Below, one piece after another: positions 1 to 64,000 of a stretch of 64,000 nt of DNA (positions within the stretch are counted from its first letter, which is position 1; each line of letters begins with the position of its first letter). Location of the stretch: positions 62,001-126,000 of the forward strand of contig JARKIF010000020.1 of NCBI GenBank assembly GCA_029378245.1. Reading direction: 5' to 3'. Position numbers and translations under genes: made by a program. The notes under the pieces were generated by a model that had not been told where the DNA came from, searched no databases, and saw only the letters and a program-made list of their open reading frames with translations. Source of the stretch: Roridomyces roridus (lineage: Eukaryota; Basidiomycota; Agaricomycetes; Agaricales; Mycenaceae).

Positions 1-188
1 TAATATTGGTCGAGACTCGTTCCAAGCGTGAAAGGTTGTCGTGCTTGCCGTGGAATATCCGAATTGGCGCGCGGAGATGAGAGTCGGGGACAAGTTAGGA
101 GGGTATCACGTGCGTGATGCCAAGTGTTTATCACGGCATTTTCGTCTTCGGACTCGGACCACCATCATCTCCCAGGGATTGCCCAGGG

Positions 189-1251
189 ATGGCTGGCCAT
201 GGTCCCCCTCGTCTTCCAATCGACCTGGAACGCAAGATTTTCGAAATGGTCGTCACCTCGCCGATGAGCTCCAAGGCCTCGACGCCGCGAGATTATCCCC
301 CGGCAGAGGCCTTGGTTTGCATGCTTGTGGCATGGCGCGTCAAACACTGGTATGCGTTCAGCTTCACACATCGCTCGTATCCACTGAAATACGAGCGGCA
401 TAGGGTCGAGCCCTTCATCCATCGCGTCATCTGTCTTTCCAGACTGGCAGATACACAATGCATCATGCGCGCCGAAGGTTTCCCTTCCATCTGGGTAGAG
501 CCTCTACTCGACCGGATCCACACCAAAGGGCCTTCCTTTTTCAGATACACCACTCATATCTTCCTCGAAAACTGGGCCTCTGAGACAAAGGCATTCGGCA
601 CGGTCGTGGATGCCTGCCCTTCCGTCCACACACTATTTTTTAACCCGGCTCGCGGAGACCCGGAGAATCTGCCGATCCTCAATCGCATGCAATCTCTCAC
701 CCGGCTGGCCTTCACCTCTGTGCTCTTCCCCGATGGCCCCATCGACTTTTCTCAGCCTCTATTCCGCAACCTCACCCACCTCGAGGTAGCACAAAACTGG
801 TCGCCCGCGGTCAGCGCGCACATCGGCGGGCACCTTGCCCTACTCCCGAACCTCACACACTTCGCTTTCTGGTCGGATCATATCGACATTCCAGTCAACT
901 CGCAGATTGTCGAGAACACCCGCTTGAAATGCATCGTGTGGATCATCGCCGACGCGATCGCGCGCAAGGGCATACCGGAAACCCATCCGAGCGCAGAAGA
1001 CGACCGGTTCGTCATGGTCAGGGTGAAGAATTTGCGTCGGGCGTGGTTCCGCGGTGCGGCGGGGCGTCGAGACCATTGGCAACTTGCAGAAGAATTTATC
1101 GCTAAGAAGAGAAGAGGGGAGATTGGGAGTATGTGTTGTCGGTTTTCGTCCTGATGAAATTGTTTCACTGATAATCCCTTTTTTTTTTTTGCCAGGGGAG
1201 CAGTATTGTACGGTCGATCCTGACGATCCGGGATGGAATTTGAGATGTTGA
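189..1251 (+). CDS. F-box/LRR-like hypothetical protein (2 exons)
   Basis: About 331 aa in two exons, 189-1128 and 1196-1251. The intron 1129-1195 (67 nt) starts GTATGT and ends in a long T run plus GCCAG. Splicing replaces a short tail that would stop at 1154 with an ending in GWNLRC. I chose the Met at 189 because LPIDLERKIFEMV follows at once, which resembles the degenerate F-box start of many basidiomycete proteins. The rest has irregular leucine-rich stretches (LTRLAFTSVLF, LTHLEV, LPNLTHFAFW) typical of the large 'F-box/LRR hypothetical' families, whose members would bind Skp1 in SCF ubiquitin ligases. An upstream in-frame Met at 114 is possible. The family assignment rests on pattern only. 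Confidence 0.6.
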
Positions 1252-1508
1252 ATGTATGTTTTAGCTGCTACCGGAAAAGCTTGGGGAAAGCCGCTACTGG
1301 AAATTTCACTGCCGGACTCCAGTGGCACTGCGTGGAGTGGTCCCACATTGCGATCGCGTGCAGCCCATCCCGATCCCATATTACTTATCTTGTCAGTTCC
1401 CAAGATTGTCCACTGTCCATTGAACGATGTCGAAAACCCCGCGGAACGATGAGTGAGTTGAACGAGTCCGTTTGGAAGCAATTTGGTGCACGTTGACAAA
1501 TGGTACCT

Positions 1509-2501
1509 CTAGATCTTTGTGAACAGGTTTCGACGGATTAATAGCCCTCCGTCCGACGTATACCAATGCCGGGCCCGATACCACTGAACCTTCTGAGCTT
1601 TCCGCCCCCAGCCCTGCCAGAAACTCAATTGGAGACGCGGAGAGCGAGTCTTTGAGGTGACACAACGTCTGAGACTGTAGATCTGCTGAGCAGCGTCGGG
1701 GACTGATTTTCTTCGGCTTCCGAAGGTGATAAACGTCCGAAGGAGAGATGCCGTAGATAATCTGGAGCGTCCTGGACATATGGTGAGATGTCTAGACGGT
1801 ATAGAGCTGGGTTGACAAGATGTGTAGCGCTCTAGTCGTTTGGAAAGCCGGGAAGATAGACGCACTCCGCATCGTTGGATATACCAATTGGTTGTCTGTG
1901 GCCCAGAGAAATGATATTGGTAACCGAGATGACTTGCGGCCGCGGGATAAAAGATAGTACGTGGGGGGATCGTCCTATTCATTCGATACATTTGGAGAGA
2001 GGAAGCCGGTCCTGAACGACGTTTATTGCCTCCAGACATATGGATTTGACAGAAGACTTTGATTCGCAGCGCCAGACGAACCCAGTGCTCCCGGAGAAAC
2101 CTCCAGTTCGGAGCAGGTCGGCGGGCGCAGTTGACATTGACAAGGACACCGAGAATTGGGCCGGGGAAGCAATTGAATGGCCCGTTGGGATGGCGCGAGA
2201 GCACGGGAAATCCGTGTTGAGATGTCGCGGTCATGTGGAGCCACGTCCAAGCTTGAGCAACGAATGTGGAAAGCAGGACGACCATCAGCAGCCTGTTTGT
2301 CCGCCTTTGTCTGATGATCAATGCGTTGTCAGCAGCTCTGCCTTCTGCCACCACGACCCGATTCGCGAGGAGTGCGCTGCTCCCACCGATGCATCTGGAA
2401 GGCCGCAATTCGTAACTCGTGAAAAGCCTTTCGAATCGATTGGGCCCTCCTAGGACGCGAGGCGATCGCAACGAGGCCACACGGCAACACCATCGTCGCA
2501 T
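1509..2501 (-). pseudogene. Decayed membrane-protein-like reading frame
   Basis: A long minus-strand open frame with no convincing start. One hydrophobic segment (NRLLMVVLLSTFVAQ, near 2270-2320) recalls a transmembrane helix of the fungal seven-helix DUF6533-type proteins, and weakly similar pieces continue in other frames further along. I could not build a consistent exon chain, so this is either a degraded copy or a chance open frame. The stretch 1252-1508 shows nothing else. Confidence 0.2.
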
Positions 2502-3424
2502 CAGCGAGGAGACATATTGCGGTGTCCCTCCCGAGGCGTACCGGTGTGGGACTATGACTTACGCCAGGTTGTCACTAATATCAGGTGCCGATCCCGAGAT
2601 GCCTCAAGAGATTAAGACGCCCAGCGCTGCTATCTCTGGCCAGAGATAGACACCCACCTTGTGTGTATCGGCATACATTCAATTGAATTTCTTGATTGAC
2701 CTTTCACTCCGGCTAGTGGTCCCTTGACAAGTGCGCCCAATCTCCGTTCATCAGCGTCCCCCACATGAAAAGCGCCCCATGACATCAATCCACAAGAAAG
2801 TTAGCTTCGCAGGTCTAGATAGGTCTGTGCATTTATTTGGAACTTCTGCTGGTCCGACCCCCCGATTCCAAGGGCAGCGTGCTAAGATAACCGTCCTCCG
2901 TGAATTACTACGCCCTGGATATGACCTTGTTTGACCTGGTCCCGCTATTTCTGCGGTTGTGCGGGGACTTGGTTGGTGAGGATATAGTGAGACTTCCACA
3001 GCCTGGCATCTGACAGTTCGCTCCCTATTTCGACAGAAAACATATCTCGAATGTCAACATTGACGCATTCACACTTTCTTCAGATGCCATCGACGGTCTG
3101 GCTTTCTGGGTCCAATTCCGAAGCGCATCCTTACCAGTGGTATGTAAGCTTTACACCACCGGTACGACTTCTCTCACCCCAAATGCGCCTCGGAGCACAA
3201 AGCCTTTCTCACACCGTCTTCGGAAAGCAGCGCACTAATGTCCCTGTACATTTATCGCAGAGATCTGTCGTCCCTTGAATGTCAAATTCCGAAAGCGAGG
3301 GAAATATGGAGCGATTCATTCGGATGTGGTACCCCTCAACACCTGTCTCAGAATCGTATAAGTACCACTCACGCCGAGTCTTCAGCTCCCATCACCGAGT
3401 CGCCAAGGCTTCGCTGCAAGGAAC
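2502..3424. other. No recognisable gene
   Basis: Only short unsupported reading frames. This is presumably the 5' intergenic and promoter region of the GATA factor gene that starts at 3425. Confidence 0.5.
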
Positions 3425-4404
3425 ATGAGCCACTTCAACCAATACGACCAGAACCAAGAGGACCAGCAGCGGTTTCGAATCAGCCGGTATAGTACGTTGG
3501 ACGGAGCTCTGAACTGTCCGTATTTCTTCTTTCACTCGAGGTTCAATTTTACTCATTGACGTCGCCTCTTGCAGTTCCTTCGAATAACGTACAGCATGGA
3601 CCAGGCCAGATGCCTTTTCAACAACCTGCACAGACCCCACCTGTGCCGATGGCGCCCGGCTCAGTTGCTCACCATCATCCCGGCGGGGCACCCCAGTACC
3701 CTGACCTTGACCAATGGGAGATGCCACCAGCTCCAAGCTTGCAGATTGCGCGGTCCCCGTCTACCGCGCCAGGCCAGCACCAATACCATCCGGGCTTCGG
3801 TGCCCAACACCCACAGCCTGCCGCTGGGCCACCGCCGCCGAGCCACACTAGCGCGCCCAATCCAGCTGGCAGACAATGCAGTCGCTGCCACACCACCGAA
3901 ACGCCGCTCTGGCGCCGAGACCCACTCACGCATGCACCGCTTTGTAACGCCTGCGGGCTCTACCTCCAACAGCGTCACGCGCACCGCCCAATGGAGCTCA
4001 TCTACGCCGACCGCGACGACGGCGGCACCGCCTCTGCCCCCACCGACGGCCGTCGGTGCAGCCATTGTGGAGTGCATCGGACAACTGTTTGGCGTCGCAA
4101 CAGGGAGGGTGATCAGGTCTGTAATGCCTGTGGTGTTTACGAACGGCTCCATAAAGTTCAGCGTCCTCTGTCACTCACGAAGCGCGGCGGAACCCCGTCC
4201 TCGCCCGAACCACTCGCATTCTTTTTAGAACAAAATGATCCTAGGTCCTCTCATATCCAGCCTATGAACCTCCCTATTTATTTAGACACGCTGATTTTCG
4301 TGTGCTTCGATTCTCCGATTCGCGATTCGTCTTTGACTTTCACTACTTGTTATAATTTTGCCCCGGACTCACCTACCAGTTTTTATAGACGAATAGACTG
4401 GTAG
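3425..4404 (+). CDS. GATA-type transcription factor with two zinc fingers
   Basis: About 298 aa in exons 3425-3491 and 3575-4404. The intron 3492-3574 (83 nt) has donor GTACGT, a branch-like TTGAC and acceptor TTGCAG. The N-terminus MSHFNQYDQNQEDQQRF is followed by a Pro/Gln/His-rich low-complexity stretch. Then come two GATA fingers: CSRC, 18 residues, CNAC (TPLWRRDP between them), and CSHC, 17 residues, CNAC (TTVWRRNREG between them). The first has the CX2CX18CX2C spacing and the second the CX2CX17CX2C spacing. Both keep the LWRR/VWRR DNA-contact motif, so binding of GATA sites in the nucleus is expected. The C-terminal tail after about residue 230 is unusual and may hide another intron or an earlier true end. 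Confidence 0.85.
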
Positions 4405-5084
4405 TTCAGTATAATTTCGATAGTGCTTTGTGCCGTTCTCTCATCTCAGTCGAACTCTACCAATTTATATTTATGTATTGGACCGTACATTCAAATTGGA
4501 CTTTGATGAACTACTAACATGTCATTTTGTTAGTCTAGGCTAAGCGAGGCACGAGTGTGCCGAAGAGTTAGGTTTTTGTCCGAGAGAGAGTCACAGGCGT
4601 GACAGCTCTGCTTCAGTCCCGCCAAAAACGGTGCCGCCGACGATCTTCAAGAGCAGAGCGCTGAGTCGTCGGTTTCCTTTCAAAGGAAACCGACGACTCA
4701 GCGCTCTTTTTTCTTTTCTGAGACATTGAGCCACACGTGCAATCGAGTTTTCCGCGGAGGCGGTGACGGCTCATGGCGCCTCCTAATACTTTGGGAATCC
4801 AACTCGATCCCCTACAAAGCTCACGCGCACTCAGCAGCACGCGTACACGTGAACCCATCAAGGCTCTCATCTTCCGCGCGCCGACACGTCCCCGAGCAGT
4901 TCGCTGGTCGCAAACCTTGCCGCATGAACTTACAACTTGACGATGGGAATTGGAGGGGCTGTCGCCGCATCCTCAGTTTATACAGCTGCGTCACTTGCTT
5001 TCCTCTTCCAGTCCACAACCATTATCTGTCCGTTTAGGTCGAACATTGCCATCGCATTCACGAAAGCATCCCGACCATGGAGGA
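4405..5084. other. Intergenic, no gene seen except a palindrome
   Basis: No supported reading frame. It contains the 53-bp palindrome listed separately. Confidence 0.5.
4655..4707. repeat. 53-bp near-perfect palindrome
   Basis: Arms 4655-4680 and 4682-4707 are 26 bp each, perfectly complementary, with one unpaired base at 4681. The right arm is followed by TTTTC. RNA from either strand would fold into a 26-bp hairpin. No coding context explains it. Confidence 0.95.
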
Positions 5085-6088
5085 GTAACAAGAACGGTGG
5101 GACTGGGACTCACTTAGCGAGTCCCAAGACAGGAGCACATGGGCTCCAGCCAACTGCAGAAAGAAGAATTCAAGGAGGCATTGTAACCGGTAGACTACCG
5201 GAGTATTGGTCATCCCTGAAACGGGCTCCATGTATCGACACTGTGAATCAATAATGCACACGTACAGTGTCACCGATGTCTTCTTTGAGGGCCACTTCAA
5301 CCGAGGAGAAATATCTCTACTATGTAGTTTCAAAGTCCTTGGGAATACGAGCAAACTGTTTCAATTTTCCTCTGGCCGGAGCGCCGAGTGATCACATTGT
5401 CGGCAACACCAGTGGCCGAGATCACTCAGTGGTAGGGCTCCGACCCGACCGTCAAAATGACGGGTCAACGAGCCGTCGCGACGGGTGCCGGCCCGGCCGT
5501 ACAGCCCTCTGAAGCCAGAATTTTGACGGCCGGGTCCGGGTCCGGTTCCTTGGCTGACGGGGTACCCGTTCCCGGCCGTCGACGGGCCATGACGGGTGGT
5601 GACGGGTCTTCGGCTAACTAGCCATGCCGAGCTGCCATCATCACTTGATGCTCCAGGGGTAGCGCACCTGGGTCATCGGCAATCTTGCTGATGGCCCACT
5701 ACTGCGGTTCTGCAGGCTTCCCGAGTACCAATCGGTCCAATCCGTAATTTTGACTTGCCGGCATCACGTTGACATCAATCTGATGGTCGATTTAGCTGGA
5801 GGCACGGGCTGTCAGGGGCTGTCACTGCTTCGACCCGTCATGACGGCCGTGACGGGTCTGACGGGTACCACCCGGCCGTTTTGAGGCCTCGCAACATGGT
5901 CTGACGGCCGGGTGGGGCCCGTCCGACCTCCCATGACGGCCGTCAGAGCGACGGCCGTCGCCGTCAACGGCCGGGTCGGAGCCCTACTCAGTGGGACTCG
6001 CGCCATCACGGTGGGACTCGAGCCCTGCTCGGCAAATTAGCCGAGCGTTAAGCGAATCCCAGTCCCACCGTTCTCGTATATACTCCTG
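5085..6088. repeat. Outer inverted repeat around the hAT MITE
   Basis: The left arm starts near 5085 and contains GAACGGTGGGACTGGGA at 5093-5109. The right arm carries its reverse complement ending near 6073, and an AGGAGTA stretch outside both copies also matches. The pair encloses about 1 kb, including the complete MITE at 5433-5986. It is probably an older MITE that was later hit by the hAT element. I could not fix its ends or find a target duplication. Confidence 0.6.
5433..5986. mobile_element. hAT-type MITE, 554 bp, 8-bp TSD
   Basis: Terminal inverted repeats begin TAGGGCTCCGACCCG (15 bp identical; 19 of 20 with the next bases). The element is flanked by the perfect 8-bp duplication CTCAGTGG at 5425-5432 and 5987-5994. 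Eight-bp duplications and T/CAGGG ends are diagnostic of hAT elements. The interior carries many direct and inverted GACGGGTC/GACGGCCG motifs and no coding capacity, so it must depend on a transposase encoded elsewhere. Confidence 0.9.
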
Positions 6089-6715
6089 ACCATGCGCCTC
6101 CACCAACAATCGTACTCGCCCTGTTGCTGCAGCTGCGGCGCGACAAACGACGGATATCAACACTACCTGCTTTTGAGGGCCAGTGCTTTGCATGGCAATC
6201 CGAGTCTGATCTTGGGTTGATTTTGGGCGTTCATTTTGTGCCTGACGAGCTTGGCTACATAGCTGTATGGTGCCAGGAGCCTCGAATCAAGACTTTGAGA
6301 GGTCATAGGCATAGCACCAAGGTAGGACCAGATGCATAACTTGGTGTCGGACTTGATGTACTCATGTAAGTACATAAGACAAGAGTTGGACAAGAGTGTA
6401 TGGCTGTTACTGAGTTTGAACCTAACAGTGGGAGCTGCGAGCAAGCGGGGTGAAGGGTTCCTTGCACCAGAAGAACAAATGAGTCACTGGATGTTGAGCG
6501 GTCGATCCAAGGCAAATGTCGAATGCGTTCTGGTGGGAACCAAGAGATGGACTGTCAACGGAACAGAACTGTCATCGGTGTCAAACCGAAAGTCCAGACT
6601 CCGGACCCGTTCTGCGTCGGTCAATCTCCTATCGAAGGCCGGCGGAAGTAAGGCAGAGATACGTGTTCATGGTGTAAGAGTGAATGACCAAGAAGCGACC
6701 AAATCGAGACAGAAG
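6089..6715. other. Intergenic, no gene seen
   Basis: Short reading frames only, with no family resemblance and no plausible splice chain. Confidence 0.5.
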
Positions 6716-6843
6716 TCCCCAAAAATTACCTGAAAAGGAAATGATTCCACCACCGACACTGACATCATCGAAAAAATGCGACCCCACTTTCGCGGGAAAA
6801 CGGCCGATAAGACCGAGCTTAAAAATAAATTTTTAAGACTCGG
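6716..6843 (-). repeat. Dispersed repeat family, copy A
   Basis: About 128 bp, closely matching 35947-36078 over its full length and 49387-49458 over the first 70 bp. One end is an AT-rich imperfect palindrome bordered by CCGAG and CTCGG. The next block contains CTCGGTCTTATCGGCCG and GTGGGGTCGCA. Noncoding. Confidence 0.8.
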
Positions 6844-7645
6844 AATGCCATCGAACGCACTCGCGCCGTCTCGCTACCCATCACCGGCACTAATCCTGGC
6901 ACGACCTACGCTAGCCTTGGAGATACTCGCCATGGCACGCTACCGATCACCTGCGCTCGTGCAGCGCCCTGTTCCCTATATGTGAAGCCTCCACAACCAT
7001 CGAACCGGACGAGCCGCCGGCAACCCCGGGCTACACATCGACGACGGTGGGACAACACGGATACGGACCCACCCCTGGCTCATCCCCCGACAATGTCACC
7101 TTTAACATAATTGCATCGATTTCGCCACGGACGCATTCCGAGCGCCTTCACCCCGCAAGTTGCCAAACTTGGAACCGTTTTTTGCAGGTCGTGCGTCAAC
7201 GGGGAACATTCCAGTGGGGTGAGGCGATCGTGTGGGCGGGCTCACGGGTTCCACGTCCCACCGCCGCCGTACCCGGCCACAGAGCGCCCCACTGTGCGAG
7301 AGGTGCATCAAGACTCTGTTTGCCGACAGCCGCCGAATTGGATTCTGACGGTGACGTTCGCGCGCGCATGGCAACGGCCCAGCACACCATGCGCTACTTC
7401 CACTCGCCACTCGTGCGCGTATTGCTGAAACCTCCCCTGGTAGTTGCGTGTCTTATTACATGGTTAATGCATTTGCTTGTGCGCTTGTCGCATAATGATT
7501 TTGCTTAATTGTTTGCTGCTTGTTGCTTGTTGCTTAACCTGCTTGGCTGCTTGTTGCCTCAGGCCTGCTTGTTGCGTATCGCTCGCCCATGCGCTCGACC
7601 ACTTACCGCGTATTGCTTGTCCGGCGCATATTGCTCCCACGCTGC
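6844..7645. other. No gene; degenerate lead-in to the minisatellite
   Basis: From about 7500, TTGCTTG/TTGCTTA-like words become frequent and grade into the regular 19-bp array. Reading frames over 7477-8255 are translations of the repeat in three frames and are not genes. Confidence 0.6.
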
Positions 7646-7854
7646 TTATTGCTTACCCAAACACTTATTGCTTGTCCAACCGCTTATTGCTTGTCCAAAC
7701 GCTTATTGCTTATCCAACCACTTATTGCTTATCCAACCGCTTATTGCTTATCCAACCACTTATTGCTTATCCAACCGCTTATTGCTTATCCAACCGCTTA
7801 TTGCTTATCCAACCGCTTATTGCTTATCCAACCGCTTATTGCTTGCCCGCTTCG
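7646..7854. repeat. 19-bp minisatellite, about 11 copies
   Basis: The unit is TTATTGCTTATCCAACCGC. Copies 1-3 vary (GCTTACCC, GCTTGTCC), copies 4-10 are nearly identical and alternate CCAC/CCGC at the end, and copy 11 is truncated. The unit length is not a multiple of three, so all three frames look similarly repetitive. Confidence 0.95.
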
Positions 7855-8376
7855 AGTTGTTGCTCACAAATGCAATTGCACCGTTCATCAGCTATGTGTT
7901 GCCTACTGCTTACTGGTACCCTACAAAATTGACACTAAACACACTAACCACACTATTGATCCTCATACAGCAGTGCATTCAGATCATCTCCCCTCAAATC
8001 GTCATCCTCCTACTGTTTTGGGGTTCCCGCCTGAGAGCTGGTCTGCGTCGTCCTCCTCCTAACGTGTTTGGGAATCCCAGCTCTCCGCGGGTTTTTGTTC
8101 TAGGCCATAGTTTCAGGACGGGGACGGAAAGCCCGAGCCAGCTCGACTTTCACCCAAACCTGCTGCTAGCTACAAGCGTACACGCGCTGAGATGCCCTTC
8201 GGGGCTTTTTATGTTCTATTTGCCGAGTGACGGGAACGACTTACAAAAACAGTGATTTCCAGGGTCGGCAAATTATTTGGACCTAAATGAACACAATTTA
8301 TTGAGGACAGTTACGAAACTAGGTAGGGGGTTAAGAAAAATATTATACATCTTACATGCAAATAGGTATGGACCAG
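7855..8376. other. 3' flank of the CHAT gene
   Basis: No supported gene. AT-rich sequence just below 8377 would hold the 3' UTR and terminator of the minus-strand CHAT gene. Confidence 0.5.
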
Positions 8377-11300
8377 CTACAAACCATAATATACAAAAGG
8401 TACCCATCTCATAAATGTAACCTGCGGATCCTTTCGGAGCTCTGCAACAGCTAGATGAAGGGTCTCAGCTGCCTTTGACAAATCTGGGAGGGTGGGAGAT
8501 TTTGCGTCAGCATCACAGTTCTTGAACAAATGCTGGTAAAATTTGTCTGTGATTTGGGGCCCATCAGAGTCCGCCATTGTCCTAGATGCATATTGTTAGT
8601 TAGAATATCAGGATTCAAAAGATGTTGGTTGAAACACACCACATTGTCCCAACTACACCACTGAATCCAGCAAAAAGAAATGTTGCGGCAAGGTGCATTG
8701 CTTCATCTGGGGTTTTCACGTGCGCTTGAGCAGTTTCACAAGCACTGAGGAATGCGAGGGACAGCCCACGAGAAGAATGAGCATCATGTGTCTCCCGCAT
8801 TATTTCAGAAACATGCAGGGTGCCATCAGCAAGCAGCAGACCACTGTCCAATGGATTGAGGGGGTTTTGTGTCCCATGACAAGCAAAATGGACAATCTTC
8901 GAGTCTTTGAGGTGTGACAGGGCCAGTTGTGCAGTAGCAGGTTCTGTGTGGCCAACCTTGGTCAACCATTGTACTGGCACTCTACCCACAATCTTGCCAA
9001 GTTCTGCTTTGACACTGGGAAGATAATTCTGGGAGTGCGCCTTTGGCTCAATGACCACTGTCATTTTGAATGGCGATGGTTTTTTTGTTGAGACACTTGG
9101 CAGAAGAGCTGTAACTGTTGGTGTGTATGAAGATATTGCATAGTCATGCACACAATCTGTCTGGCTGCCAGAATAAATGCCGGCTGCATGGATTGGAAGA
9201 AAGGCCAAGGGCCCAGTGGGACACCAACAAATCCTTGGCGGGTTTGCAGATTTCTGAAATTATTGAATGAAACATTGCGCAGATTAGAGAAGTATCAAAT
9301 ACTCACCTCAAGCTTTAGTTCACGTATTACTGGCTCCACAATTGTGTTCCAAAGTTCAGCCAGGATGAACTGCATGGACTCTTCCAGAGTCAGACCCTCA
9401 TCCTTTTCGGGTGTTCCCACAAGCCGTGTAAAGTGTTCTGATTGCTGCATGAACTGGATGGACTCTTCTGGAATCAGACCATCATCCTTCTCTGGTTTTT
9501 CAACAAGCTGTGTGGACTGCTCTTGCTGTATGCCAGACATCACCTTTTCCAAGATCTGCTGCATCCCAACTTTTCCGCCCAACATATCTTTGTTTAGAAG
9601 TAGAGATTTTAACACAGAGTTGTACATACATTGCCGAAGAAGCAAATGTGCCGAATTTATGTCCGAGTCTTTGAATGTGACAGTTCTAATATTGGCAGAA
9701 CCATCCAGAATCAGAGCTGTACCAGTGAAGGCATGTGTGTTTATATTGAGAATGACCACAAATCCATTGACATTAGATGCTGCTGCCTTGAGCGTGGTGA
9801 ATGTCTTTGGGCGGAGAAAATCATGGAAATCCTCCTTTGACCGGATCTGATCCAATGTTTTCAGCCACTCAGAGTTCAACTCCCGGAGCCTCTTTGACTC
9901 TGCATCATACATCATGTGGTCTGCAGATTCTGCAGGAAGCTGCTGTGGTTGACGGTGAGAACCACGGTCCAGTTTGCGCATGAGATCAGCAGCTCTCGCC
10001 CCTAGTTCAGGATCTGCACGGTGGAGATCGTCCAGTGATGTACGAAGTTGCAGTCCCTGCTGCCAGAAAACAGATCTTCCTGCCTCTATGAATTCCACAG
10101 CCTTTTCCAAGTTGCTTAAACGAACGGCACAAGCAGCAGCCTCTGACACTATACTCCGCACTTCAAATGAGTCAAAATTTTTCAACTGGGCGGATACATT
10201 TGAGCCAAGCAGTACCATCTGAGGGAGAAGTTCAAGTGCAGTGGAGTATGCAGCCAAAACCGAAGGATGTTCATGAAGGTCTGCATACATGGCCCAGAAT
10301 CTGCTGGCATGGAATCGACAACGAACAGAGGACACACTGTACTCTGAGGCCTCACGAAAGGCTTCCATGGCGGCATCTACTAACTCTGGATCTGGAAACT
10401 GTGTATGCCTCCGCATAAGCAGGACCGCCAGGTTGAGTAGTGAGTAGCTTCGATGAGGGTGCGGGTTTGGACAGAGTGCAAGGGATTCTTGAAACATGTC
10501 TCTGGCACTTTCAAAATATGTGTTGTACCCTTCATTGTGCTTCATTGTCTTTGAAATTGAGGTTGCCAGGCTGTCAAGCATCAACCCACGGTATGGATGT
10601 CCATCTGGAGTCAAGTCAAGTGCAGTACGATGATGCTGAATACAGTCTTGTATATCAGAAGCACCACCCAGGTGTTCATGTCGCACCCGCAGGGCATAGC
10701 CAAGATTTGTGTGTGCATTGACCAGACTGGGATGTGACGGGGTCAATTGCTTTAAGGCCTCTGATGTATGTGCTCAAAACCTACTATAGAAATCAACCAA
10801 CTCGAAACAACAAGACTAGATGAGTCTCGATACAGACGAATCTATATCTAAACAACCCAATCACGAAGCTCCGGGGCGAGTGACAACTATATTGACAGCA
10901 GGCGAAGGCGAGTATAAGTCCCTAGTACAGGGCCTTATGAAAGGTTGTAGGGAATACTGTGATATTGTCTCGATATGATTGGTCGAGTTTTATATTGCGA
11001 ATCAAAATCCTTGATATGAACCAAGGATGGCGATTCTAAAGTGTTTTGTAGATTTTAAAGCTTCACAGCTAACACAAAAAGATAGATTGAGTTTGGCTAA
11101 AGCCGGGTTTTTGCAATAAAGCAGGTATTTGGGTCTCTCGATCCCTTTTACACTGGTATCTGAAGACGACAGCGACCGATACAACACGGATTTCACAAAT
11201 TCCAACAATTCCTGAACCAATTCCTGACACTGAACACACAACCAGACCCTAACTGACACACAAACCGTACCAAGCCGTAGCAAGCCTTCCAAAGCTGCCA

Positions 11301-14300
11301 CTGAGCTGAAACCCTAGTCACAATCCAACTTGCACTCGAACCAAACTATGCTTCAAACTCAATTCACACAACGGGAGCCAACAAAACAACAATTTAGATT
11401 TTCAAGGGCGATTGCTAAGCTACGCAATGCACCTTCGAAAGCCTCGGACAAATCCCTTAGTCGCAGCTGGTAGCTTGCTAGTGGGGGAAGTATCCGCTGC
11501 CCTCTTGGGTAACACTCTATCTACTTTATACATGTCCGGGAATCATATGATAGTACAAATGAATGGCGCAATAATGATGAATCTCCCACGTATCCTGAAT
11601 AGAAACGACCTGATTGGTTGATCTGGCACTGGTGCTCAGTCAGCCAGAGCGCCAAGCCATGATTCAGCATGTTATCTCGTGATTCCATCGCTGATCCATG
11701 ACTCGGACAGTTTGGATATCTTGTATCCCTTCTTCCCCTCCAGAGTATGGCCTCAAAACGTACTCCCACGTGTTGTAGGTCTCGAACGATACCCATATCT
11801 CCCACTCTTGGTCTCAGATACCAGCAGATACTTGACTAAAAGTCCGTATCCGAGCCGGAATCCACTTGTTCCGGCTACTACGTCACTTCCATCGGACCCG
11901 TCTCGGCGGTCTGCTCATGTTTCAGGTCATTCGGCCGACTTGTCCATCATTCCGTGAACTCCCGAACCTCCGAATTGCACTTGCACCAAGGTTCGAACTG
12001 CTGACAATCGTACAACGGTTAAGAACTGTTTAATTGGTGTATCCCATTGGTAAGGCAGGTATCCACACCTCCTACGTGTTTCGGAGTGAGTCCATCAGTC
12101 GTATCCAGGTAAATACCCTTCAACCTGTACAGTACTCTAAAGTATCCACCGTACTGACTGTCTCTGGGCTCGACATCAGCTCTCATATTGAGATCATATA
12201 GTATGGAAACCACATCTGAAATGGTGCAAAAAGCGTGTTTTCAAGGGCAGTCAAATTCCATGCTCATCACCTCACCACATAAATGGCAAGCATCATCAAT
12301 ATCCTTGGTGTCTTTCCTTGCCTGGAATCGACGCAATAGGGCAAATGCAAGATTGTTCTGACTAGCAAAACGATTCAAATTCGAGGCTGATGCTAGAGCC
12401 AGGGATTGTCTGTGCAAGCCTATAGCATTGTCCAAATCCACATCTTCGCCCCTCTGTTATGATTCTGCTTTCTGCGGGCGTATGTAAGCTGTCGTAAGCT
12501 GACGTCGAATATATTTAAATGTGTAGCTCGGGGAGTTGGTGTGAGTCGTAGAGACGACTGAGCGAGTTTTGGGACGAAAGCGGAATTATAGTCGGTCGTT
12601 CAAGTCGTTGTAGACTTGAAATCTGAGAATTATAGGTTCAGAAACCCTCAATGCGAGTGACTCAACTTAGATCACACAACGACGAGATGTCTGCAAACAC
12701 TACACCGCTAAAGTGCCGTCAGCCCGGATCCAGCCGGCGAGCCCATGCCAACCCCACCTGATCCGGATCCTGGGCACAGCCGGAGACCGGCTGGGTTCCA
12801 GCCAAGTGATCCAGCCTCAATTTTCAGCTGGTATTCGGCTGGCCATCCATGTTAATGAGCATGGCAGCTCCAGATGTTGCAAGCTGGAAGCCTCAGGACC
12901 GTCAGTATACTGTACCTTCCGCCAATGGAACTCTTGATTGGATAGCACTTTTGGTATTCACATCTCCGAGTCGATTGGAACTCTCCTGCTTCGTTCTTTG
13001 AGGAAATCCCGATCCACAACAGTAGAGAGCTGGTGAGGGCAAAATGCTAAGTCCATTGCCGAGGCGCGGCGATGTCAGGAGCCGTAATGAACCCCGTCCC
13101 ATCACTCCACTCTTGACATTCGGTGCTGATTCGGCGCTCCATGGCAACGTAGCCGATTTAAAAGTGGCGTGCTTCCCAACGTGTCGCACTTCTTTCTTTC
13201 CTTCCCCCACTATCCCTCCCCTCAGTCGGCCTTGAATCCCGCTCACGGGCTCTGGCCTTCTTCCTATCCCCAGCACGTTAATCCTCCACATCTACCTTGT
13301 TCCGGCCTCCAGAGACTCCGAGAAGATCCCACCTATTCTCAAGCCCGCCGCTTCGCTGTTTGACCGGTCTCCTCAAAGAAGAATCTACAAATATCAAGTG
13401 AATCAACTCACTCTGTTTGCTGCATGTCTACGAACCTCTCAATATGCTCTCCTGGCTGTGAATGCTTTGTCAACGGTGTCTCCGTTCTTGCGTCTTTCCT
13501 CGTTGCACACCCTTTGGTCCATCAGATCTCCTTCCACTCCCAACGAAAAGTTCACTCAAGTTCACTTTCTCCCAATAATGGCGGTCAGTTTGATTTATTT
13601 TACCCGTACAGCTACTTGTACCTTGTCCGTATGTAGAGCTCAATGTGAATTCTGTGCATCTACATTTTATCCCTTTGCTTCTGTCTGCGATCAGTATGAT
13701 TCCGGTGGCCACCCAGCCAAGTGCGACAAGCTCGGGAAGAATGACAAGCCCAGGTTGTGGCCACCCAGTCCGACCAGCCGCTACCAGCCAAAGCTGGACA
13801 CACCCTGGAGCCATTGAAGATGAAAGCTGGAATTCATCTTGCTACCAGCCGGCTTCCATCCATCAGCGACATGTGGCTCACATATCGCGGCCAGCTGCTG
13901 GTCAGCTGGCCGCACTCTGGCGGTGTAATCCTGACCCTGACCTCGAAGCGCGGAAGCTTCAGACTCAGGGCACTGTTCCTTTAGGCACGCAGCTAGGACG
14001 CAGGTCGAATTGGCTCTTGGCTATACAGCTAAGCCGCTTCTCACTTGGAAGAGTGGGGAGTAGACGTTCTACGTAGTGGCATGAAAGTAAGTGTGTTGTT
14101 CGTCACATGAGAGCTTGTATGTATTATATAGTATCTACTACAGAACTTGCTAGAACATTCCTGAGGCTTACAGAATATTCCTGCTTGGTGCAGGAACAAT
14201 CCTGAGTCCGTGGAATGTGCTAGAACAATCGTGTAAGTACGGGAAAACATATGCAAATACAATTGTTCTGGAATCTTCTCAGCGATTCCGATGATGGTCC

Positions 14301-16165
14301 GAGTTGATGCCGTTCCGCGGCATCAATGTGGCAGAAGGATGGCTTCGCTCGAGTGGTCCGAGACAAACAAAAACATATTTGCGAAGACTAATATACACAG
14401 GATTTCTAAAAACACGCAGAAATCCAGATACTGTCACACCCTCTCATCAAACCGTGTGAGAAGTGAGAGAGCCAGATTTGGCAAGGTACCTTGTCGATCG
14501 GGGTGTGCACCGGAATGTAGGACCAGTGATTCACGGAAAATCTCAACAGCTCGATCCAAATCTGTTACGGTCCCTGTGGAATGGAACCGTTGAACCAAGC
14601 TGAGACCGAGTCCATCAAGAGAGGAAGCGCGCTCTCTATGGGGTACCGGCCGGAAAACCAATGCCTTTTCATGCAGCTGGATGGATTCATCAAGATATGA
14701 TGGATTCAGTTCCTTGAGGGACAAATCCTTCAGACTTATTGCCAAATTGCTGAAAGGTGCTCCGCGATCTGCCCAAGGAATTTCTGCCATGGGTAGATCC
14801 GCTGCTGTATGCTGCAACTGAATAGCACGCTTGAGGTCTGAGATATCCCCATACTGCATGTAGCGCTCGCGAATGGCAATGGCAAGATTGGTCAAGGAGT
14901 TGATGTGCTCTGGGTGTGGGGGTGCCCGGATGGCAAGAGCTTCAGAGTGCAGTTGAATAATCTTCTCCAAATATTTGAGATCCCCTGATTGAGTCATGTG
15001 TGCCCGATATGCAATAGCCAAGTTAGTCAGAGCAGCGGCATGAGATGTTGGCGAGACAAGTTCTGAGTCTAGCCGGAGAACATCCTGATTGAGATTGATG
15101 GCCCATTCAAGATCTATTGAATTGCCTTGGCACCTGTATCGCTGCAGGAGAGCTGCTGCTAGAGTAATCATAAGCTCTGCTCTGTCATGGTGTCCCCAAG
15201 AGAGCTGCGCTTCTGCTCGGTGTAGAAGCGAAATTGCAGCATTGATCTGCGACAAACTGTCGGCGGCAGACATCAGCTGGATACAGCCGGATTTCAACAG
15301 CTCAAGAGCCTCTTTCTGAGAAGCTGCCCGAGTTCGGGAGATCTCCATGATCTCTTTCTCGTTGGTCCCTTGCCCTAGTAAACCCATGCAGAAGAGGACT
15401 TGTCGGTTGGGTTGCAGAGCATATAATCGCCGGAGTAGAGGGATCACATCCTCCGCAGCTTCCCTTTTCTGTTTGATGTCGGATCGGATAAGCAAGGTGC
15501 GACAAAGCAAGGCGAGAGCTTTCCCGTGATTCGGAGCGGGGTATAGCACTTGCCGTAGGAGAAATATGACAGTATCAAGGGATGACTCAGATGTGTTCAT
15601 CGATTGAAGAAAACGCGCATAACTTTTGCCGGCCTGACACTTGAGAGTGGTGGGAGCACATTCATATCCCAACTGCGGAAAAATGAATACATAGGAGCCA
15701 GCCACCAAAGATAAGACAAGCTCACAGTCTCTCCCATAGTCAGGATCGGAGTAAGATTAACCAAATCAACAGGTCCACGACAGGCTCCCTGAAGCAAGTA
15801 AATCACGGCAGATTCAGCGGGATCGTCACAGCCGCTCAAAATGAACTGGCGTTGATGCATCCCGCACAAGAACAGAAGGCATGGACGTAGTTTGCGGTCC
15901 GTTGAGAGCCAAGCCAATGCAGCGTGGCGAAGGAGCATTATCGCCCGACGGAGTGCATCCTTATCAAAGGCAGCTTGGCATTCCTTGAAAATCTCCTCGG
16001 CGAGCTCGACAACGGGGCCGATATCCTTTTTGCAGAGCGTCAGCTTCGTGTCATCCCTTGGTGTGACATCAAACGCACATCTACGGAGAGATTGAGCACG
16101 TCAAGGCTTCCTGGGGCGGGCTTGGGAGTTGCGGGGGAAAAGAGCTCTGAGAGGCGCGCAAGCAT
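8377..16165 (-). CDS. TPR repeat protein with C-terminal CHAT protease domain (interrupted gene)
   Basis: One gene spread over 7.8 kb. Exons: 16165-15726, 15672-14440, 12453-12276, 10760-9307, 9253-8640, 8581-8377. Ordinary introns are 53-58 nt; two are huge (14439-12454 and 12275-10761) and hold insertions. All junction phases agree; from the Met at 15938 the product would be about 1298 aa. An acidic helical N-terminus is followed by many TPR-like units (NLAIAIRERYMQYGDISDL) and then the CHAT (caspase-like, separase-related) domain with catalytic His in HFACHGTQ and Cys in LSACETAQ. CHAT-TPR proteins are presumed regulated proteases; no substrate can be read here. The first 25 codons from 16165 lie in a different frame from the rest (shift near 16095), so translation may start at 15938. 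A TATA-like TATAAA lies about 60 bp upstream of 16165. Confidence 0.85.
10771..12200. mobile_element. Insertion inside a CHAT-gene intron
   Basis: About 1430 bp between copies of GTATG at 10766-10770 and 12201-12205, a possible 5-bp target duplication. Removing it leaves an 80-nt intron, close to the sizes of the other introns in this gene. The ends (TGCTCAAAAC... and ...GATCATATA) show no clear inverted repeat and no protein is recognisable inside, so the class is unknown. It may be a decayed retroelement. Confidence 0.5.
12455..14438 (-). mobile_element. LTR-like insertion in a CHAT exon, TG...CA ends, 5-bp TSD
   Basis: On the minus strand it begins TGTGACAGTATCTGG and ends AATCATAACA. It is flanked by perfect 5-bp duplications (CCCTC on the plus strand, 12450-12454 and 14439-14443). 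TG...CA ends with a 5-bp duplication are the signature of LTR-retrotransposon integration. No second LTR, primer site or gag/pol reading frame was seen, so it is non-autonomous, a very long solo LTR or a composite. Deleting the element and one duplication copy leaves a continuous TPR reading frame, so it landed in an exon. Confidence 0.75.
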
Positions 16166-17428
16166 GGCGGTAGAAGACAAGGAACACTGATCGTGGCGTG
16201 GCTCAGACAGGAGGAACAATTTATAAGACCCTTGACAGTCGGAATGTAACGGAGTCGGAATGTAACGGAGTGACCGATCCACAGCTGTAGATTACAAAAT
16301 ACCCGGTAACGGAGTACACAGCCCAAAGCAGGGCGTCGAGTCCCGCGCTTGGTTCCTCAGCATGGTCTCCGACTCCTTTGCTAAGAGCCATGGACGGCGC
16401 GCTCGCCCACCGCAGAGGAAGGGCTCAGGATCGCTCAGCAGGAACGTCAAACGCAGAGACGTCGCTGCACCCGCAGCCGCGGATCCGGACGGCCAGACGC
16501 GGCTATATGATTATCACTTGATTATCACCCCCTGCATGCGCTCCCGCCTCCCCAGCCTCGTCAAGCTCATGCTGCCCGCAAGGACACCAGTGACCACGTC
16601 GTCGTCCAGCTACATGGCCCCCACATGCGCTTCCTAGGAGCTCCACCCTGAGGCAGCTCCGGGACAACTTTTGCCCACCCCAGCGTTTGTCCTTCCTGGG
16701 TCCGGACTCCCACCCCGCCAGACGCTGCATGCGCTCCCACCTCCCCGGCCGCGTCAAGCTCATGCCGCCCGCAAGGACACTGTCTTCGTCGTCCAGCTAC
16801 ATCACCCCCGCATGCGCTCCCGTCAGTGGAGGAGATGTGAGCTCGACCCAGGCAGCTCGACGGCAGCGTGCCCAGCGCACGCTGGCGCTCGTGACAACGT
16901 CTGCCCACCCCAGCGTCTGTCAGTCCCGCCGGCAGGATACAGCGGAAGGGCAGACACTCCCACACCCACACCCACGAAACGAAACGAGACCAAACACAAG
17001 TGGACGCACCTCTGAGAACAATGAATCCACCTCGTCCACCCAGAGCATTGCCGCCGACGGCGAATATGTGCATACTGTGGGGGCATTAGTTACTATCTCG
17101 GGTACCGGAGGGAGGGGAAAGGGAGGTGGAGGACAGGGCAGGGCTACGGAGGAGGGCAGACGGAGAGGATGAGAGGTAGAGCAAAGTCAAGGAAGGAGGT
17201 ATGAAGAGGACCGCGATAAGGGGAGTGTAATCAGAAAGAGAGTACGAGCGGAGGAGATGTGGAGGCAGTGGCCCGGTACGCGAAGGTACAAGATAGAATG
17301 CCGTGGCATGCTCAAAGCGTCCGGGAGGAGGACAAAAAAGAAAGAAAGAAACACACGATCGATCCCCATCCAAAACCCCGCTCAATAATGGCGACGCGGT
17401 GGATCGCGCGAAAGAAGCTGGCTTATCG
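16166..17428. other. 5' flank of the CHAT gene and a duplicated segment
   Basis: A stretch of about 100 bp at 16535-16634 recurs at 16728-16820 with roughly 85-90% identity and a period of 193 bp (shared CATGCGCTCCC, TCAAGCTCATG, GTCGTCCAGCTACAT). Reading frames across it are GC-rich shadows; I see no gene. Confidence 0.55.
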
Positions 17429-18056
17429 TTAGTATTGTATGTAAAGGGAGAAGCAGAGGACGCACCAGCTCGCACTGTCCACGAGGTAAAACTCTCCATG
17501 CTCGTCGGCTCGCTCGACAGGAGGGTGTGTTTGCACGACGAGGGCGTTAGGGCCACCGCTCGTGAACCCGAGAAGTGGGGCTAGTCGGTCATTGAGCCTC
17601 CCAGCGACCTGACGACGACCAGAAGGCGTGGGCGAGGTAAGGATGCACCGCAGCTGACACAGCTGACACAGAGATTGCGGTGAGGTCGTTGACGAGGAGG
17701 CGATCGACTCACTGCCCATCCTCGACACCACGCCGCCCTCACCGTGTCCGTCAAGGGTGTCCCCGTCCAGCGTGTCCGGTCGCCAGGAAACGCCGGTACC
17801 AGCTCCGACGACCTCGGCCCTGACGAGCCAGATGGCGTACTGAAAGTGGAAATCCAGCGGTGGATGAAGATTGCGATTGCGGATCGAGTATGGACGACAT
17901 GACGACGGCCGTTGCTTGCCCGACTGGTGTAGATTGAGAATGAGCCAAAAAGAAGAACGAGAACGGACCTCTCGACTTCCGAGCATAAGGAAGGCCTGGC
18001 TGGAGAAATGAGATACACCGTGCAGCAGGATCTTGTAGCTTCGGGTGGGCCTCCAT
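17429..18056 (-). CDS. Possible multi-exon hypothetical gene, weak
   Basis: Pieces look coding: a Met at 18056 (MEAHPKLQDPAARC), a middle segment with YAIWLVRAEVVGAG, and a 3' segment with GGPNALVVQTHPPVERADEH. Candidate GT...AG borders exist between them, but I could not find one chain whose phases all agree. No family is recognised, and chance GC-rich open frames remain possible. Confidence 0.2.
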
Positions 18057-19839
18057 CTAGTAAGCCTCAGACCCCCCTCGTGCGTTTGGTGCGAGATTCC
18101 TTGGATGCGGGCTGGCCCATGGCGAGCGGACTCGGAGAGAGATGAGTGTCACAAAGCGGTCTTGTATGTCGTGCTGCCTGTCGACCGATTCGGTCTGTGG
18201 ATGACGGGCAGAGGCAAGTCTTTTTTCGATGTCATCAGTGCGCACGTGGCGGCGGCTTCCCTTCGTCCTCCCGCCCCGGTCATGTACTCGCAAGCTTATC
18301 GTCACGCCTCCCCTCCGCTCATGCCCTCCTCAGATCTCACCCGACTATTAGCCCTGGCTTTGGAAATCCAGCTTAGCTTCGACGACGACGACTTTTGTCT
18401 CCACTGGAGCTCCGCTTTCTGTTGCACTGCCTGGCTCAGGCTGCCAGGCAATGGCCGTCGGCGCATCCCATGTCTTCATCAAGTCGTAAATTTCAAAGCC
18501 CCTTCCAATCCCCTTCACTTCTCCGAGTCAAAACACGCTGGAATTCAAAATCTCCTCGACACCCGTGTGAAGCACCGACATCTAACCAGGGACAGAATTC
18601 TAGAGAGGTCAACGGTATGATTCGCCCGGGTGACGTATCCTACAGCTTTTCGAATACACCAGAGTCAACTTGGACTTTCCTTTGTTCGAATTGGTTCACA
18701 TTTCCCGTGTAGGGGAACACGGGATGTCCCGCAAACAGTGAACCTCATACTCGAGCACCGTCCGAGACCTTGCCGACAGTGCCCAGTCTAATTTATATCC
18801 CTCCCTCATCTAGCCGTGCGAGACCTCGGAGGAAACCAAGGCCAGCTAAGCCAACCAATTCGCTCGACCGCATCGCCCGAGCTGTACTTCTCTCTGCTTG
18901 ATCTGGCGTATTCTGCGAACACCGAGGTTCGAGCCCTCCTGGCCGTATTCCTGAACTTTATCAGTTTTTTTCTTTCGTTCTTTCTCCAAGTCAACCGCTC
19001 TTCGGACGATGCTAATGCGTTCAGTTTGGGGTGGGACTCTCAAGTTGGGTTGGCTTCTTTTCATTCCTAGTTCTACTTTTTCATTGACACTTCCCCGCAG
19101 TAGGCGAGTCCATGCAAACTTTTTCAACACTTCGAACTCTGCTCCGACGTGCCACACGATACATAAAGCGGAAGTTTAGGTTCGATTCCCTGGCTCCGCG
19201 TGCTTCTTGACCACATGAGTTTTTTCTCCCTCAGGCATTCATTATGAATTTGGGCTTTCCTTTCCAGATCTTATTTCAGCGTTGCGTTTGAACTACGTGG
19301 TCCACCTCGAAGTCCTGGGGTCTCCACTCGCCGCTCTCTCCCTCTGCGCATGCTTATCACATTGGACCGGTGCCCACCTGTACAGTGTATTGCCACGGGT
19401 GCGCTTGTAATGAATCATGATTTGCGCTGGGAGCACCTTTTATCTCCATGTCCAATCTGTTCAAGACACCTCTGGCCATGGTATTCATCTAGGTAGCCTG
19501 ATTCCGTTACTCAATGTCCTCTGTGCTGCAAACTCAGTTTCCGTGATAGCTTATTGCTCAAGTTGTACTCATACTGCCCGCCTAATATTCACCCCGTCTG
19601 TGCTACCCACCCACCAAATTCCTCCTCAAAAAAGACTCGGTACGATCGTCGGCTCGGGGAAGATCAGCGTCCCACTGAGTTTCCCGCCTATAGGCAGGAG
19701 GGGCGCAATATCCGGGTACCCTACGCCATTCCCAATCCGCCCGCCGGGGAGCGCGCCAGATATGAGGGAGGCAGAGATGGTCTCGGTCTTGACTGCAGCA
19801 ACGATTCAATTTACAGCAACCGCAAGAGGAGACACGCAC
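18057..19839. other. No recognisable gene
   Basis: No supported gene. The minus-strand part from about 19590 to 19790 may hold the last exon of the host gene broken by the CACTA element; one frame there reads GNGVGYPDIAPLLPIGG, but its splice to 19840 is unclear. Confidence 0.4.
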
Positions 19840-19934
19840 CATTCAACAACAATTGCTTCCATGTCGTCGTGCCCACCTCAACTTCATTCGTCTGGCTCGC
19901 GGGGAAGGAAGGCTGGATGAGGGTGAGGTAGTTG
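19840..19934 (-). pseudogene. 3' part of the host exon split by the CACTA element
   Basis: Once one GTTG copy (minus strand CAAC) is discounted, this exon continues the frame that ends at 25067 without a break: ...LTGN, then YLTLIQPSFPASQTNE and TWKQLLLN. It ends at a GTGCGT donor. The host protein was cut in the middle of an exon. See the 5' part at 25067-25460. Confidence 0.6.
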
Positions 19935-20221
19935 CACTGGGGCTGGCCAACAACCTGGAATTCAGGTGGTGATTTCAGGATGCTGTATACCTGGATTTCA
20001 GTTAGATAGAACCCTGGATTTCAGTTGAACCTACTGAATTTCAGGGTGCCGGTTTTCAGGTAGTAAAGGAAACATTCCAGGGCTCGAATCCAGGATGTTT
20101 GGACCTGACATCCGACCAAGTTCATGCTGAATACAACTCTCAGTCAGGTCATAACAGCGGGGAACATTGGTCAAAATACTACTGAATTTTCGTACAAATT
20201 ACATTGAAAATATCGAAGCAT

Positions 20222-21212
20222 CTACTGCTTGCGCCGCTTCGTTGACGGGCGCCCATCCGATCCCGCAGGCCGCTTCCCCTTCGCCTTCTCAGTCACATGC
20301 TCTTGATTCGCCGCACCGTCATCCGAGAAGTTGAGAAGGTCGTCGCCGGATTCATCGTCCGTAGAAGGCGGGGCGCGGAGGGGCCGAGGATGTGGGACAT
20401 GACGTGGTGCGGACGGGCCCGGGCTGGGAGAGCGGCGAGGCGATGGGTGAGGACTCGGCTCCGGAGTGCCGCGAGGAGGGGAGTCTGCGCGGGATGAGGA
20501 AGACTCACCCGTCCTCGCGGCGGCGCGGCGTCCAATGTACGTCTCCGGATTGTCAACACAGTTGACGTACATCTTGCGGTTGTCCCACACGTCCTTGACG
20601 ATCCGATTGACAGCCCACTGTCCCTCGAAACGACGGAGCTCGGGAAAGTCGTCCTCGATCTGACGCTGTGAGTACTCAAGTACCGAGAGAAGAGGATACA
20701 CACACCACTTTGTAGACTGTACCGAGCTTGGTGGTTGACTGGGCTTTCCAGCCGCGATCCCAACTGAGGCAGGCACCACGCATAGAGTCTCGGGCGCATG
20801 CCTGTCAACGAGGTTAATGAAGAAAAAGGCAGAACGGCGTGTGACGCACCCGGAGCGCTCTCCACTGCTTCGGTGTGTATCCCAACTGAGACTTTATGTC
20901 TCCGAGCTTGGCGTCGGAGGAGTGTGGTGGAACAGGGATGCTGCCGTCCTTGACTCGATGGGCACGTTTGGACGATTTGTGGCGTTTCTGGGACTGTTGG
21001 AGTTTACGCAGCTGGTCTTGAGACTCTTGGAGAAGAGCTGGGAGGAACTGAATGTTCTGCGGTGGAAACGTGCTCAGCCACACACCTTCGAGTTCCGTGA
21101 CCCGCGATCCCTCGTCCTCGGGTGCCGTAGACGAGGCATTGGCGTTGCTGGACTTGGCCTGGGCTTGCGGCCGCTTGGGGTCGGGGGGATGATTCTCCTT
21201 ATTACGAGCCAT
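20222..21212 (-). CDS. Second protein of the CACTA element (DNA-binding-like, unknown)
   Basis: About 300 aa in exons 21212-20850, 20801-20706 and 20665-20222; all junctions are phase 0. The N-terminus MARNKENHPPDPKRPQ is charged and followed by a coiled-coil-prone Gln/Lys stretch (QESQDQLRKLQQSQKRHKS). The middle segment has IEDDFPELRRFEGQWAV and MYVNCVDNPETYIGRR. The C-terminus is Ser/Pro-rich and ends in a basic tail (KRRKQ) that could act as a nuclear signal. Divergent placement next to Tnp2 fits the accessory protein of CACTA elements (compare TnpA/TnpD pairs), which binds subterminal repeats. That role is inferred from position. An upstream Met at 21305 is an alternative start. Confidence 0.7.
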
Positions 21213-21578
21213 GAGAAGATATGTGAGCGTCTTGGCCGCCCAACGCACCTTTATATTCACTTGAGGCAAGTCGCTAAGCGGTGGAGTCGGTGGAGCGGGC
21301 CCCACGGGTGCGTAATTGCGTCAAGCCGACCAGCGGGGTCATGCACCGCGCCAGAGACATAGGTCCAGGCAGCGTCGAGGACTGGGACGGCCAGCGTGGA
21401 GGTACAGCGAACGTGAGAGGCGGAGGCGAGATGGTGGATGCGCAGCAGGAAGAGGTGGGTGATGATGTAAGTGTGACATCACTCTACTCCACACCACCTC
21501 GTGATATTCGACTTCACGTCCAAACGCGCCTTGCACTCTACTACTACTACAAACACCGAAAGACATCTAACATCTACC

Positions 21579-24500
21579 ATGGTCTACTGCTCCTGCTGCA
21601 AGCAGAATGTCTCTTCCAAAACCCACCAGAACCATCTCCGAGGAGGGGGGAGTCAGCGAATCAAGATCTATCGGGCTGCCGTCAATCTCACCTCGCGCGT
21701 CTTCGACAAGTACAAGAAGCGGAAGCGGGGTAGCGAGGGCACTGAGAGCGAAGATGGAGAGCCACCTCCTCATAAGCCGGCTCGCCGTGGTGCGTGATTT
21801 GCATACAAATCCTGGAGTTAGCTGACAACGAGTCACAGATACTAAGGACTCTCCCTCACGTCCTGCCGTCGAACCTCAGCCTGATTTCACCGCTATGGAT
21901 CTCGACGACCCACCACCTCCCTCGGCTTTCGATTCCGCTCCATCCCCGCCGGCTGCTCTTCCCACCACGCGCCCACGAGTTGTCCGCGCCGAGACTGCAG
22001 ACTCGGACAGCGATGAGGAGGACGAAGATTTAATCTCCGACGCCCCGCCTCTCCTCGTCGAACAAGACGAGGAGGATTTTGACCCGGAGCTGGATGAGGA
22101 ACTCCTCACTCAGCACAACCTCACTGCGGCTGAGTTGCTCGAGGGTATATTCATTTCGGAGGCAACGCAGCGGGGTGAGTACTCGACTATAGCCATCCAA
22201 GGATCTATGGCTGACCTGTGTAGAGAGTCGTTTGTCCGACAGCGCCATGAATGCTATTCGGGCCCACAATTTCAAGGTCAATGTCGATCTCGGCTCCCGC
22301 ACATACGCAAAGATGCGGCGGGCATTTCCTCAGCTTCACGATCTCCCCTCGCTCTCGAAACTACAGTCTCAAATCAACTTCCTTTCTGATCTCAAACCCG
22401 TCCCATACGATTGCTGCAAAGAATCGTGCTGCTGCTTCGTCGGTCCGTACGCCGACCTCGACAAGTGTCCCTATTGTGACGGGCCTCGCTATGACGCCCG
22501 TGGGCGTGCTCGGGCGACATTCCACTATCTTCCTCTCATTCCACGGCTCCAAGCGCTCTTCTCAGATAAGAAGATGTGCGAGGAGTTGCTGTACCGTGCC
22601 GGCTTCACCCCCAAGACTGGTAAAATCACAGATATCTTCGACTCGCTCCACTACCGTCGACTTCGCCGCCGCCACGTCCGCGTCGAGGATGAGATTTTCT
22701 CCCACTTGTTCTTCGACCAGGACACCGATATTGCGATGGGGTTGAGCGCGGATGGGGTTTGTCCGTTCAAAAATCGCAAGTCGACGTGCTGGCCGCTGCT
22801 TGGGGTTCTGTATAACCTCAAGCCCGAGCTGCGCTTCCTCCTCGGCAACGTCTTGTGCTTCGGAGTCATCCCGGGCCCACGTGAGCCCAAGGATCTCGAC
22901 TCCTTCCTCATCCCCCTTCGCGATGAGCTCTGGCGGTTATCTCGTGGTGTTGCGACCTACAATGCGCGTACCGATCGCATGTTCTCGCTGCGCGCGTACC
23001 TCATTCGCGTCTTTGGTGGCATGCCCGCCATGGCCAAGCTCATGCGCATGAAGGGCCCAAACGCCATTTACCCGTGCCGTGCGTGCAAAATCCGTGGTGT
23101 CCGTAACGTCGCCGGCGGTGGCAAGACCAACTATGTGCCATTGCGCCGCCCAGACGGAGAATCATATGATCCCTTCAGCCTTCCACTTCGGACTCACGAT
23201 GAATTCATTGACGACGCTGTTTCAGTTGAGACGGCAGCGACCGACGCTCAGGCCGAGGCTCGTGCGAAAGCTACTGGTGAGATTCTTTTCTTCATTCAAC
23301 CTGTTGTCATCTAACGGCGCACTTCAGGTATTAATGGCCTCCCTGTCCTCGCCACGCTCTCCAGCCTCTCGTTTCCCGAGTGCTTTGGACATGATCTCAT
23401 GCATCTCATTCCCGAGAACATTGTCAAAAACCTCCTGTCCCTCTGGATGGGAGCGTTCAAGGGTCTTGACGAGGGGAAAGAGGAGTATATGCTTGAGCCG
23501 ACCACTGTTACCCAGGTTGGAAATGCCTGCGTCGCTGCGGGTGATACCACTCCCGCCGCATTTGGTGCCCGTGTTCCGAACCTTGCCACTCAGCTGCACT
23601 ATTTCACTGCTGAATCGTACACTCTCTTCACCACGCTTCTTGGGCCCGTTTTGCTTCGTGATCGATTTCGGAAGCCTAAATACTACAAGCACTTCCTTGA
23701 TTTGGTCAGTATATTCGATGACTGCCTCAGTTTATCGCTTGATCGCGATTATATCGACAACGAACTCCGCGCGCGCATCGCTAAATGGGTTGAGGACTTT
23801 GAAAAGTGAGTTTACCGACTGCTTGCGTACTTTTCTAACTTCTGTATAGATACTACCATCAGTACGATCCCGAGCGTCTGTCTGCATGCACTCTGACTCT
23901 CCATGCCATGCTCCACATCCCCGACGATATTCTCAACGCTGGGCCGATGTGGTGCTATTGGAATTATGTCACCGAGCGCTTTGTAGGCTTCCTCGTGCGC
24001 TCCAGTAAGAGTCGCAAGAACCCCTACGCCAGTTTTGCCCGCCGTCTTCGTGAAATCGCCCAAAATAATGTTATCAAGCTCAAGTATCAGCTGTCCGACG
24101 AGCTTGACCTCTCAGATGGTCGAGAGGAAGAAAGTCGAGGCCACACCATCGCGAGTTGTGAGTCAATTCTTTCTGAATTTGCAGAATTGACCCACCTCCA
24201 CAGACCCTGATATTTGTGTCCTCCGGCCCAACATCCGTGCACCACTCGGAGCTCCTGTTTTGAAGGCAGTCAAGAACTACCTACTGCGGACGTTTGAGGT
24301 CTCGGAAGACGAGGTGAGTGGATGTATTCCTGATGAGGTTTCACAGTGGGGAAAGATTTCGTTCCTCGGGGGCGGCGACAAAATTCGAGGAGCTGATCTT
24401 GTCACCTCCTCGGAAAAGAATATGACCCGTGAAGCCTCATTCATCAAGGTTCGTGCAGAGATCATGGTTTTGCTCAAGCTTACTTACATTTGATTCAAGT

Positions 24501-24874
24501 ACTCGCATGAGGTCGACGCCAATCGGAACTTTCGCCACAAACCAGTGCTTCTTCAACGGGAGATTGTGTACGGCCAGCTTTTGCGCGTGCTCGAGTTTCA
24601 CGCCAACATCCCAGCTGTTCCAGACGACAAAGGCCACCTCGTTCAGCAAGCTCGCACCGTTTGGCTCGCCATCATATGCCCCGTCAAATTGCTTGGCAAG
24701 AGCAAGCGTCTGGGAATACCATACTATAAAGATACCGCGCCGATTGAAGTTGTTGATGTCGATGATCTGAGCTGTCTTGTGGCGCGTATTCCCGACCACG
24801 AGTCTGGTCCGCCACGATGGGCACTGTGCGAGCGTCAGGATGCCATGGGAGCAGGGGAGGAGGACGAAGAATGA
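21579..24874 (+). CDS. Tnp2-family CACTA transposase
   Basis: About 1001 aa in seven exons: 21579-21789, 21839-22174, 22224-23276, 23328-23805, 23850-24157, 24204-24448, 24500-24874. Introns are 44-51 nt and every phase fits. The N-terminus MVYCSCCKQNVSSKTHQNH is a short zinc-finger-like stretch. An acidic Asp/Glu/Pro-rich linker comes next, then the Tnp2 core: a Cys-rich CCKESCCCF with CPYCDGPRYD, DIAMGLSADGVCPF, NVLCFGVIPGPREPKDLDS and LRAYLIRVFGGMPAMAKLM. These are the landmark blocks of transposase family tnp2. The C-terminal third (KYYHQYDPERLSACTL, YWNYVTERFVGFLV) also matches the family layout. It would cut the element ends in the nucleus. There is no internal stop. Confidence 0.92.
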
Positions 24875-25066
24875 TTCAATTTGTTGTATTTTACTTGTAT
24901 ACATTTTCACGCTCCAAGTTCACCGTGTTCAATTCAGCTCCGGAAGACACCTGGAAAAAGTACCTGAAAGCTCGACTACCTGAAACGATATCCAGGTCAA
25001 AACATACTGAAACCTGACAGTCAGGGTGTCGGTACCTGGATTCCAGGTACTTTGACATCCCCAGTG

Positions 25067-25460
25067 GTTGCCTGTCAGCGTCGAGTTGACTTGGATGGGG
25101 ATGGGGCCGATCGTCGGCGTGAGGTTGACCGCAAAGTGCGGATGCGCGAGGTCGTCTGGGGGTGAGACTGTAACTGAGGTGGAGCCGTCGGTGGAGGATG
25201 TGAAGTTGAATACGGCGAGATGCTCTGTAGGGATGTTGGTTTATTTTGACAAGTGAAAGCGGGAGTCGAAGCGTACTTGGAATGTTCCAATTCGTGCGAC
25301 CTGGCCATGGGAAGAAAGATGAGAGAAAGCAAGTCGCATTCGATGGAGAGCGCACCGTTGAACACCGACGCGTTAGTCGACACGTAAATCTGTGTGATAC
25401 GCAACCCAGAGTCGGTGAGGTTGTACGCCCATCTCCCGGGTATATAAATCAACTCGTCAT
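25067..25460 (-). pseudogene. 5' part of a host gene interrupted by the CACTA element
   Basis: Exons 25460-25356, 25300-25277 and 25224-25067 join in consistent phase. They read through ELIYIPGRWAYNLTDSGL, HLAVFNFTSSTDG and HFAVNLTPTIGPIPIQ, reaching the transposon at LTGN. Several N-glycosylation sequons (NLT, NAS, NFT, NST) suggest a secreted or cell-surface beta-rich protein. I do not recognise the family. Upstream exons and the start were not identified; 25460 follows a CAG acceptor. With the element in place the protein would be truncated. Confidence 0.5.
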
Positions 25461-27396
25461 CTGTTGAATTCGTCAGTTGCAGTCACAGGGACTGTCCCTT
25501 AGACTGGATGCATACACGGTCCTGTGCGGAGTTATTCTCTGTTTCATTCAACCGCAATACGGACATACCAACAGGCCCAGCCGCATAGCGAACAAGCTAT
25601 TAGATCGACAACTTGAGCATCCACGACGACCAACAGTGTGAATGGGCGAACACACCATCATGAGGCCTATATCAGGCAGAATCGAGCCCGGGCGCAACTC
25701 GGGCTCCTCGAGGGGGTTGGCCCAGCCGGGCGGAAGGAACGCAGGCGAGAGCGGAGGCAGTACGACGAAGATGTAGCCTTCGGAGACATCGAGGACCCAG
25801 GGCCTGCAGGACAATCCAGCATACCATCAGCCGGGTCGGATCTGAGTTGGAGGCACGCACGCTGGTGCGACGGGGATCGAATCTGCGCAACCAAGGCGGA
25901 AGAGCAGAGCAAGATTTAAGAGCAAGCAGGTTAGGAATAACATGGAGACGTCCAGGTGTGGGGGAAAAACGATGCGTGCCGCCGTTTTTATTGGGCCCAT
26001 GCATGGATGACATGGGTTTCGGTCTCGGGTAAGCCGGAGCCCAGGTCGTCTCATGATGGAGAGGCTCACCGAATCATGGCAGATGGCTTTTGATCGAAGA
26101 GATGCGCGTGAGTTGACAGTGGGTTGGGAAGTTCAGAAATGTTTGTTCGACGGGGAGAGCCAGAGGTTGGAGTGCAATCGGGATCTAGGTTCGTTCGTGA
26201 ATTGCGGAGGGATTCGACCATGCAAACACTGAGTCGAGTGTCTTGGGGTCGTATAATGGAGTGGGAAGGCGTCGGCGGCCGCTGTTTGATGCAGGGTCTT
26301 CGAAATAAAAAGTTCAAAGGGAAAGGCAGCGGCCAAGACATTATATTCATTCAACTAACTAACGGATACTAGCCCCATCCCTTCAAACCTCGCCCGTCGA
26401 GATCATCACCAGAGAAAATGAGTGCGAAGGGGTTCCAAAAATTACCAAAAGCCGAAGCAGTTGGATGGTTCGGATATAATTTGCAACTAGCGAAAGACCA
26501 CGGATCGGTGTTAACCTCACTTCCGATGGTACGTGCCCGAGCACAAGAGATGAAGAGACCCATCTGATGGGGGCGGATTTCATATTTGGGTATGTACGGC
26601 GCACGGACCATGCGGTGAGACACGTGATGGATTACTGCCTAGATTGTGTTCAACTCATAGTCATACTGCTGCACCCGCTTCGTATGCCTATTCCCTCCAA
26701 GCAACCTCCCAGGATGCGCCACGTTCAAAACGACCAACGCCAGCACGACCATCCCTCCAGCACATTTAAATACACTTCGGTATGCTGGATACGTCCGTGC
26801 CAGCCCCCGGCAAGCTCAATGATTTGGTAGATTCCACTATTCCAAGTGGTTAGCCCAAATACTTATAGAGGACAACAGAAGAGTGAGCTTACCGGATGAA
26901 GAGAACGAGTGTCGAGAACGACCACGCCCAAAGAGCGACCAACGCACTAGTGCTGATCAAGGGGTATCAAGAACTAGAATATTTGAATCAACCTTGGGAT
27001 TAGTGATCCTGATGGTGCTGAACACGAATACAATTACCCCAGGGTGATTGGACAAGTCGTTGGCGAGTTATGAGCCTCGACATTATTCCTATATCAGGCT
27101 TATCAGGAGCGTTACGACACGGACAGCCACGCTGATAAGCGGTAATCAGTCACGTGTGCTGCCTGACGGACAACATCAAGCTCGACATATTTCCCTCCGC
27201 ATGCAGATTTTATTGGGTCTGGAGCAACTGACATCCATAGAAGATCCATAGCATACTTCTGGTGGTCAGTGTAGGGCCAAAATAGACTGTATTTCCAAAT
27301 GGGGCTTGACCGCAAAAGGAAATTTCCTTTTGGAGAGGGGGGGAGGGTAGGCCGATCTTGCTGAAAAAAAAAAATTTGAGGTGATGTACTGAACTC
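25461..27396. other. No confidently recognised gene
   Basis: Upstream exons of the interrupted minus-strand host gene may lie near 25550-25820 (one frame reads GYIFVVLPPLSPAFLPP) but cannot be joined with confidence. The remainder has only short frames. Confidence 0.4.
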
Positions 27397-27579
27397 TTAT
27401 CTTTGGTACCCCTTGGTGCTGATTCCGAAGATGACCAGGAAAATAATGGCCACGAATTTGTGCGGGGTGTAGCCGTATTGCGAGTGCACTGGCACGGCTG
27501 GTGCGCTTTCGAGGACTAGTGGGACTGTGTGAGAGGCATGGATAGGGACAACAGAGGAGAATTCACCTGCTGGCAACAT
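27397..27579 (-). CDS. RTA1-like N-terminal exon (fragment)
   Basis: A Met at 27579 opens a frame with HSQYGYTPHKFVAIIFLVIFG followed by IST. This resembles the first cytosol/membrane junction and first helix of fungal RTA1-like seven-helix lipid-translocating exporters, where an SxYGYxPS motif precedes helix 1. The frame runs out at a possible donor GTACCA. Downstream minus-strand sequence near 27230-27300 might hold the next helix but is not convincing. Treat it as a partial or decayed gene. Confidence 0.3.
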   Translation of the reverse strand: MLPAGEFSSVVPIHASHTVPLVLESAPAVPVHSQYGYTPHKFVAIIFLVIFGISTKGYQR

Positions 27580-28157
27580 GAGAACTGGTCTGGGAGGGAA
27601 TGGTGTTTGAGTACACCAGAAAAAATGGCAGGCTCCTTAAGTAATTTGAGCAAGCGCCAACGACAGTGTGACTTCCCCGCCATGACCATGCTGAGGAAAC
27701 GAGGTATGAATGTGCGCAGTCTGGAATATGGATGGAAGTCAACAAATGAGGGTGCGCAGTGATTCAGGGCACCGCCGCAGCTGAATTGTCTGTACCCGAT
27801 TGGGGTTCTAAAAACGACTCGGCGAAATTGGGCGCCGCGGAGCTGTTGGACTGTAAGGGATTTGAGTAAGCGGAGTTTTAACAGGCCGAGGTACGAGGGG
27901 CTTACAGATTGATATAAGAGGGTTGTTAGAAGATGGTCAGCCGCATGATAATCTTTCTTTGAAAGTCGGTGCAGATTATACAAGAGAGCTTCGTTGGGAT
28001 CATCACGACCCTTTCACCACCGAGCGTTCAAGTAGTAGGTAGGACAGAGAGCAGGCGAGCGTTTCTTTAACACGTACACGATCGAGCACCCGAGGGTGAG
28101 AAGCGAAAGTCAGGACGAGCTGCTGATTCCTGAAGCCGAGCCCCACGGGGAGGCCCG
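27580..28157. other. No recognisable gene
   Basis: Short unsupported frames only. Confidence 0.4.
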
Positions 28158-28337
28158 ATGGCGACCAACTTGAAAACAAAGTACCCGGCAGAATTTAGAA
28201 ACTTGGCAAGTTCCAGCGACGACAAGAGTCTGACCCCCAAGTGCGAGTCTGCGATAGAGGACAAAGAAGGCGCTGAATGCGAGAGGGCACCCGAGGTCAC
28301 AGTGCTCGGACAAGCTGAGTTAGTCGTCGTCGTCATG
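28158..28337 (+). pseudogene. Left half of a reading frame split by the integrase/alpha-kinase element
   Basis: Sixty codons from a Met at 28158 (MATNLKTKYPAEFRN...) end exactly at the element border, the last six bases being the target duplication GTCATG. After the element the frame reopens in register at 33562 (see there). No family is recognised, and whether this was ever an expressed gene is uncertain. Confidence 0.35.
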
Positions 28338-28455
28338 TACGGTAAGCGAGACGGTTGAGGTTCGTTTCCAGGCTGAGAGATGTCAGATGTCAAACCTGTC
28401 GGATAGATAACCGTGATAATCATCAATCTATCAGCGGCCGGGATGTTATCACTGA
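28338..28455 (+). repeat. Left terminal inverted repeat (118 bp)
   Basis: Matches the reverse complement of 33441-33558 at 115 of 118 positions. A hairpin CTCGGCAA...TTGCCGAG lies just inside at about 28472-28493. Confidence 0.95.
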
Positions 28456-28679
28456 TGATCTCTGTTCCGTACTCGGCAAGATGATTTGCCGAGCGTGTGT
28501 TGCATGTGATGTCTGTTGCGCAAATCATGTAAAATGAAGACTGTTCCACTGATTGAAGTGCTCTACATTAGAACAGTAAGCCTGAGCAATACCAGAATGC
28601 TCAGTTTGGAATCAGTGATGAAATCACAAGCAGATCAAAAAGGTAGAGCTCAATTGTTCGGACACGCTACTCAGTACAG

Positions 28680-31174
28680 CTAGTCATCGCCGACATCCTG
28701 GTCATCGCCGTCTTCACCAGGACCCGCGCCCTCTGATCCAGAAGCCTCAGTTGCATCTGGGCCCGGAATATCTGCCGGGAGCTCCAAGGGGAAGATGTCG
28801 TCAAACTCGAGCCGTTTGCACAACTGGTTGCACTGGTGAGTGTTGATGAAAGACTCAATACCCTCGAGACCAAAGTCTCCAAGGCCGGAACCCCTGTATA
28901 AAAACATTAATTTAGAGCAATGAGACTAGGGACAGACACTCACCCGTCTTGAGTGTGGGTCATGACATCAAACAAAACCAAACCATCATGACCACGGACC
29001 GTAGCGGGGGTTCCTTGAATATCAGCCATAACAAGTGTTCCGGTGGCGGAACCGAACACATAATGTGCAAAGCTGTGAATGGTGAGGTGCGTGAGGTCGG
29101 AGCCACGAGCCTTGTGGTTGAGTGTGGAGGTGAATTGAATGACAGCCGCCGCACGCTTGGGCTCAACCATCCACGTCATTCCCTCATCCTCGAAGCTATC
29201 AAGGCCAGAGGCCACGCTGGGTGAGCGGGTCACTTGAACCAGCATCTCTTGGGCAAGGTAGGCTGAGGAAAACTCGATGACTAGACTATAGTTTAGGGCA
29301 GTCTTTGAGAAAGGGTCACGGTGACGCACAGTTAAAAATTGCAACATCCATCTCCTTGCAATATGCCACAAAATCTCCAAAGAGTTCCCTGCCCAGAGCG
29401 AGACGGTGGCACTCGGATTCAAGTAGCGCACGATTATGCACCACAGACACGCCGTTAGAGAGCGAGTGAGAATCGTCATCGGATGTACGGTAGATACGCT
29501 TGGCAACAGCGCGTTCCTCCTTGTCGTTGACAAAGATGGTCATCTGGGTGGAGAAATGAGTTGCAGTTCAGCCCATGCAAATTAACCACGCACATCATAT
29601 GCAAGTTTGGAACCGCCCTTGGCAAAATGCACGTCGTCGATGACTGCTTCAATTTGCCCAGACTTCTGGATGAGTTCTGGCTCGTACTGGGGTGGATGGA
29701 CGGAGATGTCACATCTCTCAAGTGTTACACGCGACTGAGTCTTGGGTGTCATAAGTGCGGGAGTGCGGCTGGAGCCGGCGGCACCAAAGCGCGACCCAAG
29801 GGTTGAACCGATGTCTAGAAAAAAGTAGAAACAAGATGAGACAAAGCCCGTAGAAATTTCACGCAATAGACATACTTGAATTGGTCAGTGCACGAAGACG
29901 CTTACTGAGGCCCCCAGAACTGGTACCCGAGATGGCGCGCTTTCGACTGGTAGAATTTGGTTCGTCTACATTGAGGTTGCGTGCCACCGCATCGAGCTCT
30001 TCACGATCTCCGTACTAAGAAAAGTTAAAACCTGAGTCAATATAAGACAGGCATTCACGCACCGAGTCCATGTTCACCACCAACTCGAGGCAGAGTAGCT
30101 TCGTATTATGGCCCCGGGCAAGGGTGCGGAAGATACTGGGAATATTGTTAACGTACGTCGCAATTTTCTCAGTTGTTGAGGAATGCATCATATAGAAATT
30201 GGCCAAACTGCCGGTCATTGAGTTGGGTTCGGGAAGGCGATTGCCGGACCAGCGTAGATCAACGTCGCCACTACATGAGATGGAATGAGATCAAAGGTAT
30301 GTACGCAAGACGAGAGCAGTGGACTTACATCTCAAGTGGGAGCATCCCAAGCTTGTACTTGACAAATTGCGGCGACACAACATCAACAATTTCTTGAACG
30401 AGGTCTATCAAATACCATTAGATGAGTTGAAAACTTTTTTTGGCAAGAGAAATACATACCTGGCATGGGGATGGACGACCGGTACAGCTTGATGAGGTTG
30501 CCAATCTTGGTATTGGTTGCCTTTGAGTCGCTCATGCGAGTCTACAACATGTTCAGTTGAACAAACAGGCAGTTACTGTGAGGAGGAGAAGAACATACCA
30601 TTACTGCAAGCCGAATCATATCCTCCGCCTGGCCACCAGTCCCTCCCTCGTGGAAGATCAGAGCGGCCGTGTGCAACGAAGTGCCGGCTCTGGTGGTGCC
30701 CACAGAAGTACGCAAGCGCTGTTTCATGGCAGCAGCGCGGGCCTCATAAGTCTCCGGCACACTGTTTGTGTTGTTGTTGTTGGATGTCGATCCGCCTTAG
30801 CCCCAGTCATCAAAGGTAGGAATGAAGAAAGGAACAGAAGAAAAACATACCCTGGGTGCCGGAAGTGGCACTACCATTCTCCTTCCGAGCCTCGTCGACA
30901 CAGCGGGAAGCACCACAGGTCTGGATGGTGCCAATCAACGGCATGTTGTTGCGGCGTGTGAGGCCGCAAAAGGCGCACTGCGGTTGTTCCTGCCACACAG
31001 TAGTCAGAATGGGTATTGTTGGGTCCACAGATCACTTACCTCAAGCTGCTGGTAGTCTGCAGTGTCGCGTTTAAACTGAGACAACTTCTCGCACTTTTGA
31101 CAGATACTGTCATCGGTGCGGAGACGGAAAGTGGTCCCACAGTCGGAACATTCGGAGGGTGCGGTCTCGGTCAT
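28680..31174 (-). CDS. Alpha-kinase with N-terminal zinc ribbons, carried by the transposon
   Basis: About 653 aa in eleven exons (31174-31040, 30989-30851, 30795-30599, 30541-30460, 30404-30329, 30270-30063, 30014-29876, 29814-29594, 29543-29330, 29280-28944, 28893-28680); all phases agree. Residues 1-90 hold paired Cys motifs (CSDC/CQKC, CAFC/CGASRC), a zinc-ribbon-like start. The kinase domain spans about 380-625: the ATP-site Lys is in RAVAKRIYR (about 414), followed by WMVEP, HSFAHYVFG, GTLVMADIQG with the catalytic Asp, LVLFDVMTHT and GSGLGDFGLEGI. The HQCNQLC end would complete the structural zinc site typical of MHCK/eEF2K-type atypical kinases. The tail is acidic. The domain looks catalytically complete. 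Its role in transposition or in the host is unknown. Confidence 0.88.
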
Positions 31175-31784
31175 TCCAGAGTTAGTTATTTGGGGGAAGT
31201 TCAGTGAAAGACTGGGAAGGGACCTTCGTGCTTTTAAATCTCGTGAATGGTCGGTTAAGTTTGAGCAGCTTGAGCATCCTAGGCGGCGCCAGTGATGCGC
31301 TTTCAGCTGAACGGAGTAAGTGTCGACGGGGTTGTGCAAAGCAAAAGAAAAAAAAGACGGACTTGAACGGACCTTGGACCAACTGTGAATTACGGAGTGG
31401 AACGGGAATGAGCCGCCGACTGGAATTCAACGGACTGGAACGGACTGATTCGGGTGGACGGACTTGACCGGATTGCTTTGCAAGAATTGGCTTGGCTTGA
31501 ACAACGGACTGGAACGGGCTTGAACAGGGAACAACTAATAGAATGATTAGCATGATTACTTCCCAATCGACTAACCGCTGTTCAACACAAGTTCAACAAC
31601 AATTGAAAGGATTACTCACCTGTATGCTCAGTCAGCCACCAACGGCCCCGGCATGTTGGGATGTGCATTAGACGATACAATCGTCCGCTCGGCACCTCCA
31701 TGATGTTTCCAGGTGCGTCGGAATATTGTGACTTAAAAGCTCAGCGAGAAAAATATCCCTTTCATAACGCACCCACCAAACACG
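31175..31784. promoter_or_regulatory. Bidirectional promoter region with repeated GGACTGGAACGG-like words
   Basis: The 610 bp between the divergent kinase and integrase starts. Between about 31360 and 31540 it repeats variants of ACGGACTGGAACGG and CTTGAAC at least five times. Such short direct repeats could bind the integrase or a shared regulator. The function is inferred from position only. Confidence 0.45.
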
Positions 31785-33379
31785 ATGCCAAATCCTACTG
31801 GCAAAAATGGGCATCCATCTCAAGACCGTGAGTTTGCAATGACACATCTCCCAGTTGAATCCTGATAATTCCTTAGCTCCCGACGATGAGAAGCTTCGGG
31901 AGGCCCTCCTCAAATATGCACGGCAGGGATTAAGTCGCGAGCACCAGATTTCGGCTTTGGCGTCCAATTTCAAGTATCATATTAGGTGTGTTCGATGTTC
32001 GCTACCGCTTTGGCTGTCTGATGATTTTTTTCTCAGACTAAGCTCTCTCCGCAAACTCAAAGAACGGCTCGGCATCAAAGCCAGTGTGCGCACGCAGAAG
32101 CTGTCCGTGGACCAGGTCAGACAAGCCGTTGTTGATGTGGTGGAGAGGGATCCCGCTCAGCTGCGTGGACCGGCATTCATCAAAGACCAACTTCGTCTCA
32201 AAATGCTATTTGCTCCCCGGTGTGTTACTATCTTCTCCACAGCAATTCAGCTGAAAAATCCGCAAGTGATCTTATCCGCCAAATCATGGTTGAACACTAC
32301 CCCGGTGGCTTCGAAGTTCGCTTCCCTGGCCGCAAGAACCGTCGCGTAATTCGTGTTCCTCTGCGTGCGAGTGGTCCGTACTATGAAATTAGTAGTGATG
32401 GACATGAGAAACTCGCACCTGCTGCTCTCCGCATGGGTGGAGTGGGCTTTTCCATCTACGCATTCAAAGACAAATTCACCGATGCACTGGTTTTCATCAA
32501 AGTTTTATCAGACATACGTAGCGCCGGGGCTGGGGGGCACATTTTCCTTGACTTTGTTGAGCACACCGGATGTGAGTACTTTAACTCAGAAGTGTCTGAC
32601 CGTTCACTCACAAAGCATTCCTTTTATCGCAGTCATTCCCATCCAACTGACGACGGATAAGGGTTCTGAGGTTGGATGGATCTATGCATTTATGGCGGCA
32701 CTGAGGTATGTGGTCCATAATTTGCGGCACATCCGCTGACCCTCTTTTGTCAGAGAGATGTATGCCCCCGACATCGATCCAGCACTATATCCATTCCATG
32801 TCCTGATCAAGAGTGTTCATAACACTGTAATTGAAGGATTTTGGCGGCACTTGAAGGAGAAGTTGGGTTTGAATTTGAAGGATTATCTGTTGAGAGGCCG
32901 GGCGGAGCATCTGTTCAACCCTCATGATCCATTACACGAGTAAGTTTAATCAACTCAGCCTGCCCTGTGATTTGACTTACATTGGGTAATGTAGGCCTCT
33001 TTTCTATTGGATCTTTTCTCCTCTCATCCAGCGGGAACTGGATGATTTTGCCGACTGGTGGAACAATCATCGCGTTCGACACCAGCACGACAAGATAATG
33101 CCGTCGGGGCATGTCCCATCGCACGCTATGGAGTATCCTGAACTGTTTGGGGCGCTTGACTGTCGAATCAAAGTCCCCCAGGTTGCAATTGATGCACTGC
33201 GGGATCAGATCAGTGGTGAGGAAGGTCCTAAATCACAGTTTCAAAGCTGGCCAGGCCTCACGGCAGAGTTTGATGTGTATGCATGCCGGGTTTATGAGGA
33301 GATTGGAGAACCCACTCTTACTATGGAAACAGGTTGGGATGTGTTTGTTAATATGACTGTTGCAATGACTGTGGCGTAG
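31785..33379 (+). CDS. Integrase-core (DDE) transposase
   Basis: About 427 aa in seven exons (31785-31827, 31877-31985, 32037-32219, 32267-32571, 32633-32705, 32754-32939, 32995-33379); introns 47-61 nt, all phases consistent. The start MPNPTGKNGHPSQD and the helical region about 15-120 fit a DNA-binding N-terminus. The catalytic core has Asp in EISSDGHEKL (about 156), Asp in TTDKGSEVGW (about 222) and Glu in HNTVIEGFWRHLKEK (about 265). This retroviral-integrase (rve) fold appears in the basidiomycete 'integrase core domain' proteins; the C-terminus (DWWNNHRVRHQHDKIMPSGH, ALDCRIKVP) also follows that family. It sits inside TIRs and next to the alpha-kinase, so it is the likely transposase. 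Confidence 0.9.
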
Positions 33380-33440
33380 CTAGAATACCATGTTCGATGC
33401 ACTCATACCACATCACTTCCGTTGAGTTGGCCGAGTAGCC

Positions 33441-33558
33441 TCAATGATAACATCCCGGCTGCTGATAGATTGATGATTATCACGGTTATCTATCCGACAG
33501 GTTTGACATCTGACATCTCTCAACCTGGAAACGAACCTCAACCGTCTCGCTTACCGTA
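33441..33558 (-). repeat. Right terminal inverted repeat (118 bp)
   Basis: Reverse complement of 28338-28455 with 3 differences; followed directly by the GTCATG duplication. Confidence 0.95.
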
Positions 33559-33561
33559 GTC

Positions 33562-33855
33562 ATGGTGGCCGCTCCGAAGAGGCGGGGTGACACAATTGAT
33601 CGCCGCTCTAGATCAATCAATCACGTCACCTCTTGTTTCCTGCCACCATTTGCATTCTTGCATTCTTGCAGCCCCTCATTCACTGACCCTGTGTCGGCGC
33701 GGATCCTGAGACCTGACCCTCACTTGTTTCCGACGCCGGCGCCATTCCCCTCGACAAAACGATGCTGGGAGGCAGCGAGATGTTATCTGCGCGCCATGTC
33801 AGAGACGCGCTCAACGGACGGATTGAATGCTTCGAGACTATCGCCGCTGGTTTGA
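33562..33855 (+). pseudogene. Right half of the split reading frame
   Basis: After the second GTCATG copy the frame of 28158-28337 continues in register (VAAPKRRGDTIDRRSRS...) and stops at 33855. Because the duplication is 6 bp long, it keeps the frame. No domain is recognised. Confidence 0.3.
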
Positions 33856-35946
33856 GCCATTTCATTCATGAAGCCATTCATGGAGTCAAGGAACTATATA
33901 GGAAAAGGCGATCGGTAGTGGGACCCCTGCCCCTACTACTTACTCCTTCGCCGGGGTACTAGAACGCTTGCAGCATCCCGCGGGACTGAGACATCCCTCT
34001 CCACTTTTTGGCAGCCTCGCTCGCTTTTCTCATGATCATCTTACCAGAGCCTGCTGTATCGTCGCACCTGGCGTTCTCGGGCGGCCACCACGTACCTGAT
34101 TCGCACATCAGCCTCGCGGCGCTGCATCTCCCGCTCGGTTTTCTCGCGGGTCTAGCACTTGCCGCTTTGATGCTCTCCATGCGACGATCACTTGCTGCTA
34201 GTGGCCTCTTCGTAAACCATCAGGTCGTGCGGAAAATGCCTGAAGTGTTTGCTTCCGCGGACCTGCTATCGCCATCTGTCTCCTGGGAGTTGAAAGGAGC
34301 GGCGATGATGGGGCCTCCTTCTTTCATACCCAGCCTTCGTCCAAGACCTGCTCGTACGTCGCATCTCATTGCCATCCACAAATATACTTACGATCGTCCT
34401 TGTCAGTGCCCCGACAATATCAGTCCTGTCCACCTGCCTCGATGGCCAAGATCATCATGGTGCGCCATGTGCGTGGTTTTGTGCATTGCATTCCTCGCGC
34501 GCCGCATTTCTCCTGTGTTCGCACCGGACCCCACTGGATGCTGCGCTCGGTATCTACCCGTCTCTGACTCGGGGTACTTGCGTCTATCTCCGTTCCCTTG
34601 ATCTCACCCTCCGTCACTCGTCTCCGCATTCAAATACTCATTTATCCATCACAGATGTGCAGCTCCGCCTCAGCCCACACTCCCACTGCGCTCGCGTCTC
34701 AGTCGTCCAGGTCTTCGGCTTCATCTTGCACCGTCGCCGGTCGTTTCGACGCGCAGGGTACCCTGAGTGCAGGTGCAGGCTGAATGGCCGGACGTATAGA
34801 TCTCAGGCCAGGTGGGATCTGTTCGACGATATACCGTCCACGTATGTATTGACTAAAATTATCTGTATAACTATTTGATGTAAAGACGAATAACGAATGC
34901 CTCGCTCGGCGCTCGCCCATTCTGGCTGGACCACGCCGATCAACCGGCCAGTACTTACATACATACGCATTAGAACCACCTGGCACTCGAGTCCGCGGAC
35001 GCGTAATACGGGGTAAGTTGTATACTGGTTATCTTCGATCCTATTCGCACTTATCGGTCGTGGCAGGCTTTCCGATTAGACTTATTTTTACAGGGGTAAC
35101 CTCACGCTGTCGGATTCCTCAACGCACAACTGAATGAATGATGGGTGCATCCGCCGATCATCCCGCGTACATGGGGAACTGAATGGTTGGAGCGTGCGTG
35201 CCCTTGATCCACATGCCTGATGCTTAGTGCCTTCATAATCCCGCCCACCGGCGGTGACAACGCCGAGGACGGTCATGTGGCCTTGGGTCAGGTCAGGCCG
35301 CTGAAAGTATTCCTGCCAGCCAACCAACGGGTGAGCGTCGGACTGACACGGTGTTTACATTCTCCCTGTCTCCAGCTGTCTCCGCTTGGGCGCTCGACTC
35401 AAATTTGGGGTCAAGTCCATGTGGTAACACGCTGATTACCACCTGCCGTAGATGCTGTAGGTTGTCGCACGTTAAACTTGTACTAGGGGTGAGTGAGGCG
35501 CAAGTGCCTTTACAGCAATGTCAATCGGAACGTTGACGGCGATTCATTTTCTCCAGAATGCCTGATGCTGTCAGTACCAGTGACGGTACGCCGTCCCCGA
35601 TAACGATTCTTACTTGGGAAAGCTTGGGAACCACACTTGCTTAATTCAACTTGGCTCGCCTCCGCCGATCCCGGCGTTCAAAGACAAGCTCGTAGCTAGC
35701 TCTGTTCGAGACAGCACGTCGTTGTCAAATTCAGTTAAGTACTCCTTGTGCGAAGTTATTGCGAGCGAAGCGAAGCACTCCCATTTCACGTGAAGAGGCG
35801 GAGGGCTGAGTTGGGAGGGAAAACAGGAACAAACTTTCCGTGCGGTGGCTGGCATGGTCTGGAGGAAAGAAAGGCCTCAAATTCGTTCAAAACTGGCTCT
35901 TTCTCGATGAAAAGGACATATTCTTGTTCTCCTGTGAGATTTTGTT
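33856..35946. other. No recognisable gene
   Basis: About 2.1 kb with many short frames on both strands but no domain, splice chain or repeat that I could support. Confidence 0.5.
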
Positions 35947-36078
35947 CCGAGTGAGTCTTAAAAAATTATTTTTAAGCTCGGTCTTATCGGCCGTTTTCCC
36001 GCCAGAGTGGGGTCGCACTTTTGTCGGTCGTCAGTGTCGGTGTTGGGATGATTTCCTTTTCGGGTAATTGTTGGGGCA
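35947..36078 (+). repeat. Dispersed repeat family, copy B
   Basis: Opposite orientation to copy A (6716-6843) and alignable along about 130 bp, from the AT palindrome to a GGTAATTGTTGGGG end. Confidence 0.8.
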
Positions 36079-37262
36079 TTCTGTTACGATTCCTAACCCG
36101 TTTAGGAATCGTTCTTTTTATCCCCCCTTTGCCATCAGAATACCACCCCACATGACCTCTGCAGGTGCCGATAAATGTCCGTTGATGATCAGCATCATCT
36201 TGTTCGGCCGTCAAAGATCGATGCGTTCCGTTGATCCGCTTTCGGCCCGACTAAACACTAGCTACTTTATTTCAACTCATCCGCTTCTTGAGCAGTAGAT
36301 CCGCGGCATGTACTTGGTTGGCAATTGCATACACGGGCGACTTTACTTGCCCGGCTATTCACACGGCGGCGGAAGGCGGATGCTGTCAGATTGGCTGTCA
36401 AGAAGTGGACTCGGATCCATCATCTGGAAACTTATGGTGTCCATCTCCGTTACCGTGCGGCTGCTACTACATGTAAGTACATGCTTTCCTCTTAGGCAAC
36501 AGGTCCATCATCCAGTTTGCCTAAACACAGCAAGCTAAGTTAGAGCATATTTTGCAGAGCACTGAGAGCGGCAGGACACATGATATTGCTCGGTTACTTG
36601 GTGAGTGCCGTACATTCTGATAGACACCTGTCGGCGGAAATGAGATGTACATGCATGCCGCGCCGAATCCCGAATCCCGACACCTGCTTCCCGCTCTCAT
36701 CTCCTACTGTCAATGCTGCTCACTCTGTCGCAACTCACCTGGCTATTTCTACTGGCCTCTCTCATGAATTACACTGCTCAAGGCACTTGTGTACCCCAGC
36801 TTCTTCCTGCGGCAGCAACCAGACAATTGGATTCTTCCCTCGGGCCTCATTCTCGGATATCCGATGGGTCGGATCATCTCTGCGTGCTCTTCGCTGGGTA
36901 ATCTGACTCTATATAACTTCATGTAGGGCTTTGGGCTATGGGCTCACCTTGGCTGTAACCAACTCTCCCTGTGTGTTAAACTCTGGCAGTGAGTGATCCT
37001 GCCTGCTACTTATGTGATGGATCGAACTTCGAAATATGGAAGATTGTCGTACACACCATGCATTCCATTGCCTCGCCGGTGACACACACACCAATTGGTC
37101 TTACCTCACCGGCCCCTATCGTATGTATTTTGTGTTCAACTGACGGTGTTGCCCGACTGATGTTCTACAGGCCCACTTGAGCACACGGGGGACTCGACCC
37201 TTCGGGGTTACGTTGCATTGTGCCTCTGCGAAAGCGGGGCTACCGGGAGCGGTACAACGACA
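36079..37262. other. No recognisable gene; probable 5' part of the Helitron
   Basis: No supported gene. The Helitron 5' terminus (a TC dinucleotide after host A) may lie here but cannot be pinpointed without other copies. Confidence 0.4.
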
Positions 37263-37406
37263 ACTTCATACATTGTGCGCCCATGTGGCAAGTTTATCAA
37301 TGGGACTTTGCGCCCGCCTTCGGGCATACCCACGACTTCATATATTGTGCGCCCATGTGGCAACTTTATGAGTGGGACTTTGCGCCCGCCTTCAGGCATA
37401 CCCACG
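37263..37406. repeat. 72-bp tandem duplication
   Basis: Two units, 37263-37334 and 37335-37406, about 90% identical, length divisible by three. They lie upstream of the likely Helitron protein start and in frame with it (YIVRPCG... twice). Confidence 0.9.
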
Positions 37407-37448
37407 ACTGTATCTACCGCATTGTATCCGCCGCTGAGCAGGGTGTCG

Positions 37449-40400
37449 ATGATGGACATAGAAATAAATCTGCCCGAGTATGAAACTATGCTTCTACCTA
37501 TCAAATGGCTGCGCATTCTCGTTACTCTCTGCACTATTTTCATCTTTGCTTCTCTCGGTATTTACAATGTTGTCAATTCTATGGCTCCTCCAGAGTTGAG
37601 TGTACATGACACTGATCATGGTCCGTCACATTGCCTTGTTGGCGGCGGTGTAAGAGTCCATGGCAAATTCGCAGCAAGTACTGTGCTTCCCTTTCTCGTG
37701 GATTCCCATGGCATTGAAAATCTTGAGAGGGGTTCTTTTATGTTTGAGCTTCAGTGTCATGAGCGAGACATTAAGGGACACCTGGAGGGTAACCCATACC
37801 TCATTGTGGCGGACATCCCTTTGCATAACTTGATGGGTTCAATGATCATGGCTCAACTCCGTCACACGGCCAAGGTTCACGGAGTTCGTCTTTTCAAGGG
37901 CATTACTGTTTCCGAGGCATGCACAATTTTGAACGGACACTGTTGTAACTTACATTTATGCCAAACCCTGCTTTCTATCATGCGCTTCATGCCCCCAGCG
38001 GCCACCAAGTTGAAGACACAATCAGACCCAGTTGAGATGTCTAGTGCGTATAGACGCCACGTTGAGGAAGAGAAAGTTCGAGAGGCACAGAAACTGTATT
38101 TTGAGCGCAAACTTGCCGTGAATGAGCTGCATTCCCCACCCTTCCCACCGGACCCACTGAATAAATCAGACATCCATCGAATTTTGAGCGGAAGCTGCCG
38201 ATCATTCCTCCCGCAGTGTTTTGTGGAAGGTGGGTGCAAGGTTTGTGGACTCCTCTATCCTGCAACGAAATTGTCACCATTATCTGAGTTTCGGGGCTCC
38301 CTTGATATCCTCTGTGCTCGCGGTGTAACCAGAGCGCAGCGATTCACCTCGGCAGATCCAATAGAGGAGGTCCCTGGACCTGTCCTTGCTGACGACTGCA
38401 CACATCTATGTGTTTATTGTGAGGGTGCACTCGCTATGGGGAAAATCCCAAAGAATGCCTTGGCCAACCATAGGTGGCTGGGTCCTGTCCCTCCTGAATT
38501 ACAGGACTTGAGCTACGCTGAAAGTGTCATGATTGCAAAAATCCGGCACAATCGCTGTGTGATGCGGGTCAATTCTGGTAGAGTACGCATGCATGCTAAT
38601 GCTATTATGTTTGCTCAACCGGTCCTGAAAGTTTACCTCAAGTTACCTCCCTCAAAACAGGAGATGAGTGAAATCCTAGCTTTTGTTTTCACCGGCTCTG
38701 CCGCGCCAACTCAAGAGGATTTTGATCGAACTCCAATGTTGGTTCGCAGAGATACAGTGGCAGCTGCATTAAACTGGTTGAAATTGAATCATGAGGGCTA
38801 CGCAGACCTTGAAATATCTGAGGAAAATCTGTTGTCATACAAGCATCATGATATTCCAGTCACAGTTGATTACAGAAGAACCAATGCAGATCCAGAGGAC
38901 TCCATCCCTGCCGTTGCACGGAGTGTTCACGATGACAATGAAGAACACGGAACCTCAGAAGGTCTGTGTTCATTTGCAGTTCATGGTTTGACTGGGGCCG
39001 AATACTCAACTGCTACAATGGACACAATCAAAGCTGTGGCACTCCAGCATCTCACGAGACAAGGAAGCATGCTGGGTATTGGACTGCAGCGACGTGCCGG
39101 AGTCTATGTATGAAAATGTTGAAGCATATCCCGGAATGTTTCCTTGGTTGTTTCCGTATGGCAAAGGTGGAATTGGCCATCCCAGCCACAAACATAAAAC
39201 TTCAGATCTCAGTCGTAAAGGAAGTCTACTGATGTACCACGATAAACGTTTCCAGACAGATATGTATTTCCCCATGATTGCATTCAACCACGAGCAACTC
39301 AGAGGGTCATCAGTGGGTAGCAAAGCTCTTGTTAAGCGTTCAAATTTTCCTGATGTTGCCCGAAGACTGCAAGGAATAGATCACCAGGTGTCGGGTAATA
39401 TTGCTGACCGCCTTGTTGAAGGCCTCCATGTTCGGCCCGAGACTGACAAGGAGAAATATTGTTTTGACCTCATGCATGATCTTGATGGAATTGGGGCTTA
39501 TGTACCTGGTTCGGCAACAAGTAAACGACATATGCGTAATGAAATCTGGTCCAGCACAGCCTTTATGGGAGCTCCAAGCTGGTTTGTTACCATGTCCTGG
39601 AATGACAGCAGCCATCCGCTTGCATTGTATTATGCCCAAGAAGACACCATCTTTAGACCTGAGATCAAATCCGCTGATGAGCGCTACAGATTGATGTCCA
39701 AAAATCCTGTGGCAGCTGCACGATTTTTTCATTATATGATGGAGGTATTCATTGAAGAAATCTTGTGTTGGAAAAAGGAAGATGCTGGTGTATTTGGTCA
39801 CACTGGGGGATACTATGCAGTGGTTGAACAGCAGGGCCGGCTGACACTTCACTCACATTGTTTAATCTGGGTGAAAAATGCACTGTCACCGCAGGATATC
39901 CGAGACAAGCTAACGGCTGAGGATAGTGTTTTTACAGTGCGGCTCATGGCATATCTTGAGTCAAGCCATCAGGGCAGATTCAATCATGGCAAACTGGCTG
40001 ATGTGCAAGCTCGAGTGGGTGTCAACTCACAGATTTCTGATGCTACACCGGATGATCATAAGTACCAGGCACCAACATTGACATTTCCTGAGTCTCCCCC
40101 TCCTTTATGTAACAACTGCCATGGAACATGTGGGGCTTGTACCCGGTTGTCAGAGTGGTGGGATCAATATGAACATGAGGTGGACGACTTGCTGGTTCGG
40201 TCCAATATTCACAGCTGCCGGAATTCAGTGAAGGATGTTGAAGAGGATAATAATAAAAAAGATTGGCGGCATCTTAAGAAGCGCAACAAAAGTAAAGTTC
40301 GGATTCATGAACGGCGAGGGTGCCTCACAAAATCTGGGGTCTGCAAAGCTCGTTTTCCTCGTGATGTTGCTGATGAAACAGTGATTGATGCAGATGGTCA

Positions 40401-43400
40401 TATTACCTTTGAACATCGGGAGCCGTACATGAATACAATCAACACTTTGATTACCTATTTCTCTCGGTGCAACACTGACTGTACTAGCCTCTTGTCTGGT
40501 ACTGCAGTCAAGGCAGTCATTTCCTATGTATCTGATTATGTGTCAAAGTTGGGGCTCAAATCATACCAGGCCTTTGCCTCTGTTTTCGATGTTTTTGATC
40601 GCAACTCTGAGACTTTTGACAGTACAAGGGTTGATGAGAATGCAACAAGAAAACTTATGAGACAAATGGTCAACTCCATGTCCACCAAGATGGAAATTGG
40701 GAGTCCAATGGCATCACTCTATCTCCTTGGAAACCCGGATCACTATGCTAGTCATGAGTATGCAAATTTTAGCTGGCGTACCTATGTGGCCTATGTGAAA
40801 AGAGATTGGGCAAATCTGCAGGAGAAATTAACCATGGACCTTGATGACGCTCCCGAGGACTTCATAACCCTGCGGAACAACAGAGGAGATATCATTGTGT
40901 CTTCCATTGTCGATGATTACACAATGCGCCCGGTTGTCTATGACTCTGTCAACTTGTATGAGTGGATTCAGTCCCATCAGAAGAGAGCATTCACCAAATC
41001 AGAAAAACAGGATCTTTTGCAGGAGCGTGAAATGTACAGTGTGTTTGAAAAGGATATCAGTGACTCAGATAGTTCCTCCTCCTTCATTGATGAAGAGCAA
41101 AATTCCACTCAAAGCAGTGCCAATGGATCAGATGATGAAACCCAATTTCAGCCTGATGACGCGGAGACTACACCGCTCAAGTACCCTTTTATCAGAGACC
41201 ACAGACAGAAGGACACTCATGGTGTGTACTGTGACTTTTCCAGGCTCAGCACAATAATCCCAAATTTTATGGGAGGGGCCATTCCACGATCAGACCGTGG
41301 AGACCGTGAATATTACTGCATGTCCATTCTCACAATGTTTAAACCTTGGCGTTCACCAAGAGATCTCAAGGATGTGTCCTCCACCTGGGATGAAACCTTT
41401 CATGATCACACCTTCACTGAACGGCAACAACAGTTGTTGAGGAACTTCAACCTTCGTTTTGAATGCAATGATGCACGAGATGATCACTACGCAGCCATGA
41501 AACGCAAGCTGGTTGAAGCAGAATTTGAACACTCAAGCCATTTCAACCAAACCATCCTAGGCCACAAGGATGATGTTGCAGACTTTATTGATGATGAGTT
41601 GGATGAATTCGAAGACTACTCTGCCAATGAAATTGGTCCCAAATCTCGTAAATTGCGAGCGCAGATGGAGGAGATAAGGTCTGTACTTGCTGGTTGTAAA
41701 TGGCTGAATAAAACGACTGATGGTTTGATCATGAATGTTTCTACTGAGCCTTTGACCCCACCTTTCAAAACTAAAGGCAGCTGGTCAAAAATTGTAGAAG
41801 TTGAGAGAAAGCTGCTCACAGTTAACAAATTGGCAAATATGCCCGTAAGCTATACTGGACATGGTGGACAATCCACTATGGCTACTCAGAACAAAGTAGA
41901 GGAGCTGCCATTCAACTATTTCACCTCTGCTCAAAATGTTGATGCCGATTTGAACATGAGCATCAAGCTTGAATGCTGCAACTTCTTCACATTGAATACC
42001 GAACAGACCAGGGCATTCACAATTGTAGCTGACCATGCCTCAGTAGTCCAATCAGTGCCGTTGAGAATGTATCTAGGTGGCATGGGAGGCTCGGGTAAAT
42101 CCCAAGTCATCAAGGCTACTAGCCGATTTTTTGAAATGAGGAATGAAAGTTACAGGTTCATGCTCCTTGGACCAACGGGATCAACTGCAGCCCTTGTGAA
42201 TGGGTCCACTTACCATTCTGTATTCAAGGTGCCCCGAGAAACTGGGCGAAAAAATAGAGATGACATTAATGGAATTCGTAATGAAGCAACTACAATGGTG
42301 GCTGTCAATGAACATATCCAAGGTGTTGAGTATATATTCCTTGATGAAGTCTCCATGGTGTCCTGCAATGATCTACAAATCCTGGCAAGTCAGGCTGCTA
42401 AGGCCAGAAATATCCATGATGTTGCATTCGGGGGATTGAGTGTGATTTTGGCGGGTGATTTTGCGCAGTTGCCCCCAACTCGTGGCCCTGCTCTGTATGC
42501 ATCTCTGAAAACTGTTAGTCTCGCAGATGCGAACACAGAGTTCGATCAAGCCTCAATTCTGGGTCGCATGCTTTGGCACCAGTTCAACACTGTCGTGATT
42601 CTCCGGCAGAATATGAGACAGAGTACGTCCACAGAGGGGGATTTAAAACTGCGCACTGCACTGGAAAATATGAGATATCGTGCATGCACAGCTCAAGATA
42701 TTGAATTCCTGAGAACCCGTGTGGCAAGCGACAAGCCGGGTCATCCACATTTGGACTCTGTTGAGTTCAGAAATGTGTCTGTGATCACTGCCTTGGAATG
42801 TGCACAAAGACACAATAAATCAATTGGGTGCAGAGAGGTTTGCCGCAGACACTGGCCAAGAGCTCCATGGATTCTACTCTGTTGACCGAATGAGTGCAGC
42901 AAATGTCGATCGAAAGAAGTGGAAGAACTGTCCTCAAGCCCGAGTCCGGCGAATTGGTCCTCAGTTGCAGGAACAGCTCTGGATGGCAGCCCCCTCAGCG
43001 ACGGCAGAGCATGTTCCCGGCTGCTTGCGTCTATGCATGGGCATGCCTGTCATGATTAAATCAAATGATGCAACTGAACTCTGTATAACCAAAGGTCAAG
43101 AGGCGTATGTGCGTGGATGGAATCAATCTCTGGGTCCTCATGGAAAACCAATACTAGAAACCCTCTTTGTGGAGCTGGTGACTCCGCCGCGGCCCATACA
43201 AATTCCAGACCTGCCACAGAATGTTGTGCCTTTGCCACGAACAACTATGAAAACAACAGCACTCCTTGAGGATGATTCATTATTGAGTTTGAACAGAGAA
43301 CAAGTGCCAGTCTTGCAAAACTTCTCAATGACGGACTACGGGGCACAGGGAAAGTCCAGAAATCCAAATGTCTGCCACTTGAATAATTGTCAGAGCCATA

Positions 43401-44698
43401 TGGCCTACTATGTTGCACTCTCCAGGGGAACAAAAGCATCAGGAACAGCCATCATTCAAGGCTTTGATGAAAAGATGATCACTGGCGGAATCACTGGTTT
43501 TCTTCGTCAGGAATTCCGTGAACTTGAAATGTTGGATGAAATTACCACCTTGAAGTATAATGGTGAACTTCCGTTGCAGGTCACTGGGTTTTACCGTGGC
43601 CAACTTCTACGTTCCTATTTACTGTGGCGCAAAGATCATAGTGATCCAGTACACATACATCCTGCTATACGAGAGCACAGGAACCTCTCAAATATTTCCC
43701 CCGATGTCTATGACACCTGGAAACCCAGTCTTGACTCTGAGAAACGAGGAACCAGGCGCCGTGCCACAACCGATATTGATACAAGAAGTTCAAAGACAAA
43801 AAAGACTGAGCATCACAACAGCGCTGAAATGCAGGCAGGTTTGAACTTAAATAGAAGTCCAATTGGCCTGGTCTGGGATAATGTGAACTGGAGTTGTGGC
43901 TATGATGCACTTTTCACCCCACTTGGTCATTTGTGGCGAGCTGACAGACAGAGATGGACCACAACTTTCAACCATCTCAATCCAGTACTTGGTCTCTGGT
44001 CCAACTGGATGGTTGGTCTTGAGGCAACCCCCGAAATACCCAGAGATAGAGCCAGGGAGTCTTTGACAGCATCTGATGCCTCAAAATTTCCTCTCGGACC
44101 TGTATGCCTGCGACTTGATGATCTGTTCAGCTCTGTTTCAAGTCAAGTCGCATATGGCCATGCAAGAACTTACTGTGATACCTGCGGGTACTTGGAAGCC
44201 GGTCTCACAGACACTTTTGGAATGCACTTGACAACATACCGATTTAGTGACTTGGATGATGCTCCAATGACCACAAGTCAGTGGCTGTCTCATCATTTCA
44301 ACCGACCCATTCGAAGGCAATGCCCACAGTGTGGCTCTCGAGGAACTCGCACGCACCTTCACAGGCAAACAAATGTAATTGCAGTCCCACCTATTTTCAT
44401 TCTCAGTATAACCATGGGTGACCTTATTCTTGAAGACACTCTGCATTTCAGGACAGAGAGCACTGTCAATCAAATGAGTCTTGTCGGGTTCATCTATCAC
44501 TCCGAGAGCGATCGACACTTCTCAAGTGCGACAGTTGGTGATGATAAAATTTTGTGGTATCACGATGGAATTGCAACAGGGCGGCGCTGCATGCCAATCG
44601 GTCATATCTCTTCAATTGACAATCATACATTGCACAACCGAGGCAGCTACAGGTTGGCAGCAGCCATATACAGCCATTCCGAGTCCATAGCCATCTAA
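37449..44698 (+). pseudogene. Helitron Rep/helicase with DUF6570-like N-terminus and USP-like C-terminus, two frameshifts
   Basis: An intron-poor coding region in three successive frames: 37449-about 39080, about 39080-42810 and about 42810-44698. The N-part has paired CxxC motifs and the RHNRCVMRVNSG block of the DUF6570 region found in fungal Helitrons. The second part has the Rep HUH motif (LTLHSHCLIW) and paired Tyr (ISYVSDYVSK). A Pif1-like helicase follows: Walker A GGMGGSGKSQ, Walker B IFLDEVSM, GDFAQLPPTRG, LRQNMRQ, then YYVALSRGT. The last 280 aa carry NWSCGYDALFTPLGHLW, two CxxC pairs and a late His box (HFSSATVGDD), like a ubiquitin-specific protease with zinc fingers. Helitrons move by rolling circle. 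The two single-base shifts would inactivate it unless they are sequencing errors. Confidence 0.85.
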
Positions 44699-45051
44699 AT
44701 TGTTTGAAAACCCGGAATCGTACCTGCCATGCGCAGCAATGGCCCCAAAAGCCAGGTCTCCATTTGGCTGCCTCTTCGTCATTTGCCCTGACACCAGTAT
44801 CTTGATTCTTTCCCGACGGCTTGGGTTTTCATCTCCACCGAGAGTCGCAGGCTGCAGAACCTGACTTTGACCTGACCGACGCGGAACGGGACCACGGTCC
44901 ATCGGGTAGACAGCCGATGCGCCATATTGAACCCATGGCCCCTCAGTAGAGGAGCCATTTATTTTCCAGGCGCCATTCATGAATTAAACAATGGGATCGA
45001 CGAAGATATGCATCACACACGAAAGCCGATCCAGCAAGTAGCGCAAGTGGG
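44699..45051. other. Helitron 3' flank
   Basis: Small hairpins such as GGACC-AC-GGTCC near 44890 and ATCGG...CCGAT just after lie where a Helitron 3' end could be, but no CTRR terminus could be fixed. Confidence 0.35.
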
Positions 45052-45680
45052 TAAGGAGAGGCACGAGTATACATTCGCGAATACGAATATTCGTCAAAGT
45101 TCAAAAAATGATATTCGCATTCGCCGCGAGTATTGATGGCGAATATTCGTGGATTAGTAAGCACCATTCGCGAGTATTCACGGGTATTTGAGAGTGGCAA
45201 CTATTTCCACTCAACAAGCTTGAATGCTCTCTGGTGGTTAAGAATCCACAAATCCTTGATTCATAGTGGCCTTAGAAGGTGTAATCTTATTGAGATGACT
45301 GAGAACAGGTGTTTCTTCAGTCATCACTCAGTCTATCAGAGGTCTATCAACAGTGAATACAAATGTTCACAGGCAATGAACACATCATTGACTGATTTTG
45401 CATTGAATCTTGCATGGGAAGTGTCATACGTTACAAGGTGATTGCCAAGTGCCGGCATGCCGAGTGATGCCGTGATCGGCTGATCATCAAATTTCCTATT
45501 TAGGGTCGTTCCGTGAGCTTACGGTAGCCCGACGAATATTCGCGAGTAGCAACTTTCCAGAAACTGATATTCGCATTCGCACGAATAGCACCGCCACCAT
45601 CACTCGCGAATATGAATACTCGTATTCGCGAATGAAATGGCGCGAATATTCGTGCCACTCGATACTCGTGCCTCTCCTTA
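45052..45680. mobile_element. hAT-type MITE, 629 bp, 8-bp TSD
   Basis: TIRs begin TAAGGAGAGGCACGAGTAT. The perfect 8-bp duplication CAAGTGGG lies at 45044-45051 and 45681-45688. Subterminal zones repeat the palindrome ATTCGCGAAT and ACGAATATTCG. No coding capacity. The TIR sequence differs from the MITE at 5433-5986, so this is a separate family. Confidence 0.9.
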
Positions 45681-45789
45681 CAAGTGGGACAAAAGGTTGG
45701 GAGTAGCGATGCAGTGGAAGCCAGATTTGCCTTTTTCACATTCAAATGGTCGTGTCTAGACAGAGAGAGTATCGTTCAATTGCGCTTCT

Positions 45790-48181
45790 TCAGCCCCAAC
45801 TCCTCCGCCTTGATCTGGACGGCCTAGAAATCGTAAATTGGTTAACTGATCGCCCCGTTGCAGAACGCCAAGAACGCACCAAATGCTTGCTGAAGAAACG
45901 TGCCATGCCGAATCCACCAGGTGTAACCCAAATTCCGGGAGCACCCGTCGGCCGGAAGCAATGCGTGAGCTCACCTCCTTCGTCTAAACCCGAGACTTTA
46001 GTTCCAATGAGATTCTGAATGTCGTCGCCCATGATGGATGTGATGCTCGGCATGATCGGCTGGTAACCCGTCCTATGTCGCCTGTACGTTCAGACCGATA
46101 AGACTGGATGAGATTTGAACTGCAACGCACGCGAGTACAATCACATCCGCGGCGAGCTTCGATCCGTCCGCGAAAACGAGGCCTTCCGGTTCCACTCGAG
46201 CAATCTCCACACCTTGTTTGATCTGCATTGACAATTTCAGCGTCGTCTCAGTGGGGCTTGCCAATAACTACCTTGATTTTTCCATCGGCAATCAACTTGA
46301 CATTACCCATATCGAGGACTAGGTCCATTCGGTCAGTGCATGTAACGGACATTCAAAGGTTCACCCACTCGTTCCGGAAGCTAGTCGCTGATTTGAACCA
46401 ACCATCAAATAAATATTATTCGGAATATTGAGTCTCCACTCACGTGGAACACAAATGCAATTGGCGCAACCTCTTGTCCACCCGGTGTTAGCTGCCAAAT
46501 TAATTTGAAACCTGCTTTTCTGAGACCGTCGAAAAGATCCCGATCGGTTTCTTTGAAGCTCGGTAGCCCCCGCGTTGCGAGTTCGATGAGCAGTGCAGGG
46601 GGCATCGCATTATTCACCAAATCCATATCTTCGACGATGGGCAGTTTCTCGCCAGGCGGAGGGAACTTTTCCAAAGCGCCGTAGGAGATCACGCAAGTCG
46701 CGCTGCGTTGGATCATGGTCACCTGGAATCAAATAAGGTATGTATGTTGTATGGTAAGGATGCAAGACATACTTCTCTGGCACCCTTGACAACGAAATCC
46801 TCAGCCACGTCGATGGCTGCGTTGCACTGAGACTGTCATGAGCATCGGCGAATGAGATATCTGTTCACTTACGGCGCCCACAATGACAGCACGCTTCCCT
46901 TTGTACGCCGCTGCCACCTTATGCTGGTCCGAATGATAAATCTTCCCCTTGAAAGTGTCCATCCCAGGCCAGGAGGGGACTTTTGGCGCTCCCAACCCCG
47001 TCGCGAATACAATGTGCTTGGGCTTCACACACACATGGTTGTTTCCCGCACGGTTGATTTCGACATTCCAACGCCCACTGGACTCGTCGTAGGTAGGAGT
47101 GGGGAGAATGGTGCTGGAGAGCCAGACATTAATTTCTTGTCCAACAGCGTATGCTTCCAGAAAGTCGGCGATTTTGTCTCGGGGGAAAAATTTCGGATAT
47201 GTTTTCCTGGGGGGCCATCATTGCTTTATGAGAGCTTACGGCTAAGGGGAACTTACGGCCATGGCTGGTACAGCACTGCGAGAGGATGAAGATCCAGGCA
47301 AGGATTGAGCGACCAGCATGCTCACCGGACATCGGATAGGTTTTAGAGTGAAGCGACAGGTTGGGATACCTTGCGAATATTCAAATGCAGATGTCAAATC
47401 ATTAATGCGACTCACCGGTTCCTCCACACATCTCCAACTCGAGAGGTCCTTTCGACAACCAGCGCGCGGATTCCCATCCTGCCGAACCTCGCGGCACACA
47501 TGAGTCCGCACTGACCGGCTCCAACTAAATGAAGTCATCAGCGGAGATGGAACCGGCATTCAAATGGAACATACCAATGAGGACTGTGGGATCGTTCTCG
47601 ATCTTGGCCATTTTCTGTGCGTGTTCTTCTTCCTAAGTAGTCCCAAAGTAGCCTTCAATCCCCTCTTTGGGCTCCTCGTGGCCATCGATATCCTGAATAT
47701 TGGTCAACACCGTGAACGCCCTCCACTCTCCTTCCCCATCCGGCAATAATCGAACGAACCCGCGCCCAGTGGCGGGCGGCGAGGTGACGGAGAAAGTAAA
47801 AGCAGCCGAAATGCCTTCGATCTGCGGATTGCCGGGCACAGGGAATTTGGCGGGTGAGATGGATTTGTCGAGCTCAAAGTTATGCAGCTGTGCGTGCTCG
47901 AAGCGGGATTTATTGTCAGTCTCAGACGGCGCGGATAAGAACTCCACAATCCGGTCGCGGCCGGCGAAACTTTGAAAGTCCCATGAGAAGCACATGAGGT
48001 CTGTACAACTCATTGAGTGTTGTGCCGGGGAGAGAGAGAAAGGTGGCCCACCGCGCAGCCATCCAGTCGGAAGAAACTGGTGTGCGAATGCCTCTGCGTC
48101 TGCGGCGCTGCTGAGAGCCGCGAGCCACTTGGTTGCAACTTGCGTTGCTTGTTCATCGGAAGTGGTGAACTTAGAAGCCAT
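45790..48181 (-). CDS. Flavin-containing monooxygenase-like protein, in-frame stop
   Basis: About 610 codons in twelve exons: 48181-48052, 48000-47575, 47524-47416, 47369-47326, 47275-47257, 47206-46873, 46826-46773, 46722-46444, 46380-46365, 46318-46272, 46222-46131, 46072-45790. Residues 1-180 resemble the NTF2/SnoaL-like N-domain of fungal FMOs. FAD site: VGAGQCG. FMO signature: FKGKIYHSDQH. NADPH site: VGACNAAIDVAED, where the usual second Gly of GAGNSA is Cys. Then VLATGYQP and FRPTGAPGIW...GGFGMARFFSKHL. The enzyme would oxygenate a small substrate with NADPH and O2. A TAG at 47635-47633 lies in frame between the two domains; unless a 78-nt segment ending there is spliced out, the gene is broken. 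Exon 9 is only 16 nt and inferred. Confidence 0.8.
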
Positions 48182-49386
48182 GCTCTGAGAGAGGAGGGAC
48201 AAGAAAAGTCGACGTGGGATGTCTACTTTATATCGCCCTGGCCAGGAATATCGCATTATGCCGGTCGGCGCATGGACGGTTGAGCTTGCGACGGATGTGC
48301 TTCCGAAAAGGAAACATATAATTGAGACGACCGCTGACAGAACCAATGTCAATGTGAGCGCCAAGTGAGCACTGTTCTAATTCATGCATTCGAGGTGAGC
48401 GATAACGATCCTGAGGAAGAATCAGCTCTCGCAGCAGGGAAGAGAGTAGTAGTCTTGACATACATACCACGGGGGCTTGACTGCAGACCGGTTTCATTTC
48501 AAGGACGAAACGGAGATTGGCCTTCTTGTCAACGACAGCGTCTAGGCCGGCTTGCCGGGTGATCGGATCAGACGCGGAACGGCGTGGGTGACACGGCCGG
48601 GTACGACGAGAAGGTCGACGAGCTCGAGAACGTCGAGAGGAGACGAGTCGAGCACAACGAGACGAGTTGAGTCTCGGCGAATAGGCGAGTCGGGTTGTGT
48701 CCGTGAGGGAAGAGAACGTAACTCGTAAGCCAAAGTAGCGCTGGAGATTAGACGAGGTAGAATCTACTGTACATGAGATTCTACCCAAGTATAAATACTA
48801 AATCCCTCAGGAGCGTTCTCCTGTAAGATCGGTCCCTGACCCTTAATTACCCCTACGCAGCTCCTCTCTTAATAGAGTTAAGTGGAGCGTCTCCTGTGAC
48901 CCTATAGGTTACTCCTCCTTGGCACGATCACTGGATCATGCCGAGGATGTTGTGTGACTGTGTTTGAACCCCTCGTCGGGTTCTACCACAGCGCGTCGGG
49001 TTCTGTCCTAGCAACCCTTCCCGCGCTGGACAAGTACTGTTGTCCTATCGTTCGAGTGACAGCCCTTGAGCTGCCCTCCTTACTCGGGCGGGCGACATCC
49101 TTCTCAAGGGACTTGTCGTGCGTGGACCGAATGTACGTTTTGTTGATAACAACGGATCTTCTGATCCGTAACTGATGGCGGTGATGGCGGTGATGGCGCA
49201 TCAGCGGATCAGTCGGCAAGCGCTGGTTTCATGACACTTCTCCGGGTCCGTGTATAATTATTCCCTGGCTTACTCGGAAGCCACGGTCAAGTACCAAAGG
49301 AGTGGGAAAAACCTTGGCCACTCAGATATATATATATATAAACAGGTTTCCAAGGTGTCTTTATCAACTGTACAAGTGAGTCAATT
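48182..49386. other. No gene; possible LTR-like debris
   Basis: 48540-48960 has repetitive CGACGAG/CGAGACGAG words, then a TATAAATAC box and short inverted words (CTCAGGAGCG...CTCCTG), reminiscent of an LTR promoter, but no paired LTR or target duplication was found. Confidence 0.3.
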
Positions 49387-49458
49387 CCGAGTCTTAAAAA
49401 TTTGTTTTTAAGCTCGGTCTTATCGGCCCGTTTTCCGCCAAAGTGGGGTCCCATTTTT
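49387..49458 (+). repeat. Dispersed repeat family, copy C (partial)
   Basis: Shares the AT-palindrome end and the GTCTTATCGGCC and GTGGGGTC blocks with copies A and B, then diverges. Confidence 0.75.
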
Positions 49459-51361
49459 CTTCAATGACATCTTTGACTACTAATGTGCTTTTAGTAAGCC
49501 TTGAGCTTGAACATGGATCTCTTGGCTTCACTCCGCCGGCCGATGCCGAAGGGCTGCAATCTTCACCGACGGTTAATGGCAGCAACCCCCTAACTCCAGC
49601 GGTTGACAGCTCCGTTGACAGCGGCTGCGCGCCTCTTGCTTCAGACCACCACATCCAAATCCCAATTCCTAATACTTATCCGTCTCTGTGACTCTCTGGG
49701 CAATGAACTCACGCTGTTCCTTGGCTTTTCCAATCTGGAGACTGGTCGATCCCCGGCCTCACTATGTTCCTGAACTTGCTACGATCTCTCCATCAATGTG
49801 CTGCCGGACTCTGAACTTTCTCTGTCTTCATGTGCACTGTGTCCTCGTCATTCGAAATCAATCATTGCCCCTTGTACTCAATTGCTTCATTGGAATCCAC
49901 TGATTTCACTCTCCTCACTGCTACTTGAATATCTTGGGCCAAGTTCCCTGTCTGTCTCCACACCCCCAGACTCGGATTGCCATGCACCAGCAATGGCCCA
50001 TAAAAGCACGTCTAGATGAGGAAAGGGGGTCGATCGGAGTGATCGGATGAATTCGTACCCGTAGCGAGCACCCATTGTGATGCCACAAATGTGAAACCAT
50101 TGGAATCGTGTGGGTTTTGCATGTGCGTAGGAATACAAAATCAATCAGAATGCATTTCTACGGCCTCGCATCACACGCCGGGCATTTGCCAACAACGGCA
50201 TCATTCCTTCATCACCACTTCGACAACAATTTTGAACTTCCACTACTCGGCAACTCGGCACACGGCTCATGCCGAAGGCACGGCTTGATCGGCATGATCT
50301 CCGTGGATGACCGGATTCCCGTGCTCGCAGCTCATTATCAAGCGGATTATTGAGCCATTACCAAGACCGAGGTTGCGGTAATGGTTCGGCAGAGAATTGA
50401 TCCGTGGATGTCCGGGAGGGTATATAAGGAGCGGAAAAGTAGCTAGTCTTAGTAGTGCCCCCCAGTTTTCACTGGCGCTGTGGTCTGTACCAAAAAATCT
50501 TATCTTTTTTATCTAGCTTTCACATTGGTCGCCTGGCTCGGTCGTAAATCTGCTGCCCAGGGTCAATACCACCGTTCATCCCGCTGCCCGCTCGCTGTCC
50601 ATCACAGCGATCAAATCCCGCCATCACCGCCATCAGTTCCGCTGTTCCGCCGTATTCATAGCCACCACCGTTTTTGGCTATCCGTATCCATCCCGCCGTA
50701 TTTCTGCCGTTCACGTACCACCCACCGAATATTATCTGTTGACCAGATACGGTCGTTGATTGCCCCCATTTGGAGTGTTGACGCAATTCCCCCACTCGTT
50801 CGACTTCCGTGGCCAAAGACAAGCCTGATCGGATTTCGAAAAGTATCTTTTTACATCGTCACACCATCGACTAAGTCGAATCCATTTTATCAACCTGTTA
50901 GATCTTGACAGGATCCAATGCACACACGCACGCGGTGGAGCGAGCCAGAGTCAGTTATCCTTCGACTTGGTACCGGAACGGCGGAACCTCGCAGTCTGTG
51001 CTGTGACAGATAATAGATTGGTCACTACCTCTGTTCAGCCCGGTGTTCTACTAGAGAGTGCTCCCTAGAGGCTCGTACTAGGAGGAAAGCCCAAGCTATC
51101 CCAGTGTTTCCAGTGTGCACCGACTGTGCCCCGTTCGATTCGGGCCGGAATGTATTCTTTCTCTCCCAAATCTTCTGTCTTGCCGCGCTCGGCTGAAAGT
51201 TCTCAGGTGGGTCTGGAAATAGCAGCGATCTTCCGAAACCCGGAAGATGTTGGAGTATTGCCAAGCCGACCGACATGCACAGCACGCTGGACATGCACAG
51301 GTTCGTTGGAGCTTAGATGAGCACGGACTTGTTGCACTGGATTCCCTGATTCAAATTGAAC
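49459..51361. other. No recognisable gene
   Basis: Only short frames without domains or splice chains. Confidence 0.5.
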
Positions 51362-52306
51362 CCCAGTGAAAAGTCAATGTGATCGCTAGGGTTAGAATGG
51401 GATGAAATGCGGTCGGTGACAGCAGGTGACAGCTAACGGTGTTTCATCGCGAAGGAAAGCAATCCATCTGAGAATCGTACCAGATTCCGCTACTAACGGG
51501 CTTCGAAAGGGATGGAATGTGAAGCGTCGCTTACAACGCGCTAAGCGCTGCCAAACTGGTGTTCAAAAGATTTCGTTGGGGTTCTCTCCCTAGTCAATAA
51601 AATGGGTCAGAAGTAGTCGAAAAAACTTGCCACGGCCCCCGCTCCGTTTTCTTACTTGCTAGCTCTGCTTATTTACTTACTGGTGTCTATTCTTAACTAC
51701 ATTTTACTGACTGCTTGTGAACGACTTGAAGATGACTTGACTTAAATCAGGTGGGCTTAATAATATTGGGCGCTGGAGGACTCGAACGGGCAACCTACGC
51801 GCGGGAGAAAACTTATAATCCGACGAGACTTACCTCTGAACAAACTGGACAATTCTTGCTTCCCAAACTTTTAATTCTAGAGGTGGTATCCCGTGTGCAA
51901 TTGACCATCTGAAATTCTGCAAGGCAGCCCTCAGCACCTCTCATACATGTCTTTCGGTGGTACTTCCGGGCAAAAAACAACAGTATTCAGCAACATGCAT
52001 CGTGAATGAGTGAGGCTTGCCTGCACATGGTTCCGTTGCTTGTCCACTGCAGTCAGATGGGCACAATCCGTCTTTTGAAGAATTTGAAGGGTAGAGGACG
52101 AATGGCATCTTGCCATTTGCGCGTTGCGATCGTTGCGAAACGGGTGGCACGAAGAGTGGATGTAAAGGGATCGTTTGGGATTGTTCACACACCTGCTGAT
52201 GGGTACCCACATTTCATCTCAAACGATCCTGAATCATGGACTCTCGGCTATCCGACCGCATTTCATCCCATTCTAACCCTAGCGATCACATTGACTTTTC
52301 ACTGGG
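51362..52306. mobile_element. MITE with perfect 55-bp TIRs, 945 bp, 7-bp TSD
   Basis: Arms 51362-51416 and 52252-52306 are perfect reverse complements over 55 bp, starting CCCAGTGAAAAGTCAATG. The direct repeat ATTGAAC flanks it at 51355-51361 and 52307-52313. Perfect long TIRs indicate a recent insertion. The interior has no transposase. Long TIRs with a 7-9 bp duplication suggest a Mutator-like or related source, but this is uncertain. Confidence 0.9.
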
Positions 52307-52313
52307 ATTGAAC

Positions 52314-54342
52314 ATGGATCTGCCTTTCTCTGTCCAGAGATCTCAATCCAACATACCCTCGTTCGATTCGAGGACGGGAAGTTCAACTGGGCGAGTCGAA
52401 TGACGGCATTTTTTGCGACTAGCACTCGCGCGTCCAGCTGAACGGTGAGTTCGTAAGTGAATTTCTGCCCACAGACACCATCATTGCTCAGTTGTACCCC
52501 CACTGGTACGCGCTTTCACCTTCGACGTTGGATTATCTCTTTTTTGCACGAATACATACGTGCGGCCGAGATGTTTCATTGTATGTATGAGTACTTGACT
52601 TGCGTATATATCCTATTCTGAAAAATTGGCTTGATGTGGTCCCAGGAGTCACGGAACTTTCACTGCATCATCAACGTCTCAGTGACCCTCCTTGATTATG
52701 TTCCTGTCTTCCGTCTTACACCATCCGTGGTGTTTGATACTCCGTCGCCACAATGTGATTTCATCAGAGTGCTGGTGTCTCAATTAATATTCTGTATTGC
52801 TGAATGGTCAATCACATCGGCCGTATTTCACGTTGGATCTGGTCTGCTCTGATTTTTTTTTTTTGATAACGTGTACGGTTGGTCACTGGTTGACGGGTGA
52901 ACCCGCCGGTCTGCACCCAGACTACACGGAGTAGGCCGCAATACGGGTTGGCCCGCTACCGAAACCGCGCGAGAAGAAATGCTGAAAAGCTGCCGCTGCG
53001 AATGCAGCTAGGGCAAGTCGTGTCAAGTAAATGTGTATACATAACATGTACATAATTATAACAACGACGCTCGACCTCTGGAGTCCAAGAAGAGCCAGTG
53101 GCGCTGCAGGGTCGGAATTTGGTCGGAATAGTTCGTGAGCACGGGCGTTGCCATGGAAATTCATTGGATCGTTCAACAGGGGCATCAGACATCAGATGAT
53201 GCTCAGCGGATCAAAGACAGCTCTTCCTTGCTTCCACCTGGGGCCCGACCTCCAGCCCACTTGCACATGTTGCTTCCATGTGTCACCTCTGCAAAAGGCC
53301 AGGAGCCTTAATGGCGCTCCTTGGAGTCCCCCGTGTTCAAGGTGATGCGGTGACACGGCATCGGATCATGATCAGGGACCACGTGCTCATCACGTCTTCT
53401 TTCTTCCTTTTCATTCCGGCGGCCCCGAACTCTAGCCCGCTTTCAGGTGCGTGGCTGCTGGACCTGGTTCCACTATGTAGCTACACAGGTCCTGCAGGTG
53501 CGGAGCCTCCAGTCGACATCCCTGATTCCCGCTTACTGTTGGCTTATTGAGTCTCACTCCACGTCATCCCAATCTGGAGATTGGAACCCATACCCTGGCT
53601 CCTACACACCATGGTCGAGTTCGGGAAATTGGAAGAAATGCGCCGGTCTTCCTATTGGGGGATATGGCACCCGTATCTGATTCTATTGTCCCACCGACGC
53701 AAGAGGAACCAGATGCCGTATTAACTCAATATGGAAACGGGCCGCCTCTCGTTGGACTTTCCTGATATCCACCAGTCTACCTGGCTCCCGGTGAATCACT
53801 GGCGAAGAGATCGGCTCGACGCCAGCTTCCGGGAAGCCATTCAGTGGATTAGATCTTCTCCCGTGGTCTCCTGTGGTCTCCCGTCCTCCGGCCAAATCGG
53901 GCGGATATGGCCAACTGGGAGTGTGTTTCCGTTCCATGGATGGAATTTCTTGCATGGTCCGTGTTCGCTTTTCTGGAGTCTGGACTTGCTAAGCTCGACA
54001 GATAAGGTATCACTCACTGTTCGTGCGGAAAGCAAGCGGGATCAATTGCTGCGGAGTTCAGAACGACATACAGGGATCACTCTAGAATATATGTCCATGT
54101 CCTCGACAAGAAGAGGGAGCCCCAGACGCGGAGGTACCTCTCGAGCGTGCTTTCTGTGTGGCCTGAACGAGATCCCACTCTATTCATGTACGTAGGTGCA
54201 TCGCAACTAGTGTCTCAAAATAATTATTTATCCTATCCAGCGCGGAAGGCGGACAATCAAGGCCTTCATATTTGACACCGTGTCAGTCGCGATTGCAGGA
54301 CCACACAGCTGACGAAAGGAAGGGCAAAAAAAACATTGCCAA
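52314..54342. other. No recognisable gene
   Basis: Several open frames on both strands, none with a domain, signal peptide or consistent splicing. The last 100 bp would be the promoter of the gene at 54343. Confidence 0.45.
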
Positions 54343-55705
54343 ATGAGCGGCTTTTACTCAAAGTACCTTTCTCCCACCTCAATGCCCCACTACGAAATTC
54401 TCCCCACCTCAGAAGAGGATACCTGGCCACGCTCACGACCTCCGCCAAAATCCAGGAGCCGCTCGAGAGTCCTATGGGTGCTCATCGCCATCACGGCTCT
54501 GGCCATTCTTGGGTTACCCTGGCTGCTGCTGCGGAGGAGCAGGCCAGCATCCACGGCGTCGCAAAATTCATCGCCCTGGCCACCTCTCAACGGCGCATCG
54601 CAAACCCTGAACAGACGTGTATACCTGCAAGTGGGACATTTGGGACCGGAGGGATTTGGGGTTCGTCGTCGTCTCCGTGTCGCTGTGGCCGCCTTGTAAA
54701 CACTGATCACCTCATCCAGTCCATCCTCCAGCACTTCAAACAGAGTATCGTGCTCTCGCGCGCCCTCGACTCGTCGCTGGTGTTGGCCTCCACCGAGTCA
54801 GAGCACGGGTACCGTACATCAGACATCTTCAACGGCGATGGCCTCCTCCTCGACACCCGCAGGTCATGCCGTCTGCGAGATACTCTACCCTTTGACCGGC
54901 GGGACCACCTCGTGCGCGGGCTCTGCGCTCAAGGAGATGGCTGAGATCAAGCGCCATCTGTCGGTGTGTACCAGCATCCTGGACACCGCCGAGGGCGAGG
55001 TGCGTTCTTCTCCCTGCCATCAAGTCGAGTGCTGACCGTCCGTTCAACAACGCCAGCTAACGGAAGACCTCAACGGCTGCGTTGTCGACTGGATCCGCGA
55101 GAAGCTAGGCCCGCCCCCTGGGTCGCTCTACGCACGCCCCAACCCTCTTCCCCTCCCACTACCGATCCCACCACCACAGTCCATAACCATCGGGGTCCAT
55201 GTCCGCTGGGGTGACACAGCCAGCTCCTCTTTCAGCCAGCCACCCACCACCTTCCGCGGCTCCATGTCTATCCATAGCATCACCAGCGTGCTCTCTGACA
55301 TTCGTGCAGCCCTCGGCGGCCACGCCAACGCCACACAGCTCACCATCGCGATGGAGAACGCGGACCACAGAGTGTTGGCTCAGCTCGGGGAGACGGGGCC
55401 ATACACCATCCTCGACTCGGGTGATGGGCTAGCAGATTTGAGGGCGTTGTCGCAGAACGATGTTCTTTTGTTGGGCGAGTCGTCCTACGGTGTGCTCGTT
55501 CATCTAATCGCCCCGCCTGGATTGTCAATCGTGGAGCTCGACGGGGACCGGTGAGTACTAGTGGCGCTTACCCAGTATAGCTCACTTATTTTCTCGCAGT
55601 GGCAAGTACAGCAATACTTCTGATATAGGGAGGGATTTGGTATTTCTGGGGAGGGACTACTCTGTAGAACGATTGCGCGCCAGTCTGTTCGGCGAGCGGT
55701 CATAG
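54343..55705 (+). CDS. Type II membrane glycosyltransferase-like protein (fucosyltransferase-like), probable frameshift
   Basis: Exons 54343-54660, 54720-54999, 55057-55550 and 55600-55705, about 398 codons. A short cytosolic tail with Arg/Lys (RSRSR) precedes one transmembrane helix (VLWVLIAITALAILGLPWLLL), a type II Golgi topology. The lumenal part has QVGHLGPEGFGS, then ESEHGYRTSDIFN, and later IGVHVRWGDT, which resembles motif I (HxRRxD) of alpha-1,2/1,6 fucosyltransferases that bind GDP-fucose. Near the end SQNDVLLLGESSYGVLVHL fits the acceptor/donor C-domain. Exon 2 starts in one frame (SCRLRDTLPFDRRDHLVRG) and finishes in another (EIKRHLSVCTSILDT), a one-base insertion near 54930. Met 54382 is an alternative start. 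The family name is a moderate inference. Confidence 0.65.
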
Positions 55706-56926
55706 ATGGACTTGCGAGTAGACTACTACTTCATCCCCGTATGCATTTAATCCACAGTAGTTCCGCAGCAGTACAGCCATGCGCAGCAGTGGACCTGTTA
55801 GGAAGAAACATCAAAGAAACATGACAGCGTGTCGAGTACTTGCGTTGGAGCAGGCTGGGTGCACCTCTACTTCTCACAGCATTGCAAACTCAGACTTAGA
55901 ACGGTAGTACTTTACGGAGATTAACAAGCCATAGTCTGTCGAGAGAGACAAGTAGAAACTTGAAAGTGATGGATCGGGAAATCGGGACACCCATTCTCGG
56001 CATGTGCGCTTGAACGCTATGGTCTCTCGTCATTGATCTTGTGGACCAACTTCCTAGTGGGCCAACGTCGGGTGGAAGTTGTAAAATCCTGCGTGTAAAG
56101 CTAACCCTGCGGCCAACATCCCTAAGCAGCTGAAAGTTCCGATCTCCGTGGCGGCCCGTTGATGCAACCGTAACAAGGATCGACTCCTGGTCTTCGCATA
56201 GTGAACATATGTATCGGATCGACCCACTGCACAGCCCGGTTTCCTGGAACCATGGAACCGCAGTCCGGCGGCGGCCGGTATCCAAACAGGATTGTTTTTC
56301 TCCTCAAATCTACATACATCGGGCTAGATACATTTGCCTCATTCGCTCTAGGAATTTTGCGGATCTGATTTGAACTTTCTCGGAATTGGACCAATTTCCG
56401 TCTCTGCTTGTACACGTGCGCATTCAACCTGCCCACTCACAATCCAGGCAGCCTTAGTACTCATTCCTCCTCTGTAAGAGTACCAACGAGGGCTTCTTCG
56501 AGTCTACGAATCCTTGTGCGGCGGTTCGATTCCCCGCGTTCGGACAAATCCTTTTTTCTCGGTGGAACTTTGGTGGAACTATGGCCCTCTTGGAATCCAA
56601 CCAGGCACGTACGACTCTTGTTGTCTTGTTCGCACCCATCTGTTCAAGGGACATACTATACTACATGCTTATTACTGAGTCCGACTCTGTTTAGCGTCCA
56701 GTACTTGTTCAACAGTCAAGGATTAGTGGTCACAACCGAGAAAAGTGTCAAGGGGGCATCGACGGCGCTGACTGTCTCTTTATGTAATCTGCCTGGAGAT
56801 CCCAGCGCCATCTTGCCGAAGTCGAAAGAAAACATGTTCACAATTTCACAAATATCCCATTCAATTGTCTACTAGCAAATGCTAAGAAATGGTCCATTGA
56901 TCCTCTTCTGTCAAAGTAGTTCACTC
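55706..56926. other. No recognisable gene
   Basis: Short frames only. Confidence 0.5.
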
Positions 56927-57423
56927 TCAAAGATAGGTGATTTCACACTCGTAGCCTCCAAAACCATCGCTAGAGGACATGAGCTCCCTGCTATTAAAGG
57001 TTTGCCACACTCACCCGTTGATAGCGCAGTACGAATCGGGCGTCGCAATAACGGCCATGATGTTGTCGACGTAAGTCTGAATGTCCACGCCGCCGCAGTT
57101 GGCCGAGCTGATATCATGGCTTATTATTCAAGATCAGGAATAGAACAAGTAGGGGAAACACGCACGTAGAGGCACCGTAGAACGTGGTAAGGAAAGTTGG
57201 ATCCTCTGAGTTTGCGTCAGGATAAAATATTTAATATAAAGAGAGACTCAAACGCACTCTGCCTGACAGTCCCCTCCAAATCGACGATCAAGTCGTTAAT
57301 ACCTGACCACCGAGTGACGCAAGTGACTTCCGTCGTCTGGCGTTCCACCGCGACCATCGGGGCGCCGAGCGCGAAAGGCAGGACGGTGGCGAGGGTGAGG
57401 AAAGCCTGGGTGAGGAATTGCAT
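56927..57423 (-). CDS. Small secreted cysteine-containing protein
   Basis: About 113 aa in four exons: 57423-57258, 57205-57166, 57107-57015 and 56969-56927, with consistent phases. The start MQFLTQAFLTLATVLPFALG is a classical signal peptide with a likely cut after ALG or shortly later. The mature part has four Cys (TCVTRW, ANCGG, SYCAIN, YECEI), enough for two disulfides, and no other domain that I recognise. This is the profile of fungal small secreted proteins used at the cell surface or in interaction with other organisms. The function is not known. Confidence 0.7.
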
Positions 57424-58296
57424 TTTGTTCTGTGTTCGATATGGCGGGGAGGGTGCGTCTTATATACCGGGGACGGACACCGCCGGTACCGAAGCCCGGC
57501 CCCGTAAACGACGCGCACGCGCGTAGCGTCTTGGCACTCAGACTTGGCAATGGCAGCGGTGACAACATGTACTGTTTTCTTGGCGGCTCGTGCTGCATAA
57601 CGTGGTTGAAGAAGAGAACACCAGCCGTAGAATTGGTATACCGTATTCCACATTTTGGACGAGCGAGAAGGGTAGTATGGATGATACCGCTGTGAACGCG
57701 CCCGCCCATGAGCGCCGCTTTGAGGCGGCCATCACAGATGCATGTCAATCCTTGGCGGCGGCGATTTCACGGTGACTCACAATTCCTATTGTCTGGAATA
57801 AATAAGTAGTCGATACATGCCAGCTGCAGGCGACGGCGGCCAGATCACCGAAAGTCCTGACAAAAAATGACTCGAAAAAGTGCAAGAAGATTGTGATCTG
57901 CATACCGATCTCACCACCACAACGGTTCCCACTGTGTGCCAAGGTTGAACGTTCAAGCGCTCACATCTGCCATCGCACATACGAATTCCCCTTTCCGATA
58001 CACGGCACGGACCGAATGAGCGCAACCACTCTCCGTGCTACTCCGTGTCGAGTGCATTTTTACCACAGCACCAGTAACTGGAGTTTCGACCCCGGGCGCT
58101 GTCGTCTTTTGCGATGCTGCTGAACAAATGAAGTCCCAGCCTCGCTGTGGAGCGGAACCGACTTTGCAGATTGCATTATAGAATCCATGACAGCAGTGAG
58201 GCAATCCCGCGATAAGCTTCCAGCGGGAGTGCATGCGGCCGGGTATCTGCATTTAAAGAAACGGACCATACAGTCCGAGGAGAAAATCCGACGACG
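57424..58296. other. Intergenic between divergent secreted-protein genes
   Basis: Holds the promoters of the secreted protein (minus) and the surface protein (plus). No further gene seen. Confidence 0.5.
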
Positions 58297-58966
58297 ATGT
58301 TCCCTATCTTCACAACGCTCGTCGTTGCAATCCTCAGCACGAGCCTGATCAAAGGTATGTGAGCCTCCTGTACGACAACATCTGATAAAGTGCTCACCCT
58401 CGAGCCAGAGACATCCGGGGCGACCACCATCAACTTCGTGTCCCCGGATGAGCCAGGCACTAGTATAATTCGCGCCGGCGAGACCCTGCGTATCATACCA
58501 GGAGCAGCGAATTTCAACGACGCAACGACATACGTGCTGATAGACGCGGTGTCCTCCGTGGTCGTTGTCGAGCCAAGCACGACGATCGTCGAGGTGGCAT
58601 TTCCGACGACATTCACCGGTATGGATTCCCTCCTGCAAATGCTCAAAAATTTCATGTTGATCTGAATTAGCAACGTACGTCGGCGACGCCTCTGGTGCTA
58701 CCATCGAATGGGGCGCAGACGAAAGCCACAGCGCACTCGGTGCAGTGGAGACTTGCGGTTTTGGCACAAATGGGATCGGCACTTGCGGGGAGACCTTGCC
58801 TGTTGATGTCTTTCCTGAGGAGACGATTGTGATTGAGTACACAGGTAGTGTCGTGGCATACGCAATCCCGTCTGTACCTTCGTCTGCGAGCCGCATGTCG
58901 GCGGGTATTGAGTTCGGGATGGCGGTGGCGGTTGGGATCTTGTGGCTGATATGTACTTCGATATGA
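58297..58966 (+). CDS. Putative secreted, surface-anchored protein
   Basis: About 193 aa in exons 58297-58354, 58391-58618 and 58671-58966. A signal peptide (MFPIFTTLVVAILSTSLI) leads into a Thr/Ser/Val-rich beta-type sequence. Then come two Cys (ETCGFGTNGIGTCGE), a Ser-rich stretch (SVPSSASRMSAG) and a hydrophobic end (GMAVAVGILWLICTSI). The end fits a GPI-anchor signal. The first intron, 36 nt, is unusually short for this genome, so the exon 1 border could differ. No family recognised; cell-wall or membrane surface is the likely site. Confidence 0.6.
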
Positions 58967-59905
58967 ATGGACACGGATGTATGGATATAGGAGGAGGATA
59001 GCGCATACGGAGGGAGAGCGGCCAGCTACGAAGGGATTGCAAAACGATGAGTGAGATGCACACCGAGAAAAGGAGGTAACGCACGACGAAACTCAATGCT
59101 CTCCTCCTTGAAAAACTCGTGTAGGTGCATGCAAGCAGGCTCACCCGCCACGGGAGCACGAAAAGGAGAGCGCAAAAGACGAGCTGCACGACGGAAGTGG
59201 ACATGATGAATCGAAAGGGTCTTTCCGACTCTTTCGCAGAGTAAGGCTAGAAAGGCAGGTGGGAAGTGGGGCAAAGGAGATTGGGGGAGGACATACTTAC
59301 GACGAATCCGTCCCATCTCCTCTCTCTCTCGTATTACGCATCCTCCTGGGCGTGCACACGTCGGAGCCAAGAAATCGGGCGATATCGGATGGCTGCGTTC
59401 GTGGACCCTGTAGCGAGGGAGTAAGTCGGGGGGCTGCAGCCAGGATCCTGGCCTCAGGTTCCTAGGCAGTCAGAGTCGCTGGGTCACGGAGGGTCGGGTT
59501 GGAGGACATGGTGGTCGCCGTCAAAGAAGGACGCTGTTATGTCAGCCACCCTTCCTTTTCTCGTCATCGACGCCCATCCACAAAACACACTGAGCTTCGC
59601 TTGAATCTGAGCGTCGCGGCTCGAGAATACAACGACGAGCAATGCTGAAGTCCCCACTGCAGCCCGAAGAACCGCTGAAAACGGGACGTTAGATCAGACT
59701 TCCGCGCTTACGCGTCGACTCTGAGGGCAGCGGTACGGAGTCTCACCGCGTCCTCGGTGAGCAGCTTCTCAAGCCCAGGCTCGCTACGCGTCACGGCAAG
59801 CTTCAAGAGAGCACGTTGACCGACTTAAGTCTCACGCCGGAAAGACCTTTTTGAGCAGCGGGCGCAAGGTGCGGAATCTTAAAATCTCAGTAACATGCCA
59901 CTCAC
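58967..59905 (-). other. Unresolved 3' exons of the long minus-strand gene
   Basis: Coding-like minus-strand pieces continue (RTLRPLLKK, AVTRSEPGLEKLLTEDA, VLRAAVGTSALLVVVFSS near 59600-59880), joined by plausible GT...AG borders. I could not settle the final stop, nor whether 59026-59370 belongs to a different gene. Confidence 0.35.
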
Positions 59906-61747
59906 AGAAACAGATACAATTCGCAGGCAATACAGACGCTGGGACGGTACGGATAGGCATGGATGGATACATCTTCGTATTCTTCGTCTTCTTCCCCGAC
60001 TTGACGCCCGTCCGACGATACGGTCAGGCTCGCTCGAGACTTTCAATCTGTTTGACCTCGCATGAGCATACGACCACAATCTCGAGAGCAAAGACGACTC
60101 ACAAGGCATCGGACGAAGAGCTCCCTTGGCACGAGTACCCGAGCCCGATGCGCTCTTCCCCTTCCTCCCCCTCGACTTGCGCTGCGAATCCTCGTCGTGA
60201 GTCTCCCGTATGCCATAAGTTACATTGGAATCGTCCTCACCTCGCCAAGAAAAGGGATCCCAGGGCACCGCCCTCCATCGCGATGCTTCTGCCAAAGGCC
60301 CGGATACCACTTGCGCCTTTGGTCCAGCTGGATCTGCTTCGTGCAGCCTTTGCAGATGACGTGGTGCTCTTCGAAACTCTCCACCCAGACCTCGTTCTGC
60401 AGATATTCGTATCGTTCTTCTGCACTGTGGCAACTCTTCTTCTTCACGCGGGGCGGAGGCAGGAATGCGCTCGACTGGACGGTGACGGTGGCCTTGGACG
60501 AGACACGCCCACCTGGATTGGTGAGGGTACGGGCGGTCTTGTTGGTGGTGGTGGCACGAGTCGTCGGGCGACAAAGTTCGTCAGCCTTGTGCGTCGTGCT
60601 CGAATCGACCGTGGGCGACGCGAGAGGGGTGTGCTCGCGCATTGAGAGTAGCACCTCGGCAGCCTGCTGAACCGCTCGATGGTCGGCGAGGCTAAATGCG
60701 TGTGAATGTGGGTGGCATCATCGAGATACAATCCGACTCACTGATTTCCCTCTCCATTATAGTTCTTGAAGCCGTCCATGAGGCTGGCGGTGCATTCTCC
60801 TTCGTAGGGCGGCGCGAGATGATACGTCCTGTTGTCAGTCCCATCAAAGTCGACCGGGAGCGAATCCCTTTGCGAGGTCAGAGTCAGAAAACCCGGGTGG
60901 CACGGACGAGACTCACGTCGACTCGCAGCAGGACTCGTCTACGTCTTTATGGTCGACACTGCTGAGGCGTTCGCGTGAATAAGTATCATGAATTTCAGAC
61001 GAGGGAGGCCACTCACAGATTCGTCCCTAGAATCATGCCCTGGAAGACGGTCACGAAGCTGGCACCATAGCTCCCCGCGTTGGGAGGCACGGGATGATGC
61101 GCCTCGTCGTCGTGTGTCCCATCGAGGTCCGCCGTCCACGAGTTGCTTCGCGAGGTCAGAGCCGAAAGAATCCGGGTGGCACAGATTGTACTCACGTCGA
61201 CCGACAGTGGGACAACTTTGGGTGCAGCTTGATGTCCTCCTTCAAAATCGTCTTGGCCCACCGATGGGCGGGGCTGCGTAGGCCGTTAACGACGACGAGA
61301 AGAACACGATGAGGCGGGGTGACACGTACATGGTCACGGCGTGGTTAGCGAGCGTCGGCTCTTGAGTCGGGGGCCTCCAGCGTTGGAGAGGGCAGTTGTG
61401 GGTCCCACTGGTGTCATCAGCACTGGCGCAGGCGGGGAGAGGAGAGTGAAACGCACCTGGCGAGGCGGCCGGGACAGACCGGCTCGTGGATCTTGACCAG
61501 CGCAGCGATGGCACCGAGGGGGTCGGTCCCGTCCCAGCGGTAGACGTGCCCGCATCCAGGGCGCCCGCACGGCTGGTTTACAGGTCGAAAGGCGGGCAGC
61601 TCTTGGGTTGGTGGCATGGCGAACGACATGGACAGCCTGGTAGCGGTGCGACGGCTTTTCTGGGTGGGGGGAGATGGGGGAAGAGGAAAAAGGTGGGCGC
61701 ACAAACTCGCACATGATGCAGCCAGGTTGGTGTGGATCACGACTCAT
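59906..61747 (-). CDS. Multi-exon protein with zinc-finger-like C/H motifs, exon duplication
   Basis: Ten exons that join in phase: 61747-61703, 61659-61457, 61407-61330, 61273-61196, 61145-61017, 60958-60917, 60867-60742, 60691-60241, 60202-60103, 60032-59906, giving about 460 codons before the unresolved 3' end. Near the N-terminus CGRPGCGHVYRWDGTDP and PVCPGRL suggest a zinc site. Exon 8 carries VICKGCTKQIQLDQRRKWYP followed by GLWQKHRDGGRCP, a Cys2-His-Cys pattern seen in fungal proteins of unknown function. An acidic stretch EEDEEYED and a CIACELY motif follow. No catalytic domain is seen. A DNA- or chromatin-related role is conceivable only because of the zinc-like motifs. Exons 4-5 and 6-7 look like tandem copies. 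Confidence 0.6.
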
Positions 61748-64000
61748 TGTTTCCGTTTGGGCTAAATCTGATTGTCAGAGTGGTTCTTTCTCCTTTGGGG
61801 CCCGACTCTTTGGCGTGGATGGCGCTTGGGCCATGGGTGGCATCGGAGCACGGGCCTAGCCCGACATGCGGCCAGTGTTTTCCCAGCCCCGATTTCTGCA
61901 GCAGCCTCAGAGCGGCTGGTCATCCTCTCCGCCCTTTGGTGGCTCGTTGACCTGACTGTGCGCCCGTGTGCCTCTGTATTCAGAGTCGACGGGGAGAAAA
62001 CCCGGCTTTGTCTGAAAACTCGCCTCGCCATAGGCCAAGGGTAGCATGCTCCCTATTCGCAGCGACTTGACCTCCAGCCATGTGTAGACCTTATCCTCCA
62101 AACGAATACTTGCCACCGGTCTTCGACCTCGAATCTCGATCGCGATGTATTTAATATCCTTGTGTGAGCTTTCCCAATCCTCAGTCAAAACAGGCGACAA
62201 ATTGACCCTTTCCTGGCTGTCCTAGCACTATCGAGTCTGCGTCCTGCCTCGGACACTATTCATCCCAATCTCCCCGAAATTGATAAATTGATCATGATTC
62301 TCACGCCCGACCTTTACAATTCCGTCATCTTTTCTCACCGAGGCTGCCATCACTCTCACGTTCCCGACGTGCCCAGAACGATCCTTCTGTCTAGGACACA
62401 ACCGACTCATGATCCTCCATAATTCTATGTTTCTCAAGCATCTCCCGTCAGCTCCTCAGTTTCAGTGAATGTACATAGTCCGCCGGTCAGTCTCTCGCTC
62501 CCATTGACTCCACTCCCGCTTACCGACAACACGCTGCCTCGAGGCTGGACCGCATCAGAATTCCAGTCCTTGTTCCCGTCCGGGAATATTTTTCCCTGTT
62601 GCCAACCGTGAACGCTGGCATTGAGGTAGTGTTTGACAGTCCGTCGGAGTACCTCGTGGAGCCAGTCGTCAAGTATACATACATGGTACGTCGTGATTGG
62701 CACCCTCATTTTTGACTAACTAGTACCAGGTCATGACTGAAGGGCTCAGGGCAAGTATGCTCTACCTCCCTCCCTCCTGCCCCCGCCGTTGAAGAGCGTT
62801 CTACTTTCCCAGGTTAGAGACATGGAGGGCTCTCTCCCGGCCCCTGTACGCGCACAATTGGTCCGTCCACGCCGATCAGCACGCGTATGTGTCCTGCCAA
62901 TCCCCGATCCGCATGTCCACCGAGAGGCTAGTGTTATCGTAATCTTACCGATGGTGCTCAACGCCGAGGAGTCCATTTGTTAATGGCCGACTCATTGCAC
63001 TTGCCAGGCGACGTCCCCGCGTCTCTGGGGCTTGATTGAAGCGTGCGTTTCTTGCGCTAGAGCTTATCCTCATCATCTGGCAAACCCTCGCCTAGGTGAG
63101 CTATCGTGTTCTCTGCCTGGCTTGGCCCCTCTGTTACCCCACGCTTCGCTCACGCCAAAGAAGCGCTCCGCCGATCCCGGCGTACAAGGAACCTCCCGAA
63201 CACCTCGCTGCTTTCATCGATCGGCAAGCGGTGAATCCACAGAGCGGCGTCTTGTGCGCCTTGAGTTATTGTTTGATGCCCTGGTGCAGCGTGTCGCTAA
63301 CAAGGTTAATAGACTTGGCTGCCAGTTTGCGGCGGACTCGAAGCAGTGGACTAAGAGCGGGGCGGAGTCTCCAGCTTCCTCGGATTCATTGGCGTGTTCA
63401 TCTGTGAATGCCTGCACTCTCGGCTTCTTCGACGTGAGCACCACGCTAGATATCCAGTTGTGCGTTTGCCTGATATACTCTTCTAGTGCGTGAGCGAGAA
63501 GACTATGAACGCGATCCCTCGGACTTGGAAAGCGCAAGCCCCGTTAGCACAAGGCGTTGGTGTGGACCCGCCTTATCTTCTACCCCCGAGCTGGCGTGGA
63601 TGTGGGCGCTGGTGGAATATGCTCACGGAAAGATCTACCGGCAAGCTCTGTGCTCGTGATTCCAGTTGTCAACTCGATTTATTCATTATTTCAACTGCCC
63701 TTCAGGAAAACCATGTGCGGTGATCGCGTGCTCCTCAAGTCCGAAATACGGATCGCTCGCTCGCTCGCAACCGTCGGCCTCAGTGACTCAGTCATTTCGC
63801 GTTCCGAACTTCGGGAATCGCAATTGGATCATTCATTCCGTCCTACCCGTTTTGAATGCTGCTCGGATTTAGTGGGAACGGTGCTGCATCTCACTTGCTC
63901 AGACTTGTTCTATTTGAACCAGATCCGCAGATCGCAATTAGGACTCGTGCCTCGCGTGGCGCGGGACTTGCGCGGGACGGCTAAACTGTGGTGCCGTAGT
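61748..64000. other. No recognisable gene
   Basis: Short frames on both strands. Candidate exon-like pieces near 62790-62980 and 63030-63490 show no domain and no joint reading frame. Confidence 0.45.

Follow-up and report, generated by a model that had tools for sequence, protein, structure and literature searches.

This locus raises the question of why a mushroom transposon should carry a protein kinase gene in addition to its transposase gene. In the window, i.e., the whole stretch of 64,000 nucleotides from the Agaricomycete Roridomyces roridus that was analysed, an element of 5,221 bp (28338-33558) is filled by two intact divergent genes in head-to-head orientation, one for an integrase-type transposase and the other for an alpha-kinase. 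Very probably, this is an autonomous two-gene IS3EU element with a conserved and co-inherited accessory kinase, for which the IS3EU transposase or its complex is the likeliest target. The features of the element, with its terminal inverted repeats (TIRs) and target-site duplications (TSDs), are as follows.

28332-28337, no strand: left TSD GTCATG, present as a single GTCATG at the paralogous empty site C113:163373-163906
28338-28455, plus strand: left TIR, 118 bp, starting with TACGGTAAGC
28680-31174, minus strand: alpha-kinase gene, 11 exons, 653 aa (gene model, deposited protein P0121 and PF02816)
31175-31784, no strand: region between the start codons, 610 bp, presumed shared divergent promoter
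31785-33379, plus strand: IS3EU-type DDE transposase gene, 7 exons, 427 aa, with D156/D222/E265
33441-33558, minus strand: right TIR, 118 bp, ending with CTTACCGTA
33559-33564, no strand: right TSD GTCATG

Structure and family of the element

The structural features listed in a preliminary description of this DNA, namely 118-bp TIRs with three mismatches, a perfect 6-bp duplication and two divergent genes with intact frames, were all recovered upon re-measurement: the TIRs at 28338-28455 and 33441-33558, 118 nt each, are 97% complementary with three mismatches and without gaps, GTCATG is found at both edges of the element, and the gene models encode 653 and 427 aa. The termini are TACGG...CCGTA. 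In the 610-bp region, which is presumed to be a promoter shared by the two genes, five open frames were scanned against Pfam, and neither TET/JBP nor any other match was found; sub-threshold zinc-ribbon matches there are confined to the first exon of the kinase gene itself.

The transposase has the retroviral-integrase fold, as the same description had recognized, and the deposited R. roridus protein differs from our model only by one 8-residue choice of intron boundary and one substitution. It has no HHCC motif upstream of the core, and its first cysteine is residue 356. Ginger1 and Ginger2 transposons have a 4-bp TSD and TGT...ACA ends, and membership of Ginger, to which the element had been likened, is ruled out by the 6-bp TSD and the TAC...GTA ends. 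Judged from its sequence, the element is a member of IS3EU and not of Ginger, since it combines a 6-bp TSD with TAYGG...CCRTA ends. These ends, TIRs longer than 30 bp and a 6-bp TSD are given for the TET+ IS3EU families in the available part of Kojima (2025; PMC12730594), and TA...TA ends with a 6-bp TSD are given for the IS3EU/GingerRoot lineage in the available part of PMC10045372. With the latter lineage, the main text of whose paper does not contain the word “kinase,” the R. roridus element also has in common the integrase-fold DDE transposase and the lack of HHCC before the core. A TSD of 6 bp, the usual length, is found at three single insertions of the element and at a composite one (see below).

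The pairing with a kinase, for which the preliminary description knew of no precedent, is already in print: according to section 4.1 of Kojima (2025; PMC12730594), an alpha-kinase gene, opposite in orientation to the transposase gene, is found in every TET+ family of IS3EU; the orientation is the same here. These families, described from Pucciniales and Tuber indicum in the available part of that paper, share with the R. roridus element the 6-bp TSD, the ends and the TIRs of more than 30 bp. They differ in that a TET/JBP gene lies between both genes, whereas only 610 bp without a detectable TET/JBP gene is found here, and in that their hosts are rusts and a truffle, in contrast to an Agaricomycete. 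Hence, fungal IS3EU elements with a divergently oriented alpha-kinase gene were known before (Kojima, 2025; PMC12730594, as far as the available text goes); the new points are the TET-free version in an Agaricomycete and the evidence for a partnership of long standing with the kinase. No report of the pairing in Agaricomycetes was found in the literature searched, which mostly excludes Repbase and subscription papers that may contain such families. Recent capture of a kinase by a Ginger-type element would also agree with a transposase of integrase fold, but this origin is hardly credible in view of the IS3EU signature in the TSD and the ends, the same head-to-head pairing at 14 further loci in the genome, and the pairing published for TET+ IS3EU families (available part of PMC12730594).

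Copies and mobility

In the 90.8-Mb assembly, the first 143 bases of the element occur five times at 100% identity. For the opposite TIR, there are five matches at 97% and two additional tandem copies. The other four full copies are 99.8-99.9% identical to that in the window. Each of the three single insertions, including the window copy, has its own perfect 6-bp TSD (GTCATG, GACCAG, and GTAGAT). Furthermore, the search for an empty site proposed in the preliminary description was successful: a paralogue of the insertion site on contig C113, 80% identical, is uninterrupted and has one GTCATG. Because of these TSDs, the paralogous empty site and the near-identical copies, mobility with a 6-bp TSD can be ascribed to the element, which is a recently active DNA transposon. 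A chance TIR and a host gene pair are both excluded by the five copies and the empty site.

Two inverted copies are found at C113:735869-753133 around 6.6 kb of host DNA, making up a 17.3-kb composite unit that has its own 6-bp TSD (ATCGCC) and is inserted in a Copia gene. A simple inversion between two independent insertions was rejected as its origin, because an inversion would require the inner flanks (GGCTGG and CACCAT) to correspond to the outer ones, which they do not, while the outer flanks match each other.

The preliminary description had also named two observations that would speak against a two-gene transposon, the integrase gene inside the same TIRs without the kinase, and a unique TIR pair with genes syntenic in relatives. 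What was found is that both genes are present in all of the five full copies, and that the copies lie at different sites with different TSDs. In one of them (C13:299188-304407), a one-base deletion breaks the kinase frame and the transposase frame is still open; persistence of this copy indicates that the kinase is not required in cis for every copy. A MITE with TSD and deletion derivatives that lack a complete kinase gene are also found, and these presumably moved in trans.

The kinase and its linkage to the transposase

The spliced kinase model agrees in all of its 653 aa with the deposited R. roridus protein P0121, and its identification as an alpha-kinase in the preliminary description holds: it matches the PF02816 profile with E=1.4e-24 and 87.6 bits (cut-off, 21.3). 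The domain is located C-terminally at residues 390-608 and contains the DxQG and HxCNxxC motifs, while the N-terminus has zinc-ribbon-like CxxC pairs; a basic NLS-like stretch is also present. In an alignment of the kinase with nine relatives (10 sequences), this stretch is found in seven, and K414 is kept in nine (a gap in one), E441 in nine, D557 and Q559 in all 10, and D575 in eight. The residues that we take to be catalytic are those assigned by comparison with MHCK and TRPM7. With the score above the cut-off, the catalytic Lys/Asp/Gln and the zinc-site HxCNxxC, the protein is predicted to be an alpha-kinase, and relatives at 41-70% identity keep the catalytic residues. An AlphaFold model from the 10 sequences is poor (mean pLDDT 42.8, pTM 0.30). 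A search for distant relatives gave only 13 proteins, 12 of which are from Roridomyces or Mycena and the other is P0132, and did not reach the rust kinases. The C-terminal domain, DxQG and HxCNxxC are shared with the MHCK/eEF2K alpha-kinases (PF02816; PDB 3lkm, 7shq); in contrast to these, the kinase here is transposon-borne, and its CxxC pairs and NLS-like stretch are outside the part matched by the solved kinases.

Apart from the five copies, 16 alpha-kinase loci were detected in the genome. A match to an IS3EU-type transposase lies no more than 10 kb away from 15 of them, and in 14 cases the two are head-to-head. No binomial probability is attached to this linkage, since the loci are non-independent (those on C13, C112, and C334 are alike in score, and likewise those on C1, C301, and C469). 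At one of the kinase loci, C20:35037, no transposase match was present in the 7 kb read. Two weak matches to the kinase C-terminus are found at C468:106322 and C135:546019. Furthermore, the identity matrices of kinase and transposase are correlated (Mantel r = 0.88, p = 5e-5; 20,000 label shuffles, 11 pairs), a correlation that owes much to one close cluster (the window, C101 and four Mycena pairs) against the rest. For three of the 10 kinase rows, from three Mycena species, a relative of the transposase is on a contig of the same size, which does not imply closeness of the two genes.

Transposase-match loci, collapsed from 97 rows and leaving out the five full copies, amount to 50, of which 18 were examined (15 kinase partners, C480, C390, and C490); some of the other 32 are strong PF24764 matches and may be another lineage. 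Every examined element bounded by TIRs and TSD contains a kinase gene or its remnant: the relatives C101, C13:1795540, C458, C201, C480, and C390 have both genes, or what deletions have left of the two. The TSDs of C458 and C390 are 7 bp instead of 6 (ACCAGTA and AGCGCTA). In C480, an open-looking transposase gene lies inside TIRs and TSD with a truncated kinase gene; a kinase-free IS3EU element was ruled out by a 3.6-kb internal deletion relative to C201, the type from which C480 is derived. Both genes are present at C334:1490k and C257, where no TIR pair was found in the 7-8 kb fetched. C490 has a fragment of the transposase, and 7 kb of sequence there gave no match to the kinase.

The preliminary description had left the choice between a conserved partner and a stable cargo. 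The presence of both genes in five of five copies, the linkage at 15 of 16 loci and the congruent divergence support the former, and because of the linkage and congruence the kinase would be an accessory gene that IS3EU has conserved and inherited together with the transposase, rather than recent cargo. Acquisition of the kinase once by an ancestor, as a passenger with no role in transposition, would fit the broken frame of the C13 copy and the derivatives without a complete kinase. However, this is unlikely: neutral cargo is expected to decay, whereas the catalytic residues are kept in the diverged relatives, the gene or its remnant is retained in every bounded element examined, and the divergence of the kinase follows that of the transposase.

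Possible role of the kinase

As an apparently autonomous cut-and-paste element, the two-gene IS3EU would move by an integrase-fold transposase that recognizes the 118-bp TIRs and inserts by a 6-bp staggered cut, if the enzymology of the family applies. The accessory kinase may enter the nucleus and phosphorylate the transposase of IS3EU or the complex of this enzyme with DNA, and this could control the amount or timing of transposition. This choice of substrate is put forward tentatively, as somewhat short of an even chance. The argument for an IS3EU-specific substrate is that the TET/JBP genes carried by IS3EU elements move between transposon superfamilies (available part of PMC12730594), whereas the alpha-kinases in the R. 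roridus genome keep to transposases of the IS3EU type. That the kinase is a regulator dedicated to the transposition of IS3EU, a self-encoded switch for the transposase, is likewise quite possible without being probable.

Alternatively, the kinase may be conserved but host-directed, phosphorylating silencing, chromatin or repair proteins and thereby shielding the element. TET/JBP dioxygenases encoded by transposons have been proposed to act in an analogous way, and genes for them, which are considered to counteract silencing by methylation, are also present in the IS3EU elements of rusts (available part of PMC12730594). The N-terminal CxxC pairs and the NLS-like stretch (7 of 10) would fit a nuclear factor of either kind. 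A useful anti-silencing gene, however, might spread among superfamilies like TET/JBP, while 15 of the 16 loci keep one type of transposase, and a host target is considered possible but rather doubtful.

A brief published remark on fungal transposons can now be tested as a partnership: nearly every alpha-kinase gene detected here, in the five copies and at 15 of 16 other loci, adjoins an IS3EU-type transposase. PF02816 is described as highly expanded in rusts in the available part of PMC4469406, where two columns of a table give it counts of 79 and 39, and is listed with values of 2.34 and 3.50E-02 in a table of a wheat-rust paper (available part of PMC5295586). The young element with both genes open offers material for asking the role of a transposon-encoded kinase. 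If the kinase is such a regulator of transposition, expansions of alpha-kinases in rusts and in such mushrooms would largely be of transposon regulators, not of host signalling proteins.

Structure, copies and recent movement

Window 28338-33558 had been presented in the preliminary description as a transposon with terminal inverted repeats (TIRs), a 6-bp target-site duplication (TSD) and two divergent intact genes, and this structure is borne out. The 5,221-bp element has 118-bp TIRs and a perfect GTCATG duplication, and gene models spliced at GT...AG introns give open frames for an alpha-kinase of 653 aa on the minus strand and, head-to-head with it, a DDE transposase of 427 aa on the plus strand. 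The kinase model is the same sequence as a deposited Roridomyces roridus protein (P0121). Five full copies were found in the assembly (90.8 Mb, 501 contigs), with 99.8-99.9% identity between the window copy and each of the other four.

Full copies of the element, by contig
C113:90338-95558, window copy
C442:2498452-2503672
C13:299188-304407
C113:735869-741212 and C113:747790-753133, inverted pair

Each of the three single insertions has its own TSD, and the transposase frame is open in all five copies, the kinase frame in four. A paralogue of the window insertion site is uninterrupted and carries one GTCATG, an empty site of the kind that the preliminary description had proposed to recover. 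The element has thus moved recently as a TIR-bounded unit with 6-bp TSDs and an open gene pair. At window 32508, a missense change gives the transposase S193 in the window copy only; the other four copies have P, the residue at this position in at least 90% of 39 aligned sequences. A 185-bp MITE, which consists of TIR-like ends related to those of the element and has the TSD ATCTAC, is found at two places that are probably one locus on two contigs:
C46:607128-607312
C122:14114-14298

IS3EU membership and related elements

In the paper that joins IS3EU with GingerRoot, the ends are TA...TA and TSDs are usually 6 bp (PMC10045372); for the IS3EU families with a TET/JBP dioxygenase gene, Kojima's paper gives 6-bp TSDs and TAYGG...CCRTA ends (PMC12730594). 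The window element has every general IS3EU character that could be tested, and it is a real, recently active IS3EU element. According to Kojima, all of the TET/JBP-bearing families have this gene between the oppositely oriented transposase and alpha-kinase genes (PMC12730594). The window element lacks it: the two start codons are only 610 bp apart, and a Pfam scan of five open frames across this stretch found no TET/JBP match. Other bounded elements are as follows.

Related bounded elements in the assembly
C13:1795540-1801114, TSD GACATG
C101:889658-892427, TSD CACGAC, 2.8-kb derivative, both genes truncated
C201:561287-570831, TSD TATGGA, 9.5-kb IS3EU element
C480:2310579-2316520, TSD CACGGC, internal-deletion derivative of the C201 element
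C458:382934-388145, exact 7-bp duplication ACCAGTA
C390:263637-265568, exact 7-bp duplication AGCGCTA

The C480 element is equal to the C201 element less 3.6 kb of interior. Two kinase-like genes lie on opposite strands of the C201 element: the one on the transposase strand has an alpha-kinase domain, and the other has weak matches only. The duplications at C458 and C390 are 7 bp long, as against the usual 6 bp of IS3EU, and these two elements perhaps form a sub-lineage that cuts its target with a wider stagger.

A probable composite unit

At C113:735869-753133, the two inverted copies surround 6,577 bp of host DNA in a unit of 17,265 bp (17.3 kb). Their sequences agree at 100% over 5,344 bp, and on the inner side of each copy the right TIR is tandemly repeated. 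Neither has its own TSD, but the outer flanks have ATCGCC in common, a 6-bp TSD around the unit as a whole. Interior bases 1-5493 match C455:230971-236472 (identity printed as 100), and the interior matches C491:556724-562817 at 97%, nested insertion aside, both host matches being without elements at the junctions. Interior bases 6014-6528 are a nested repeat, absent in the C491 copy, parts of which match many places in the genome. When joined, the outer flanks form a continuous reverse transcriptase, which we take from its motifs to be that of a Copia element, and a 73%-identical copy of the joined flanks (C431:17528-17904) is uninterrupted at that point. It is possible that the unit is an assembly error. 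Because the interior is element-free elsewhere, the flanks are shared and continuous and the C431 copy is uninterrupted, the unit seems to have been inserted in one piece, as bacterial composite transposons are, and appears to be a composite transposon or a composite insertion that carried host DNA with it. In maize, composite insertions of Ac likewise enter in one piece, as one report describes (PMC4270019). Within the interior, one coding stretch matches C-5 cytosine methylase (PF00145; E = 3.5e-5; score 23.8 bits, cut-off 22).

The alpha-kinase as a probable partner of the transposase

In a profile search, PF02816 matches kinase residues 390-608, far over the cut-off, and MHCK A and eEF2 kinase are matched by sequence over about residues 525-614. 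Ten kinases were aligned, that of the element and nine relatives; in nine or ten of them K414, D557 and Q559 are conserved, as are the H and C of HxCNxxC. The six counted N-terminal CxxC cysteines are conserved in five; the other five comprise four gene models without the N-terminal end and one protein (P0129) without one of the six. A basic stretch RKR...KRxR, possibly a nuclear localisation signal by its pattern, is present in seven of the ten.

Apart from the five copies, at least 16 alpha-kinase matches are found in the genome, and an IS3EU-type transposase match lies within 10 kb of 15 of these 16 loci, head-to-head at 14 and on the same strand at one (C201). For the alpha-kinase at C20:35037, no transposase match is present in the 7 kb of C20 read. 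The loci are not 16 independent events, since several are copies of one family. Identity matrices of kinases and transposases are correlated over 11 pairs (r = 0.88, p = 5e-5; six R. roridus loci, the window and four Mycena species, with C480 outside the test for missing values), much of the correlation being carried by one cluster of close pairs, and the M. chlorophos pair having no contig information. On the simplest reading, which is well supported, transposase and kinase have been co-inherited through deep divergence.

The DDE transposase would move the element by cut-and-paste, and the kinase would act in the nucleus, on the transposase or the transpososome. Such an element-specific target is suggested because the TET/JBP genes of the same elements cross superfamilies, whereas in this genome the alpha-kinase stays with a single type of transposase; that the kinase targets host silencing instead carries similar weight. 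Rust genome papers report alpha-kinases as a gene-family feature (PMC4469406, PMC5295586), and these may be IS3EU genes as well. For the alpha-kinase as a partner gene, the case made here is stronger than in the literature searched.
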